Below are positions 1-64,000 of a stretch of DNA of 64,000 nt, in pieces. The stretch is taken from NCBI GenBank assembly GCA_014378105.1, contig JACMOI010000052.1, forward strand, positions 1 through 64,000. Direction: 5' to 3'. Every line of letters begins with the position of its first letter. Position 1 is the first letter of the stretch. The notes below the pieces were generated by a model. It made no database searches. It saw nothing but the letters and a program-made list of their open reading frames with translations, and was not told the origin of the DNA. A program made the position numbers and the translations under genes. Origin of the DNA: Pseudopedobacter sp. GTDB taxonomy: Bacteria; Bacteroidota; Bacteroidia; Sphingobacteriales; Sphingobacteriaceae.

Positions 1-813
1 TAAAGGGCCGCCCTGAGTTCCAGGAAAAACTGCTCCATCTAAAAGTGCAGACATCATTTTAATCTCTCCTTTTGGCGTTTTTATCCCGAATGGATTCTCG
101 AAATCTTTACCCATCATAATTAAACCTCCACGTGGACCTCTCAAGGTTTTATGAGTAGTAGTGGTTACGATATGGCAATGTGGAAGTGGGTCTTTTAACA
201 ACCCACGAGCAATTAAACCTGATGGATGAGAGATGTCCGCTAAAACTAAAGCGTCAATTTTATCAGCAACAGAACGAATAAATTCGTAATCCCAATCTCT
301 TGAATAAGCTGAGGCACCGCAAATAATTAATTTTGGCTTCTCTTTCAATGCCACTTCCTCTAATTTCTTATAGTCAATTAAACCTGTGGATTCTTCAACA
401 CCATAAAAAGATGGTTTGTAAATTTTCCCAGAGAAATTAACAGGTGAACCATGCGTTAAATGACCTCCATGTGACAAGTCGAATCCCAAAATTTTATCCC
501 CTGGATTTAAAACAGCTAGAAATACTGCAGCGTTTGCTTGTGCGCCAGAGTGTGGTTGTACATTGGCCCAAGCAGCATTAAATAATTCTTTAGCTCTCTC
601 AATTGCTATATTTTCGATTTTATCCACTACTTCACAACCTCCGTAATACCTCTTTCCTGGTAAACCTTCGGCATATTTGTTGGTCAATACAGATCCTGCA
701 GCTTCCATTACTTGTTCACTCACGAAGTTTTCAGATGCAATTAATTCAATACCGTTTTCTTGCCGTTGAAGTTCTTCTTCAATTAAATCGAAAATTATTT
801 TATCTTTTTTCAT
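1..813 (-). CDS. glyA: Serine hydroxymethyltransferase, partial (C-terminus beyond window)
   Basis: Reverse-strand translation from ATG at 813: [61 protein letters not shown]..., with [11 protein letters not shown] around the PLP lysine; open to the window edge. Confidence 0.97.
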
Positions 814-890
814 CAATCTTTATAATATACTTGATTAATTTTAACCTAAAAGTCACTATTAATCCTGAAAATTTTATTTTAGGCTAAAAT

Positions 891-1949
891 ATGGAATTTA
901 CCCCACTATTAGAACTTAAAAGTTATATGAATAAAATTAGCTTTGTTATTGTTGGGGTGGGCAATATAGGAGAGAAATATGCTCAACTTTTAAGTACTAT
1001 GCTTAATGCTGATCTAGTAGCTGCCGTTGATATTGATTTTAGGAAACGTAAACTAATTCATAAATTAATTCCTTTTTTTACTTCACTTGACGACTTTTTA
1101 AAATCACAAATTGAAGCTGATATTATCTGCATCTGTACACCAAATGGATTACATCCTGCACATACTATCAAATGCTTAAATGCAGGATATCATGTAATTT
1201 GTGAAAAGCCAGTTGCCTTGCATGCTGAGGACGTTCATAAAATGATGGCTGCCGAAAAGATAGCAAGAAAGAAAGTTTTTGCTGTGATGCAAAATAGATA
1301 TAGCCCTGTGGCTATTTGGTTAAAAAAACTAGTTGAAAGTAAGAAGCTTGGTGAAATCCGATTTTTGCAAATTAATTGCTTTTGGAATAGAAATGAAAGT
1401 TATTACTCCGAATCTCCATGGCGAGCAACAAATAAAATTGGAGGAGGACCTTTGTACTCTCAGTTTAGCCATTTTATAGATTTAATGCTTTGGCTGTGTG
1501 GCGAAGTAAAAGATATCAGCAGTAATTTGTTTACTTTAAATCCTGATATTAAAACAGCATTTGATGATAGTGGAGTTATTAAATTTAATTTAAGTAACGG
1601 TGCTAAAGGGATGTTTAATTTTACCAATGCTGCCTATAAGATGAATATCGAAAGTAGTCTAACCATCATTGGTTCAAAAGGAAATGTAAAAGTTGGTGGG
1701 CAATATATGGAGAAGCTAGACTTCGTTAATCTAGAAAATAGTTTTGAGGTCCCAGTATTTGAGCAAATCACTCAAGCTAATAATTATACTTATTACAAAG
1801 GCTCGGCAGACAAGCATGATGTGTTTTTAGAGAAAGTAATTAACTGTTTGATTAACAATTTAGAACCAGAAATAGGTTTACATGATGAACTTCAGGTAGT
1901 GGATTTTATTGAGCAGGCGTTGACTTCTGTAGAATCCAAAAATTATTAA
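891..1949 (+). CDS. Gfo/Idh/MocA family oxidoreductase (start may be the internal ATG at 927)
   Basis: N-terminal Rossmann motif VGVGNIGEKYA and CEKPVALHAED motif typical of the family. Confidence 0.9.
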   Translation: MEFTPLLELKSYMNKISFVIVGVGNIGEKYAQLLSTMLNADLVAAVDIDFRKRKLIHKLIPFFTSLDDFLKSQIEADIICICTPNGLHPAHTIKCLNAGYHVICEKPVALHAEDVHKMMAAEKIARKKVFAVMQNRYSPVAIWLKKLVESKKLGEIRFLQINCFWNRNESYYSESPWRATNKIGGGPLYSQFSHFIDLMLWLCGEVKDISSNLFTLNPDIKTAFDDSGVIKFNLSNGAKGMFNFTNAAYKMNIESSLTIIGSKGNVKVGGQYMEKLDFVNLENSFEVPVFEQITQANNYTYYKGSADKHDVFLEKVINCLINNLEPEIGLHDELQVVDFIEQALTSVESKNY

Positions 1950-2670
1950 ATCCTAACCCGATTTGTATTTCTAAAAGTTGCTGTTGCAATAGTTCCAAAA
2001 TAGCTAAAAAGTTATATACAAACTGCACTTTATCTTTCGAAATATCTTTTAAATTTTGAAAATCGAATTGTTTATTTATTAATAACAAGCTTGAGATCTT
2101 AGCTTTTTGCTCTTCAATGCTATAAGGATACTTATCAATTCTATGCTTTACTTCTTCAGACTTCACTAAATAATTACCCCATACCTTTTGATAGGTTTTC
2201 AAAAGTTTATATAAATTAAAAGAAGAGAAATCCTCCAGTAACTCAGAATCGATATTCTCTAAAAGCCTTTTAACATCCTCATTAATATTTCCGCGTCTTT
2301 CTTTAAAAAAACGTTCGTTTTCTAGTAATTTAAATTCTTCGGTAATTTCCTTAAATCGCTTATATTCAATTAACCTTTGAACTAAATCCTCCTTCAAATC
2401 AATTTCTTGACCATCTTCATCGAGCTCTGGTCTAGGTAAAAGCATTTTTGCTTTAATACGCATCAAAGTAGCTGCTACAAAAATAAATTCACTTGCAAAT
2501 TCTATATTTAAAGTATTTAACTGATGAATATAATGAAGAAAGTCGTCTGTGATTTTAGCAATTGGAATATTTTGAATGTCTAACTCATCCTTTTCTATAA
2601 AGAAAAGTAACAAATCAAACGGACCTTCAAAAACGGGTAACTTTATAGAAAAATCTTCTACTTCAATCAT
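1906..2670 (-). CDS. scpA: Segregation and condensation protein A
   Basis: ORF 254 aa; FEGPFDLLLFFIEKDELDIQNIPIAKITDDFLHYI is the ScpA N-terminal signature. Confidence 0.93.
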   Translation of the reverse strand: MIEVEDFSIKLPVFEGPFDLLLFFIEKDELDIQNIPIAKITDDFLHYIHQLNTLNIEFASEFIFVAATLMRIKAKMLLPRPELDEDGQEIDLKEDLVQRLIEYKRFKEITEEFKLLENERFFKERRGNINEDVKRLLENIDSELLEDFSSFNLYKLLKTYQKVWGNYLVKSEEVKHRIDKYPYSIEEQKAKISSLLLINKQFDFQNLKDISKDKVQFVYNFLAILELLQQQLLEIQIGLGFNNFWILQKSTPAQ

Positions 2671-2690
2671 TGAAATTTATTAAAATTTGG

Positions 2691-2815
2691 GCTTTCCGAT
2701 AGCTATCGGAATAACACGCTGTTCTCTAATACTGCTTTAGATATTAGCCAAAAAACTGCTATCTCTGCCCATTTTGTTCAGGTGGACGCTGCTATCTTTA
2801 ACGCAAAACCCTATC
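2691..2815. repeat. Degenerate intergenic REP-like palindromic element
   Basis: Contains the perfect palindrome ttccgatagctatcggaa (2694-2711) and atactgctttagatattagcca, which closely matches atactgcttctggcattagcca in the 33.3 kb element. Confidence 0.55.
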
Positions 2816-4083
2816 TAAGATTTCTGAATATCTTCTAATGTGAGCGGAATCAATTTTTTAGTTTTAAACCAAGTCACTCCAGAAACTACTAAAGTCATAA
2901 ATCCACCAAAAACAACAGCTGGAACAGTTCTCATCAATTTAGCCGTTAAACCAGATTCGAATTGTCCTATCTCATTAGATGAACCTATAAACATCGAGTT
3001 TACCGCCGAAACCCTTCCCCGCATATCATCTGGTGTTAACAACTGCAAAATGGTAGAACGTATAATCACGCTCACACTATCGAAAGCTCCTTCTAAAAAT
3101 AAAAAGAATAAGGTTAAATAAAAATTACGTGATAAACCATAACAAATAATGGAGATACCGAAACCCGTAACTGCAAATAAAAGGTTTCTCCATGGTTTTC
3201 CCATCGGCGAGAAGCGAGTCATCAATAGCATCGTAATTACGGCTCCTGCGGCCGGCATTGCTCTCATGATACCAAATTCAGTTGCGCCTACATGTAAAAT
3301 TTCAGTTGCTATTACTGGGATTAAAGCAACCGCACCGCCAAAAAAAACAGAAAATAAATCCAAGCTAAGAGCGCCTACCAACATTTTTGTTTTAAAAACG
3401 AATTTCAAACCTTCTGACACGCTTTTAAGCATACTACCTGTTTTAACAAATGTTGATGGTCTGCTTTTTAAAAAGAAAGTACCAACAAAAGAAATAGTGA
3501 TACAAATCAGTACAACAATAAAGGTTTGGTGAATTCCTGAAAAACCATACAATAAACCTCCTAAAGCTGGACCTGCAATTGAAGCAGTTTGCCAAGCTGA
3601 ACTATTCCATGTAGATGAATTTGGATAATGCTCTCTGGGTATAATCATCGCCATCATTGAAAAAGCTGTTGGCGCATAAAAACCTCTGGCAATTCCATTT
3701 ACGAAAATCATACAATAAATAATTGTGATTAATAAAGATTGACTAAGGCTTAAGGTGACGTTTGGCAAAGTAACCACAAACATTACTGTTGAAGACAGCA
3801 AAATTAATCCAATTACTTTGTGCAATAAAGTTTTCTTATTTGATTTATCGGCAATATAACCTCCATAAAGAGCAATTCCAATAGCTGGAACGGCTTCTGC
3901 TAAGCCAATTAAACCTAAAGACAACGGATCTTTGGTTAGGCTATAAACATACCAGCCTAGAATTACGCCTTGTATTTGATAACCTATAGTCAAGAAAAAC
4001 CGCATCACTAAAAAAGACCTAAATTCAGGAAATCTTAATGCGATATATGGATCGTTTCTAAGATCCGAATTTTGCTGCTCCAA
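2815..4083 (-). CDS. MFS transporter
   Basis: 422 aa, about 12 hydrophobic segments; MFS pattern GGYIADKSNKK between TM2 and TM3. Confidence 0.88.
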   Translation of the reverse strand: MEQQNSDLRNDPYIALRFPEFRSFLVMRFFLTIGYQIQGVILGWYVYSLTKDPLSLGLIGLAEAVPAIGIALYGGYIADKSNKKTLLHKVIGLILLSSTVMFVVTLPNVTLSLSQSLLITIIYCMIFVNGIARGFYAPTAFSMMAMIIPREHYPNSSTWNSSAWQTASIAGPALGGLLYGFSGIHQTFIVVLICITISFVGTFFLKSRPSTFVKTGSMLKSVSEGLKFVFKTKMLVGALSLDLFSVFFGGAVALIPVIATEILHVGATEFGIMRAMPAAGAVITMLLMTRFSPMGKPWRNLLFAVTGFGISIICYGLSRNFYLTLFFLFLEGAFDSVSVIIRSTILQLLTPDDMRGRVSAVNSMFIGSSNEIGQFESGLTAKLMRTVPAVVFGGFMTLVVSGVTWFKTKKLIPLTLEDIQKS

Positions 4084-4092
4084 AAAGTAAGA

Positions 4093-5475
4093 TTATTTGA
4101 TCCCGTGTTGATCTATTAAGTAAACCAAAGATGTCATTGCTGCAGCGCCTAATTCTAGCTCTCTTTTATTCACGTTCTCAAAAACATCGTTAGGTGTATG
4201 ATGGATATCAAAATAACGTTGCGAATCGGCTCTGTAGCCAATCAAAACTGCGTCTTTAAATATTGACAAGGGTTCAATGTCGCTTCCACTCCCTCCTGCA
4301 TCTAAATGATCTGCAAGGTAAGGTCTCAATAAACCACTCCAGTTTTCATTAATCTCTTTTAAATCTTTTTTAGAAATATCCTGAAAAGTAAAACCTCTAG
4401 GTGTGAAACCACCACCGTCAGATTCTATAGCCGCAATATGTTTCTCTCCGTTTTTCATAGCCAATTCAGCATATTTATCACCTCCTCTACCACCGTTCTC
4501 TTCATTCATAAACATTACCGCTCTTATAGAATGTTTTGGCTTCATGCCTAATGCTTTATAAACTCTTAAAACCTCCATTGCTTGCATCACTCCCGTTCCA
4601 TCATCATGGGCACCTTCTGCCAAATCCCAAGAGTCTAGATGTCCACCTACAGTAATTACTTCATTTGGAAATTCAGAGCCTGTCATTTCACCTACAACAT
4701 TATAAGATTTCGCATCAGGTAGTAATTGACAGCTTTGCTTAAAATAGAACTGGATAGCTGGTAGTTTTTTTAACTTTAATAATGTGCTTAGCTGATTAGC
4801 TGCTTTTGTTGAAATAGCTGCAGCTGGAATTTGCTTGCTCCCCTTCGGAAAATTAGTTGTTCCTGTGTGAGGATAGTCATCTAAGCTTTCGGTTAATGAT
4901 CTTACAATTACACCCACAGCCCCATATTTTGCCGCTTCAGCTGGACCAGCAAACCTTTGATCACCTGCTGTACCGTAAGCTCTTCCTGTTTCAATAAAAC
5001 GGGGATCAAATGGTCGGTTAAAGAAAACAATTTTTCCTTTGATTACGCTTTCCCCTAGTTTGGCTAGCTCATCCAAACTGCTTAATTCAATAATTTGAGC
5101 TTTTACACCTTCTTTTGGTGTCCCAGGAGACATTCCTAGTGCACAAATCGGCACATTAATCTCTTGATTTCCATTGATAATTTTACCAACTTCTTTCTCT
5201 CCCCTCACCCAATGAGGCACCATACACTCTTGCAAGTAAACCTTATCAAAACCATATTTGTCCATTAAGCTTTTAGTCCAATCTACTGCTTTTTGAGCAT
5301 TTGCTGAACCGCTTAATCTAGGACCTATTTGTTTACACAGATACCTTAAATTCTGATACGATTCTCCGTTTACCAGAGCCTCATCATAAATTTTTCTTAA
5401 AACTAAAGAGTCCTGAGCATGAACGCTCAATGCAAATAGAAAAATAACTGCGATAAGAAGTTTAATAGCTTTCAT
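4093..5475 (-). CDS. M28-family zinc aminopeptidase/carboxypeptidase with signal peptide
   Basis: Signal peptide MKAIKLLIAVIFLFALSVHAQ; metal-binding motifs GGHLDSWDLAEGAHDDGTG and MNEENGGRGG; PA-like insert. Confidence 0.9.
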   Translation of the reverse strand: MKAIKLLIAVIFLFALSVHAQDSLVLRKIYDEALVNGESYQNLRYLCKQIGPRLSGSANAQKAVDWTKSLMDKYGFDKVYLQECMVPHWVRGEKEVGKIINGNQEINVPICALGMSPGTPKEGVKAQIIELSSLDELAKLGESVIKGKIVFFNRPFDPRFIETGRAYGTAGDQRFAGPAEAAKYGAVGVIVRSLTESLDDYPHTGTTNFPKGSKQIPAAAISTKAANQLSTLLKLKKLPAIQFYFKQSCQLLPDAKSYNVVGEMTGSEFPNEVITVGGHLDSWDLAEGAHDDGTGVMQAMEVLRVYKALGMKPKHSIRAVMFMNEENGGRGGDKYAELAMKNGEKHIAAIESDGGGFTPRGFTFQDISKKDLKEINENWSGLLRPYLADHLDAGGSGSDIEPLSIFKDAVLIGYRADSQRYFDIHHTPNDVFENVNKRELELGAAAMTSLVYLIDQHGIK

Positions 5476-5514
5476 TTTGTAAAGTTTAAATCAAAAAAAG
5501 ATTAATAGTCAATA

Positions 5515-7620
5515 TTATGATATTTTATTTAATGTTATGCCATTTTCTGCGTTTGTAACAAAGCTTTTTAATATTTTATTTTCAGGTTTGTTTAAATCAG
5601 GATCATTTTCAAAAATTTCTATGACACTTTTTCTCGCTTCTTGCAATATTTTTTGATCGAGAGCTAAATCGGCTAATTTTAAATCCATTATACCACTTTG
5701 TTGTCTTCCCTCGATATTTCCTGGTCCACGAAGCTGCAAATCAATTTCAGCAATCTCGAAACCATCATTGGTTTTAACCATGGTATCTAACCTTACTCTG
5801 CCTTCCTTGCTTAGTTTATGCTCCGACATTAAAATACAATAAGATTGCTCGGCACCTCTGCCTACCCTTCCTCTTAGTTGGTGCAATTGGGATAAACCAA
5901 AACGCTCAGAATTTTCGATGATCATTACAGAAGCATTGGGAACATTCACGCCAACCTCAATCACTGTGGTTGCTACCATAATTTGAGTTTCTCCTTTTAC
6001 AAATCTTTGCATCTCAAATTCTTTTTCTGATGGTTTTAACTGTCCATGAAGGATGCTGATTTTAAATTGCGGTAACGGGAACTCTCTACTCATCGTATCA
6101 ACTCCATCCATCAAATTTTTAAGATCAAGTTTGGCACTCTCTTGTATTAACGGATAAACTATATAAATCTGGCGACCTTTGGCAATTTCCTGTTTCATAA
6201 AACCAAACATTCGTAATCGATGATTTTCGAACATATGAATTGTTTCTATAGGCTTTCTGCCAGCAGGTAATTCATCAATAACTGACACGTCTAAATCGCC
6301 ATATAAGGTCATGGCAAGTGTACGAGGTATTGGTGTAGCAGTCATCACTAAAATATGTGGAGGAATACTATTCTTACGCCAAAGCTTTGCTCTTTGTTCT
6401 ACGCCAAAACGATGTTGTTCATCTATCACTGCTAATCCTAAATTCTTAAAAATCACAGGATCTTCAATCAGAGCGTGAGTTCCTATCAAAATACAAAGTT
6501 TACCAGATTCTAATGATTCTGCAATTAATTTTCGCTCCCTTTTCTTTGTGGAACCTGTTAATAGTTTGATAGATACAAAATCATCTTTTAAAAGTGCATG
6601 CAGAGAGTGATAATGTTGTGTAGCCAATATCTCTGTTGGGGCCATCAAGCAAGTCTGAAAACCATTATCAATCGCTAAAAGCATCGTCATTAAAGCAACT
6701 ACCGTTTTCCCAGAACCAACATCCCCTTGTACTAATCGATTCATTTGAACACCTCTTTGTGTATCAAGTCGAATCTCTTTAATTACTCTCTTTTGAGCAT
6801 TTGTAAGCTGAAATGGAAGAAGATTTTCATAAAATAAAGTGAATTTCTCACCCACACTTTCAAATATATTTCCTTTGAATTTTTGACTTCTTAAAAGTTT
6901 AGACCTCAACATCCTAAACTGAATAAAGAAAAGCTCTTCGAATTTTATAGTATTCTGAGTAATTTTTAAAACCTGAGTATCCTTAGGAAAATGAATATTT
7001 AATAGCGCAATGTTTCTTGTATAAAGCTTATACTTTTTGATTAGATATTCAGGAAGTTCTTCTTCAATATCATTGAAAACAATATCTATCAAATTTGCCA
7101 TTATTCGTTGAATCCCTTTAGAGTCTAAACTAAATTGTTTCAATTTTTCTGTTGAGGAATACACTGGCTGAAGCGAAAGATTTCCTTTATTCTGATTTTC
7201 TTTATTGAAAAATTCAATTTCCGGATGAGCCATTTGAGGCTTTCCATTAAAATAGCTTACTTTACCGAAGATAATATAAACCTGATTAAGCTTTAAAGTT
7301 TTCTGAATCCAATTTACACCCTGAAACCAAACCAACTCAATCTCTCCAGTATCATCTACTGCTTCAGCAACTAATCTTCTGGTTTTTTTTTCTCCTATGA
7401 TCTCAAATGATTTTAATCGAACTAAGATTTGAATGTATGGTAAGTCAGGATTGGCGTCTCTAACCTTATAGAATTGTGTTCTATCTATATAACGGAATGG
7501 ATAATAATGAAGTAAATCTCCGTAAGTGAAAATGGAAATTTCTTTTTTAAGGATTTCAGCCCTTTGCGGACCAACTCCTTTTAAGTATTCAATAGGGGTT
7601 TTAAAAATTTGCTCATTCAA
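5515..7620 (-). CDS. recG: ATP-dependent DNA helicase RecG
   Basis: 701 aa; RLVQGDVGSGKTVVA, DEQHRFGVEQR, MTATPIPRTLAMTLYGDLD, QLRGRVGRG. Confidence 0.97.
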   Translation of the reverse strand: MNEQIFKTPIEYLKGVGPQRAEILKKEISIFTYGDLLHYYPFRYIDRTQFYKVRDANPDLPYIQILVRLKSFEIIGEKKTRRLVAEAVDDTGEIELVWFQGVNWIQKTLKLNQVYIIFGKVSYFNGKPQMAHPEIEFFNKENQNKGNLSLQPVYSSTEKLKQFSLDSKGIQRIMANLIDIVFNDIEEELPEYLIKKYKLYTRNIALLNIHFPKDTQVLKITQNTIKFEELFFIQFRMLRSKLLRSQKFKGNIFESVGEKFTLFYENLLPFQLTNAQKRVIKEIRLDTQRGVQMNRLVQGDVGSGKTVVALMTMLLAIDNGFQTCLMAPTEILATQHYHSLHALLKDDFVSIKLLTGSTKKRERKLIAESLESGKLCILIGTHALIEDPVIFKNLGLAVIDEQHRFGVEQRAKLWRKNSIPPHILVMTATPIPRTLAMTLYGDLDVSVIDELPAGRKPIETIHMFENHRLRMFGFMKQEIAKGRQIYIVYPLIQESAKLDLKNLMDGVDTMSREFPLPQFKISILHGQLKPSEKEFEMQRFVKGETQIMVATTVIEVGVNVPNASVMIIENSERFGLSQLHQLRGRVGRGAEQSYCILMSEHKLSKEGRVRLDTMVKTNDGFEIAEIDLQLRGPGNIEGRQQSGIMDLKLADLALDQKILQEARKSVIEIFENDPDLNKPENKILKSFVTNAENGITLNKIS

Positions 7621-7622
7621 AA

Positions 7623-8555
7623 TTAAGATGCAATATCTATTTCCTTTTTCAGCTTGTCACCTAATTTAAAGTAAGATTTGCTTATTATTTTCCAATTAAA
7701 AATAATAACAGCTAGAATTAATAAACTGTAAGCAACAATCTGTTTAAAAACTATAGGTTCATGAAAGTAAAAAAATGCGACTGTAAATGCAACTATTGGA
7801 TTCACATAAAGCATTATCCCTACTGTAGATGATGGAAGGTGACCAACCGCATATAAACTCAATAATAGAGGAATTAAGGTGAATAAAATTCCAACTAACA
7901 CGATAACCAGCCAAAAAGATAAATCTGTTGGTATATTTTGTGGATGGAAGAAAAATAATGGGCTGACTAAGATTAAACCTATTAATAGTTGAAAGCCCAG
8001 CATATTTAATCTATCAAAATTCTTTAAAATCCGTTGAATAAGAACAAAAGTAGCATAAAATAAAGCAATCAAACCCGACCATATTACACTACCCAGAAAA
8101 CCACTTGCTAATAAGATTATTGATATTGCAGCTAAGCCTAACGCGAAAAACTTGAGCTTACTTAACTCTTCTTTTAATAATACAAAACCTCCTAAAGCAG
8201 TAATTAAGGGACAAATCATATAAGCAAAAGCTGCTGATTTTATATTTATGTTATTCACAACATATATAAAAGCAAACCAGTTTAGTGTAATCCCAATCGC
8301 TGATAAAATTAAAAGTAACCAAAATTTCATCTTTGGCATATCCCTATTTAATTTAACATTTTTTAAATCTTGTTTTAATTGTTTTCTCTTAAATATGGAG
8401 ATAGATAAACATGTAATAAAACATGCAATCACAATTCTATAAAACAATATTAAATCTGTAGGATATTTTTGAAGAAACCTAAAAGCTATCGAAACAAACC
8501 CCCAAATAACATTTGCAGAAAGTGCAGCAATTAATCCTTTGCTTTTATTAGTCAT
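7623..8555 (-). CDS. EamA/RarD-like DMT superfamily transporter
   Basis: 310 aa; ten hydrophobic helices; GLIAALSANVIWGF start typical of EamA permeases. Confidence 0.85.
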   Translation of the reverse strand: MTNKSKGLIAALSANVIWGFVSIAFRFLQKYPTDLILFYRIVIACFITCLSISIFKRKQLKQDLKNVKLNRDMPKMKFWLLLILSAIGITLNWFAFIYVVNNINIKSAAFAYMICPLITALGGFVLLKEELSKLKFFALGLAAISIILLASGFLGSVIWSGLIALFYATFVLIQRILKNFDRLNMLGFQLLIGLILVSPLFFFHPQNIPTDLSFWLVIVLVGILFTLIPLLLSLYAVGHLPSSTVGIMLYVNPIVAFTVAFFYFHEPIVFKQIVAYSLLILAVIIFNWKIISKSYFKLGDKLKKEIDIAS

Positions 8556-8932
8556 TAAATAATTGCAGTAACGGAAATTTCGACATTCACATTTTTCGGT
8601 AATGTCTTCACCGCTATTGTTTCTCTGGCTGGATAATCTCCATCGAAATATTTTCCATAAGTTTCATTTACTTTTGCGAAATAATCCATATCACTTAAAA
8701 AAATAGACGTTTTAACCACATTTGTGAGACTCATTTCAGCGGCTTCTAAAACTGCTTTAATGTTTTTCATAACTTGATGGGTTTCGTCTTCAATTGATTT
8801 ATCAACAATTTCTCCTGTTTTTGGATCAATCGCTATTTGTCCAGAAGCATATAGAATTCCATTAGTCAAAATTGCTTGACTATACGGACCGATTGGCATT
8901 GGTGCATTAAACGTTTGTATAATTTTTTTCAT
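8555..8932 (-). CDS. RidA family enamine/imine deaminase
   Basis: ORF track extends to 8974 but the homologous start is MKKIIQTFNAPMPIGPYSQAI at 8932; RidA signatures GPYSQAI and PARETIAVKTLPKNVNVEISVTA. Confidence 0.92.
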   Translation of the reverse strand: MKKIIQTFNAPMPIGPYSQAILTNGILYASGQIAIDPKTGEIVDKSIEDETHQVMKNIKAVLEAAEMSLTNVVKTSIFLSDMDYFAKVNETYGKYFDGDYPARETIAVKTLPKNVNVEISVTAII

Positions 8933-8937
8933 ATCTG

Positions 8938-9081
8938 TTACTTTTTTAATATCAAGACATCTACAAGTTTCCAAATAATCCCTAATATAAATACAATTAT
9001 TGCGATGCGATTAATCATATGCATTGCTCTTAAGTTAAAGTTGTCTGGTCTATTTGGGTCTTTTTTTCTGAAAAAATACAT
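8938..9081 (-). CDS. Small single-TM protein (47 aa), not in supplied ORF track
   Basis: Own reverse-strand translation: MYFFRKKDPNRPDNFNLRAMHMINRIAIIVFILGIIWKLVDVLILKK*; ends 5 nt before the ridA start, so probably co-transcribed. Confidence 0.72.
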   Translation of the reverse strand: MYFFRKKDPNRPDNFNLRAMHMINRIAIIVFILGIIWKLVDVLILKK

Positions 9082-9100
9082 TTTAGTCAAATTTAGAAAT

Positions 9101-9135
9101 AAAAAAAGGGAGTTCAATTTGAACTCCCTTTTTTA
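9101..9135. terminator. Intrinsic (bidirectional) terminator downstream of the OmpA-family gene
   Basis: aaaaaaagggagttcaatttgaactcccttttttaa: perfect stem GGGAGTTCAA/TTGAACTCCC flanked by A and T tracts. Confidence 0.85.
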
Positions 9136-9152
9136 ATAACAATTATTTTTAG

Positions 9153-10637
9153 TTATTGTTGTCTGAATTCAACACGACGATTAGCTATACGTCCTTCTTC
9201 TGTTGCATTAGATGCAATTGGACGAGTCTCACCGTAACCTTTAGTAGCAATTTTCTTAGCATCAACACCAGAATTTACTAAGTAAGTCTTAACAGCGTTT
9301 GCTCTATCAATAGATAATTGCATGTTATAAGCATCAGTACCTTCTGCAGAAGCATGACCATCTAATTGTAACATCGAACTTGAATTAGCTCTCATCATTG
9401 AAGAAACTTTATCTAAAGTTGGGTAAGAAGAAGTTCTTAATACTGAAGAGTTATACTCAAATTGAATATTATTTAAACCTGTTATGGTCGCAGCTGCTAT
9501 TTCTGGACATCCGTTTAATGCAGCAGTTCCTTTTTCAGTAGGACATTTGTCTTTCCAATCTGGAATACCATCACCATCAGTGTCTAATTCACAACCAGCA
9601 CCATCAACTTTAGCTCCTGCTGGAGTGTTAGGACATTTGTCTAAATGATCAGCAACACCATCACCGTCAGAATCTTTTTTCAAATCTTCAACTGACTGCT
9701 CTAAATTAGATACACGACCTTTTAAAGCTTCTACTTCTTGACGTAAAGTTGGGTCTTTCAACTCATCATACATCATAGCTACTGGATTAACCCAGTTTAA
9801 ATCAGGCTTAGCAGCAGAACCTAAAGAAAATTCTAAACCAGCGTGAGTATAGGAGAATTTATCGTTTGATGGAAAATTGTCTATTCTATAAAGTCCGTCA
9901 AAATTGTCAGAATCTATAAACTTCATTGTATATCCTAAGTCTAAAGCTACTCTATCTCCTAATTTAAATTTAATACCCATTCCTACGGGAATATATCCCT
10001 GTTTTACATAAGTTTCATTTCTACTAGAACCTGCTTTACCTTTGAAGTCATAAACAACAGTATTATTTTTGTACGAAGTAAATCCTTTAGGAGCATAACC
10101 CATTAAACCATAACCAGCACTTACATAAAAATTAATTTTATTTTCTCTTTTAATAAAATCAATAGTTGCTACGTTAACAACACCTGATAAACTTAAGTCG
10201 TATCCAACTTTAGTTTCGAATGAATTAACAGAAACAACTGGGGAACCTCCTCCGTTTGACCCAACACTAACAAGACCATTTTTGTTATAGCCTAATACTT
10301 TTCCCATCTGCAAATCTCCTTGTAGACCGAAAGAATGAGCTAATTGCTTTCTCAAATTGATTCCATAATATGGTTTAAAAGTATATTCTCCAAAACCTAA
10401 ACCTTTGTTAAAATCGTCTTGACCACCAGTAATTACTGTTGGAACTGTAAAACCAGCGTTTATACCAACTGTCCAAGTTCTATACTGCGCTCTTCCACCA
10501 AAAACTTTGGCAGAACTTGTAGTAGCACTTGGCTTATCTTGCGCATTTGCCGCTAGAGCAAAAGCAGTCGCTAGCGTAAAAGCTACTGTCTTTTTTAATG
10601 TAGAATAATTCATAATTTTCTTTTTTAAGGTTAACAA
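9153..10637 (-). CDS. OmpA family outer membrane protein with thrombospondin type-3-like calcium repeats (likely start 10613)
   Basis: Signal peptide; beta-barrel N-terminus; DSDGDGVADHLDKCPNTPAG and DTDGDGIPDWKDKCP; C-terminal OmpA motif LDGHASAEGTDAYNMQLSIDRANAVKTYL. Confidence 0.95.
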   Translation of the reverse strand: MLTLKKKIMNYSTLKKTVAFTLATAFALAANAQDKPSATTSSAKVFGGRAQYRTWTVGINAGFTVPTVITGGQDDFNKGLGFGEYTFKPYYGINLRKQLAHSFGLQGDLQMGKVLGYNKNGLVSVGSNGGGSPVVSVNSFETKVGYDLSLSGVVNVATIDFIKRENKINFYVSAGYGLMGYAPKGFTSYKNNTVVYDFKGKAGSSRNETYVKQGYIPVGMGIKFKLGDRVALDLGYTMKFIDSDNFDGLYRIDNFPSNDKFSYTHAGLEFSLGSAAKPDLNWVNPVAMMYDELKDPTLRQEVEALKGRVSNLEQSVEDLKKDSDGDGVADHLDKCPNTPAGAKVDGAGCELDTDGDGIPDWKDKCPTEKGTAALNGCPEIAAATITGLNNIQFEYNSSVLRTSSYPTLDKVSSMMRANSSSMLQLDGHASAEGTDAYNMQLSIDRANAVKTYLVNSGVDAKKIATKGYGETRPIASNATEEGRIANRRVEFRQQ

Positions 10638-10772
10638 TTTTTAATTGTGTTTTTATTTGTAAAATTAACTATAAGTTTGATATCTACAAACCTTTCAAAA
10701 TTTGTTCCAAACTTTAGATAAGACAAAAATAGCTATAAAAGGTTTATTATTTTATAAAATTTAACAAATAAA

Positions 10773-12062
10773 ATGAAATATCAGATTACAGAACAGCGTC
10801 TTTTCGTTGAAAACCGAGAAAAATTTTCATCTAAAATGGAAAAAAAAGGGATTTTAATTCTTAATTCAAATGATGAATACCCTAGAAGTGGCGATCAAAT
10901 ATATAATTTTAAACAAAATCCTGACTTATTTTATCTATCAGGAATTGATCAGGAACAATCAATTTTGATATTATTCCCCGATTGTCCTAATCCTTTATAT
11001 AAAGAAGTCCTATTTTTAAGACAGACTAACCCACACATTGTTATTTGGGAAGGACATAAATATACAATTGATGAAGCAAAGGCAATTTCTGGAATTAAAA
11101 AGATTTTTTGGATTGATGAATTTTGGAATATATTAACTTCTATTATTCATTATGCTGATCATATCTTTCTTAACACCAATGAAAATGACAGATACGTTCA
11201 TACAGTACCATATAAAGACTATCGCTTTATAGACGAAATAAAAAATAAATATCCATTACACCAATATAAAAGAGCGGCTACAATTTTTAGAGAATTAAGG
11301 CCCATCAAATCATCCACTGAGATTACTTATATACAAAAGGCTTGCGATGTTACAGAACTTGCTTTTAGAAAAGTTTTAAGTTTTGTAAAACCTGGCGTCT
11401 ATGAATATGAAATAGAGGCCGAAATAATTCATGAGTTTATTAAAAATCAGTCGACAGGCCATGCATATTCCCCAATAATTGCATCTGGAAAAAACGCTTG
11501 TGTTTTACACTATAATGATAATAAAGAAATTTGTAAAGATGGTGATGTTATTTTATTTGATTTTGGAGCAGAGTTTGGAAATTATAATGCTGATTTGAGC
11601 AGGAGTATTCCTGTAAGTGGTAAATTTTCGGAAAGACAAAAAGATGTTTATAATTCTGTTCATCATGTGATGAAAGAGGCCACAAAAATGCTTGTTTCAG
11701 GAACTAATTGGAATCAATACCACGAGGAAGTTGGTAAAATTATGACGCAGGAGCTTATTAAGCTTAATTTATTGGATAAACACGATGTTGAAAAACAAGA
11801 TCCTAAAATGCCTGCATATAAAAAGTACTTTATGCATGGCACATCTCATCATTTAGGGATCGATGTTCATGATTTAGCTAGCAGATACGATCTTTTCGCA
11901 GAAGGAAATGTACTTACATGTGAACCTGGAATTTATATCTTGGAGGAAGGCCTAGGTATCAGACTTGAGAATGATATTTTAATCACTAAAAATGGACCGA
12001 AAGATTTAATGGCATATATTCCAATTGATGCAGACGAGATTGAAGAGATCATGAACTCTTAA
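10773..12062 (+). CDS. Xaa-Pro aminopeptidase P family (M24B)
   Basis: 429 aa; DFGAEFGNYNADLSRSIPVSGKF, MHGTSHHLGIDVHD, LTCEPGIYI metal-binding motifs. Confidence 0.95.
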   Translation: MKYQITEQRLFVENREKFSSKMEKKGILILNSNDEYPRSGDQIYNFKQNPDLFYLSGIDQEQSILILFPDCPNPLYKEVLFLRQTNPHIVIWEGHKYTIDEAKAISGIKKIFWIDEFWNILTSIIHYADHIFLNTNENDRYVHTVPYKDYRFIDEIKNKYPLHQYKRAATIFRELRPIKSSTEITYIQKACDVTELAFRKVLSFVKPGVYEYEIEAEIIHEFIKNQSTGHAYSPIIASGKNACVLHYNDNKEICKDGDVILFDFGAEFGNYNADLSRSIPVSGKFSERQKDVYNSVHHVMKEATKMLVSGTNWNQYHEEVGKIMTQELIKLNLLDKHDVEKQDPKMPAYKKYFMHGTSHHLGIDVHDLASRYDLFAEGNVLTCEPGIYILEEGLGIRLENDILITKNGPKDLMAYIPIDADEIEEIMNS

Positions 12063-12936
12063 ATTGCTCAATAAACTGATATAAATTAAATGGTTTTGCT
12101 AAAGCTTCGGTTATTTTTAATCGAAGCTTTTCCTTTTTTAAATCTTTCATTCTGTGGTTTTGAATCAATTGCCAAGCTTTTTCAGTTAAAAGGTAAGCTC
12201 TTTTTTCATCGTTTATCTTACTAGATTTACTAATTTCACTAATGATCTCCTCAACGCCAATTGATTGACTTGCAATGGCTTTTAAAATTGGCACATTTTT
12301 GCCTCCATGAGTCATCATTTTTAAATGATTGGAAAAAGCATCTGCTCCTTCTCTATCAGCCTTATTAACCACAAAAACATCTGCAACCTCCATTAAACCA
12401 GATTTAATACTCTGTATATCATCGCCAGCCTCAGGAACTAAGACTACAATCGTTAAGTCTGCCAAACCAGCAATCTCAATTTCCGATTGTCCAACACCAA
12501 CAGTTTCTACAAAAATATAATCGAAATCAGCAGCTTTTAAAACATCGCACATTTCTATCGTTTTGACTGATAAACCACCTAAAGATCCTCTTGTGGCAAT
12601 TGATCTGATAAAGACATTTCCATTATTAAACTGATCTGTCATTCTAATTCGATCACCCAATAATGAGCCTAAATTGAAAGGAGAAGTTGGATCAACTGCT
12701 AAAACAGCAATTTTAAAATTTTGAGTTAATTGATTGATAATAGCATTCAATAATGTGCTTTTCCCAGCACCAGGAGGGCCAGTAATTCCAATTACTGGAG
12801 TTTGTTTAATCTCTATTCCTTTTAAGATAACTTCTGATCCATTGCTTTCGTTTTCTATCAACGATAAAACTCGGGCAATTGCTTTAAAATCTCCGGATTT
12901 AAGTCCCTTTATTAATTGCTGTATTTTGTCGGCCAT
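12049..12936 (-). CDS. meaB: Methylmalonyl-CoA mutase-associated GTPase MeaB/ArgK
   Basis: TGPPGAGKSTLLNAI Walker A; AVDPTSPFNLGSLLGDRIRM; FVETVGVGQSEIEI. Confidence 0.93.
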   Translation of the reverse strand: MADKIQQLIKGLKSGDFKAIARVLSLIENESNGSEVILKGIEIKQTPVIGITGPPGAGKSTLLNAIINQLTQNFKIAVLAVDPTSPFNLGSLLGDRIRMTDQFNNGNVFIRSIATRGSLGGLSVKTIEMCDVLKAADFDYIFVETVGVGQSEIEIAGLADLTIVVLVPEAGDDIQSIKSGLMEVADVFVVNKADREGADAFSNHLKMMTHGGKNVPILKAIASQSIGVEEIISEISKSSKINDEKRAYLLTEKAWQLIQNHRMKDLKKEKLRLKITEALAKPFNLYQFIEQFKSS

Positions 12937-12968
12937 TAAATTAACTTTGAAAACAAATTAACTACTTA

Positions 12969-14213
12969 TTGCTGTCATTGACTAATATTTGGAGAAAAAG
13001 CATCTCGATAATTCAACATTATGGATTTGATATTGCTTGCTATTTATTGGTTTTAGGCTTGTTATTTTCAAGGGCAATCCTTTCAATGTCTAGTTGTTTA
13101 TTACTTTTCACAGCTGTAATATCCTACGATAATAAATCATTGCCAAAGTTCAAGCTTTACTTTTTGGTGTTTCCGCTAATTTATTTTTTCTATTTAACTA
13201 GCTTTTGGAATACCGAAGATTATGCTAATTACTTTAGAATTATATTTAAAAACCTATCCTTACTTATTATACCAATATCGTTTTGGCTTAATCCAAGAAT
13301 TAACAGTAAGAAAAACATCATCAATTTATTTTTTTCCGGAAGTTTATTGATCTTAATTATTACATCTTTTGAAGTTTTAATTAATTTTAATACTTCAATA
13401 GAAGCATTAAAAAACAGTAAAAATACACTCACTATCTTCACTAATTTTTATGCTGAATTCTCCATATTATGTGCAATTTCTTTTATTCTCTTTTTTGATC
13501 AGACAATCAAAGAAAAAAAATCAGCTCATAAAAAGCTTACTCTCATCTCTCTCATAATATTTTTAGTGCTAATCCATATTATTGCTTTAAGATTTTCCTT
13601 ATTAATAATCTATTTATTCCTTTTCACTTATTTAGTTTCTTATTTTGTTAATCGAAAACAAGTCAAATCAATGATTTTAATGCTTTTATCTATCATTTTA
13701 ATTCCCATTTTTTTTTACAAGTTTATTGAATCTTTTAAAGCAAAAGTTGACAATACTTTTCAAGATATTGAAGTCATCATCCAGAATAAAAACCCTAACG
13801 ATTTTTCTATAAGTCAGAGAGAAGTGGCGCTAAAATGTTCAATCGCAGCTATAAATAAAAATATTTGGTTTGGAGTTTCTCCTGCTGACGCAGAAAATAC
13901 GATGAAAGTAGAGTATGCTAAAGGATCTTATCTTTTGACTCCAGAAAATCGAATTTTTATCCACAACCAATTCTTTTTATTTGCACTATCTTTCGGCCTA
14001 CCCATTGCATTAATAATAATTGGCTTATTACTCTATTTCTCGTTTACTTTAGTTAAAGGAAATCAAATTTTAATCTATATAATCCCAGCGTTCTTTATTT
14101 ATTGGATGATTGAAAATGGTTTAGAAAAACAAATTAGCGCAACGGCTTTTTTATTTATTGTATTTCTTTTGTGTCAAAATTCTAATAGAAATAAAAAAAA
14201 TAGTATATCTTAA
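12969..14213 (+). CDS. O-antigen ligase/polymerase-like membrane protein
   Basis: 414 aa polytopic; conserved-looking periplasmic loop with NIWFGVSPADAENTM ... IHNQFF; neighbours are glycosyltransferases. Confidence 0.7.
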   Translation: MLSLTNIWRKSISIIQHYGFDIACYLLVLGLLFSRAILSMSSCLLLFTAVISYDNKSLPKFKLYFLVFPLIYFFYLTSFWNTEDYANYFRIIFKNLSLLIIPISFWLNPRINSKKNIINLFFSGSLLILIITSFEVLINFNTSIEALKNSKNTLTIFTNFYAEFSILCAISFILFFDQTIKEKKSAHKKLTLISLIIFLVLIHIIALRFSLLIIYLFLFTYLVSYFVNRKQVKSMILMLLSIILIPIFFYKFIESFKAKVDNTFQDIEVIIQNKNPNDFSISQREVALKCSIAAINKNIWFGVSPADAENTMKVEYAKGSYLLTPENRIFIHNQFFLFALSFGLPIALIIIGLLLYFSFTLVKGNQILIYIIPAFFIYWMIENGLEKQISATAFLFIVFLLCQNSNRNKKNSIS

Positions 14214-14216
14214 ATT

Positions 14217-14879
14217 ATGGCAATCCCCAAAGTAATTTATCAGACATTTAAGAGTAAGGAATTACCATTCATCACCAAATGGCATATTAAAAAGTTTTTA
14301 AAAAATAATCCCGAATACATTTATGAATTTTATGATGACGTAAGAATTGAAGAATTTTTTGAATCAAATTACGATAGTGAATGGCTTAAAGCTTATCAAA
14401 AATTGAATATTGGTGCAGCTAAGGCCGATTTCTTCCGATATGCTATACTTTACAAAAAAGGAGGCGTTTACTTAGATATCGACAGTGGCATAAAAGGTAA
14501 GCTAAGTGCCTTTATAAAACCAGATGACAAAGCCATTATTAGTATGGAAAAAAATGATGGTGTCTATATTCAATGGGCTTTGATATTTGAAGCTGGCCAT
14601 CCTTTTTTAAAAGAAACATTAGACTTAGTTAAAAATAATATTGACCAAAATCTTTATCCTCATGATGTACACGGCATGACAGGACCAACAGCCTACACCA
14701 AGGCAATTAATAATTGTTTGGAAAAAACTAAAGATGTTTCATACAGATTATTAGGGATTGATTACGAAGGTCATTTACAATTCAAATATAAATTAGGAAA
14801 GTTTTTTCTTTACAAAAAAGGAGACCACTGGAAGAAGCAACAATTGATTAAACCAGTTTTAAAAAATATCGATCAATGA
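14217..14879 (+). CDS. Glycosyltransferase, DXD sugar-binding (GT32-like)
   Basis: IPKVIYQTFKSKELP ... AAKADFFRYAILYKKGGVYLDIDSGI. Confidence 0.9.
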   Translation: MAIPKVIYQTFKSKELPFITKWHIKKFLKNNPEYIYEFYDDVRIEEFFESNYDSEWLKAYQKLNIGAAKADFFRYAILYKKGGVYLDIDSGIKGKLSAFIKPDDKAIISMEKNDGVYIQWALIFEAGHPFLKETLDLVKNNIDQNLYPHDVHGMTGPTAYTKAINNCLEKTKDVSYRLLGIDYEGHLQFKYKLGKFFLYKKGDHWKKQQLIKPVLKNIDQ

Positions 14880-15754
14880 AAATTGCAGGATTTACCTTCA
14901 TCAGAAATGCCATTATTAATGATTATGCAATTGTAGAAGCTATTACTTCTATTCTACCAATCTGTGATGAATTTGTGGTTGCAGTTGGGGATAGTGAAGA
15001 TGAAACTAGAAAACTGATAGAAAACATAAACTCTTCGAAAATAAAAATCATTGACACAGTTTGGGACATGAGCCTTCATGAAGGCGGCAAAACTTTCGCT
15101 ACAGAAACTGATAAGGCTTTCCATGCGATTTCAAAAGATATAGATTGGGCCTTTTATATTCAAGGCGATGAATGCGTTCATGAAAAATATCTTCCACTCA
15201 TTAAAAAAGAAATGGCAGACAATCTCTATAATCCTAAAATTGAAGGGATGCTTTTTAAATACGTTCATTTCTATGGCTCTTATGATTATTACGGTGAATC
15301 TAGACGATGGTATCGAAGAGAAATTAGAGCGATTAAAAGAAATTTGTATGTCCAGTCTTACAGGGATGCACAAGGTTTTAGAATTGATGACCGAAAAATA
15401 AATGTTAAATTAATTGACGCTTATATTTATCATTTTGGCTGGGTAAAACCACCCGCTGGTTTGGTAAATAAAGTGAACAATTTCAATACTTTTTATCACG
15501 ATGATAGTTGGTTGCAAGAAAATAAAATCAGCACAGAGGAGTTTGATTATGGTAATGCCGATAGACTATTAAAGTTTGAAGGTACGCTCCCAAAAGGTTA
15601 TCAAAACAGAAAAGAAAAAATGAATTGGACTTTTTCCTTTGACCCAACAAAATCATCTAAAAAATTAAACTTTAGAAGAAGATTTCTTGCTTGGGTCGAA
15701 GATAAATTTGAAGTAAGGTTATTTGAATATAAAAACTATAAGAAGATAAACTAA
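14876..15754 (+). CDS. Glycosyltransferase family 2-like protein
   Basis: KIAGFTFIRNAIINDYAIVEAITSILPICDEFVVAVGDSEDET...; ATGA overlap with the preceding gene. Confidence 0.8.
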   Translation: MKIAGFTFIRNAIINDYAIVEAITSILPICDEFVVAVGDSEDETRKLIENINSSKIKIIDTVWDMSLHEGGKTFATETDKAFHAISKDIDWAFYIQGDECVHEKYLPLIKKEMADNLYNPKIEGMLFKYVHFYGSYDYYGESRRWYRREIRAIKRNLYVQSYRDAQGFRIDDRKINVKLIDAYIYHFGWVKPPAGLVNKVNNFNTFYHDDSWLQENKISTEEFDYGNADRLLKFEGTLPKGYQNRKEKMNWTFSFDPTKSSKKLNFRRRFLAWVEDKFEVRLFEYKNYKKIN

Positions 15755-15832
15755 GTTTGAACTTAATTTTCAAATGTTATTTTTGAGAATCAAACCCATA
15801 TTTAATTATACATTAAACAAAGTCCAAGCAAT

Positions 15833-16663
15833 ATGTTAAACTATATAAAAAGCTCTTTAGCTAGAAAAAAAGCCAGAAGAGTTACTCAGGAATATCCACC
15901 AAAAGTTTCAACTTTTGACATTGGAAAATATGGTAAAATAGAATTTGCTAATTGGTCTAACCCGCTTGTTACTCAAATAAAAATAGATTCCGAAATGATC
16001 GAATTCTTTAACCAATTCATTAAAGAAGGAGATTTAGCTATTGATATTGGAGCAAATATTGGGGATACAACCGTTCCTATGGCCGTTTGTTCTGGCAAAA
16101 CGGGTTTAACAGTAGGATTTGATCCAAATCCTATGGTTTTAAAAATTTTGGAGAAAAACGCATCTCTTAACAGTAATAAATATAAATTGGAATTTCAGCC
16201 ATATGCTATTTCTACAATGGAAGAAGAATTTTTCTTTGTTTCTTCTGAGGCTTCATTTGCGAATGGCGCAATTTCTAAAGACAAAAATAGCACTCACGGA
16301 AATTTTGTGTTACCCAATAAAATCAAAGGCGTTCATCTGAAGACATTTTTAGAATCAAAATACCAAAATTGGATCAACAAATTATCTTTTATTAAAATAG
16401 ATACAGAAGGATACGACAAAGAAATCATCAAGTCCATCACCGATTTAATTTTGGACTATAAGCCAGTAATTATAGCCGAAAGTTTTGTTGGCGTAACAGA
16501 TGAGGCTAAAATTGAGCTTTATAATGTAATTGCGAAAAATGGATATGATATATTTTACTTCGAAGATTTTAACATTAATGCAGAGGTAAGAAAACTAAAT
16601 AAAAACTCGGATATGTTGAGTTTCAAAAAAACCATTAATATTTACGCAACACCGATAAAGTAA
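15833..16663 (+). CDS. FkbM family methyltransferase
   Basis: AIDIGANIGDTTVPMA SAM motif; LSFIKIDTEGYDKEIIKS characteristic of FkbM. Confidence 0.9.
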   Translation: MLNYIKSSLARKKARRVTQEYPPKVSTFDIGKYGKIEFANWSNPLVTQIKIDSEMIEFFNQFIKEGDLAIDIGANIGDTTVPMAVCSGKTGLTVGFDPNPMVLKILEKNASLNSNKYKLEFQPYAISTMEEEFFFVSSEASFANGAISKDKNSTHGNFVLPNKIKGVHLKTFLESKYQNWINKLSFIKIDTEGYDKEIIKSITDLILDYKPVIIAESFVGVTDEAKIELYNVIAKNGYDIFYFEDFNINAEVRKLNKNSDMLSFKKTINIYATPIK

Positions 16664-16758
16664 ATCCAAATAAAACCTAGTTTTGTATTGCTCAATTTAA
16701 AAAATAAATAGCTGTTATTCATTTATTTAGCTATTCTATACCAGCATTAAATTAATTA

Positions 16759-18597
16759 ATGAAAACCTATTTCAGATTACTTTCTTTCGCAAAACCCATT
16801 AGTAAATTTGCATTTCCATACTTCATATTCACACTGTTGTATGCCTTATTCAATACAATAGTTTTTTCCTTATTGATGCCTGTATTGAATGTTTTATTTA
16901 TTCAAGAGGGTATTACAAAAGCAAATACTGTTACTCAAAAGCCTCAATTTGATGGTTCTTTTCAGTATTTCACAAACTTATTTCATTATTATTTTGATTA
17001 CTTTACCCAAGCAAACGGACAAAAAGGAGCACTTGTTTTTGTAGCCATAACACTGGTGATTTGTGTCTTATTGAGTAATGTTTTTAGGTATTTATCTGCA
17101 AGGATAATGGAGAATTTACGGATTTACACCTTACATAACCTTAGAAAAACCGTTTTTGAATCTGTAACTAAACTTCATTTACACTTTTTTAATAACGAAA
17201 GAAAAGGAGATATCATTGCAAAAATAACTTCCGATGTTCAAGTTGTTCAATTTTGTATTACCAATACTTTGCAAGTGGTTTTCAGAGAGCCCTTATTGAT
17301 TATCGGTTACATGATTTTATTGTTCACCATCTCAGCAAAATTGACGCTTTTCACTCTTCTACTTTTACCAGTTTCGGGATTGGTAATTGCTCGAATTGTA
17401 AAGCGATTAAAAGCACAAGCTTTGGATGCGCAAAGTTCTTTTGGTGTAATGGTGAGTCAAGTTGATGAAGCTATCAGTGGAATGCGAATTGTTAAAGCCT
17501 TTAATGCTTTGCCTTATGTGCAAAAGAAATTCAATCAGGAAAACGACAAATATTCAAACATCAGTCGTTCAATGGCTAAAAGACAACAATTAGCTTCCCC
17601 AGTTTCTGAGTTTTTAGGCGTTTTAACTTTGTCAGGGATTTTAATTTATGGCGGTTCGTTAGTCTTAGATAAAGATGCTAGCATCACCGCCGCTGGATTC
17701 ATTACCTATATTGGCGCTTTTTCTCAATTACTACGTCCCGCAAAAGCCATATCAGACGCATTTAGTAACATCAATCAAGGTCTCGCTGCCGGAGAAAGAG
17801 TTTTAGGATTGGTGGACACTCCTTCCATCATCAACGATTTACCTCTAGCCATTGAAGTTGAAGATTTCGACACTGCCATTCAGTTTAATGATGTGACGTT
17901 TGCTTATGGTGATAAAGAAATTCTTAAGAATATTAATCTAACTATCCCAAAAGGAAAAACTGTCGCTTTAGTAGGTCCATCTGGTGGTGGAAAATCTACT
18001 TTGTTAGATTTAATACCCCGTTTCTCAGATCCAGTGGCTGGAGAAATTTTTATAGATGGCAAAGATATTAAAGCTCTTAGTCAGGATTCTTTAAGGAATT
18101 TAATGGGTGTGGTAAACCAAGAATCCATACTTTTTAACGACTCTATTTATAATAATATTGTTTTTGGTCGTGAGGGTTTTACGCAACAACAAGTGGAAGA
18201 AGCTGCGAAAATTGCAAATGCTCATGATTTCATTTTGAAAACAGATGAAGGTTATGAAACTAATATCGGAGATAGAGGCATTAAACTTTCAGGCGGACAA
18301 AAACAACGGATTTGTATTGCCAGAGCTGTTTTAGGAAATCCTCCAATCATGTTATTAGATGAGGCAACTTCTGCTTTAGATACAGAATCAGAAAAATTAG
18401 TGCAGGAAGCTTTGGATCATTTGATGCAAAATAGAACTACATTAGTAATTGCTCATCGTTTAAGCACCATCCAAAATGCAGATTTAATTGTGGTAATTGA
18501 AGCTGGTCAAATCATTGAACAAGGTTCTCACAGCGAGTTGATACAACATAATGGTTTGTACAAAAAACTCATTAGCATGCAAACTTTCGAATCTTAG
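16759..18597 (+). CDS. ABC transporter ATP-binding/permease, MsbA-like
   Basis: 612 aa fused TMD-NBD; GPSGGGKSTLLDL, KLSGGQKQRICIARA, ILLDEATSALD (observed MLLDEATSALD). Confidence 0.93.
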   Translation: MKTYFRLLSFAKPISKFAFPYFIFTLLYALFNTIVFSLLMPVLNVLFIQEGITKANTVTQKPQFDGSFQYFTNLFHYYFDYFTQANGQKGALVFVAITLVICVLLSNVFRYLSARIMENLRIYTLHNLRKTVFESVTKLHLHFFNNERKGDIIAKITSDVQVVQFCITNTLQVVFREPLLIIGYMILLFTISAKLTLFTLLLLPVSGLVIARIVKRLKAQALDAQSSFGVMVSQVDEAISGMRIVKAFNALPYVQKKFNQENDKYSNISRSMAKRQQLASPVSEFLGVLTLSGILIYGGSLVLDKDASITAAGFITYIGAFSQLLRPAKAISDAFSNINQGLAAGERVLGLVDTPSIINDLPLAIEVEDFDTAIQFNDVTFAYGDKEILKNINLTIPKGKTVALVGPSGGGKSTLLDLIPRFSDPVAGEIFIDGKDIKALSQDSLRNLMGVVNQESILFNDSIYNNIVFGREGFTQQQVEEAAKIANAHDFILKTDEGYETNIGDRGIKLSGGQKQRICIARAVLGNPPIMLLDEATSALDTESEKLVQEALDHLMQNRTTLVIAHRLSTIQNADLIVVIEAGQIIEQGSHSELIQHNGLYKKLISMQTFES

Positions 18598-18617
18598 AAT
18601 TTATTATTAGTCTTGTT

Positions 18618-18745
18618 CCTTTGGGCTGGGCTTTACACAACAATCCGTTACGCGTTAGCGATAGGAGCGGCCGCTTTTTTGTTGCCTTATGCGATTGAAA
18701 ATTGCAACAAAAAACTATAGCAAATAGCGTGTCTGAACGCCAATG
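18618..18745. repeat. Intergenic REP-like element with internal hairpin
   Basis: Perfect 11-bp inverted repeat TTTTTTGTTGC (18675-18685)/GCAACAAAAAA (18704-18714) flanked by gcgttagcgataggagcggccgc and actatagcaaatagcgtg. Confidence 0.6.
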
Positions 18746-18770
18746 TAGATTATTCTAAATCCATTTCAAC

Positions 18771-18804
18771 AAAAAAGCCACTCTGATATAGAATGGCTTT
18801 AAAT
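18771..18804. terminator. Terminator between convergent msbA-like gene and infB
   Basis: aaaaaagccactctgatatagaatggcttt: AGCCAcTCT/AGAaTGGCT stem with A/T tracts. Confidence 0.65.
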
Positions 18805-18823
18805 TTATATTGCTGTTGAGATT

Positions 18824-21823
18824 TTACAACTTACGTTTTACTTCAACTTGTTCGTAGGCTTCAACAATGTCTCCAACTTGGATATCGTTATAACCTTTGA
18901 TATTCAATCCACACTCGTAACCTCTATTCACTTCTTTCACATCGTCTTTGAATCGTTTTAACGATTCTAACTCGCCTGTATAAACCACCACACCTTCACG
19001 TATAATCCTAATTTTATTGTTTCTATGAATAGTTCCATCTAGCACCATACAACCTGCAATAGTACCCACCTTGGTGATTTTGAAAGTCTCTCTGATTTCA
19101 ACGTTGGCAATAATTTTCTCTTCGAATTCTGGCGCCAACATGCCTTCCATCGCTGCTTTAATTTCGTCGATAGCTTTGTAGATAATAGAATATAATCTTA
19201 CATCAATTTCTTCTGCCTCTGCTAATTTACGAGCACCTGCTGATGGACGAACTTGGAAACCAATAATGATTGCATCTGAAGCAGTTGCTAATAATACATC
19301 GGATTCTGAAATAGGACCAACCGCTTTATGAACAATTTTAACCTGAATTTCTTCAGTAGATAATTTCTGTAATGAATCTGATAGTGCTTCCACAGAACCA
19401 TCCACGTCACCTTTAATGATGATGTTCAACTCCTTAAAGTTACCAATCGCTAAACGACGACCAATTTCATCTAAAGTAATGTGTTTCTGAGTTCTTAAAC
19501 CTTGCTCACGTTTTAGTTGTAAACGCTTGTTTGCGATTTCACGAGCTTCTGGCTCACTTTCCACGCCATTGAATCTATCTCCAGCTTGTGGCGCTCCCTG
19601 GAAGCCTAAGACTTGTACTGGTGCCGCTGGGCCAGCTTCTTCTACTCTATTTCCTCTTTCGTTATACAAAGCTTTCACTCTTCCGCTATAAGAACCAGCT
19701 AAAATTGGATCTCCAACTCTAAGTGTTCCTGCCTCTACCAAAACAGTTGCAACGTAACCTCTACCCTTATCTAATTGAGCTTCAATTACGGTTCCTACCG
19801 CTCTCTTATTTGGATTTGCTTTTAGCTCTAATAATTCAGCTTCTAATAATACTTTTTCTAATAATTTATCAATGTTCATCCCTGATTTAGCAGAAATTTC
19901 TTGAGTTTGGTATTTACCTCCCCATTCTTCTACTAAGATGTTCATTGCTGATAATTGCTCACGAATTTTATCAGGATTTGCACCCGGCTTATCCATTTTA
20001 TTGAAAGCAAAAACCATGGGTAGATTTGCTGCTAAAGCGTGATTAATTGCTTCAGTGGTTTGTGGCATCACTGTATCATCCGCAGCAATTACAATAATTG
20101 CAACGTCAGTAACTTTAGCTCCACGAGCTCTCATCGCTGTAAATGCCTCGTGACCTGGAGTATCTAAAAAAGTAATACTTTTATCTTCATCAACAACCAC
20201 CTCATAAGCACCAATGTGTTGCGTAATTCCACCCGCTTCACCAGCAATTACATTTGCTTTACGAACAAAATCTAGTAAAGATGTTTTACCATGATCTACG
20301 TGACCCATTACCGTAACAATTGGTGAACGTGGAATTAAATCCCCTTCTATATCCGCTTGCTCCAGATTAATCTCTTCATCCTCTGCCCCAACGAATTGGA
20401 TTTCATAACCAAATTCATCAGCAACAATTGTTAAAGTCTCCGCATCCAATCTTTGATTGATTGACACGAATAAACCCAAGCTCATGCAAGTTGCAATAAC
20501 TTCGTTAACTGATACATCCATCATGGTCGCCAACTCATTTGCAGTAACAAACTCTGTTGTCTTCAACACTTTAGATTCCATATCCTCAGCCATTGCTCTT
20601 TCCTCGGCACCTGCAGCTACATCATCACGTTTTTGACGACGTAATTTAGAACGTTGCGCAAATTTACCAGATTTACCAGCACCACTTAGTCTAGCTAATG
20701 TAGCTTTAATTTGATCTTGTATTTCCTTATCAGTAGGCTCGGCCTTTGGAGGAACAGGTTGTCCTCTTTTATGTGGAGGTCTTCCACCTTTATCGTTGCT
20801 TCTGTTATTACTATTGTTTCCTCCAGTATTTGGTGTATTTGGACGGTTTACACCGGCACCTGGATTACCTTGGCCACTTTGTCCGGGAGTAAATCCTCCA
20901 GGACGACCACCTTGTCCTTCTTGCGATGGTTTACGTTTCCGTTTTCTCTTATTATCTGCGGTATTTGGATTGGATGAAGAAGCAACTGGTTGATCTTTCT
21001 TTTTGTTAACTGGTAGCTCAATTCTGCCGATAACTTTTGGACCACTTAATTGTTTAGCTTTTGCTCTAATTATTTCATTATCCTCGTCTGCTGCTGGAGC
21101 AGTCGCGAGTTTAATGGTAGGCTCTTCCTTTTTAGGAGCTTCTGCGACTGGTTGCGTCGCTTTCTGAGTTTCTTTATCTTCCTCTAATTTTGATTCAACA
21201 AGTTTAGGAGTCTTTTTAATTTCTTCTACTTTCGGTTCAACAGCTTTAGGAACTTCTTTTACTACTTCTGGCTCTACAGTTTTTGGAGCTTCTTTGGCTT
21301 CCTCTACTTTTGGCACAACAGGTTTAGGAGTTTCTTTTACAACTTCTTCAACCTTAGTTTTCCTGTCAGGACGTGTTTTTGAATTTAGGCTGGCTAAGTC
21401 TATTTTACCTACAATTTTAACACCAGGACTAGTTTCTGAACTTATTGAAGCAGGTTTTACCTCTGGCTCTTTTTCCGCTGGGACGAAGGCAGGTGCTGTT
21501 GATCCTGTATTTTTAATCAGGATTTCTTCTGGCTCTTCTTCTTGCTTTAAAGCTGAGGTATGATGCGTATCATTACTATCAATAACAATGTTTACGTCAT
21601 CACGACGAATTTTGCCAATAACAATACTCTTAGCCTCTTCTTTGAGGATCTTATCTCCCTGATATTCTTTCAAAAGATCGTTATACATATCACTTGTTAG
21701 CTTTGTATTTGGACGAGCTTCCACCTTAAAGCCTTTTCCGTTCAAAAACTCAGCTATTGTACCGATACCAATATTCAGCTCTTTCGCAACTTTTAATATT
21801 CCTAAATTTTTGTCTTCTGACAT
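18824..21823 (-). CDS. infB: Translation initiation factor IF-2
   Basis: 999 aa; RSPIVTVMGHVDHGKTSLLD, DTPGHEAFTAMRARGA, FNKMDKPGANPD. Confidence 0.98.
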   Translation of the reverse strand: MSEDKNLGILKVAKELNIGIGTIAEFLNGKGFKVEARPNTKLTSDMYNDLLKEYQGDKILKEEAKSIVIGKIRRDDVNIVIDSNDTHHTSALKQEEEPEEILIKNTGSTAPAFVPAEKEPEVKPASISSETSPGVKIVGKIDLASLNSKTRPDRKTKVEEVVKETPKPVVPKVEEAKEAPKTVEPEVVKEVPKAVEPKVEEIKKTPKLVESKLEEDKETQKATQPVAEAPKKEEPTIKLATAPAADEDNEIIRAKAKQLSGPKVIGRIELPVNKKKDQPVASSSNPNTADNKRKRKRKPSQEGQGGRPGGFTPGQSGQGNPGAGVNRPNTPNTGGNNSNNRSNDKGGRPPHKRGQPVPPKAEPTDKEIQDQIKATLARLSGAGKSGKFAQRSKLRRQKRDDVAAGAEERAMAEDMESKVLKTTEFVTANELATMMDVSVNEVIATCMSLGLFVSINQRLDAETLTIVADEFGYEIQFVGAEDEEINLEQADIEGDLIPRSPIVTVMGHVDHGKTSLLDFVRKANVIAGEAGGITQHIGAYEVVVDEDKSITFLDTPGHEAFTAMRARGAKVTDVAIIVIAADDTVMPQTTEAINHALAANLPMVFAFNKMDKPGANPDKIREQLSAMNILVEEWGGKYQTQEISAKSGMNIDKLLEKVLLEAELLELKANPNKRAVGTVIEAQLDKGRGYVATVLVEAGTLRVGDPILAGSYSGRVKALYNERGNRVEEAGPAAPVQVLGFQGAPQAGDRFNGVESEPEAREIANKRLQLKREQGLRTQKHITLDEIGRRLAIGNFKELNIIIKGDVDGSVEALSDSLQKLSTEEIQVKIVHKAVGPISESDVLLATASDAIIIGFQVRPSAGARKLAEAEEIDVRLYSIIYKAIDEIKAAMEGMLAPEFEEKIIANVEIRETFKITKVGTIAGCMVLDGTIHRNNKIRIIREGVVVYTGELESLKRFKDDVKEVNRGYECGLNIKGYNDIQVGDIVEAYEQVEVKRKL

Positions 21824-21884
21824 TTACTCTTTTCTTTCTAAGCTATATTTATACAAAAGTACGTTTAATACTACAAAACAAAAA

Positions 21885-23120
21885 TTATTCGAACTCAGAA
21901 CGTAAAATTCCAAGAACCTCTTCTATTGTTTCAACTTCTAAGTCGGTACGTTTTACCAAATCAGTAGCAGAAAGTGCTAAAACACTTTTCGCAGTATCTA
22001 AACCTATTTTCTTAAATTCATCAATTATCCAGCTATCGATTTCATCTGAAAATTCTTCTAAATCGACATCTTCTTCTTCTTCAGTAGATTCACGGTAAAC
22101 ATCAATTTCGTAACCAGTTAATTTTCCAGCCAATTTGATGTTATGCCCACCACGACCAATTGCCAATGAAACCTGATCTGGCTTCAAGTAAACAGCAGCT
22201 CTCATGGTTTCATCATCTAATTTAATAGAAGTAATTTTAGCCGGCGAAAGTGCCCTGGTAATATATAAAGAGATATTATTTGTAAAATTGATTACATCAA
22301 TATTTTCATTTCTTAATTCTCTCACGATTCCATGAATACGAGAACCTTTCATTCCCACACAAGCTCCAACAGGGTCAATTCTATCATCGTAAGATTCAAC
22401 CGCAACTTTCGCTCTTTCACCTGGTTCGCGAACAATTTTCTTGATGGTAATTAATCCATCAAAAATTTCAGGAACTTCTAATTCAAATAATCTTTGTAAA
22501 AATTCTGGTGCTGTTCTAGAGATGATAATTCTAGGATTGCTATTCAGCATTTCTACTTTATAAACAACCGCTCTAACTGAATCTCCTTTTTTGAAATAAT
22601 CAGCAGGAATTTGTTCTGTCTTTGGCAAAATCAACTCGTTTCCTTCATCATCTAAAACCAAAGTTTCTTTTTTCCAAACCTGATAAACTTCACCGGTTAC
22701 AATTTCACCTACTCTATCTTTATAGTTTTTGAAAATTTCGTCTTTCTCTAATTCTAAAATTTTAGAAACTAAAGTTTGACGAGCGGCTAAAATTGCTCTT
22801 CTACCAAAACTCTCTAAAGTGATTTGCTCAATAAAATCATCTCCAACTTCTAAATCAGCATCAATTTTATGAACATCAGCCACTTCAATTTCTAAATCGT
22901 CATCCTCAGAAAAACCATCTTCCATTACTGTTCTAGTTCTCCAAATCTCTAAGTCACCGTTATCTGGGTTCACGATCACATCACAGTTTTCGTCAGTGCC
23001 AAAACGCTTACGTAACATGCTTCGGAATACTTCTTCCAAAACGCTAATTACCGTTGGTCTGTCAATATTCTTGAAGTCTTTAAACTCCTGAAAAGAATCA
23101 ATTAAATTAATGCTGCTCAT
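21885..23120 (-). CDS. nusA: Transcription termination/antitermination factor NusA
   Basis: S1/KH domains; EPGERAKVAVESYDDRIDPVGACVGMKGSRIHGIVRELRNENIDVI; IGRGGHNIKLAGKLTGYEIDV. Confidence 0.97.
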   Translation of the reverse strand: MSSINLIDSFQEFKDFKNIDRPTVISVLEEVFRSMLRKRFGTDENCDVIVNPDNGDLEIWRTRTVMEDGFSEDDDLEIEVADVHKIDADLEVGDDFIEQITLESFGRRAILAARQTLVSKILELEKDEIFKNYKDRVGEIVTGEVYQVWKKETLVLDDEGNELILPKTEQIPADYFKKGDSVRAVVYKVEMLNSNPRIIISRTAPEFLQRLFELEVPEIFDGLITIKKIVREPGERAKVAVESYDDRIDPVGACVGMKGSRIHGIVRELRNENIDVINFTNNISLYITRALSPAKITSIKLDDETMRAAVYLKPDQVSLAIGRGGHNIKLAGKLTGYEIDVYRESTEEEEDVDLEEFSDEIDSWIIDEFKKIGLDTAKSVLALSATDLVKRTDLEVETIEEVLGILRSEFE

Positions 23121-23156
23121 TTTGTGCGATTAATATTTTCTAAATTCATGCTGTTT

Positions 23157-23624
23157 TTATTTGAATGATACTCCAACTTTTACCTCAGAGATTTCATTTT
23201 TATTGATTATTCTTTCTACTTCTTTTGCCTTTTTTCCCTTTTCTTTCACCATTTCATTAATGGTAATTGTGTCGCCTTCTTGACTTATCAAATTTCCTTC
23301 AAGTTGTTTGCCATCTTTTAATTTGATGATGAATACCCTCCCTACATTTTTTTTATACTGACGATCTAATAAAAGCGGCGTATCTAAACCCGGAGAGCTT
23401 ACTTCTAAATTATAAGCCTTATCAATTAAATTCTCTTCTTCTAAGTGAAACCCAACATGTCTACTCACCATAGCGCAATCATGAATCCCAACTCCTTCAT
23501 CTCCGTCTAACAAAATCATGATTTTGGAATTGTTAGCCACCTTAATCTCTACAATAAAAAGATCAGGTCTATCGGCTATTTTCTCCTCTATCAGTTCCCT
23601 AATTCTCTTTTCTACATTCATCAA
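23157..23624 (-). CDS. rimP: Ribosome maturation factor RimP
   Basis: 155 aa; YNLEVSSPGLDTPL motif; rimP-nusA-infB order. Confidence 0.95.
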   Translation of the reverse strand: MMNVEKRIRELIEEKIADRPDLFIVEIKVANNSKIMILLDGDEGVGIHDCAMVSRHVGFHLEEENLIDKAYNLEVSSPGLDTPLLLDRQYKKNVGRVFIIKLKDGKQLEGNLISQEGDTITINEMVKEKGKKAKEVERIINKNEISEVKVGVSFK

Positions 23625-23643
23625 TTCGAATTTTGGTAAATAA

Positions 23644-23670
23644 AAAGAGGGGACAATAGGTCCCCTCTTT
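23644..23670. terminator. Intrinsic terminator between rhomboid gene and rimP operon
   Basis: AAAGAGGGGAC-aatag-GTCCCCTCTTT perfect 11-bp stem. Confidence 0.8.
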
Positions 23671-23737
23671 CATTTTCTGTACGCAAATGTAACAAAAATA
23701 AATTTATTTCCAAGTATGCATCAAGATGATAAATTAA

Positions 23738-24364
23738 TTAAAAGAATGAATACCCGCCAGAAAGTTTAGATAAAAATATTTGGATAACCTGTGGATATAA
23801 AATAAACGTAATTAGGATTCCTGTAACTGCACCATAGAAGTGTGCATCATGATTAATTCCGTCATTAGATTTTCTGGCGGCATAAGAAGAATAAATCAAA
23901 TATAAAACACCAAAAACTACTGCTGGGATAGGAAATGGTATTGGAAATATAATTAGTTTATCTAATGGTGAAAACAAAATATAACTAAATAAAATGGCAC
24001 AAACTGCACCAGAAGCGCCTAAGCTATTGTACCAAAAATCATCTTTATGCTTTATTACTGTGGGCAAATCACTCAAAATTAAACTCACAATATAGAGTAA
24101 TGCAAACTGCCAATGACCTATAGTCTGCTCTAACTGGAAAGCAAAGAAAAAATAGGAAAGCATATTAAAAATCAGATGAGACCAATCTTTATGAACCATC
24201 CCACTAGTAATGAGCTGATAAATATTTTTACCTTTTGCCACACTATAAGGGTGAAGCATAAACTTGCCATAAGTGTCTGCATTATAAAACGCAAAAATAC
24301 TGGTTACGATGGTGAAAATAAATATAATAGAAGCTACTGGGGTAAGCTGTAAATAATCCTGCAT
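23738..24364 (-). CDS. Rhomboid family intramembrane serine protease
   Basis: HKDWSHLIFNMLSYFFFA; NSLGASGAVCAILFS catalytic GxSG; HFYGAVTG catalytic His helix. Confidence 0.93.
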   Translation of the reverse strand: MQDYLQLTPVASIIFIFTIVTSIFAFYNADTYGKFMLHPYSVAKGKNIYQLITSGMVHKDWSHLIFNMLSYFFFAFQLEQTIGHWQFALLYIVSLILSDLPTVIKHKDDFWYNSLGASGAVCAILFSYILFSPLDKLIIFPIPFPIPAVVFGVLYLIYSSYAARKSNDGINHDAHFYGAVTGILITFILYPQVIQIFLSKLSGGYSFF

Positions 24365-24365
24365 T

Positions 24366-26111
24366 TTATTTTAAGTCTAGTTTTGTTTCTTGATTTAACC
24401 TGGAAACTGGGTAACGTAAAAATGTTTTCTCATAATAAGGTGAATGTTGGTAAACCCAATTTAATTGCGCTTGACTGCTGTTCTTCATTTTTTCGTCGGC
24501 CTGCACAGCCTTGTCTAATTGTTTTCTTAACTCTGGATTTTTTCTCAATAAATCAGCAGCTAAATCCTCGAAAACATAAGGTGAGAAATATTCCTTTTGT
24601 CCTAAAACAGCATCAAAAAAATTCCATGCAAAAAATGAATCTGTTGCTTGTGGTTCTAAAGTCTCCACAATGTATCTATTCGATTTTTGATTAGGATAAA
24701 TGATGTAATCTCCTTTGTAATATTTAATATTATTTTGAACTGTTTTAACTCTCACTCCACTATGATTATAGTGTCCTTCATAAGGCCTTTGAGATGTTTT
24801 ATAATCATCAATATAATATGAACTGACTTTTAATGTAGTGTCATGACTCAATTCTTTCATCTCTACATTATTTAGCTTTAAAAGCTGAATTGCTCTGTCC
24901 CATGCCTGTGGAATAATGTAAGCAAAAGGCTTTTCTACATTTATTGTAGCATCGTATTGATTAAATTGAGGGATTGGCTTAGTAAAAGGTTCTGATTCGT
25001 CATAATATAATCTGGGCTGTCCGCTAATTTCACTTGGCTTATGTTTTCCTTCGTATCCTTTAAAATTGATAGTTTTTGAAGAGTCCTTATTTAACTCCCA
25101 AGTTAAAGCAAAAACATTTTGTTTCTTAACATCATTATCAGCTTTTCGCTTGTTTTCAACTAATACAGTTGCATCGTTTGAAACCTTTTGAAGAATAATT
25201 TTTAAAAAATCAAAAGTCGCTTCTTCCCTTTTAGCGAAAGGTTTTAACATGTGTGTTTCGGTTATAAAACCTATCGTGTTATGTAAAGTAGTGTATCCTG
25301 TTGCATAACGAGGGGTTTCAAGAAAACCTGCAATTCCTGAGTCAGGAGTTTCGGCAATATGATCGACGTAGGGAGTAATCTCAAAATTCACTTTCGCCAT
25401 TTCTTGATACAAATGAGGAACTAAATTTTGAGTCATATATTTTGATAAAATAGGATTCAATTTATCTTTTTGAGTTTCTATCAATGTCATCACGTATTGA
25501 TAATCGGCCCCGTTACTGACATGAGTATCTACAAAAACCTCAGGATTCCAATCATTATAAATCTTCTGAAAAGCATAAGAATTTTTAGAATCAGTTTTAA
25601 TAAAATCTCTATTCAAATCTAAATTTTGCGCATTCCCTCTGAAACCATAACTCTCTGGTCCGTTTTGGTTGGCTCTTGAGTAACTCCCTCTATTTAAAGC
25701 ACCCCCAATATTGTAAAGAGGAATAATGATAATGACTACATTTTCTGGAAGAGCGTTATTTTTCAATAATTCTCTAGACAAAATCATACTTGCATCCACA
25801 CCTTCGGGTTCGCCCGGATGTATGCCATTGTTGATGAATAAAACTGCTTTATTTTTCTGGTGAATAGTCTTTGGATCGAATACTTTATTTTTAGAAAGCA
25901 CAATTAAATTTAATGGTTTACCAATATCTGTTAATCCATAATCTAAAATCTTAATTTGATTATAACTTGATGCTAGCTTTTGGTAGAAACTGATACACTC
26001 TTGATAAGTGGTTGTTCTTTGTCCTTTACTGAGCTCAAATGGAGTTTCCTGAGCGAACAGACTTCCTACTAAAAAAAAAGAAAAAAGAATAATTGAAAAA
26101 GTTTTTTTCAT
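24366..26111 (-). CDS. M14 family zinc carboxypeptidase
   Basis: Signal peptide; NNGIHPGEPEGVDASM (HxxE-like zinc site); RDFIKTDSKN; THVSNGADYQYVMT. Confidence 0.9.
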   Translation of the reverse strand: MKKTFSIILFSFFLVGSLFAQETPFELSKGQRTTTYQECISFYQKLASSYNQIKILDYGLTDIGKPLNLIVLSKNKVFDPKTIHQKNKAVLFINNGIHPGEPEGVDASMILSRELLKNNALPENVVIIIIPLYNIGGALNRGSYSRANQNGPESYGFRGNAQNLDLNRDFIKTDSKNSYAFQKIYNDWNPEVFVDTHVSNGADYQYVMTLIETQKDKLNPILSKYMTQNLVPHLYQEMAKVNFEITPYVDHIAETPDSGIAGFLETPRYATGYTTLHNTIGFITETHMLKPFAKREEATFDFLKIILQKVSNDATVLVENKRKADNDVKKQNVFALTWELNKDSSKTINFKGYEGKHKPSEISGQPRLYYDESEPFTKPIPQFNQYDATINVEKPFAYIIPQAWDRAIQLLKLNNVEMKELSHDTTLKVSSYYIDDYKTSQRPYEGHYNHSGVRVKTVQNNIKYYKGDYIIYPNQKSNRYIVETLEPQATDSFFAWNFFDAVLGQKEYFSPYVFEDLAADLLRKNPELRKQLDKAVQADEKMKNSSQAQLNWVYQHSPYYEKTFLRYPVSRLNQETKLDLK

Positions 26112-26141
26112 AACAAAAAAGCTTGGTTGTCAAAAGTATAA

Positions 26142-26378
26142 TTATTCAACAAGCTTATCTATTTCTGCTGCTAATTTTCTATCCTTATCAGTTATTTTAT
26201 TACCTGCATCATGCGTTGAAAGTTTGATTTCAACTTTATTGTACACATTACTCCAATTTGGATGGTGATCCATCTTTTCTGCAATTAAAGCCACTTTATT
26301 CATAAAAGACCAAGCTTCTATAAAATTCTTAAAAGTGAATGTTTGTGTTAATTCGTGATTTTCTTCTTTCCAACTCAT
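26142..26378 (-). CDS. 4a-hydroxytetrahydrobiopterin dehydratase (PCD/DCoH)
   Basis: 78 aa; [48 protein letters not shown]. Confidence 0.93.
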
Positions 26379-26728
26379 ATTTCATTAATTTGCTTTTGTA
26401 CTATTTTTGGAAGGCTTTTAAAAACTAAATCGTAAGAATGATCTATTATTTCTTCTAAAAGCTTCCCAGATAAACTTCCATTGTAATATACGGTATTCCA
26501 ATGCTTCTTGTTCATGTGAAAGCCTGGAATAATTTCTGAAAATTTTTCTCGAAGTTCTATTGCTTTATCAGGATCACATTTAGCATTAAAACTTATTGAT
26601 TTTTCAAGACTTGTTAAAATGAATATTTTATCGTTGACTTTAAAAACTAAAGTGTCTTCTCCAAAAGGTAACCCTTCTGTCGCCCCAGATTTAGATAAAC
26701 AATATTCTCTGAGGCTTTCGATATTCAT
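26375..26728 (-). CDS. MmcQ/YjbR family DNA-binding protein
   Basis: [44 protein letters not shown]. Confidence 0.93.
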
Positions 26729-26738
26729 TTATAGATCA

Positions 26739-27482
26739 TTAACGGTAATACAATCCCTTAGGACCAAAAAGGTATTTGATAGAAAAACTAAATGAAGTAT
26801 ATGCGTCATTTAGTTTATTAGAAAAATAACTTGGATCATTATTATAACCATCTAGATCATCAGACAAAGTATATACAAGCTTATAATCTATTCCCAATAC
26901 AACTTTAGGCTCTTGATAAGAGTTATAGATATTTATGAAATAACCTATTGAAAATGGTAGTGAAATAACTCCACTAAATTTACTCTTACCTAAATCATGA
27001 CTATTTTCTCTACGTGGGAAAGCTGTTGACCCAAAATCCGAAACATTGTTGGAACCATTGATTAATCCCAAACCAAGTCCTACATTTAAATTTCTAAAAG
27101 AATACAAAAATGGGGTTGATGAAAAATCTACAAATTGACCAACACTTACTTTTCCTTTGAATTCAATTGCACTAAAATTGGATATGTAAGCTCTATTATA
27201 TTTATCCGCTTCTTGCCTAATAGAAATTTTATCATAGGAAATTCCTGCATTAATAAATGGTGTAAAATAGTAATCTAATGATCCTCCAAAAGTTTTATTA
27301 TCAGCTATAACATAAGTATCCTTTGCCACATACCCAGGAATAGTAGTACTTGGTCCATAACTTAACCCAGTATAAGGTTTTGTCAGGCCTCCATTTACGC
27401 CAATAGCTATCCTACTAAAATTAGCTTGAGAATACGATTTTATTGACCCAAAAAGTAAAAGAATAAAGATTAATTTTTTCAA
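26739..27482 (-). CDS. Outer-membrane beta-barrel-like hypothetical protein
   Basis: Signal peptide (MKKLIFILLLFGSIKSYSQA) and alternating hydrophobic pattern ending ...SFSIKYLFGPKGLYYR. Confidence 0.65.
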   Translation of the reverse strand: MKKLIFILLLFGSIKSYSQANFSRIAIGVNGGLTKPYTGLSYGPSTTIPGYVAKDTYVIADNKTFGGSLDYYFTPFINAGISYDKISIRQEADKYNRAYISNFSAIEFKGKVSVGQFVDFSSTPFLYSFRNLNVGLGLGLINGSNNVSDFGSTAFPRRENSHDLGKSKFSGVISLPFSIGYFINIYNSYQEPKVVLGIDYKLVYTLSDDLDGYNNDPSYFSNKLNDAYTSFSFSIKYLFGPKGLYYR

Positions 27483-27610
27483 CTTTTAAATTATCTAGAT
27501 AAAAAAATAGCTACTTATTGAAAACAAAAACTATCTATTACTTTATTTGTCTTTCAACCATTTGGGCATAAAATTATTTTAAATTATTCGCTTATCAAAA
27601 TCTTAAATAA

Positions 27611-28855
27611 ATGAAGTTCAATTATACAGTAAAAAATCGCTTTTTAAAGTACGTTAAAATAGATACCCAATCCGATCCGTCTTCTATAACAATTCCATCT
27701 ACTTTGAAACAAAGAAACCTTTCCGAAATTTTGGTAAAAGAATTATTAGAATTGGGTATTTCTGATGCTCATTTAGATGATTTAGGATACGTATACGCGA
27801 CTATTCCTTCAAACGTTCAGAAAAATGTTCCAGTAATTTGTTTCTGTTCTCATGTAGATACCTCTCCTGATTGTAGCGGAGAAAATGTAAAACCTATTGT
27901 TCACGAAGATTATAAAGGTCAAGATTTAATTTTACCTATTGACCCAACTGTAATTCTAAGAAAAGAAGAACACCCAGATTTAGTTTTTCAAATCGGAAAT
28001 GACATCATCACTGCATCAGGAGATACACTTTTAGGGGCTGATAATAAAGCTGGACTTGCTGAAATTATGGATGCGGCTTTTCATTTAATGTCAAATCCTG
28101 AGATAAAACACGGCGAAATAAAAATCCTTTTTACACCAGATGAAGAAATCGGAAGAGGAGTAAACCATGTGGATATTAAAAAATTAGAAGCTGATTTTGG
28201 CTATACCATAGATGGTGAAACTCTAGGTTCCTATGAAGATGAAACTTTTTCTGCAGATGGAATGAGCATTGTAATCAACGGTATAAGTGCTCACCCAGGT
28301 TTTGCAAAAGGAAAAATGGAAAGTGCTATTAAAATTACAGGTGAAATTATTGCTGCTTTACCAAAAAACAAACTATCTCCAGAAAGTACTTCGGGAAAAG
28401 ATGGCTTTATACACCCTGTTAATATTAGCGGACATGTAGAAAAAGCTCAAATCGATTTTATCATTAGAGATTTTGAAGATGAAAAATTAAAATCCCATGA
28501 GGATGCATTGAAAAACATTACGAATGAGATTCTAAAAAATTATCCGAATTCTACTGCTGAATTTAATATTACGGAGCAATATCGTAATATGAAAAAGATA
28601 ATAGCTCAGCATTCCCAAATAAGTGAATTTGCCTTAAAAGCTATTGAGAGATCTGGAATTAAGCCAAAGAAAAGAAGTATTCGTGGTGGAACGGATGGTT
28701 CGAGATTATCTTTTATGGGTTTGCCTTGTCCAAATATTTTTGCTGGTGAGCATGCTTTTCATGGGAAACAAGAGTGGGTTTCTGTTCAAGATATGGAAGC
28801 AGCGGTCAGAACTATCGTAAACTTAGTGATGATTTGGGAAGAGGAATCAATTTGA
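27611..28855 (+). CDS. pepT: Peptidase T
   Basis: FCSHVDTSPDCSG, ITASGDTLLGADNKAGLAEIM, FTPDEEIGRGV, RGGTDGSRLSFMGLPCPNIFAGEHAFHGKQEWV. Confidence 0.97.
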   Translation: MKFNYTVKNRFLKYVKIDTQSDPSSITIPSTLKQRNLSEILVKELLELGISDAHLDDLGYVYATIPSNVQKNVPVICFCSHVDTSPDCSGENVKPIVHEDYKGQDLILPIDPTVILRKEEHPDLVFQIGNDIITASGDTLLGADNKAGLAEIMDAAFHLMSNPEIKHGEIKILFTPDEEIGRGVNHVDIKKLEADFGYTIDGETLGSYEDETFSADGMSIVINGISAHPGFAKGKMESAIKITGEIIAALPKNKLSPESTSGKDGFIHPVNISGHVEKAQIDFIIRDFEDEKLKSHEDALKNITNEILKNYPNSTAEFNITEQYRNMKKIIAQHSQISEFALKAIERSGIKPKKRSIRGGTDGSRLSFMGLPCPNIFAGEHAFHGKQEWVSVQDMEAAVRTIVNLVMIWEEESI

Positions 28856-28924
28856 AAATTGAGTGATTTGAAAATTTGAAGATTCTCAAATAAATTGATT
28901 CGCAAATGCTTGAGTTAAACAAAC

Positions 28925-28990
28925 CCATTTGAAACGATAGCTCTCGATTTTTCATCGGGACTATAGCGAAAAGCGAGATTATCGTTTTTA
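28925..28990. repeat. Intergenic REP-like palindromic element
   Basis: Arms AACGATAgctCTCG (28933-28946) and CGAGatTATCGTT (28974-28986) with inner CGAtttttcaTCGgg structure. Confidence 0.6.
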
Positions 28991-29011
28991 ACTAATGATA
29001 GAGTAGTTTTT

Positions 29012-30286
29012 CTAATAGCTATATTTTTTCCAAAGATTTTTAAGGTGTACACGAATTTTATTTTCAGCAGTATTATTTTGCGGTTCGTACAATTTTGTAC
29101 CGCTTAGTTGCTCTGGAAAAAACTCTTGATCAGTAAAATTATTCTCGAAAGCGTGTGCGTATTTATAGTTTTTACCATAGTCCATGTTTTTCATGAGCTT
29201 GGTTGGCGCATTACGAAGATGCAGCGGAACTGGCAAATCACCAGTTTGTTTTACCAAAGATTGCGCTTTACCAATAGCCTCATAAGCTGCATTGCTTTTT
29301 GCCGATGAAGCCATATAAGTCACCGCCTGTGAAAGGATAATTCTCGACTCGGGCCAACCAATAACATTGATTGCTTGAAAACAATTATTAGCCAATAATA
29401 GCGCATTGGGATTGGCATTTCCAATATCTTCAGAAGCTAAAATTAAGAGTCTGCGGGCTATAAATTTCGGATCTTCACCACCTTCAATCATTCTGGCGAG
29501 CCAGTAAACGGCGGCGTTTGGATCGCTTCCACGAATAGATTTAATAAAAGCCGAAATGATATCGTAATGTTGCTCACCAGTTTTGTCGTACAAAGCCATG
29601 TTCTGTTGAACATTTTTAAGCACAAAATCATTGGTAATTTCTACTTTTTTACCTTCTGAAGCGTTGATTAAAAGCTCTAAGATATTGAGTAATTTTCTTC
29701 CATCACCACCAGAAACTCGCAACAAAGCTTCAGTTTCTTTTATTTGGATGGATTTTTCTTTTAAAACTTCATCATTTTTTATAGCTCTTTGGAGCATGTT
29801 TATTAATTCTTCTTCACTCAAGTTTTGCAAAACATAAACTTGGCAACGAGAAAGTAAAGCTGAAATAACTTCGAAAGATGGGTTTTCAGTTGTGGCGCCA
29901 ATTAAAGTCACCAAACCACGTTCAACTGCACCTAATAAAGAATCTTGTTGTGACTTTGAAAAACGATGAATCTCATCAATAAACAAAATCGGAACAATGC
30001 CCCCCTTTTTATATTGCTCTGCCTTTTCAATGGTATCTCGAACATCTTTAACTCCAGAATTGATCGCACTTAATGAGAAAAAAGGTCGATCTAAACTTTT
30101 AGAAATGATAAAAGCTAATGTGGTTTTACCCACGCCTGGAGGACCCCAAAAAATCATGGATGGAATTCTTCCACCTTCAATTGCCTTACGTAAAACAGCC
30201 CCTTCACCAACTAAATGTTGCTGACCAGTGTATTCGTCCAATGTATTTGGACGCATTCTTTCTGCTAATGGATCTGATAAAGCCAA
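29012..30286 (-). CDS. rarA: Replication-associated recombination protein A (RarA/MgsA AAA+ ATPase)
   Basis: LAERMRPNTLDEYTGQQHLVGEGAVLRKAIEGG; FWGPPGVGKTTLA; FIDEIHRFSKSQQD. Confidence 0.95.
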   Translation of the reverse strand: MALSDPLAERMRPNTLDEYTGQQHLVGEGAVLRKAIEGGRIPSMIFWGPPGVGKTTLAFIISKSLDRPFFSLSAINSGVKDVRDTIEKAEQYKKGGIVPILFIDEIHRFSKSQQDSLLGAVERGLVTLIGATTENPSFEVISALLSRCQVYVLQNLSEEELINMLQRAIKNDEVLKEKSIQIKETEALLRVSGGDGRKLLNILELLINASEGKKVEITNDFVLKNVQQNMALYDKTGEQHYDIISAFIKSIRGSDPNAAVYWLARMIEGGEDPKFIARRLLILASEDIGNANPNALLLANNCFQAINVIGWPESRIILSQAVTYMASSAKSNAAYEAIGKAQSLVKQTGDLPVPLHLRNAPTKLMKNMDYGKNYKYAHAFENNFTDQEFFPEQLSGTKLYEPQNNTAENKIRVHLKNLWKKYSY

Positions 30287-30303
30287 TTTTTATTTTTTTA
30301 GAA

Positions 30304-30777
30304 TTAGAAAGTTAGCTCTTTTCTGATGATTTTTGGGCGAGTTGGGTTAACTTTTGTTTGAATTTGGTTTAAAACCGTTGGATTTGGATCCTGAATATAT
30401 AACTCTACCAAATAAGTTCTACCTTTTACAAAAGAAGTATCTGGCTTAAAAGACACTGACTTTTTATTTATCAAATAGATTCCAGGAATTGGTTTTTGCA
30501 ATTCTTGAACATCTTCATCAACTTTTTGATAAACCGAGAAATAACGCTGCCAATTTTCGTTGCTTAAAGAATCTGTTTTAAGTTCTTGCAAAATGTAGGG
30601 GTTAAAACCAGAAAATTCTACCGCATTTGAATCTGAACTAATTCTTATGGCTATTTCCTCCTCCAATTGATTGTTAGATTTTGGTTGGCAAGAGGAAAGT
30701 ATTAATAATATTATTGGCACTATTAAAAGTACTTTACAAATTTTTGATACTTCAAATACTTTTGTTTTAGTCTGCAT
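30304..30777 (-). CDS. Hypothetical lipoprotein
   Basis: Lipobox-like LLILSSCQPKS; no family recognised. Confidence 0.6.
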   Translation of the reverse strand: MQTKTKVFEVSKICKVLLIVPIILLILSSCQPKSNNQLEEEIAIRISSDSNAVEFSGFNPYILQELKTDSLSNENWQRYFSVYQKVDEDVQELQKPIPGIYLINKKSVSFKPDTSFVKGRTYLVELYIQDPNPTVLNQIQTKVNPTRPKIIRKELTF

Positions 30778-30799
30778 TTAATTTTGAACTATTGTAGAT

Positions 30800-32059
30800 T
30801 TATTCAGCAAGTAAATCATTAATTAATTTATCGAACTCATTTACAAATTCTTCGTAATGATTACCAGTTCCTGGGCCACTAAATCCTGTATGAATTTTTC
30901 GAACATTTCCTTTTTTATCAATCACAATCATAGTTGGGAAAGCGATTACCTTATTTAACATCGGTAAACTTTTAGCAGCATCGCTTTTTACATCAGTATA
31001 TCCAGTGATCAGTAATGGATATTTAATATCAAATCTATTTTTCAGACGCTCGATATTCTTTTTTGATTTTTCAAAATCCCGGGTTCGCTCATATGCTAAA
31101 CCAACGACTTCAACTCCTTTTTCTTTATTTTGATTATAGAATTTTGTTAAGAAAGATGTTTCATCCATACAGTTTGGGCACCATGAACCCAACATTTGCA
31201 CAATAACTACTTTGTTTTTGAATTTAGCATCATCTAACGAAACTGTTTTGTGTTCTAAATCAGGAAAAGAGAAATCAATTTTTTTTGTCCCATCCTTTAA
31301 GAACATTAGCCCATAAGCGTCTGGTAATTTAGCCTGATCATCTTTTTTACCTTTAAAACTATCAATAGAAGAAAATCCAGAGTAAAATTTACCATTAGTC
31401 ATCACGCTATCTCCTTCTATACTGACGGTAAAAAGAAAGGCATGTGAACCATCAAATGTAGAAAGCGAGAGTTGATTCCCTTCTACTATACCTTCTAAAA
31501 AACGATAATCCCCAGTTGGAGTTAAAAAAGTTCCGGTAACTTTTGATTTATTTTGAACAAACTCACCAACGGCAACAGTAGTATCTGCCCTATCGCCACT
31601 AATAAATGTTGCAGACCATCTTCCTGAGACGTTTGTTGTGGGTTGTGCAACTTGTTGTTTAATTCTCCAATCTGCTTCTGCCTGAGCATAAAAAGTCATG
31701 TTTGCATCCTTATCTGCTAAATGCTTTGTCCAAACGCCATTAATTTTACCATCAGATAAAACGCCATTAATTTCAGAATCAAATAATGGCATTTGGATAT
31801 GAATAGAATCACCATTTCTGGTTATTTCGTCAACTTTAAACCGTTCAGAACTATTCATTATAGCTAGGCTTAGCTTTCCTAAACTGTCTTTAACATCAAA
31901 ATTAAATGGAATTTCTGCTCCAGATTCTGTGATTAAAACACCTCGCCAAACTCCTGTGTTAAATTTTGAATCTGGTTTATCACAAGCAAAGAAAAGAATT
32001 CCACACAAAGTAAATAGGCAGAAAGAAGATACTAAATTTTTCATGCCATAAATATTCAA
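30800..32059 (-). CDS. TlpA-like thiol:disulfide oxidoreductase (lipoprotein)
   Basis: Redox motif LGSWCPNCMDE; FFACDKPDSK lipobox; thioredoxin-like C-terminus FPTMIVIDKKGNVRKIHTGF. Confidence 0.9.
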   Translation of the reverse strand: MNIYGMKNLVSSFCLFTLCGILFFACDKPDSKFNTGVWRGVLITESGAEIPFNFDVKDSLGKLSLAIMNSSERFKVDEITRNGDSIHIQMPLFDSEINGVLSDGKINGVWTKHLADKDANMTFYAQAEADWRIKQQVAQPTTNVSGRWSATFISGDRADTTVAVGEFVQNKSKVTGTFLTPTGDYRFLEGIVEGNQLSLSTFDGSHAFLFTVSIEGDSVMTNGKFYSGFSSIDSFKGKKDDQAKLPDAYGLMFLKDGTKKIDFSFPDLEHKTVSLDDAKFKNKVVIVQMLGSWCPNCMDETSFLTKFYNQNKEKGVEVVGLAYERTRDFEKSKKNIERLKNRFDIKYPLLITGYTDVKSDAAKSLPMLNKVIAFPTMIVIDKKGNVRKIHTGFSGPGTGNHYEEFVNEFDKLINDLLAE

Positions 32060-32072
32060 AAATAATATCGAA

Positions 32073-33212
32073 TTACTTTAATATCTCTCTAGAAATGACA
32101 ACTTTCTGAATTTCAGAAGTCCCTTCATAAATCTGAGTAATTTTTGCATCACGCATTAAACGTTCTACATGAAATTCCTTTACAAAACCATATCCGCCAT
32201 GAATTTGTACCGCTTCAACCGTAGTTTTCATAGCCACTTCAGATGCAAATAATTTAGCCATAGAACTAGCTTGTGCATAAGGTAATCCTTGATCTTTTAG
32301 CCAGGCCGCTTTTAAAACCATCAATCTGGCAGCTTCGATTTCAGTAGCCATATCGGCCAATTTAAAGGCAATTGACTGGTGTTCTGATATTGGCTTTCCA
32401 AAAGTTTTACGTTCCTGAGCATATTGAGTTGCTAATTCGAAAGCTCCAGATGCAATACCTAAAGCTTGTGCTGCAATTCCAATTCTTCCTCCCTCTAACG
32501 TTTTCATGGCAAATTTAAAACCGAAGCCATCTTTACCAATTCTGTTTGTTTTTGGTACTTTAACATCAGAAAACATCAGTGAATGCGTATCAGAGCCACG
32601 TATACCTAGCTTATTTTCTTTTAAGCCGACAGTAAAACCCTCCATGCCTTTTTCAATTATTAACGCATTTATGCCTTTATGCCCTTTCTCTGGATGAGTT
32701 TGAGCAATAACCAAATAAATAGATGCAGAACTGCCATTGGTAATCCAATTTTTAGTTCCATTTAATAAATAGTAGTCTCCCATATCCTCGGCAGTGGTAT
32801 GTTGCGAGGTAGCATCAGAACCTGCTTCAGGTTCTGATAAACAAAATGCACCAATCTTTTCACCAGCAGCCAAAGGCTTCAAGTATTTTTCCTTTTGCTC
32901 TTCATTTGCATAAGTTTCTAATCCGAAACATACTAAAGAATTATTTACCGAAACAACTACTGAAGCCGAAGCATCAATTTTAGAAAGCTCCTCCATCACC
33001 AAAACGTAGGAAATAACATCCATTCCAGCGCCATTGTATTTTGGGTCTACCATCATGCCCATAAACCCAAGTTCACCCAATTTTTTTATTTGCGCTGCTG
33101 GGAATTTTTGATGTTCATCTCTTTCTATTACACCAGGTTTAAGTTCTGTTTGGGCAAAATCTCTTGCCGCCTGCTGAATCATTAAATGTTCTTCCGTAAA
33201 TTGAAATTGCAT
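32073..33212 (-). CDS. Acyl-CoA dehydrogenase
   Basis: GAFCLSEPEAGSDATSQ, NGTKNWITNGSSAS, QIHGGYGFVKEFHVERLMRDAKITQIYEGTSEIQ. Confidence 0.97.
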   Translation of the reverse strand: MQFQFTEEHLMIQQAARDFAQTELKPGVIERDEHQKFPAAQIKKLGELGFMGMMVDPKYNGAGMDVISYVLVMEELSKIDASASVVVSVNNSLVCFGLETYANEEQKEKYLKPLAAGEKIGAFCLSEPEAGSDATSQHTTAEDMGDYYLLNGTKNWITNGSSASIYLVIAQTHPEKGHKGINALIIEKGMEGFTVGLKENKLGIRGSDTHSLMFSDVKVPKTNRIGKDGFGFKFAMKTLEGGRIGIAAQALGIASGAFELATQYAQERKTFGKPISEHQSIAFKLADMATEIEAARLMVLKAAWLKDQGLPYAQASSMAKLFASEVAMKTTVEAVQIHGGYGFVKEFHVERLMRDAKITQIYEGTSEIQKVVISREILK

Positions 33213-33252
33213 ATTCTAATAAGTGATAATTAGGAAAATAAGTTTTATTAAT

Positions 33253-33352
33253 TGGGCGTTTCCCCTAAATAAGAGCGGGCTTTTCGCTCATACTGCTTCT
33301 GGCATTAGCCACAAGCTGGTATGCGCTACAATCCCTAACGCGAAATTTAGTT
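33253..33352. repeat. Intergenic REP-like palindromic element (best-preserved copy)
   Basis: gggcgtttcccctaaataagagcgggcttttcgctCATACTGCTTCTGGCattaGCCACAAGCTGGTATGcgctacaatccctaacgcgaaa, near-perfect inverted arms. Confidence 0.7.
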
Positions 33353-33459
33353 TAAGCAAATAGGAAGTTCTTAGAAAAATCAAAAAACCCCCTATTTACT
33401 AAACCCTAAACACCCAAATATAAGGAATATATTATGCAAGCATAGTAATGTTTGTAAAA

Positions 33460-33963
33460 TTATTGATGAGCTTTTAAAATTTTTTGCTCGATTAATGATG
33501 TTGAATAGCCATCGAGGAATTTAATCGTCTCGACATCTCCGCCATTTTCTAAAACTTCTTTAGCTCCAACAATTTGATCGATAGAATAATCAGCTCCTTT
33601 AACCAAAACATTTGGTAATATATTTTTAATCAAATCAAGTGGTGTATCTTCATCAAACAAAATCACGGCATCAATAAAAAAGAAAGATGCAAGAATTCCA
33701 GCTCTGGAAATTTCCGGATTAATTGGGCGAGTTGCTCCTTTTAGTCTTTGGGTGGAAGCGTCTGAGTTTAAACCTACGATTAACTTTGAACCTAAATCTG
33801 CCGCTTTTGACAGATAATCTACATGACCTAAATGTACAATATCAAAGCATCCGTTTGTGAAAACAATCTTTTCATTATTCATCTTCCAGCTTTCCAATAA
33901 TGGTTGGAAATCATTTACAGAACTGAAAAATTTATTCTTGATGGTTTGATTGTTGTTTCTCAT
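33460..33963 (-). CDS. rfaE2: D-glycero-beta-D-manno-heptose-1-phosphate adenylyltransferase (RfaE2/HldE C-domain)
   Basis: VFTNGCFDIVHLGHVDYLSKAADLG nucleotidyltransferase HxGH; LVKGADYSIDQIVGAKEV. Confidence 0.93.
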   Translation of the reverse strand: MRNNNQTIKNKFFSSVNDFQPLLESWKMNNEKIVFTNGCFDIVHLGHVDYLSKAADLGSKLIVGLNSDASTQRLKGATRPINPEISRAGILASFFFIDAVILFDEDTPLDLIKNILPNVLVKGADYSIDQIVGAKEVLENGGDVETIKFLDGYSTSLIEQKILKAHQ

Positions 33964-34942
33964 TGTTCAAAGAAATATTGAAGTTGAAGCCTAAAATTAA
34001 GCTTAAAAATCCAAAAACAATTACTATTAGCGTTTGAGCAGCATGAATAATAGTTGCGTATGCTAGGCCAATAGTTGGACCAATCCCTAAAAACCTTAAG
34101 CATTCTGATACCATAAAATGAAAAGCTCCTATCCCACCTTGAATGGGTGCAATCATTCCGAAACTACCTCCAACTACTGTAAACATCGCTGAAACGAAAT
34201 TTAGCTCTTGTGTTGCTACAAATAATTTAAATCCTATGAAAGATGATAGCGTATAAAACAGCCAAATCAATAAAGTATAAAATGCAAATAGAGTTGGATT
34301 TTTTATTTTTTTTGAAGCTAGAAATCCTTCTTTGAGCTTTAAAATTCCTTTTTTTATTTTACTTAAGAAAGGAGACTTTCCTTTTCTTTTGAAAAGAAAA
34401 AAGAAAAGAAATACAATAATTAGCATCAGAAAAAGCGCTATTAAAATTCTTTGAATAGTGAAAATTGAACCAATTTTTAAATTGTCTAAAATTCCAAAAA
34501 TCTCTGAAGAATAAACAAAAAGAAGAATAACGATAAACAAAAAGAGCATCAATAAATCAAAAATCCTTTCTGCTATTACTGTCCCAAAAGCAGCAATAGG
34601 ATCTAATTTCTCCTTTTTTGATACCAAACCACACCTCAACAACTCACCAGCTCGTGGTAAAACTAAATTGAGAAGATATCCAACCATTAGCGCATTATAA
34701 ACATTAAAAAAAGACGTTTTTTGTTTAGCAATTGGATTAAGCATTAATTGCCATCTTAAAGCCCTAAAAACGTGGGCAACTAGCACAAAAAATCCTGCTA
34801 AGATGGCATAAGACCAATTTGAACTGGCAAGAATATCAAAGAAATTACGCTGTAAATTTTCTTTGAAGAGGTAATAACAAATCCCTAATCCTATAAAAAA
34901 AACAATAATATATTTTAAAATTGATCTGAGGTTTACTCTCAA
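33932..34942 (-). CDS. Lysylphosphatidylglycerol synthase TM region/UPF0104 flippase-like protein
   Basis: HVFRALRWQLMLNP; NLVLPRAGELLRCGLVSKKEKL; PIQGGIGAFHFMVSECL. Confidence 0.9.
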   Translation of the reverse strand: MRVNLRSILKYIIVFFIGLGICYYLFKENLQRNFFDILASSNWSYAILAGFFVLVAHVFRALRWQLMLNPIAKQKTSFFNVYNALMVGYLLNLVLPRAGELLRCGLVSKKEKLDPIAAFGTVIAERIFDLLMLFLFIVILLFVYSSEIFGILDNLKIGSIFTIQRILIALFLMLIIVFLFFFLFKRKGKSPFLSKIKKGILKLKEGFLASKKIKNPTLFAFYTLLIWLFYTLSSFIGFKLFVATQELNFVSAMFTVVGGSFGMIAPIQGGIGAFHFMVSECLRFLGIGPTIGLAYATIIHAAQTLIVIVFGFLSLILGFNFNISLNNEKQQSNHQE

Positions 34943-34946
34943 TAGA

Positions 34947-35297
34947 TTATTTGATTAAACGATTATTCTCATCCGGAAAAACCAAAATAGGTTCAAATTT
35001 TTTAGCCTCTTCCATTTCCAAAAGAGCATAAGAAACGATAATAACAACATCACCTATTTGTGCCAAACGGGCGCAAGAACCATTTAAGCAAATTGTTCCA
35101 CTTCCACGCTCCCCTTTAATAATATAGGTTTCAAATCTTGCTCCGTTGTTGTTATTTACAACTTGGACTTTCTCATTCGGAATCATATTGGCGGCGTCTA
35201 TCAGATCTTCGTCGATGGTAATACTACCTACATAATTCAACTCAGATTGCGTAACTTTTACCCGATGAATTTTAGATTTTAAAACTTCTATAATCAT
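34947..35297 (-). CDS. panD: Aspartate 1-decarboxylase
   Basis: [23 protein letters not shown] (GS self-cleavage site). Confidence 0.97.
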
Positions 35298-35301
35298 ACT
35301 A

Positions 35302-35309
35302 CAAATTTA
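35302..35309 (-). promoter_or_regulatory. Bacteroidota -7 element (TAAATTTG) 4 nt upstream of panD ATG
   Basis: Reverse complement of caaattta matches TAnnTTTG; no obvious -33 element. Confidence 0.4.
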
Positions 35310-35330
35310 TAAATAGTAATTATACTATTG

Positions 35331-36194
35331 TTAAGAAAGGATCATATTATCTATCAGCCTAGTTTCACCAACCATACAAGCAATTAACGCGATTGCTTTT
35401 TGTTTTTTTTCGCTACGAATTTCTTCTAACGTTAACGTATCGCAGATTTTAAGATATTCCAAACTTACATGGTCATCTTTTTCAAATAATAACTTAGCGC
35501 TATCCAAGAGCTCATCCATAGGGAGCTGATGAAAATTTGTTCGAATAAATTCTAATGATTTAAAAATCGCTAATGATTTATTTCTTTCAGATGCACTCAA
35601 TCTTATATTTCGAGAACTCATCGCTAAACCATCCGCTTCTCTAATTATTGGACAAGCAATTAAATCTATATTTAGATTAAGATCTTGACTCATTTTACTA
35701 ACCACCAAAAATTGTTGATAGTCCTTTTGCCCGAAAAAGGCGTTATCTGGTTTAATCAAATCAAACAATTTAAAAACAATTTGAGTGACTCCTTTATAAT
35801 GTCCAGGTCGAAATTTGCCTTCCAAAATATTACTCATTGGGCCTACTTCATATACCCATTCTTCCGTTTCTGAATACATTTCATCAACTTCAGGACTGAA
35901 TAAAATATCACATCCCGCATTTTCTAAAAGTTGAATATCCTTTTCTATTGGCTTTGGATATTTCTTTAAGTCATCCGAATTGTTGAATTGAGTTGGATTA
36001 ACAAAAATACTGACGATTGTAATGTCACAACTGGCTTTAGATTGCGCAACCAATGATAAATGACCTTCATGGAGAGCTCCCATAGTTGGCACCAATCCAA
36101 TTTTAATTTTTTGACTTCTAACAGTTGACAACAACTCCCTAATCGCAAACCTGGTTTTAAATATCTTCAAAAGAAAAAGAATTTTGAGCAGCAA
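35331..36194 (-). CDS. panC: Pantoate--beta-alanine ligase (start uncertain)
   Basis: IGLVPTMGALHEGHLSLV; VSIFVNPTQFNNSDD; FFGQKDYQQ. Confidence 0.96.
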   Translation of the reverse strand: MLLKILFLLKIFKTRFAIRELLSTVRSQKIKIGLVPTMGALHEGHLSLVAQSKASCDITIVSIFVNPTQFNNSDDLKKYPKPIEKDIQLLENAGCDILFSPEVDEMYSETEEWVYEVGPMSNILEGKFRPGHYKGVTQIVFKLFDLIKPDNAFFGQKDYQQFLVVSKMSQDLNLNIDLIACPIIREADGLAMSSRNIRLSASERNKSLAIFKSLEFIRTNFHQLPMDELLDSAKLLFEKDDHVSLEYLKICDTLTLEEIRSEKKQKAIALIACMVGETRLIDNMILS

Positions 36195-36241
36195 AATTGT
36201 ACAATTACTTACTAATAAACAAAAAGCATTTGCATAAATGA

Positions 36242-36272
36242 TTGATAATCCATAAGTTTTTTCTTATATTTG
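36242..36272 (+). promoter_or_regulatory. Putative Bacteroidota promoter (TTG - N20 - TATATTTG) for glgA-like gene
   Basis: TATATTTG at 36265-36272 and TTG at 36242-36244. Confidence 0.5.
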
Positions 36273-36318
36273 CCTCTCTAAAAATACTTCTTAACAAAAA
36301 CTTAACACAGATTAGGAG

Positions 36319-37143
36319 ATGGGAAAAACCAAGCTTTTGTTTATCACACATGAAATGTCACCATTTCTAGAACTAACAAAAATTTCCAAAATAACCAGAC
36401 AATTACCACAAGTTATGCAGGAAAAAGGATTCGAAATTAGAATTCTTATGCCAAGATTTGGTAATATTAATGAAAGAAGAAACAGACTTCACGAAGTAAT
36501 CAGGCTATCCGGAATGAATATTATTATAGATGAAACCGATAATCCATTGATTATTAAAGTTGCATCTATCCCTGCAGCAAGAATGCAAGTTTATTTTTTA
36601 GATAATGAAGATTACTTCCACAGAAAGTATGTCTTCAATGATGCTAAAGGGAAATTCTATGCAGATAATGACGAGAGAGCCATTTTCTTTTGTAAAGGCG
36701 CTTTAGAAACTGTTAAAAAATTAGGATGGGCTCCGGATATTGTTCACTGTCATGGTTGGATGAGTTCGTTAATACCAGCATATTTAAAAACTAATTATAA
36801 AGACGACCCTACCTTTAAAGATTCTAAAGTTGTATATTCTATTTACAATAATAGTTTTTCTAATTCTTTAGGTGATTCTTTTATAAAGAAGGCTTTAATT
36901 AAGGGAATGAAGGAAAAAGATATTGAAGAATATCAAGAAGCAACACATCTTGCACTCAACAAAGCAGCAATTAAATATACTGATGGTATTGTAATTGGCG
37001 ACGATCAAGTAGATGAAGAACTGTTAAACTTTGTTAAAAAATCAGAAAAAGCGGTTTTAGATTATGAATCTACATTAGATTTGGAAAATTATTACAATTT
37101 TTACCAAGAAATCGCGTCTGATGTATTAGTATCAGTTGCTTAA
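36319..37143 (+). CDS. Glycogen/starch synthase N-terminal (GT5-like) domain protein
   Basis: KLLFITHEMSPFLELTKISKITRQLPQVMQEKGFEIRILMPRFG; PDIVHCHGWMSSLIPAYLK; only 274 aa, so lacks the second GT-B domain. Confidence 0.88.
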   Translation: MGKTKLLFITHEMSPFLELTKISKITRQLPQVMQEKGFEIRILMPRFGNINERRNRLHEVIRLSGMNIIIDETDNPLIIKVASIPAARMQVYFLDNEDYFHRKYVFNDAKGKFYADNDERAIFFCKGALETVKKLGWAPDIVHCHGWMSSLIPAYLKTNYKDDPTFKDSKVVYSIYNNSFSNSLGDSFIKKALIKGMKEKDIEEYQEATHLALNKAAIKYTDGIVIGDDQVDEELLNFVKKSEKAVLDYESTLDLENYYNFYQEIASDVLVSVA

Positions 37144-37160
37144 TTATTGAAAGATCATAT

Positions 37161-38546
37161 ATGAGATTTATAAAATCAGGCTTATTAACTTTGTTAGTAA
37201 GTCTTTTTATTTTAGGTGGTTGTAAAAATCCATCACAAATTGGTTTGGACATTGATCCTAAGTTAGATTTAAATTCTACCCTAGTTGATACCAGCACTGT
37301 TATTACGAAACTTATTAAAGAAGACAGCGTTCTATCTAATTTTACGAGTAATAGCGTTTTAGGATATTTTAAAGATCCTATTTTCGGGACAACTACAAGT
37401 AATATTGCTGCAGCTTTATCAATACCTTCTATAAGCACTAGCTTTGGTAAAAATCCTACACTAGATTCTGCAGTATTAGTTTTGCCTTTTCTTGGCTTTT
37501 ATGGAGACAGCATCAATACGGTATACAATGTAGAAATAAGACAACTTAATGAGGTTTTATATAACGAAACTAATAAGTCTTACTACAACACAAAAAAATG
37601 GGCTGTCAAATCTACATTAATAGGTTCAAAGAATTTTTATGCTGCTTATAAAGACAGTATAATTATTCAAGATATTATTGTAGGCAAAAAAGATACAGTC
37701 AAAAAAGTTGTTCCTCAATTACGAATAAAATTAGACCCAACCTTTATTAAAAATAATATTTTAAACCTTGATTCAGCTTCCCTGTCAACCAATAAAACAT
37801 TTAACAATTTTATTAAAGGTCTATATATCTCCTTAAATAAAACATCGACTGCTAATAATGGTGGTTTATTTAGTTTTGACACCAACACCGCGGGCAAATC
37901 TCGTCTTGATTTATTTTATAAATCGACTTCTACAAAGGGAACTACAGATACATTAAATAAATCATTCAATATTGAAGGTGCTCGAGGATTTGCTGTATCA
38001 GAAATAACTTGGGATTTAAACTCAACTCCCGTTAAAACGGAATTAGAATCTCAAACTTCAAATAATAAGACACTTTATTTTAAAGGTTTAAATGGTACAA
38101 AAGTAAAAGTTGAATTTCCTTATTTAAGTAAGATAAAAGCGCTAGGTAAAACCATCTCCATAAACAGAGCTGAACTTGTTTTAAAGGTTGTAAATGGAAC
38201 GGAAACACCTTATGCTCCTATAGCTCAATTAAGGATTTATAGATGGGATATAGCCAATAGACCTCAATTTTTACCAGATGAAAATCCATCTAATCCAAGA
38301 TATATCGGTGGTGGATTTATTGGTGGTTTTTATGATAAAGCCCACACAGAATATGTTTTCAATATGACTGGATATATCCAAGACATTTTGAATGGCAAAA
38401 CAAAAAACTACGGCACATTCTTAACATCGACTGATTTTACGAATGGCAGTGCTCTCCTAAGTAAATTAGGAAGGTCTGTGACTGGTGGAGCCACTAACGT
38501 AACTTATAAAGCCAAATTAAGAATTTATTACACTGATTTAAAGTAA
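37161..38546 (+). CDS. DUF4270-like lipoprotein
   Basis: LFILGGCKNPSQIGLDIDP lipobox; position between the glgA-like gene and glmS as in Sphingobacteriaceae (from memory). Confidence 0.75.
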   Translation: MRFIKSGLLTLLVSLFILGGCKNPSQIGLDIDPKLDLNSTLVDTSTVITKLIKEDSVLSNFTSNSVLGYFKDPIFGTTTSNIAAALSIPSISTSFGKNPTLDSAVLVLPFLGFYGDSINTVYNVEIRQLNEVLYNETNKSYYNTKKWAVKSTLIGSKNFYAAYKDSIIIQDIIVGKKDTVKKVVPQLRIKLDPTFIKNNILNLDSASLSTNKTFNNFIKGLYISLNKTSTANNGGLFSFDTNTAGKSRLDLFYKSTSTKGTTDTLNKSFNIEGARGFAVSEITWDLNSTPVKTELESQTSNNKTLYFKGLNGTKVKVEFPYLSKIKALGKTISINRAELVLKVVNGTETPYAPIAQLRIYRWDIANRPQFLPDENPSNPRYIGGGFIGGFYDKAHTEYVFNMTGYIQDILNGKTKNYGTFLTSTDFTNGSALLSKLGRSVTGGATNVTYKAKLRIYYTDLK

Positions 38547-38619
38547 GTTATCAAAAGAAATTTTTCATTGAAACTATATTTTGTAGATTAGCAGCAATCT
38601 TCAAAATATAGTTTTTTTT

Positions 38620-40461
38620 ATGTGCGGAATTGTTGGTTACATAGGGTATAGAGATGCTTATCCTATTATTATTAAAGGGTTACACCGATTAGAATACAGA
38701 GGTTATGATAGTGCTGGAGTTGCACTTCTTAACGAAAATGATAAATTAAATATCTATAAAAAAGCTGGTAAAGTCAGTAATTTAGAAAATTTCATTTCAG
38801 ATCAAGATGCCTCAGGACATATAGGTATGGGTCATACACGTTGGGCAACTCATGGCGAGCCTAATGACAGGAACTCTCACCCTCATCAATCTGGCAATGA
38901 AAAGCTAGCTATCATTCACAATGGTATCATAGAGAATTATGGTCCAATTAAAGAAGAATTGATTTCTAGAGGTCATGTCTTTATAAGCGACACCGATACA
39001 GAAGTATTAATCCACTTAATAGAAGATATCCAAAAAGAAGCTTGTTTAGATCTTAAAGAAGCCGTTAGGGTAGCTTTAAACGAAGTTATTGGCGCCTATG
39101 CTATTGTTATTATGAGCAAAGACAATCCAAATCAGCTAATAGCCGCTAGAAAAGGAAGTCCGATGGTAATTGGAGTGGGTGAAAAAGAATACTTTATCGC
39201 TTCTGATGCGACACCAATTGTAGAATATACAAAGAATGTCATTTACTTAAACGATAATGAAATTGCTTATATCGATGAAAATGAAATCCTGATTAAGACC
39301 ATAGATAACGTTATACAAACCCCTTATGTTCATGAGCTAGAATTGAAGTTGGAGATGTTGGAGAAGGGCGGGTATGATCATTTTATGTTGAAAGAGATCT
39401 ACGAACAACCGAGATCAATTCATGATTGTATGCGTGGTCGTATTTATCCATTAACAGGAAAAGTACAACTAGGAGGAATAAAAGACTATGCAGATAAGTT
39501 TAAAAATGCAGATAGGATTATCATTGTAGCTTGTGGAACTTCATGGCATGCTGGCCTAGTTGGAGAATATCTAATAGAGGAATATGCGAGAATACCAGTT
39601 GAAGTTGAATACGCTTCTGAATTTAGATATAGAAATCCTATTATTTCAGAAAAGGATATCGTAATTGCTATTTCACAATCTGGGGAAACAGCAGATACCA
39701 TGGCCGCTATAGAATTAGCAAAAGAAAAAGGGGCAACAATTTTGGGGATTTGTAATGTAGTTGGCTCTTCAATACCTAGATTAACTCATGCTGGAGTTTA
39801 TACTCACGCCGGGCCAGAGATTGGTGTAGCATCAACAAAAGCATTTACTGCTCAAGTAACCGCACTCACTTTGATGGCTTTTTACATGGCTCAAACTAAA
39901 GGAACTTTGTCTCAAAGCAAGTTGATTAACTTATTAACTGAGCTTGAAAGAATCCCTAAACTTGTTGAAAAAGCATTATTATCAAACGATTTAATTCTAG
40001 AGATCGCCAAAAAATTCAAAGATTCCAGAAATGCCTTGTTTTTAGGACGAGGAAGCGGCTTTCCTGTTGCACTAGAAGGCGCATTAAAATTAAAAGAAAT
40101 TTCATATATACATGCTGAAGGTTACCCCGCAGCAGAAATGAAACATGGACCAATTGCTTTAATTGATGAAGAAATGCCCGTAATTGTTATTGCAACCAAA
40201 AACTCATCTTATGAAAAAGTAATATCCAATATTCAGGAAGTGAAAGCAAGAAAAGGCGTTGTACTGGCGATTGTAACTGAAGGAGATACTGAAGTGAGAG
40301 CTATGGCAGATTATACGATTGAAATCCCTCATACCGATGAAGCGTTTTTACCCTTGATAGCTACCATCCCATTACAACTACTATCCTATCATATCGCTTT
40401 ATTAAGAGGCTGCAATGTTGATCAGCCACGAAATTTAGCTAAATCAGTAACAGTAGAATAA
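38620..40461 (+). CDS. glmS: Glutamine--fructose-6-phosphate aminotransferase (isomerizing)
   Basis: MCGIVGYIGYRDAYPIIIKGLHRLEYRGYDSAG; ends DQPRNLAKSVTVE. Confidence 0.98.
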   Translation: MCGIVGYIGYRDAYPIIIKGLHRLEYRGYDSAGVALLNENDKLNIYKKAGKVSNLENFISDQDASGHIGMGHTRWATHGEPNDRNSHPHQSGNEKLAIIHNGIIENYGPIKEELISRGHVFISDTDTEVLIHLIEDIQKEACLDLKEAVRVALNEVIGAYAIVIMSKDNPNQLIAARKGSPMVIGVGEKEYFIASDATPIVEYTKNVIYLNDNEIAYIDENEILIKTIDNVIQTPYVHELELKLEMLEKGGYDHFMLKEIYEQPRSIHDCMRGRIYPLTGKVQLGGIKDYADKFKNADRIIIVACGTSWHAGLVGEYLIEEYARIPVEVEYASEFRYRNPIISEKDIVIAISQSGETADTMAAIELAKEKGATILGICNVVGSSIPRLTHAGVYTHAGPEIGVASTKAFTAQVTALTLMAFYMAQTKGTLSQSKLINLLTELERIPKLVEKALLSNDLILEIAKKFKDSRNALFLGRGSGFPVALEGALKLKEISYIHAEGYPAAEMKHGPIALIDEEMPVIVIATKNSSYEKVISNIQEVKARKGVVLAIVTEGDTEVRAMADYTIEIPHTDEAFLPLIATIPLQLLSYHIALLRGCNVDQPRNLAKSVTVE

Positions 40462-40496
40462 AATAAGAAAGGAGCTTTAAAGCTCCTTTCTTATTT
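40461..40496. terminator. Intrinsic terminator after glmS
   Basis: AAATAAGAAAGGAGCTTTAAAGCTCCTTTCTTATTT, 36-bp perfect palindrome. Confidence 0.85.
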
Positions 40497-40541
40497 ATTG
40501 ATATTTTTTTCTGTTCACATAGTATTTTTCTATATTGGGAT

Positions 40542-41471
40542 ATGACTATTGTTCAATTAGAATATGCCGTAGCGGTTGATACCTACAGAAGTTTTGTTCT
40601 AGCAGCCGAAAAATGTTTTGTTACTCAACCGACTTTAAGTATGCAAATCCAAAAACTAGAAGAGCATATTGGCGTAAAATTATTTGATCGATCTAGACAA
40701 CCCGTTATCCCAACAGAAATTGGAGTAGAAATAATTGAGCAGGCTAGAAAGATTTTACAGGAAAGCTATAAAATTAAAGAGATTATTGAGGAAAGAAAAG
40801 GTGAACTCGCAGGCGAATTAAAAATTGGAGTAATCCCAACCATAGCACCTTATTTATTGCCGAGAGTTATCGGAGGTTTTATAGAGAAATACCCGAAAGT
40901 TAAGCTTACGATTTCTGAGTTAACGACAGAAAGTATCATCCATCAAATTAAAGTGGGTTTGTTAGATTGTGGAATTTTAGCAACTCCTTTAGACGAAACA
41001 CTCATCATTGAAAGACCTGTTTTTTACGAGAATTTTGTGAGCTACCTCTCTAAAAGTAGCCCGATTTTTAAGAAAAAAGCAATAACTACTGATGATTTAG
41101 ATGTGGATAATCTGTGGTTACTCAATGATGGACATTGCATGAGGAATCAAGTTCTAAATATTTGCCAGCACAAGAAATCAAATCATGCTCAATTAGATTA
41201 TAACACAGGAAGCATCGAGACACTCATCAAAATGGTGGATTTGAATAATGGAATCACCATTCTTCCTGAGCTTTCTATACAAGATTTTTCTATTAAACAA
41301 ATGGATAAAATCAGATATTTTAAATCTCCAGAACCTAGTAGAGAAGTGAGTATTGTTACCCATAAAAACTTTATTAAGAAGAGAGTAATTGATGCTTTAG
41401 AAATTGAGATTTTAAACAGCGTTCCTAAACGTATGAAGTCTAAAAAGAAAAAAGAGATTATTGCAATATAG
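40542..41471 (+). CDS. oxyR: LysR-type hydrogen peroxide sensor OxyR
   Basis: N-terminal LysR HTH; NDGHCMRNQVLNIC retains the two OxyR redox cysteines with the same spacing as C199/C208. Confidence 0.9.
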   Translation: MTIVQLEYAVAVDTYRSFVLAAEKCFVTQPTLSMQIQKLEEHIGVKLFDRSRQPVIPTEIGVEIIEQARKILQESYKIKEIIEERKGELAGELKIGVIPTIAPYLLPRVIGGFIEKYPKVKLTISELTTESIIHQIKVGLLDCGILATPLDETLIIERPVFYENFVSYLSKSSPIFKKKAITTDDLDVDNLWLLNDGHCMRNQVLNICQHKKSNHAQLDYNTGSIETLIKMVDLNNGITILPELSIQDFSIKQMDKIRYFKSPEPSREVSIVTHKNFIKKRVIDALEIEILNSVPKRMKSKKKKEIIAI

Positions 41472-41489
41472 CGTAGCAGTATATGTTAA

Positions 41490-41540
41490 ATAAACCCAAT
41501 GAAAACAATAGTCTCTAATTTTTGTAAAAATCGAGACTCA
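41490..41540. repeat. Intergenic REP-like hairpin element
   Basis: AGTCTCtAATTTTT-gta-AAAATcGAGACT (41510-41538); context aaacccaa.gaaaacaatag resembles the 28.9 kb element. Confidence 0.5.
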
Positions 41541-41640
41541 TTCATACTGTTGGTCTATTCCACTCAACACGGCATAGGCTTTGCTTTTCTAAATAAATTT
41601 AAATCAATCAACATTATTTAGAATTTGAGGTTATTAGTTT

Positions 41641-42669
41641 ATGTCCAAGAAGCCCCTTTTAGAATTTAACCAGAATGGGATTTACTGTCCTGAAGGTGAT
41701 TTTTATATTGATCCCTGGCGACCCGTTAAAGATGCGGTGATTACTCATGGACATAGCGACCATGCTAAATGGGGACACCAAAAATATTTAGCACATACAC
41801 TTTCAAGAGAGATTTTATATTACAGGTTGGGGGAAATCAATCTGGAAACTATGGATTATGGGGAAAGTCGAACCAAAAATGGCGTGACAATTACTTTTTA
41901 TCCTGCTGGTCATATTCCAGGTTCAGCTCAAATTAGGCTTGAATACAAAGGTGAAATATGGGTGGTTTCTGGAGATTACAAAACTGAAGATGATGGTTTA
42001 TGTACGCCCTTTGAACCTATAAAATGTCATTCATTTATATCGGAATGTACTTTTGGAATGCCAGTTTATACATGGCAGCCGCAGGCAGAGATTTTTAAAG
42101 GCATTAACGATTGGTGGGCTCAAAATAAATCGGAAGGAAAAACTGCTGTTTTAGCAGGATATTCTTTAGGAAAAGCACAACGGATTCTTCAAAATTTAGA
42201 CTTAAACATTGGTAAAATTTATGCTCATGGGGCAATCCAAAATTCTAATGAAGCTTTAATCAGAAATGGAATAAAACTAAATCCTTCCAAACTAATTACC
42301 GCAGCAACCACCAAAGAAGAATTAAAAGGAAATATCGTCATCTGTCCTCCATCGGCCATTGGTACACCATGGATGCGAAAGATGAATCCTTATAGTTTTG
42401 GCTATTGCTCGGGTTGGATGGCGATTCGTGGGGCGAAAAGAAGAAGAGCTGCAGACAGAGGTTTTGTACTTTCCGATCATGCCGATTGGGATGGATTAAT
42501 TTCGGCAATAAAAGCGACTGAATGCGAAACTGTTTACCTCACACATGGCTACACTGCCTCTTTTAGTAAATATTTAAGAGAAATGGGTTATGATGCAAGG
42601 GAAGCGAAAACTTTATATGGGAATGAGGAGGAGAATGAAATAGGAGAAGCGAAGGGAGAAATTTCATGA
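41641..42669 (+). CDS. Ligase-associated DNA exonuclease (metallo-beta-lactamase fold)
   Basis: VITHGHSDHAKWGH; AGHIPGSAQIRLEY; SDHADWDGLI; gene trio context. Confidence 0.92.
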   Translation: MSKKPLLEFNQNGIYCPEGDFYIDPWRPVKDAVITHGHSDHAKWGHQKYLAHTLSREILYYRLGEINLETMDYGESRTKNGVTITFYPAGHIPGSAQIRLEYKGEIWVVSGDYKTEDDGLCTPFEPIKCHSFISECTFGMPVYTWQPQAEIFKGINDWWAQNKSEGKTAVLAGYSLGKAQRILQNLDLNIGKIYAHGAIQNSNEALIRNGIKLNPSKLITAATTKEELKGNIVICPPSAIGTPWMRKMNPYSFGYCSGWMAIRGAKRRRAADRGFVLSDHADWDGLISAIKATECETVYLTHGYTASFSKYLREMGYDAREAKTLYGNEEENEIGEAKGEIS

Positions 42670-44288
42670 AAGCCTTTGCTCAACTTTTCCTTTCTTTAGA
42701 TGAAACCAACAAAACCAATGAAAAGGTAAAGGTGATTAAAGATTATTTGCTAGCTGTATCTGATGAAGATAAAATACAGATGTTGGCTCTTTTTACTGGC
42801 AGAAAACCTAAAAGACCCATCAACTCTACAAAATTAAAAGAATGGGCTTTAGAATTGAGTCAAATCCCTGATTGGCTTTTTAGAGAAAGTTATGACGTAG
42901 TTGGTGATTTAGCCGAAACGCTTTCTCTACTATTACCTGAATCAAAAAATCGGGAAAATAAAAGTTTATCTGCCTGGATTCAAGAAATCAATAAAATTAG
43001 AAAGCTTAACGATGAGTTTAAAAAATCCTGGTTGCTAAATTCGCTAAACAAAATGACACGACAAGAGAAGTTCGTCTTCTTTAAATTACTGACTGGTAGT
43101 TTTAGAGTGGGTGTTTCGCAAAATTTGGTTGTCAAAGCCCTATCAGAAATTGCAAATTTAGAACCCGCTACACTTACACACCGTATCATGGGAAATTGGG
43201 AACCCGCTACTTTTTCTTATCAGGATTTAGTTGCCGAAGAAGATGGAACATCGGATATTTCCAGACCATACCCATTCTTTCTCGCTTACCCCATTCAGGA
43301 AACTTCAGAAAAGCATAAAACCATAGAAGAGCTTCAAAATGAACTAGGCAATGCCGATGATTGGCAAGCTGAATTTAAATGGGACGGCATCAGAGCACAA
43401 TTGATTAAAAGAAATGATGAAATTTTTATCTGGAGCAGAGGAGAAGAATTAGCAACCGATAAATTTCCAGAGCTACATCCTTTTATAATGGATTTACCAA
43501 ATGGAACAGTGTTGGATGGGGAGATTTTAGCTTTTAAGGATAACCAGCCTCTATCATTTAATATCCTTCAAACTCGCATCGGAAGAAAAACAATTTCGAA
43601 GAAAATGTTGATTGATAATCCTGTAGCCTTTATCGCTTATGATGCGATGGAATTTTCTGGGGAAGATATCAGAAGTAAGAACCAAGAAGCAAGGCGAGAG
43701 ATTTTGCAGCAAATTCAAAACAATTCTTCCAATCAGGATATATTCAGAATTTCAGAAATTATTAAGACCAACGACTGGGATTTTTTAGCTCAGGAAAGAG
43801 AACGCTCCAGAGATTTATTAGCGGAAGGCTTAATGCTGAAAAGAAAATCGGCAACTTACCAAGCGGGTAGAAAACGTGGTGATTGGTGGAAGTGGAAAAT
43901 GGACCCTCTTTCTGTAGACGCAGTGATGATTTATGCGCAAAAAGGTCATGGTCGCAGAGCAGATTTATACACCGATTATACTTTTGCCGTTTGGGATGGC
44001 GATAAATTGGTACCTATTGCCAAAGCCTATTCTGGTTTAACAGATGCTGAAATCAGAAAAGTGGATGCGTTTGTAAAGCGTAATACCTTAGAAAAATTCG
44101 GACCCGTAAGAACTGTAAAAGCCGAGCTGGTTTTTGAAATTGGCTTTGAAGGAATCAACCGTTCCTCTCGACATAAATCCGGCGTAGCCTTACGCTTTCC
44201 AAGAATCTTACGTTGGAGAACCGATAAGAAAATGGAAGAAGCCGATACCTTGGAAAGTTTAATCGCTTTATTGCCTGATGAAAACTAA
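42666..44288 (+). CDS. ATP-dependent DNA ligase
   Basis: EFKWDGIRAQLIKR (KxDG motif), GTVLDGEIL, AEGLMLKRKSATYQAGRKRGDWWKWK. Confidence 0.95.
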   Translation: MKAFAQLFLSLDETNKTNEKVKVIKDYLLAVSDEDKIQMLALFTGRKPKRPINSTKLKEWALELSQIPDWLFRESYDVVGDLAETLSLLLPESKNRENKSLSAWIQEINKIRKLNDEFKKSWLLNSLNKMTRQEKFVFFKLLTGSFRVGVSQNLVVKALSEIANLEPATLTHRIMGNWEPATFSYQDLVAEEDGTSDISRPYPFFLAYPIQETSEKHKTIEELQNELGNADDWQAEFKWDGIRAQLIKRNDEIFIWSRGEELATDKFPELHPFIMDLPNGTVLDGEILAFKDNQPLSFNILQTRIGRKTISKKMLIDNPVAFIAYDAMEFSGEDIRSKNQEARREILQQIQNNSSNQDIFRISEIIKTNDWDFLAQERERSRDLLAEGLMLKRKSATYQAGRKRGDWWKWKMDPLSVDAVMIYAQKGHGRRADLYTDYTFAVWDGDKLVPIAKAYSGLTDAEIRKVDAFVKRNTLEKFGPVRTVKAELVFEIGFEGINRSSRHKSGVALRFPRILRWRTDKKMEEADTLESLIALLPDEN

Positions 44289-46812
44289 AGGCGAACAAAT
44301 CGTCCAAAACTGGTATAAAACCAAGAAATGGCAACAATTTCCTTTTCAGCAGGAGATGATGGAGTCTTACCTTTCGGATTTTTCAGGATTACTAAATGCC
44401 CCAACTGGTAGTGGTAAAACTTTCGCTATGTTTTTGCCTTTTCTGGCAGATTATATCAATCAACATCCAGAAGATTATCAGCACAAAAAAAATAATGGGC
44501 TACAACTTTTATGGATTACTCCACTGAGAGCTTTAACCAACGATATCCAAAAGGCCATGCAATCCGTAGTGGATGATTTAGAAATTCCTTGGAAAATTGG
44601 AGCTAGAACGGGGGATACTTCCACTGCTGATAAACAAGCCATCAAACGTAAACCACCAGAAGTTTTATTGACTACGCCAGAAAGTTTACACCTCATGATT
44701 GCTCAAAAAGAATATCCTAAAACCTTTGAGCAGCTGCAATTGGTGGTAATTGATGAGTGGCATGAATTATTAGGAACAAAACGTGGTGTTCAGGTAGAAT
44801 TAGGGTTATCCCGTTTGAAAAGCTTGAAAAGTTGGAAGTCCGAAGACCGAAGACCGAAGACCAATAATTCTTCACATCTAACATCGGACCTCAGACTTCT
44901 GACCTCAGACCTCAAAATCTGGGGCATCAGCGCAACAATTGGAAACTTAGAACAAGCAGTACAGGTTTTGTTGGGACCAAATTTTCCGGAAGAAAAAACC
45001 AGAATGGTAAGGGCGAAAATTGCTAAGAAATTAGATATTCAATCCATCATTCCAGAAAATGTAGAAAAATACAGTTGGGCTGGGCATATTGGGTTGAAGC
45101 TTTTACCCGAGGTGATGCAAATTGTTGCAGACAGTAAAACCACTTTAATCTTCACCAATACCAGAGCACAATCAGAAATTTGGTATCATGCCATTTTAGA
45201 CAGTTATCCCGAATATGCTGGCGTCATTGCCATGCACCATGGCTCCTTAGATAACGAATTACGGAGTTGGGTAGAACAAGCTTTACATGCTGCCATTTTA
45301 AAGGTGGTGGTTTGTACTTCTAGTTTAGATTTAGGTGTCGATTTTCGTCCTGTTGATACGGTGATTCAAATCGGTAGTCCCAAAGGTGTCGCCCGCTTTA
45401 TGCAAAGAGCGGGAAGAAGTGGACATTCGCCCGGAGCTACCTCCAAAGCTTATTTTGTGCCCACTCATTCCTTAGAATTGTTAGAAGGAGCTGCTCTAAA
45501 ATATGGTATCAAGAACGAAATATTCGAAAGTCGCGATCCTATTTTATTGGCTTATGATGTATTGATCCAGTATTTGGTGACACTAGCTGTTTCTGAGGGC
45601 TTTAGAGCCGAAGCAACTTATAAAGAAATCATCAGCACTTTTGCTTACGCCGATTTATCTCGAAAAGAGTTTCATGATATTTTAGAATTCATCTCTCGTG
45701 GCGGAAAATCTTTAAGTGCTTATGACGAGTTTTTAAAAGTAGAAATCGAAGAAGGTTTGTTTAAAGTAAATGATAAGCGAGTAGCTATGCGGCACCGCTT
45801 AAGCATGGGAACCATTACGGGTGATGTAAATATTCGAGTGAAATTTCAGAGTGGTGGCAGTTTAGGTTCGGTGGAAGAAAGTTTCATTTCGAGGTTGAAA
45901 GTTGGAGACACTTTTTGGTTTGCGGGCAGGAGTTTAGAGTTTATCCAACTCAAAGAAATGACCGCTTATGTGAAAATCAGTAAAAATAAAAAAGGGCAAA
46001 TCGCCAGCTGGAATGGAAGTAGAATGCCTTTATCTTCTCAATTATCGGCTGTTTTTAGAGAAAAACTAGATGAAGTTTCGATGGGATTAGAAGAAGATGA
46101 AGAAATTGTCGCTTTACGTCCACTTTTCGAAAGGCAAATGCAGCAGTCACATCTGCCAAATAAGTTTGAATTTTTAATGGAAAAAGTAGAAACCAGAGAT
46201 GGCTTTCATTATTTCTTTTTCCCATTTGAAGGTCGATTAGTCCATGAGGGTTTAGCCTCTCTTTTTGCTTTCAGAATGACGAAATTAAAAAGCGCTACCT
46301 TCTCTATTGCCATGAATGACTATGGTTTTGAATTGTTATCGGATCAACCTATACCTATTGAAGAAGCAATTGGCTACAATGTGTTTGGCGAAGAGAACCT
46401 GGCTAATGATCTGTTAAACAGTCTTAATGCTGCGGAGATGGCCCGCAGAAAATTTAGAGATATTGCTAGTATTGCCGGACTGGTATTTCAGGGATATCCG
46501 GGCAAAAATATAAAAAGCAAACATTTACAGGCTTCTTCGGCATTATTTTTTGAGGTGTTTAAAGATAATGAGCCCAATAATTTACTGCTTAAGCAAGCCT
46601 ATGAAGAAGTTCTTTACCTTCAGTTGGAAGAAGTGAGACTAAGAAATGCGCTCCGCAGAATAAATGCATCAAAAATTATTATAACTCAGATTAAAAGTCC
46701 TTCACCATTTTCTTTTCCAATACTGGTAGATAGTTTAAGGGAAAAGGTTACAAGTGAAACATTAGAAGACAGAATAAAAAAGATGCAGTTAAGCTACACA
46801 AAGCTTAAATAA
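44278..46812 (+). CDS. Ligase-associated DNA damage response DEXH-box helicase (Lhr-like)
   Basis: APTGSGKTFAMFLP; IDEWHELLGTKRGVQVELGLSRL; WGISATIGNLEQA; QRAGRSGHSPG; overlaps ligase ORF. Confidence 0.95.
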   Translation: MKTKGEQIVQNWYKTKKWQQFPFQQEMMESYLSDFSGLLNAPTGSGKTFAMFLPFLADYINQHPEDYQHKKNNGLQLLWITPLRALTNDIQKAMQSVVDDLEIPWKIGARTGDTSTADKQAIKRKPPEVLLTTPESLHLMIAQKEYPKTFEQLQLVVIDEWHELLGTKRGVQVELGLSRLKSLKSWKSEDRRPKTNNSSHLTSDLRLLTSDLKIWGISATIGNLEQAVQVLLGPNFPEEKTRMVRAKIAKKLDIQSIIPENVEKYSWAGHIGLKLLPEVMQIVADSKTTLIFTNTRAQSEIWYHAILDSYPEYAGVIAMHHGSLDNELRSWVEQALHAAILKVVVCTSSLDLGVDFRPVDTVIQIGSPKGVARFMQRAGRSGHSPGATSKAYFVPTHSLELLEGAALKYGIKNEIFESRDPILLAYDVLIQYLVTLAVSEGFRAEATYKEIISTFAYADLSRKEFHDILEFISRGGKSLSAYDEFLKVEIEEGLFKVNDKRVAMRHRLSMGTITGDVNIRVKFQSGGSLGSVEESFISRLKVGDTFWFAGRSLEFIQLKEMTAYVKISKNKKGQIASWNGSRMPLSSQLSAVFREKLDEVSMGLEEDEEIVALRPLFERQMQQSHLPNKFEFLMEKVETRDGFHYFFFPFEGRLVHEGLASLFAFRMTKLKSATFSIAMNDYGFELLSDQPIPIEEAIGYNVFGEENLANDLLNSLNAAEMARRKFRDIASIAGLVFQGYPGKNIKSKHLQASSALFFEVFKDNEPNNLLLKQAYEEVLYLQLEEVRLRNALRRINASKIIITQIKSPSPFSFPILVDSLREKVTSETLEDRIKKMQLSYTKLK
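44838..44913 (+). repeat. 7-bp-periodic repeat insertion inside helicase CDS
   Basis: Left arm gtccgaagaccgaagaccgaagacc (44838-44862) and right arm cggacctcagacttctgacctcagacctc (44885-44913). Confidence 0.8.
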
Positions 46813-46912
46813 GACAATACCATTAAAAATGTTGATATTTACGGTTGAAAAGTATAAGGCAGATTGCCATAACTTTGCAGAATAACATAGCTTTTTTGCT
46901 TTAGCAAATTTG

Positions 46913-46942
46913 TTGTCGTCATTAAATTATCTCTTACATTTG
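46913..46942 (+). promoter_or_regulatory. Putative Bacteroidota promoter (TTG - N19 - TACATTTG) for TPR gene
   Basis: TTG 46913-46915 and TACATTTG 46935-46942 match the -33/-7 pattern. Confidence 0.55.
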
Positions 46943-47061
46943 TCATTAACCTAAAAATAAAAAAGTAGTTAAGCTAGCCCTATAACAATTTACACTGACT
47001 TATAGTTGGTTCAAAATTTGCAAAAGGAAGTTAAAACACTCAAATTAAAATTTCAAAAATT

Positions 47062-48450
47062 ATGAAAAAATTAATGTTAACAGTAGTCGCACTTGCGTCT
47101 TTGCAAGTCTTTGCTCAGAACAGCAATATAGAGAGTGCTGCAATTTATTTAAGGAATGGTGAAATGGAAGATGCAAAAAAAGCAATTGATGCAGCAGTTC
47201 TTCATCCTGAAACCAAAAATGATCCGAAGGCATGGTTTTTTTATACTGCGGTTTACGATACACTTTATGTAAATCCGCTTTATGCCAATATAATGGGTAA
47301 CGATATTGAGGAGAAGTTTTTTTATGCCTGTAAAAAATGTATTGAAACGGATGTGAAGAAACGTTATGAAAGTTATTGTAAGGATCAGGCAATTATTAAT
47401 AGTGCCTTTAGGAGTTTTAACAGAGGAGTATCTGCCAACCAGCAAAAAGATTATAAAACGGCTTTAAAATTTTATCAAATGGTATTAGAGGTTTTGCCTT
47501 ATGATAAGAATGAAGATCTGAAAAAAAATAATCTTTCTGAAAAGAATGTATATTTATATATGGCAAATGCTGCCGTGCAAGGTGGAGATAAACAAAACGG
47601 CAAAAAATACCTGCAAAAATTAATGGACCTAAATTACGATGACCATTTAATTTATATGCAAATGGCAACTTTATACCTGGAAGAGTCCGATACTACCTCA
47701 GCTATGAAATTTATTGATAAGGGCCGGGAGAAATATCCTACAGAAAAAGACCTGATTACCCAAGAGCTTAACATTTACCTGGTTCAGGGACGGCAGGATA
47801 TTCTTATAAATAAACTGAATTCTGCTCTCGATATCAATCCTGATGATATTACTTTACTATTTGTGCGTGGTTCGGTACTTGATAATTTTGCCAATGAGCA
47901 TTTAAAGAAGTATAAACACGAAAGAGATACCGCTACAATTTTGAAACGTAAAATTTCTACAGAAAAAATACCGGCCAAGAAAACAGCCATGGCTACCTCC
48001 TATACCAATTTTACGAAAGCAGCGGAGCTAAATCTTAAATTAAGCAAGGAAAATGTTGTTAAAGCAGAAACAGATTACAAGAAAGTAACCGAGTTAAATC
48101 CTGATTATATTGATGCGTTTTTTAATTTGGGTGCCTTAAACAACAATAGAAGTACAGAAATTGTAGAAAAGATAAACGATTTGCCCAATTCAATTTCGCA
48201 GGCAGAATATGACAAAAAATACAATGTATTGAAATTGCAAAAAGATTCGATTTTAAAAACCGCACTGGGATATTTTAGTCAGGCATTAGCTATAGCTGAA
48301 GCAAAGGGCGAAGACACACCTGAAAAGAAAAAGGAAAAATATGCTTATTTGAGAGATATACTTTACAGCATGCAACAAGTTTATGCAAATTTGGGTGATG
48401 AAAAGAAAACAATGGAAATGAAAAAAAGAAAAGAGGGTTATGAGTTATAG
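47062..48450 (+). CDS. Tetratricopeptide repeat protein with signal peptide
   Basis: MKKLMLTVVALASLQVFAQ signal; repeated TPR-like helices (e.g. FNRGVSANQQKDYKTALKFYQMVLEVLP; TDYKKVTELNPDYIDAFFNLGAL). Confidence 0.88.
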   Translation: MKKLMLTVVALASLQVFAQNSNIESAAIYLRNGEMEDAKKAIDAAVLHPETKNDPKAWFFYTAVYDTLYVNPLYANIMGNDIEEKFFYACKKCIETDVKKRYESYCKDQAIINSAFRSFNRGVSANQQKDYKTALKFYQMVLEVLPYDKNEDLKKNNLSEKNVYLYMANAAVQGGDKQNGKKYLQKLMDLNYDDHLIYMQMATLYLEESDTTSAMKFIDKGREKYPTEKDLITQELNIYLVQGRQDILINKLNSALDINPDDITLLFVRGSVLDNFANEHLKKYKHERDTATILKRKISTEKIPAKKTAMATSYTNFTKAAELNLKLSKENVVKAETDYKKVTELNPDYIDAFFNLGALNNNRSTEIVEKINDLPNSISQAEYDKKYNVLKLQKDSILKTALGYFSQALAIAEAKGEDTPEKKKEKYAYLRDILYSMQQVYANLGDEKKTMEMKKRKEGYEL

Positions 48451-48471
48451 GATTTGATTTTTGATTAATTA

Positions 48472-48501
48472 CAAAAAAACCGGATCACTCCGGTTTTTTT
48501 G
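48472..48501. terminator. Intrinsic terminator after TPR gene
   Basis: CAAAAAAACCGGAtcacTCCGGTTTTTTTG. Confidence 0.85.
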
Positions 48502-48806
48502 TGGTATGAGAAATATTGATTGATAAGTAGGGCAAAGTTTTTACGGTATGATGCTAACGGTAGATATTGATAATCACCTTTGCTATTTAACATAATATTA
48601 ATTATAGGATAATACTTTAACATTTTTTTATAACTAAAAAACTGATTATTAAATGAATGATGGTTTGAAAGCAAAGTAACTTAGCAATACTTTACATGTC
48701 TTAATGATTATTTAAAAGATTAACATTGAATACTATCAAAGGATTAAATAGTATGGGCAATTACAAAAAGTTAACCTCAGGAATTCTTAAAGATGGGTAA
48801 AAAAAA

Positions 48807-48843
48807 ATTCAATAAAAATTAATTTATTGAATTTTTATTGAAT
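48807..48843. repeat. Perfect AT-rich inverted repeat in long intergenic region
   Basis: ATTCAATAAAAATT-aatttattg-AATTTTTATTGAAT. Confidence 0.6.
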
Positions 48844-48935
48844 ATATTGGAAGATTGGTTTTAATAAAGTTTAACCTGCTATTTATTATTTAAGCAGGAT
48901 AAAGTATTAAATTAACCATTTAATTAACTTATAAA

Positions 48936-49388
48936 TTATCTTGCTATTTTAACATTAACAGCATTTAAACCCTTTGGTCCTTTTTCAACTTCAAAAAGCA
49001 CCTTATCATTTTCTTTAATTGGTTCTTCAAGCTTATTAGCATGCACAAAAATACTATCCTGAGATCCTTCTACTTTAATAAAGCCGTAACCTTTGGAGTC
49101 GTTATAAAATGTAACAGTACCTTTTTTGATTGGATCTTCATCCTTAGCCGGTTTTTGACGGGATACACCTATTTCTATATTTTCGGCAATAATGTGTTTT
49201 CTTTTAGATGAATCCGGAGGAGTGGAAGAGAAATTTCCATTTTCATCAACATAAGCTATCATGCTTTCAAAACTGCCATCAGAAGCATTGGCCTTTCTTT
49301 CTTCTTTTCTATGTTGTTTATCTTCGCGCTTTTTCTTTTTTATCTTTTCTTTTTCTTTTTTGTTGAATGTTTCCTGTGACTTAGCCAT
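48936..49388 (-). CDS. Cold-shock domain protein with Lys/Glu-rich N-terminal extension
   Basis: KGTVTFYNDSKGYGFIKVEGSQDSIFVHANKL RNP1/RNP2; N-terminus MAKSQETFNKKEKEKIKKKKREDKQHRKEERK. Confidence 0.93.
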   Translation of the reverse strand: MAKSQETFNKKEKEKIKKKKREDKQHRKEERKANASDGSFESMIAYVDENGNFSSTPPDSSKRKHIIAENIEIGVSRQKPAKDEDPIKKGTVTFYNDSKGYGFIKVEGSQDSIFVHANKLEEPIKENDKVLFEVEKGPKGLNAVNVKIAR

Positions 49389-49545
49389 ATTACTTTTTAC
49401 TGTTGTTATTTATTTTAAATGGTTTAAAAAATAGCTGAGAAGTAACAGCATTTTAATAAATTATAAACCAATTATGCAAAGATACAAAATTCCTGATATT
49501 ATATTAAAAATTCATGCAAGCTTTTGAATGTGAGTTTTTGCAAGC

Positions 49546-49590
49546 CTCTTTACAAAAAAAGCAGCTCATGGCTGCTTTTTTTGTAAAGAG
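49546..49590. terminator. Terminator downstream of T9SS-type protein gene
   Basis: CTCTTTACAAAAAAAGCAGC-tcatg-GCTGCTTTTTTTGTAAAGAG, 20-bp perfect stem. Confidence 0.85.
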
Positions 49591-49601
49591 ATAAATATAA
49601 T

Positions 49602-50990
49602 CTACTCTTTTATAAACTTATTGCGTAAAACAGTACCGGATTCAGTTACTATAATATAAAAATAAACACCTGAAACAAGGGAGGCTGTATTAATTATTAA
49701 AGATGACCCATTTGTAGAATAATCGTTTAAAATAAGCGTACCAGTAAGATCAAATACAGAAACAGAACCTATTTCATTTTGCAACATTCCTGTATTAATA
49801 TTTAATATGTTGCTAACCGGGTTTGGATAGAAATTATGTTTTAAATTACGGGCATCCGATGTTATCAGACCGGATGATAAAGGAGCAGATTTTAACTGAA
49901 TATTATCAAGGTACAAAGTTCCTTTTGCGTCATCAGAAAAAGGATATGCAAGTGATTGAACATCAATTCTCATAAGATCAGGTGCTGCAAATAAATTGAT
50001 AGGTATCTCAAAATACGTATAAGCAGATACAGGTTTCAGGTAAAGTGCTTCTCCACCAGCAGGATTGCCGTTTTTAGAAACAGTATAAGCAAACAATGCA
50101 GAATCTCCGGTTGAAGAAAAGAATTTATAATAACCACAAATGGTGTCTGTTTTATTGCTGAAAGGCTTGCCACCAGTGGGTGAGCCTTGTTGAAATGGAT
50201 CTCCGGTTGTAAGGGAAGTGACTTCAACAAATCCCTTTCCATGATCAATGGAAGATAACTTGATAGCATATTGTCCTTTGTATCTGCTGGTATCTTTGTT
50301 TACCATGCCCGAAAGTTCATTCCAACCGGCAGGTATATCTTTTGCAAAAGTTGACCATAATTCAAAATTTCCATTTGGGATTGGTTTATTTACGCCAATT
50401 CCTGCAAATGAAAAATCATCAAATACTATACTACTGCCATTGGAAATATTTTTATTGGTTTCAAGATTACTGGAAGCAAAAGCTAAAATCACTGAATCGG
50501 GAATACCAATTGGGGTAACCGTAAAAGTAAAAGTTGAAAAAGTAGTTTGATTTTTGCCACCGAGTGTAAAAAAATTCTGGCCTAACAATGTACCATTCTT
50601 TTTAAAAATTACTAAGATAATAGCTGAATCATTCCCCACCATATTTGCCATGTACTTGCCGCTAAAAGTTTGAGGTTTCTGATTGTAAGGAACTCCCCCT
50701 TCCCCACTGGTTGGATCTCCCCCGCCAGTGTTGGTAAAAAAGCCTCCCATAGTGTCAATCCCAAATGCTTTGGTTTGTATTTTAATAGCGGAACCGGTTA
50801 CACCAGGAACTTTAGTAACATTAACTTCATTAAATCTTAATACTTCCGAGTTTGAAGTAATCCAGCCATTGGGTTCATCATAAGGAATACTTGTCCAGGT
50901 TTCAAAATTTCCGTTCGGAATGGATTGTGCCATCACCATGGTGCTATAACCTACAGCCATGCTTAACAGAAGTAGTAATTTTTTTTTCAT
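49602..50990 (-). CDS. Secreted protein with two related domains and T9SS C-terminal sorting domain
   Basis: Signal peptide; (S/P)IPNGNFE(T/L)W modules twice; C-terminus HNFYPNPVSNILNI...VYFYIIVTESGTVLRNKFIKE. Confidence 0.85.
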   Translation of the reverse strand: MKKKLLLLLSMAVGYSTMVMAQSIPNGNFETWTSIPYDEPNGWITSNSEVLRFNEVNVTKVPGVTGSAIKIQTKAFGIDTMGGFFTNTGGGDPTSGEGGVPYNQKPQTFSGKYMANMVGNDSAIILVIFKKNGTLLGQNFFTLGGKNQTTFSTFTFTVTPIGIPDSVILAFASSNLETNKNISNGSSIVFDDFSFAGIGVNKPIPNGNFELWSTFAKDIPAGWNELSGMVNKDTSRYKGQYAIKLSSIDHGKGFVEVTSLTTGDPFQQGSPTGGKPFSNKTDTICGYYKFFSSTGDSALFAYTVSKNGNPAGGEALYLKPVSAYTYFEIPINLFAAPDLMRIDVQSLAYPFSDDAKGTLYLDNIQLKSAPLSSGLITSDARNLKHNFYPNPVSNILNINTGMLQNEIGSVSVFDLTGTLILNDYSTNGSSLIINTASLVSGVYFYIIVTESGTVLRNKFIKE

Positions 50991-51366
50991 TTTTGTTTTA
51001 AATTAAGGGTTTGCAATAATAAGATTTTCTACGTTAATTTCTTATACCGGATTTTTTAAAAAACACGTTGCAATGTATAGTTTAACTTTTTCTTATACTT
51101 GTTTATATGGATCAAAAAATAAATTAACAATTAATATTTAATGGTTTGGATCAAAACCTTTTAACATGCAATTGTAAAGGGAATTGTACATACCAGCGTA
51201 CTTGTTATAATAAAAAATTCTGCTAATTGGCAGTAAGCAATAGAGGTAAGGGAGTAAATTAAGATCATTATTTTTAAGTAAGTTTTATGTAAGAACAGAA
51301 AAAGCACAAATTTTAAAGCATTTAATAATGAGAAATGTAAGTTATAAATTCGCATAATCAAATAAC

Positions 51367-52206
51367 ATGATCCATATAAACAAACTGCCTTCCAACTCTC
51401 TACCGGATATTATACTGGATGCCTTTACCGTTCAGGATCTTCCGGCTATTCAATTACTTCAACCTGAGGGATGGGGAGATATTTTACCCGGTATGCGCTT
51501 TTACCTTAACAACGATTATTGCTTTAAAGTAAAAGCTAGTTGTAACAATAAAATAGTAGGTACCGGAATTGCTATTATACACCATAACCTGGCTTGGATT
51601 TCGGGAATAATTGTTCAACCGGATTTTAGAAACAAAGGAATTGGTTTTGCAATTACCAATCATTTAATTAAAAAATTAAACGGCAAATGTTCTTCATTCT
51701 TATTGGTAGCAACTAAGCTTGGAAAACCAGTTTATGAGCGCCTGAACTTTGTAAATGATGGAGAATATTTGTTTTTTACTAAAGGCAAAATAAATGTTCC
51801 TTTATCAGATTATATTATTTCTTACAAGGAGCAATATAAAAACGACATTTTCAGGCTTGATTTGCTGGTTACCGGCGAACAACGCAAACATTTACTTGAA
51901 CCATTGTTAAAAAAAGCATTTCTATATATTGAAAATAATAAACTAACCGGCTATTTGCTTGCCGGCTTTGGTGAAGGACTAATTATTGCAGAAAACCCTG
52001 TTGCAGGCACTGAGTTAATGAAGTTGAACCTACTGGAAGAAAAAACGCCTGTAGTACATGAAGAAAATAAAACTGCAATTGATTTTCTATTGCTTCATGG
52101 GTTCAGTATTGATTACAGCAGAGTTGCTTCGAGAATGTATTGCGGTAAAAAAATTAACTGGAATCCGCAGTGTGTTTTTAGCAGAATGGGTGGAAATTTA
52201 GGATAA
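51367..52206 (+). CDS. GNAT family N-acetyltransferase
   Basis: ISGIIVQPDFRNKGIGFAITNHLIKKL motif A; second half may be a further acetyltransferase-like domain. Confidence 0.8.
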   Translation: MIHINKLPSNSLPDIILDAFTVQDLPAIQLLQPEGWGDILPGMRFYLNNDYCFKVKASCNNKIVGTGIAIIHHNLAWISGIIVQPDFRNKGIGFAITNHLIKKLNGKCSSFLLVATKLGKPVYERLNFVNDGEYLFFTKGKINVPLSDYIISYKEQYKNDIFRLDLLVTGEQRKHLLEPLLKKAFLYIENNKLTGYLLAGFGEGLIIAENPVAGTELMKLNLLEEKTPVVHEENKTAIDFLLLHGFSIDYSRVASRMYCGKKINWNPQCVFSRMGGNLG

Positions 52207-52314
52207 AAAAATCGTTTTACCTGAACCATTTGTAGTAAGAAGAATGAGGTGTTTTTAAACATTATTTGATTAGAACGATATAAAAAACCTGGAATTAATA
52301 TTACTAAAAACCTT

Positions 52315-52803
52315 ATGAACAGATTTAATATAAGAGATTACCAAATAAATGACAGGGTAGCTTGTTTGGAAATTTTTAAGAGCAATAACCCCTTATATTT
52401 TGAACCTCACGAACAAATTTTATTTGAAAAATTTCTCGATTTCAGAAATGGAGAAACAGAAAGTAATCCTGTTTATAATAACATTATTTTTGATACGTAT
52501 TATATAATTGAAACGGGTGAAGGAATAATGGGGTGTGGTGGATTTTATGTTTTGAAAGATGAGCCCACAGCGGAGATGGCCTGGGGAATGATTCATTTAA
52601 AGGATCATAAAAAAGGCTATGGTAGTTTATTGTATAAATACCGTGTACAAAAAATATTTGAATATAATCCAACTTTGCGGATTTCATTAAATACCAGTCA
52701 GCATACTTTTGGCTTTTATGAAAAAATGGGCTTAAAAGTTACGGATATAACAAAAAACGGATATGGTTTAAACCTGGATAAATATGATATGTTTTTGATC
52801 TGA
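52315..52803 (+). CDS. GNAT family N-acetyltransferase
   Basis: GVGGFYVL (observed GCGGFYVLKDEPTAEMAWGMIHLKDHKKGYGSLLYKYRVQKIFE) and LNTSQHTFGFYEKMGLKV. Confidence 0.82.
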   Translation: MNRFNIRDYQINDRVACLEIFKSNNPLYFEPHEQILFEKFLDFRNGETESNPVYNNIIFDTYYIIETGEGIMGCGGFYVLKDEPTAEMAWGMIHLKDHKKGYGSLLYKYRVQKIFEYNPTLRISLNTSQHTFGFYEKMGLKVTDITKNGYGLNLDKYDMFLI

Positions 52804-52938
52804 CCACAGAAATAATTGATGTAAAAATAGATTATCCTAAAAAAAATAATCACAAAACACATTTCTTTTAATACAATTCTTCCTATAATTGTTTCTCATT
52901 TAAAATAAACTATTTTCCATCCTGATTAAAAACGACTT

Positions 52939-53330
52939 ATGTATTGCAACGGATTAACAAGCGAGCGATTAATAATGCGCTCCCTAACCCTGAAGAATGT
53001 GATCAAAACAGGATAATTTAGGAGCAATGTGGCTTATTAACCCAGTAAATAGATGGACAAACTGAAATTGAATTGGGCTGGCATCTATTTCCGGAAAACT
53101 GGGGCAAAGGTTATGCGGGTGAAGCTGCAATGGCTTTTAAAAATAACCTGAACAATTAATTAATTTCCATTGTTCATAAAAATAATATGTTATAGCAAAA
53201 AGTATTATGGCGAAACGGAATGTTTATAGAAAAAGTAATTACTCATTTTAATGAAAAACATTTAATTTTCCTTATTGAAAAGAATGAATGGGCGGAACAT
53301 AAATATGAAAAAAAAAGAATTAACAATTAA
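52939..53330 (+). pseudogene. Decayed RimJ/RimL-type GNAT acetyltransferase
   Basis: Fragments in shifting frames with stops: MYCNGLTSERLIMRSLTLKNVIKTG*; TEIELGWHLFPENWGKGYAGEAAMAFKNNLNN* (from 53061); ISIVHKNNML*QKVLWRNGMFIEKVITHFNEKHLIFLIEKNEWAEHKYEKKRINN*. Confidence 0.8.
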
Positions 53331-53892
53331 GCCGGAATCTAATTTCATCATCGAATCAAAAGGACCTTTATCAGAAACCTTTAGAGAATTGGGTATTTTC
53401 GATTTTGAAAATGCTGCACTTTTTATAAAAAATCTGCCTTATTCGAGAAATAAAAACAAATCGAAATTACTTAGTGTTTTTGCAGATAAATGTGGAACTT
53501 GCGGAACAAAGCATGCTCTCCTAAAGCAATTAGCAACAGAAAACAAAATAGGTGTTAAACTTATGATAGGGATATTTAAAATGAATTCGTTAAATACCCC
53601 CAAAGTTGCAAAAATATTAGGCCTTTATGGTTTATCTTATCTTCCTGAAGCACATAATTATTTACGAAGCTCAAATCAAATTATTGATTGCTCTCACAGT
53701 AAGTCCTCTGAAGCCGATTTTATAAATGAGTTAATGGTTGAAATTGAAATTTATCCTGAACAAATTATAGATTTTAAAGTTGCTTATCATAAAGCTTATT
53801 TAACCAATTGGATCAGGGAAAATAAAATTCAGCTTACACTTGATGAATTATGGGAAATTCGTGAAGCATGTGTATTAGCATTGTCGCAGTAA
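53275..53892 (+). CDS. Transglutaminase-like hypothetical protein (likely start 53305)
   Basis: MKKKELTIKPESNF...; candidate catalytic Cys in DKCGTCGTKHALLKQLATEN and downstream IDCSHSKSSEADF; RBS-like context from 53305. Confidence 0.6.
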   Translation: MKRMNGRNINMKKKELTIKPESNFIIESKGPLSETFRELGIFDFENAALFIKNLPYSRNKNKSKLLSVFADKCGTCGTKHALLKQLATENKIGVKLMIGIFKMNSLNTPKVAKILGLYGLSYLPEAHNYLRSSNQIIDCSHSKSSEADFINELMVEIEIYPEQIIDFKVAYHKAYLTNWIRENKIQLTLDELWEIREACVLALSQ

Positions 53893-53943
53893 GTTCATAC
53901 TCATATCAACTATCAAATAAAAGTTAAAAGTGCATTTGAATTT

Positions 53944-54525
53944 TTACTTGCCGGTTTCAGGATGTTTTAGCAACCATACAAGACTTTTAACATTTGACCG
54001 AAGTTCTTGGATGATAAAAAGTATAATTAATTCTTCAATAAATGAGATGTAACCAATTATCATTGCCACATAAAACAGTGGCTGGTAATAATCAAAAACA
54101 AATAAAACAAAGAAAAAAATCCCTTGTACATATCCTCCTATTTTAGTGCTGTATAAATGAAAACTTTGATATTGCCTGAATCTGATAAATGAAACCAAAT
54201 AACCTGCAACAAACAAAAATGCAAAGAGCCAAAGCAGCCATATATCTGAACCTATGTTAATAATTTTAAACTGATAAATGCCTAAGAAAGCCAATATATA
54301 AGTGGCTATATCTGCCAGAGAATCCAGCTTAGCTCCTAAAGCAGTTTGTAGATTAAAAGTTCGTGCAATCAATCCATCAAGAATATCTGTTAACAGGTTA
54401 ATGCTGATAAAAATGGCAAATAAATTTTCTTTGCCGGCATAAACCATCCACAACACAAATGGAAACGTGAGCAGACGGTAAAAGCTTAAGATGTTTGGGA
54501 TATTGATTATTTTTTCATTCGGCAT
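53944..54525 (-). CDS. CDP-alcohol phosphatidyltransferase
   Basis: DGLIARTFNLQTALGAKLDSLAD matches the DG-x2-AR-x8-G-x3-D-x3-D signature. Confidence 0.93.
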   Translation of the reverse strand: MPNEKIINIPNILSFYRLLTFPFVLWMVYAGKENLFAIFISINLLTDILDGLIARTFNLQTALGAKLDSLADIATYILAFLGIYQFKIINIGSDIWLLWLFAFLFVAGYLVSFIRFRQYQSFHLYSTKIGGYVQGIFFFVLFVFDYYQPLFYVAMIIGYISFIEELIILFIIQELRSNVKSLVWLLKHPETGK

Positions 54526-54725
54526 AACTGTTTAATTTTCTTGTACGAATGTATTTAAATGAGAGTAAACTTCACTTATCAGTATTTATTTATAGCAACT
54601 TGTGATAGATGTTTAATTTATGTATTAAACGTACTAAAAATTTAAAAGCTTATTTTGCCTTAAGATTTGTCACCAGTAACGTGCATTCAATTATAATTTA
54701 ATCATTAATTATCATTGTAAAAAAG

Positions 54726-55625
54726 ATGGATATACAATTGAACTTCAACAGAGAATTAGCACTGGAAAAATCTTTTAGAAAGTATCCTTTTTTTATCCCG
54801 TTAATTACCCTCCTCACTGCTACATTTCTGGTATTGGGGATTTATATCTGCATACTGTTATTTAACAACGGGCAGTATTGGATCATTCTGCCTGCTGCTA
54901 TTCTGGTACATTCATTTTTTATTGTGGTGGTGCATGATGCCGCTCATAAATCAATTACACGTACTTCATCAGATCGCCTCCTTCTTAACATAGGTTCGGG
55001 CATTATGTTATTACCTTTTTATGGAGAACCTTTCCGTAAATATCACCTCATACACCATGTAAATACAAACAATCATTACGACCCTCTCTGGCCTCCTTTC
55101 AAAAAAACATTGTATGATGATAAACGATGGTTCTACATTATAGGTGAATTGGTACCATTGATGTTCACCTTATATTTAGTTTTGAGTTCAAAAAAACAAC
55201 ATCAAAGTGATCAAAAAAAACGCCGTGAAGTAAAGGTTAATCCAATGTACATTGTTGGTTCGGCCCTCATAAGTATTAGTGTATTGTTGTGGGTAAAGCC
55301 ACCTGTAGTTTTTATACTAAGTACCTTGTTTGTTCTTAATTTTTTAAGTGCATTAAGGCATTGGTGTGAGCACTTGGGTTCAGTAAAAAACAAAGAAAGT
55401 AATACGTATTGGTTTCCTTTAGGCATGGGAATTGGCAACCATGAGACGCATCATCAATATGCGCATTTAAGCTGGCTTACCTTAATGATTGGTTTATTTT
55501 ATAGAAAGAAGGATACCAACCCAATAAAAGTATTAAGAAGTATTTTATTTGATAAATCATTTACTCACTATACTGAAACTCTTATTGAACCGGGTTTCAA
55601 AAAGAGTAAAATGGAAACAATTTAA
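54726..55625 (+). CDS. Fatty acid desaturase family protein
   Basis: Three histidine boxes: HDAAH, HLIHH, HETHHQYAH; four or more TM segments. Confidence 0.88.
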   Translation: MDIQLNFNRELALEKSFRKYPFFIPLITLLTATFLVLGIYICILLFNNGQYWIILPAAILVHSFFIVVVHDAAHKSITRTSSDRLLLNIGSGIMLLPFYGEPFRKYHLIHHVNTNNHYDPLWPPFKKTLYDDKRWFYIIGELVPLMFTLYLVLSSKKQHQSDQKKRREVKVNPMYIVGSALISISVLLWVKPPVVFILSTLFVLNFLSALRHWCEHLGSVKNKESNTYWFPLGMGIGNHETHHQYAHLSWLTLMIGLFYRKKDTNPIKVLRSILFDKSFTHYTETLIEPGFKKSKMETI

Positions 55626-55701
55626 GTAATAAAATAAATGAATATTATGCGATTGCTTAAGCAGAGTTCTGGAACATTTGCCGATAAGAAATTATGAAGT
55701 G

Positions 55702-55890
55702 TTAATTAACTAACTGCACTACTTGTAGTAAGCAATTTCTGCATAAACAATCTTTAAAATTATTAGAAATATACGCTCTCTGTGATTCTGTTAATACTAT
55801 CTGATAACATTGACATTGGTTTATTTCTAATGGTTTGCATACCAATTTACACCCGCATTGTTCGCATGTTTTAATACTAAAGCTACTCAT
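55702..55890 (-). CDS. Cysteine-rich CWC family protein
   Basis: KTCEQCGCKLVCKPLEINQCQCYQIVLTESQRAYISNNFKDCLCRNCLLQV matches the CxxCG...CxC...CLCxxCL layout. Confidence 0.82.
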   Translation of the reverse strand: MSSFSIKTCEQCGCKLVCKPLEINQCQCYQIVLTESQRAYISNNFKDCLCRNCLLQVVQLVN

Positions 55891-56981
55891 TTAACGACTA
55901 TCTTTTTTATAACAGACTTAGCTTCAAATTGAAGTTGTAAAAAATATATTCCGCTATGCATTTCAATAATTGTGCGGTATAGGTTCAATGATTCATTTGC
56001 TAATGTAAGCTGCGTTTGGATGCCGGTAAAATCAATGAGATTTGCCTGTAAAATGGGCTGATCAGACTGAATATAAAAAGTACTGTTACCACACACCGGA
56101 ATGGGATAAATTGCTATTTCATTTTGCGGATTAATCGTTTGCAAAGAAGTAGTTTTATCTTCATGCAGCACCGCTACTGCATCCAGATCAAAACCGGCTG
56201 ATGCAAAAGGTGTAGGCCATGGATCATTAATAACGCGATTGCGAGAATCTTTTGTTCCATATAAGTTTTGTACACTGCCAACCACATCTGTAATACGGAT
56301 ATGTGTTATATAATTAACATTTAATCCCTGTTCCATTTTAAGTTCTTCAAGATCAAATGGTGTTCCATATAAACCAATATATTTACCGGCCAGGTTGTTA
56401 ATTTTTGATGCATCAATGCCACCATAATAATTTAGTTGAGGCAGGGTATCAACATTGCTCACGGAAGCAAATTTAAAAAAATGTTCACCATCAGAACTTA
56501 CTTCAACAAAAGCCAGCTCAAGAAAAGCAGCACTGTCGGTTAAAAAGCCATTTTCGAAAATAGCAAAATCCGGCCCTGAACCATTAATAACAGCATGCTT
56601 AAATGTAACAACAGCCCTGCCACCATCGCCCAAACTTACTACAGCGTTGCCTGCCGGTCCGGTTGCATACATTTCATCTCCCACCGTTGTTTTACCCAAA
56701 GTTGTATCCGCTATATTTTGCCAGCCACGAAATAAAGCGCAGTGCGTTGCCCAAGCCACAATAACAGAACTGTCTTTAAAAATGGCGGTTGTACCTGCTT
56801 GTCCGGCCTGAGGCGCAAACTGTGCATGTGCTGGCATTTGGTTCAACAACAAGATTAATGAAAATATTTTTTTTGAAAGATGCATACCTTTAAAATAGGG
56901 GCAAATATAAGTTACCATCTTATATTTTTGAACCTGTAATTTTAATTTATAAAAAATTATAGGTTCTAAAATATAATACAT
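55887..56981 (-). CDS. Secreted protein with T9SS sorting domain (likely start 56885)
   Basis: MHLSKKIFSLILLLNQMPAHAQ signal; VVSLGDGGRAVVTFKHAVINGSGPDFAIFENGF; C-terminal ...IYPIPVCGNSTFYI...GIYFLQLQFEAKSVIKKIVVK. Confidence 0.82.
   Translation of the reverse strand: MYYILEPIIFYKLKLQVQKYKMVTYICPYFKGMHLSKKIFSLILLLNQMPAHAQFAPQAGQAGTTAIFKDSSVIVAWATHCALFRGWQNIADTTLGKTTVGDEMYATGPAGNAVVSLGDGGRAVVTFKHAVINGSGPDFAIFENGFLTDSAAFLELAFVEVSSDGEHFFKFASVSNVDTLPQLNYYGGIDASKINNLAGKYIGLYGTPFDLEELKMEQGLNVNYITHIRITDVVGSVQNLYGTKDSRNRVINDPWPTPFASAGFDLDAVAVLHEDKTTSLQTINPQNEIAIYPIPVCGNSTFYIQSDQPILQANLIDFTGIQTQLTLANESLNLYRTIIEMHSGIYFLQLQFEAKSVIKKIVVK
56902..56909 (-). promoter_or_regulatory. -7 promoter element TATATTTG upstream of secreted protein gene
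   Basis: Reverse complement of caaatata, TAnnTTTG consensus, 17 nt before ATG at 56885. Confidence 0.45.
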
Positions 56982-57113
56982 TTCAATAAATTACAGCCAT
57001 TATTTCAAATCAAAAATTTAAAATAAATTAATATCAGAATTATATCAAATTAATTATTTTGCCCTCGGTTTAATAAGTACATAAAAATCTGAAAGTTATT
57101 ATATAAACAGCAA

Positions 57114-58310
57114 ATGAATACTCAAAATAAATTGGTTATAAGTAAACCAAAGCAAGAAAAACTTTCTAAAAGCCAAGTTGAATTTAACACTTTAAATAAT
57201 CGCATACGTAAAACAAAGGAATTTATTGAACTTGATTTGGAATATTTTGAATCAATACTTAACACGTATCATAAAATGCTTTACCCAAAAAAACAAATTT
57301 TTGCCAAAGCACTATTTAACCTGTGTAAATCACTCGATTTAACAGCAAATAAACTACAACTAATATCTCAGTTTAAAAATTTGGGTTCAACCATTCATGA
57401 CGTTTTTGATATTGCTTTTGGTATTACTGAACCCAACGAAGAGGAAGAAAATTTATATAACCGCTACGCAGAAAAAACTTACAAAGATGAATTACTGATT
57501 CAAGTAACCATGGCTAAAAACATGTTTGCCGAAATGATGAAAGAATCTACGGGTGTTGATATCGATTTATCCGAAATAAATATGGAATCGGCTGAAGACA
57601 GGGCTAAGCTAAAAGAAGAACTTGATTCTAAAATAAAAGAGGCAAAGGTAAACAGGCCACAGTCGGCATCTGAGCTAAAGAAAGAGTTAAAGTTAAAGCA
57701 GGAAGAAGAAATTAAACTCAAAAGTATTAAGAGCATATACATTAGTTTGGTAAAGTTGCTTCATCCCGATACAGAAATTGATGCCATTAAAAAACTAGAG
57801 AAAACGGCCATTATGCAAAGGGTTACAAAAGCGTACCAGGATAAAGACATGAACACACTGCTGCAACTGGAATTAGACTGGTTAAGTTCTGAATCAAAAA
57901 ACCTGGGCACTTTGCCTGATAAGCAATTAAAGATGTACAACAAAGCTCTGGCTCAACAATTAAGGGAATTAGAAACATCCCGCAATACAGCACGTTTTAA
58001 TCCAAGGTTTCAAATGATTTCAGCGTATATTGAACTGCCCTTAAAGCAAGCAGAAAGTTCTATTTTTACAGAAACCCAGGCCTCCATAATTGATGAGAAA
58101 ATAATAAAAGACTTGACGATTGGTATTGAAATGGTGAAAAATAAAAAGGAATTTAGTAAGGCTTTAATAAATGTAAATGAGTTTGTATCTGACTTTAAAC
58201 ATGATGCTATGTTTGGCGATGATTATGATGATGATGATGAACTTGATGATTTTTTTAACAATGTATTTTATGAAAGTCCAAAAACTAAAGTGAAGAAAAA
58301 AAAGAAATAG
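57114..58310 (+). CDS. J-domain-like cytoplasmic protein with acidic C-terminus
   Basis: IKSIYISLVKLLHPDTEIDAIKKLEKTAIMQRVTKAYQDKDMNTLLQLE (HPD); FGDDYDDDDELDDFFNN. Confidence 0.65.
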   Translation: MNTQNKLVISKPKQEKLSKSQVEFNTLNNRIRKTKEFIELDLEYFESILNTYHKMLYPKKQIFAKALFNLCKSLDLTANKLQLISQFKNLGSTIHDVFDIAFGITEPNEEEENLYNRYAEKTYKDELLIQVTMAKNMFAEMMKESTGVDIDLSEINMESAEDRAKLKEELDSKIKEAKVNRPQSASELKKELKLKQEEEIKLKSIKSIYISLVKLLHPDTEIDAIKKLEKTAIMQRVTKAYQDKDMNTLLQLELDWLSSESKNLGTLPDKQLKMYNKALAQQLRELETSRNTARFNPRFQMISAYIELPLKQAESSIFTETQASIIDEKIIKDLTIGIEMVKNKKEFSKALINVNEFVSDFKHDAMFGDDYDDDDELDDFFNNVFYESPKTKVKKKKK

Positions 58311-58385
58311 TAAAATGTTAAATTGCCTGCCAACCCTCATTGTCGCACTTGCTAATTGCATACGACTTTACTTAACTTTTTGATG

Positions 58386-58426
58386 AAAAAAAAACTCCGG
58401 TAGCATAAAGCACCGGAGTTTTTTTA
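58386..58426. terminator. Shared terminator between convergent J-like gene and gyrA
   Basis: AAAACTCCGGT-agcataaagc-ACCGGAGTTTT with A/T tracts. Confidence 0.85.
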
Positions 58427-58446
58427 TTTACCCAATTCATCAGAAA

Positions 58447-61083
58447 TTATTCAACAGGAGGTGTTCCTTCATCATCATCTTCCGCTGTTATATCATCTTC
58501 CTCTTCCAGTTCCTCTTCTGTAATCTCAGGGCTTATTTCTTCAATTTCCTGGTCAGTACCGGCTATTACTTCAAAGCCTTCTACTATTTCTCCGTCATCA
58601 ACCCCTGAAGTATCTGAAGCGCCCTCACCTTCTTCGTCTTCACCAGGGATATATGCAATTTTGGCAACGCTGGCAATTTCATCTTTCCCTCCAATATTTA
58701 TTAATCGCACACCTTGTGTTACCCTGCCTAAAACTCTTAATGAACGCATGCTTAAACGAATGGTTATGCCGCTCTTGTTAATAATCATAATATCATTGGT
58801 ATCATCAACATCTTTAATAGAAACGAGTTTTCCGGTTTTATCAGTAACATTCATGGCCATAACGCCTTTTCCGCCACGTTTAGTAATGCGGTATGCTTCA
58901 ACCTCGGTGCGTTTGCCTAAACCATTTTCGCTTACCACCAATACGTTAGTTACTTTTGGGTCTTCAATAGAAACCATTCCAATCACTTCGTCGCCATCAG
59001 CCAAACGTATGGCGCGCACGCCGGTAGCACTGCGGCCCATTGGTCTTACGCCGCTTTCGTTAAACCGTATGGCTTTACCATCACGGCTTGCTATAATAAT
59101 TTCACAGGTGCCGTTAGTTAAGCGGGCCTCTACCAGGGTATCACCTTCACGCACATTCATGGAGTTAATACCATTAGCTCTTGGGCGGCTATATGCCTCC
59201 AGTGTAGTCTTTTTAATGGTACCTTTTTGTGTAACCATAATAACATTATTGGTATGCAGATAATCAGGATCACTTAAAGATTTAACGCATAAAAATGCTT
59301 TTACTTTATCTTCAACCGGAATATTAATTAAGTTTTGTATTGCACGACCTTTGCTGGTTTTTTCACCTTCAGGTATTTCAAATACACGTAACCAGAAACA
59401 TCTGCCCTGCTCGGTAAATAACAAGAGGTAATTGTGGTTGGTTGCCATAAAAATATGTTCCACAAAATCCTCCTGGCGTTTGGCTACACCTCTACTGCCT
59501 CGACCACCGCGGGCCTGTGTTCGGTATTCATTAAGGGAAGTACGTTTCATATAACCCAGATGCGAAATAGTGATCACTACATCTTCATCAGGAATCAGAT
59601 CCTCCATACTCATTTCATTACCTACCATTTCAATACGGCTCCTGCGTTCATCGCCATATTTTTCTTTTATTTCGGCAAGTTCATCTTTAATAATATTCAT
59701 CCGGATATCTACATTGCCAAGAATCTCTTTTAGGCGACCAATCAGCTCCATAATCTGAGCATACTCTTCTTTAATTTTGTCGCGTTCAAGCCCAGTTAAA
59801 CGTTGTAAACGCATATCAAGAATGGCTTTCGACTGGATTTCCGATAAATTCCAGGTACTCATTAAACCTGTTCTTGCTTCTTCAGGTGTACGCGATTTGC
59901 GGATCAAACTAATCACTTCATCCAAATGATCCAATGCAATCAGTAAGCCTTCTAAAATATGTGCACGTTTCATTGCCTCATCCAGTTCATACTCTGTTCT
60001 GCGAACAACAACCACATGGCGGTGTTCAACAAAATGAACTATAAGGTCTTTTAGGTTTAACATTTGGGGCCGGCCTTTTACAAGTGCCACGTTGTTTACA
60101 CTAAAAGAAGTTTGCAATTGTGTGTACTTAAATAGTTTATTTAAAACCACATTAGGCACACAATCTCTTTTAAGATCAAAAACAATGCGCAAACCATCGC
60201 GGTCACTTTCATCACGCACATCGCTTATGCCTTCAATAACTTTTTCGTTAATTAAATCAGCGGCCTGTTTAATTAAAGTGGCTTTATTAACCTGGTATGG
60301 AATTTCGTTTATTACAATTTGGTCTTTACCGGTTTTAGATACTTCAAATACTGCTTTAGCGCGCATTACAATTCTACCACGGCCAGTTTCAAAAGCATTA
60401 ACAACACCTTCGTAGCCATATATAATTCCGCCTGTTGGAAAATCCGGGGCCTTTATAAATTTCATCAGCTCGGCAATGGTAATATCTTTGTTATCTATAT
60501 AAGCAATAATACCATTTATACATTCGGTTAAATTATGCGGGGCCATATTGGTAGCCATACCCACAGCAATACCAGATGCACCATTCATTAACAGGTTAGG
60601 TACTTTTGAAGGTAATACCGTTGGCTCTCGCAAACTATCGTCAAAATTAGGCCTGAAATCAACCGTATTCTTATCAATATCTGTTAGTAATTCTTCGGCC
60701 ATTTTGCGCAAACGGGCTTCAGTATAACGCATTGCTGCGGGGTTATCACCATCAACTGAACCAAAGTTACCTTGCCCGTCTACAAGCATGTAACGCATGT
60801 TCCATTCCTGGGCCATCCTTACCATTGCATCGTAAACAGATGAATCGCCATGCGGATGATACTTGCCCATTACCTCGCCCACAATACGTGCCGATTTTTT
60901 AAAGGGCCGGTTTGAACCAACGCCAAGCTCTGTCATACCAAACAAAACCCTGCGGTGAACCGGTTTTAATCCGTCTCTTACATCTGGTAATGCACGGCTC
61001 ACAATAACCGACATCGAATAATCAATGTAAGCGGTCTTCATCTCATCTTCAATGTTGATTTGAATAATTCTGTCTTCTGCCAT
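58447..61083 (-). CDS. gyrA: DNA gyrase subunit A
   Basis: 878 aa; [47 protein letters not shown]; GyrA box-like RGGRGSRG; acidic tail. Confidence 0.98.
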
Positions 61084-61254
61084 ATTTAATTTTTTTGTTA
61101 CTGTTTCATAAACAAAAACATGTTTTGTTTACAATACTTTAAAATCATTGCAAAATAAAGATTTCCTGGCATTTCTCCTGTATAAATTCCCACAAAAATC
61201 AGGCACTTTGTGGAAAAGAAATCTCTTAAAATTTTCACATATCTTTGAAACTTT

Positions 61255-63615
61255 ATGAAGAAATTGTATTTAATTTTAACACTTGCATTTGTGTTTATTT
61301 TCACCAACACGCAAATACACGCCGAACGTATTGATTCTATTGATATATTACATTATGAGATTACTGCAACCATTCGAAATTTAAGTGCTAAAACAATTAG
61401 CTGTTCTGTAAAACTAATTGCTGTTGCAAAATTCAATCAAACTACAAATATCACTCTCGATTTATTAAAACTTACAACTACTTCGGTTCAATCTAAATCG
61501 CAAACATTATTTTATACAGTTAGCGACTCAACAGTGCGCATTTTACTTGAAAAAAACTACCAGGCCGGAGACACTATTCTTTTAACCATTACTTACCAAG
61601 GGACACCTGTTTTGGATGGAAGTTGGGGAGGTTTTTATTTTAATGGCACTTATGCATTTAACATGGGTGTTGGCTTTACTCACGATCCGCATACTTTTGG
61701 CAGATGTTGGTTTCCGTGCATTGATAACTTTACCGACAGGGCAACTTATACTTTTCACATTACAACCGATAGTGGATTTATGGCTGTATGCAATGGATTG
61801 CAAAAACCCAAAACAATAAATGCAGATGGTAGTATAACCTGGCATTGGCTCTTATCTGAAACCATTCCAACTTATCTGGCAAGTGTAGCGGTTGGTAAAT
61901 ATGTTTTGATCCAATATGATTTTTATGGTAAGCAAAGTACTTATCCGGTTATTTTAGCAGCCGAAGCAAAAGATACGGCTAACTTAAGGGCTTCTTTTAT
62001 AAAGTTAACAAATGCTCTTCAATGTTTTGAAGAAAGATTTGGTCCTTACCTTTTTGATCGGGTTGGCTATGTAGCTGTTCCATTTAACAGCGGAGCTATG
62101 GAACATGCCGGAAATATTGCCTACCCAATTAGTGCCGTAGACGGGAGCAGCAATAGTGAAACTTTATTTGCGCATGAGCTTTCTCATCATTGGTGGGGCA
62201 ACCAGGCTACCTGTAGCACAGCCGGAGATATGTGGCTTAATGAGGGCTGGGCAAGTTTTTGTGAAGCCCTGTTTCTTGAATGTGTTTATGGTAAAGAGGC
62301 ATACAATAATGATATTAATACAAAGCTTTTTACCGTTTTGCGCTGGGCACATGTGCATGATAAAGGATATAGGGCACTAGCAGATGCTCCCACTCAATAT
62401 ACTTACGGTACCCATGTTTATAAAAAAGGAGCTTTAATAGTTCATACTTTAAGAACGGTTATGGGCGACAGTAGTTTCTTTGATGCGTGCAAGAGCTACC
62501 TTTATAAAAACCGTTTTAAAGATGTTAATTCTTTAAACATTCGTGATGAGTTTCAAAAATTTACCACTTATGATCTCACTCATTTTTTTGATAGTTGGAT
62601 CTTTGATAAAGGTCATGCAGATCTGCAATTAACTTCGGTTAATACCGTTGATGAAAACAAAACTATATTAAATTTTAATCAGATGTCGAGGTGGAAAAGC
62701 CTTTTACCAAAGACTTTTCCAATGCCTGTAAACTATCATTTGGCTAATGGAAATGTGATAAATAAAATTGTAAATTTAAACGCTGTTAACGGTTGTGAGT
62801 TTTCTGCTGAAGTAAATACGGCAGATGTTAAGCAGGCAGCATTTATAACTATAAATGAAGAAAATTTATTGATGCCGGGAAAAACGATTGAAAAGCAAAT
62901 AATAAAAACAACAGGAACAAAAAATTTTAATAATGTCTTATTATCCATTACAACTCAACAAGTGTCAGACTCTGCTTTAATTTATGTTGAACACCATTTT
63001 GCAGCACCTTTTCAAACGGATGCGTTATCACTTAAAAACATCAGGGTTTCAAATGAAAGGTACTGGCATGTAGATGGATTATGGCCAACCTCTTTTAAGG
63101 CAACTGCTTTTTTTAATTACGACGGCTCTACTCCTTCCGGTAACAGCGGTTACCTGGATAATGAACTGATAACTGTTACAGAAGATAGCCTGGTATTATT
63201 ATACAGAGTAAATAATTCAGGTTCATTTAAGGTTCATACCGATAACACCAAACAATCCGGTGGCAGCAAAACGGATAAGCTCGGGCGCTTTTGGGTAAAT
63301 AATCTGCAAAAGGGCGATTATGCTTTTGGTATCTATGATAAATCAGCCTCACTTGGTTCTACTGAAAAAGAAGTAAGAAGTTTTAAAATTTATCCTAACC
63401 CGGGAGATGGGTTGGTACATGTTAATTTATTGTTTGAACACAAAGCAGGCACACTTGAAGTGACAGACATGAACGGACAATTAATTTTTACAGATATGTT
63501 AAGTGTATCTATAAATGAGCTTATAATTAAAACAGCATCATGGAAAGCGGGCTCCTATGTTATTACATTTAAAGATGAAGCAGGAAAAGTTAGTACCGTT
63601 TTTATTGTAAACTAA
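61255..63615 (+). CDS. M1 family metallopeptidase with T9SS sorting domain
   Basis: GAMEHAGNIAYP, LFAHELSHHWWGNQATCSTAGDMWLNEGWASF; C-terminus SFKIYPNPGDGLVHV...YVITFKDEAGKVSTVFIVN. Confidence 0.93.
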   Translation: MKKLYLILTLAFVFIFTNTQIHAERIDSIDILHYEITATIRNLSAKTISCSVKLIAVAKFNQTTNITLDLLKLTTTSVQSKSQTLFYTVSDSTVRILLEKNYQAGDTILLTITYQGTPVLDGSWGGFYFNGTYAFNMGVGFTHDPHTFGRCWFPCIDNFTDRATYTFHITTDSGFMAVCNGLQKPKTINADGSITWHWLLSETIPTYLASVAVGKYVLIQYDFYGKQSTYPVILAAEAKDTANLRASFIKLTNALQCFEERFGPYLFDRVGYVAVPFNSGAMEHAGNIAYPISAVDGSSNSETLFAHELSHHWWGNQATCSTAGDMWLNEGWASFCEALFLECVYGKEAYNNDINTKLFTVLRWAHVHDKGYRALADAPTQYTYGTHVYKKGALIVHTLRTVMGDSSFFDACKSYLYKNRFKDVNSLNIRDEFQKFTTYDLTHFFDSWIFDKGHADLQLTSVNTVDENKTILNFNQMSRWKSLLPKTFPMPVNYHLANGNVINKIVNLNAVNGCEFSAEVNTADVKQAAFITINEENLLMPGKTIEKQIIKTTGTKNFNNVLLSITTQQVSDSALIYVEHHFAAPFQTDALSLKNIRVSNERYWHVDGLWPTSFKATAFFNYDGSTPSGNSGYLDNELITVTEDSLVLLYRVNNSGSFKVHTDNTKQSGGSKTDKLGRFWVNNLQKGDYAFGIYDKSASLGSTEKEVRSFKIYPNPGDGLVHVNLLFEHKAGTLEVTDMNGQLIFTDMLSVSINELIIKTASWKAGSYVITFKDEAGKVSTVFIVN

Positions 63616-63616
63616 A

Positions 63617-64000
63617 ATGAGTAAAGCATCGGTACGTGCGGCACAGATAATAAAGGTGAGTGAGGGCAGCAGAAGTGTGCAAAGCGATCTGCTTGCTGTG
63701 GAAGAGCCATTAGAAATTCGCCTCGGATTTGGGCTGAACCAACAGCGTGAGCAAAAAAGTATTTCGGTAACCATGCGCACACCCGGCCATGATTTTGAAC
63801 TGGCATTGGGATTTTTATTTACTGAAGGTATTATAAAAGACAAGGCTGAAATTGTACAGATAAAATATTGCACAGATACCAATTCTTTAGAGAATAAATT
63901 TAATATTGTACGTGTAGAATTAAATGAAAATGCCAATATAGACTTTGTTAAATTACAACGAAATTTTTATACCACATCAAGTTGTGGTGTATGCGGAAAG
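63617..64000 (+). CDS. fdhD: Formate dehydrogenase accessory sulfurtransferase FdhD, partial
   Basis: From ATG 63617: MSKASVRAAQIIKVSEG...EEPLEIRLG...SVTMRTPGHDFELALGFLFTEGII...TTSSCGVCGK (SSCGxCGK catalytic Cys motif), open to window end. Confidence 0.95.
   Translation, partial: MSKASVRAAQIIKVSEGSRSVQSDLLAVEEPLEIRLGFGLNQQREQKSISVTMRTPGHDFELALGFLFTEGIIKDKAEIVQIKYCTDTNSLENKFNIVRVELNENANIDFVKLQRNFYTTSSCGVCGK

Follow-up and report, generated by a model that had tools for sequence, protein, structure and literature searches.

A palindromic heptad repeat in frame within a loop of ligase-associated helicases of the Sphingobacteriaceae

The stretch of 64,000 nucleotides from Pseudopedobacter sp. 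analysed here (the window) contains a helicase gene which carries, close to one of its conserved motifs, repetitive DNA with a seven-nucleotide period. This raises the question of how such a sequence came to lie within a conserved enzyme and of what it does there. An earlier note on this DNA had described the repeat as an in-frame insertion of an unusual kind, which could act as a phase switch through changes in the number of its units. The features of the locus are collected in Table 1.

Table 1. Positions in the window of the helicase gene, its operon neighbours and the parts of the repeat.
Feature	Coordinates	Strand	Basis
Ligase-associated exonuclease (TIGR04122), same operon as helicase	41641..42669	+	Profile score above cut-off
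ATP-dependent DNA ligase (TIGR04120), same operon as helicase	42666..44288	+	Profile score above cut-off
CDS of the host gene, ligase-associated DEXH helicase (TIGR04121, Lhr-Core-like), 844 aa	44278..46812	+	Profile, Pfam and Foldseek matches
Motif II (DEWH, residues 159-162), upstream of the insert	44752..44763	+	Homolog alignment
Left array, GTCCGAA GACCGAA GACCGAA GACC (core GWCY + GAA)	44838..44862	+	Sequence, TRF, Markov simulation
Central spacer, 24 nt, AATAATTCTTCACATCTAACATCG	44863..44886	+	Sequence
Right array, GACCTCA GACTTCT GACCTCA GACCTCA, roughly complementary to the left array	44887..44914	+	Sequence, TRF, fold
Motif III (SAT, residues 218-220), downstream of the insert	44929..44937	+	Homolog alignment

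The host protein scores 1079 bits against the TIGR04121 profile, above the NCBI cut-off of 850, and comprises the Pfam domains DEAD, Helicase_C, WH_Lhr and DEAD_assoc. Its C-terminal part (46350-46812, residues about 690-844) is much more distant from the nearest relatives than the rest: it matches the homolog of genome G014 (locus L026) at 59%, compared with 88-94% for most earlier segments. Another lineage matches it equally well or better, L041/L042 reaching 62-63%. The gene may be recombinant, or the contig chimeric.

The two loosely complementary blocks of period 7 noted near the SAT motif were recovered from the sequence, by TRF and by folding. TRF delimits four copies with 95% match at 44835-44862 and four copies with 80% match at 44887-44914. 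The left block reaches a lag-7 score of 20/21, where the maximum in 60 third-order Markov simulations of the window was 17, and it is the sole place in the 64 kb, with low-complexity sequence masked, that scores at least 18. The repeat strand folds with a z-score of -3.3 as RNA and of -1.7 as DNA. The reading frame stays open throughout the repeat, which encodes residues about 187-212, so that a location in the conserved helicase core with the frame unbroken is confirmed.

The loop between ...SRLK and LKIWGISAT has five residues in homologs outside the family and 30 in the window protein, which agrees with the earlier view of the segment as an insertion. In the AlphaFold2 model of the helicase, with an overall pLDDT of 78.3, the values fall below 50 at residues 188-209, placed between a helix (168-189) and a strand (213-218) that leads into motif III. 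On the basis of this low-pLDDT stretch, the insert is most likely a flexible, disordered and solvent-exposed surface loop, and it would be positioned away from the paths of DNA and ATP. The best PDB match of the model by Foldseek is the Lhr protein of Mycobacterium smegmatis (5v9x, TM 0.72).

Helicases were gathered from 60 related genomes and from 80 named GTDB contigs, and the loop was read in each of them. Most of the Sphingobacteriaceae homologs examined have a repeat-bearing loop at the same site, with differing repeat sequences; an in-frame intragenic copy, described before as unusual, is thus the rule in this family. In Pseudopedobacter, Mucilaginibacter and some others the loop measures 13-54 residues, and period-7 arrays, mostly with complementary arms, fill it in these two genera and their relatives, with near-constant occupancy in Mucilaginibacter. 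For the 56 distinct loops with 12 or more residues, the identity was 0.49 at lag 7, 0.45 at lag 14 and 0.40 at lag 21, against about 0.25 at other lags. The complementarity of a loop's own arms averages 20.8, compared with a permutation mean of 13.5 and a maximum of 16.1 for arms taken from different species (2000 reshufflings), and in roughly a quarter of the species the RNA fold z-score is below -3. With regard to the sequence of the cores, the GACC type is found in the window genome and in G008, G010, G012 and G013, the AAGC type in G006, G014 and G017, and the AGTC/GACT and CAGT/ACTG types in Mucilaginibacter; a GCGGGGA/CCCCGCT (GCGG) type is also seen among the homologs. A few species have arms of two different types (L102, L133) or a plain short loop, and the loop is short or degenerate in several family members (L065, L079, L040, L082, L087). 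In Mucilaginibacter sp. OK268 (L132:6116-9019), the same helicase loop contains, in frame, a DUF559 nuclease-like ORF of about 150 residues (Pfam PF04480), which is bordered by hairpins of the CCCTCTCC/CCCCTCGGGGAGGG type. In the helicase of Longitalea arenae, a second pair of heptad arrays is present in the C-terminal half (L125:11858-11949), besides the loop array.

The reading frame is kept in each of the 56 distinct long loops, an in-frame stop being found in one homolog alone (a TAG inside the G006 array), and the close pairs that were compared (G008/G010 and G066/G090) have helicase arrays of equal length. In G006, a 97%-identical relative (L054/L258), the stretch from the flanking region to the helicase apparently lacks the exonuclease and ligase genes (window counterpart 41600-44276); together with the TAG within the array, this absence suggests a possible decay of the operon.

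Although the site is fixed, its content changes. With loop types assigned by hand and a helicase tree of 50 rows computed without the loop, at least 25 type changes were counted, and the tree restricted to the 20 rows of the GACT and CAGT types contains eight switches between the two. By eye, the centre may be alike where both arms differ in type, as in L066 compared with L060 and in the window compared with L026; the window spacer partly resembles that of G014, whose arms are of another type. In the window genome, GWCYGAN heptads are also present on contigs C21, C41, C62 (twice), C73, C82 (twice) and C162, which places the helicase array in a dispersed family, and related arrays are common in Pedobacter-like genomes, as the earlier note stated. 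The CAGT, GACT and GACC patterns were counted in 42-43 genomes, with reversed patterns as controls. The log ratio of GACT to CAGT counts differs with the loop type (Mann-Whitney p = 0.001), and the GACC counts track it as well (p = 0.006). Since the species are related, phylogenetically independent pairs were also compared; they point in the same direction (about 4 to 0.3) without reaching significance (median p 0.125). The loop type tends to follow the abundant repeat family of the genome.

The anatomy of this repeat class was characterised in 1.6 Mb of Bacteroidota flanks, where 97 arrays were found at lag 7 and between 0 and 18 at the other lags from 4 to 13. In all, 103 arrays were detected, for the most part in M. 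flavidus and in the metagenome-assembled genome (MAG) of a sister species. Of these, 69 are intergenic, and an inverted partner lies within 150 bp of 34 arrays, compared with 1 in the control; beyond 200 bp, a search for autonomous versions with their arms far apart around a gene gave no excess of inverted partners. Some arrays are nested inside the loop of another element. The intergenic arrays have no preferred orientation relative to the surrounding genes (22, 15, 18 and 14 in the four arrangements), and no Rfam family or model matched the repeats. In the AGTC/GACT family of M. flavidus, the best sampled of the families, AGTC recurs every 7 nt in runs whose number of cores peaks at five (19/30 runs), followed by a centre of mostly 11-26 nt and by runs of GACT, the order being AGTC...GACT without exception (13 to 0). 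Neighbouring 3-nt spacers are alike at 0.366, against 0.369 at random within the family (28 arrays, 139 units), and spacers facing each other across the arms are alike at 0.33, against 0.40 at random, the arms pairing at the cores. As the cores were preset by the search pattern, these results speak to spacer independence, core number and orientation and not to core conservation, and most of this anatomy comes from one genome pair. The helicase loops of M. flavidus and M. phenanthrenivorans have the exact form of five plus five cores, intact.

The turnover of these elements could be followed between M. flavidus (G066) and its sister MAG 341R (G090), which are syntenic at about 92% identity. At roughly a quarter of some 28 aligned intergenic sites, categorised by eye, the two species carry different element types; a few elements are present in one species only, about eight sites agree in type but differ in units or sequence, and about ten show no change, as is true of the helicase array. 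Two intergenic arrays differ by 14 bp, that is, by two units, one of them with homogenised variants. A near-empty site is not tidy and has no clear target-site duplication, and the arms of the elements are inverted.

Two enzymes were considered as mobilisers of the arrays. In the surroundings of 30 Y1_Tnp loci there are 2 arrays per 100 kb, whereas the Mucilaginibacter flanks have about 10 over the same length, and none of these transposase genes is flanked by heptad arrays; RAYT was therefore rejected as the mobiliser. DUF559 was rejected as well because arrays are not enriched near DUF559 loci, despite the ORF within the OK268 loop.

Period 7 was also encountered inside other ORFs. The arrays in the histidyl-tRNA synthetase (HisRS) gene of M. 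flavidus (L063:8303-9676) were rejected as a second intragenic insertion since homologs are equal in length there, and period 7 within an ORF does not by itself prove an inserted element. Near residues 72-95 of HisRS there is a separate variable loop with a weak period 7 in 5/18 species, and in several genomes, including that of the window, this region holds an insert that differs between species, measures about 60-90 residues and lacks heptads (L361, L363-L367). Additionally, a CCTTTTA heptad array encodes the likely signal peptide (MQKPFAFYLLPLALL) of a 169-aa ORF (L063:5474-5980) that is kept in the sister species, and an AAAACTC heptad array encodes the N-terminus of an acetyltransferase-like protein (PF07786; L073:5371-6483).

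The preferred reading, to which we give a probability of roughly 60%, is that the helicase gene carries, as a passenger translated in frame, one copy from a class of short palindromic repeats spread over the genome, lodged in a tolerant disordered loop. An element would consist of two arrays of short cores at an exact 7-nt spacing, inverted around a short centre, and elements would spread and be exchanged as non-autonomous repeats through some machinery. Copies would persist in the helicase loop because selection there appears to ask for just an open frame without a stop, so that the frame stays and the type shifts, by drift or by replacement, along with the repeat families of the genome. In its best reading, such a passenger mode would work like that of the Rickettsia palindromic elements and unlike a slipped-strand phase switch. 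Against it stand the absence of array enrichment around the candidate mobilising enzymes, of which none was found to fit, the lack of a clean target-site duplication, the non-significant pair test on hand-assigned loop types and the observation that the copies have no common centre or spacers, unlike ordinary MITE copies; the near-constant occupancy of the Mucilaginibacter loop could also be compatible with selection for the element. As for the phase switch, in which the gain or loss of a 7-nt unit toggles the helicase on and off, the seven-nucleotide unit is no multiple of three and G006 has a TAG within its array, but this proposal of the earlier note finds no support and is very improbable: the long loops are in frame in all species but one, close pairs have identical or equal-length arrays, which are short and imperfect (4-5 diverged units), unit changes were seen in intergenic arrays only, and the G006 stop is a nonsense codon and no frameshift, in a genome whose operon may be decaying. 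A contingency (phase-variable) locus was rejected, as the loops examined include no out-of-frame alleles, one TAG excepted.

It is unlikely, albeit less so, that the array is a heptanucleotide microsatellite grown locally in an unconstrained loop by replication slippage and hairpin-templated correction, with no mobile element involved. Heptamers have been reported to outnumber any other kind of short tandem DNA repeat in the intergenic regions of prokaryotes, with 'no clear clue' to their function (PMC6344855), and the two-unit differences and homogenised variants between sister species, as well as the loops with arms of unlike type, would fit such an origin. However, greater likeness of adjacent units, expected of a microsatellite, was not seen in the one family tested, where spacers are independent both between neighbours and between arms, which argues against simple slippage; the run lengths peak at five cores instead of declining, unit-number variation was found in two intergenic arrays only, and the same families occupy dozens of loci per genome. 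Selection for the element itself appears distinctly improbable. Here, a factor that binds DNA or RNA sequence-specifically would recognise each core, about five such 4-nt sites following one another every 7 nt in an inverted pair, and the helicase copy would regulate the ligase-exonuclease-helicase operon or its mRNA. The recurrence of cores in phase with freely varying spacers, the intact helicase copies of M. flavidus and M. phenanthrenivorans, the loop occupancy in Mucilaginibacter and the strong RNA fold in many species are in favour of it, and are countered by the short or degenerate loops of several family members, the difference of the core between sister species, the indifference of intergenic arrays to gene orientation and the lack of an Rfam match. 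A broader proposal, which we regard as doubtful, is that of a Bacteroidota element class set by a grammar and not by a sequence (an inverted pair, about five 4-nt cores, a 7-nt pitch and free 3-nt spacers), whose core could be exchanged for another in the two arms without loss of the site; this would imply a cognate factor that reads or writes the cores and maintains the helicase copy.

A fixed, protein-coded site across a bacterial family allows the turnover of heptamer repeats to be traced, since one repeat type gives way to another, often in both arms, without a change of frame or insertion point. Furthermore, the pattern of core and free spacer makes concrete tests possible of what binds or copies the cores and of whether the helicase needs the loop. 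Annotators should be aware that peptides of this kind in conserved enzymes come from the translation of repeats.

Among known systems, the TAACTGA heptamer repeats of Beggiatoaceae, Cyanobacteria and some Bacteroidetes, which are mostly intergenic and without an assigned function (PMC4679880), share with the present elements the heptamer spacing and the mostly intergenic location. They are near-perfect direct repeats of one heptamer, whereas the elements described here combine a core with a free spacer, occur as inverted pairs, have many different cores within one genome and include an in-frame insertion. The likeness to REP/REPIN sequences with their RAYT transposases (PMC3116915, PMC2817692) lies in the dispersed inverted pairs, the several families per genome and the largely intergenic location. 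Unlike them, heptad arrays did not accompany the Y1 (RAYT) transposase genes of the 30 loci examined. REP/REPIN sequences have a conserved REP palindrome and are not known to have a 7-nt period. The short tandemly repeated repetitive (STRR) heptamers of heterocystous cyanobacteria are 7-nt tandem units between genes, as the heptad elements largely are; we know of no inverted core-spacer architecture in them. A classical MITE would be marked by common terminal inverted repeats, a target-site duplication and empty sites; in the heptad elements, inverted arms and one near-empty site lacking a clear duplication were observed. Finally, the Rickettsia palindromic elements are small palindromes of many families that lie in frame within conserved housekeeping genes and are reportedly accommodated by the folded protein (Ogata et al. 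2000, 2002, reviewed in PMC10969869), and the helicase repeat is likewise palindromic and in frame within a conserved ORF. The Rickettsia elements are about 150 bp long, encode an internal peptide that is conserved and are without cores at a 7-nt spacing, whereas the heptad copies, in another phylum, share the core alone, with differing centres and spacers, and change their type at one fixed site.
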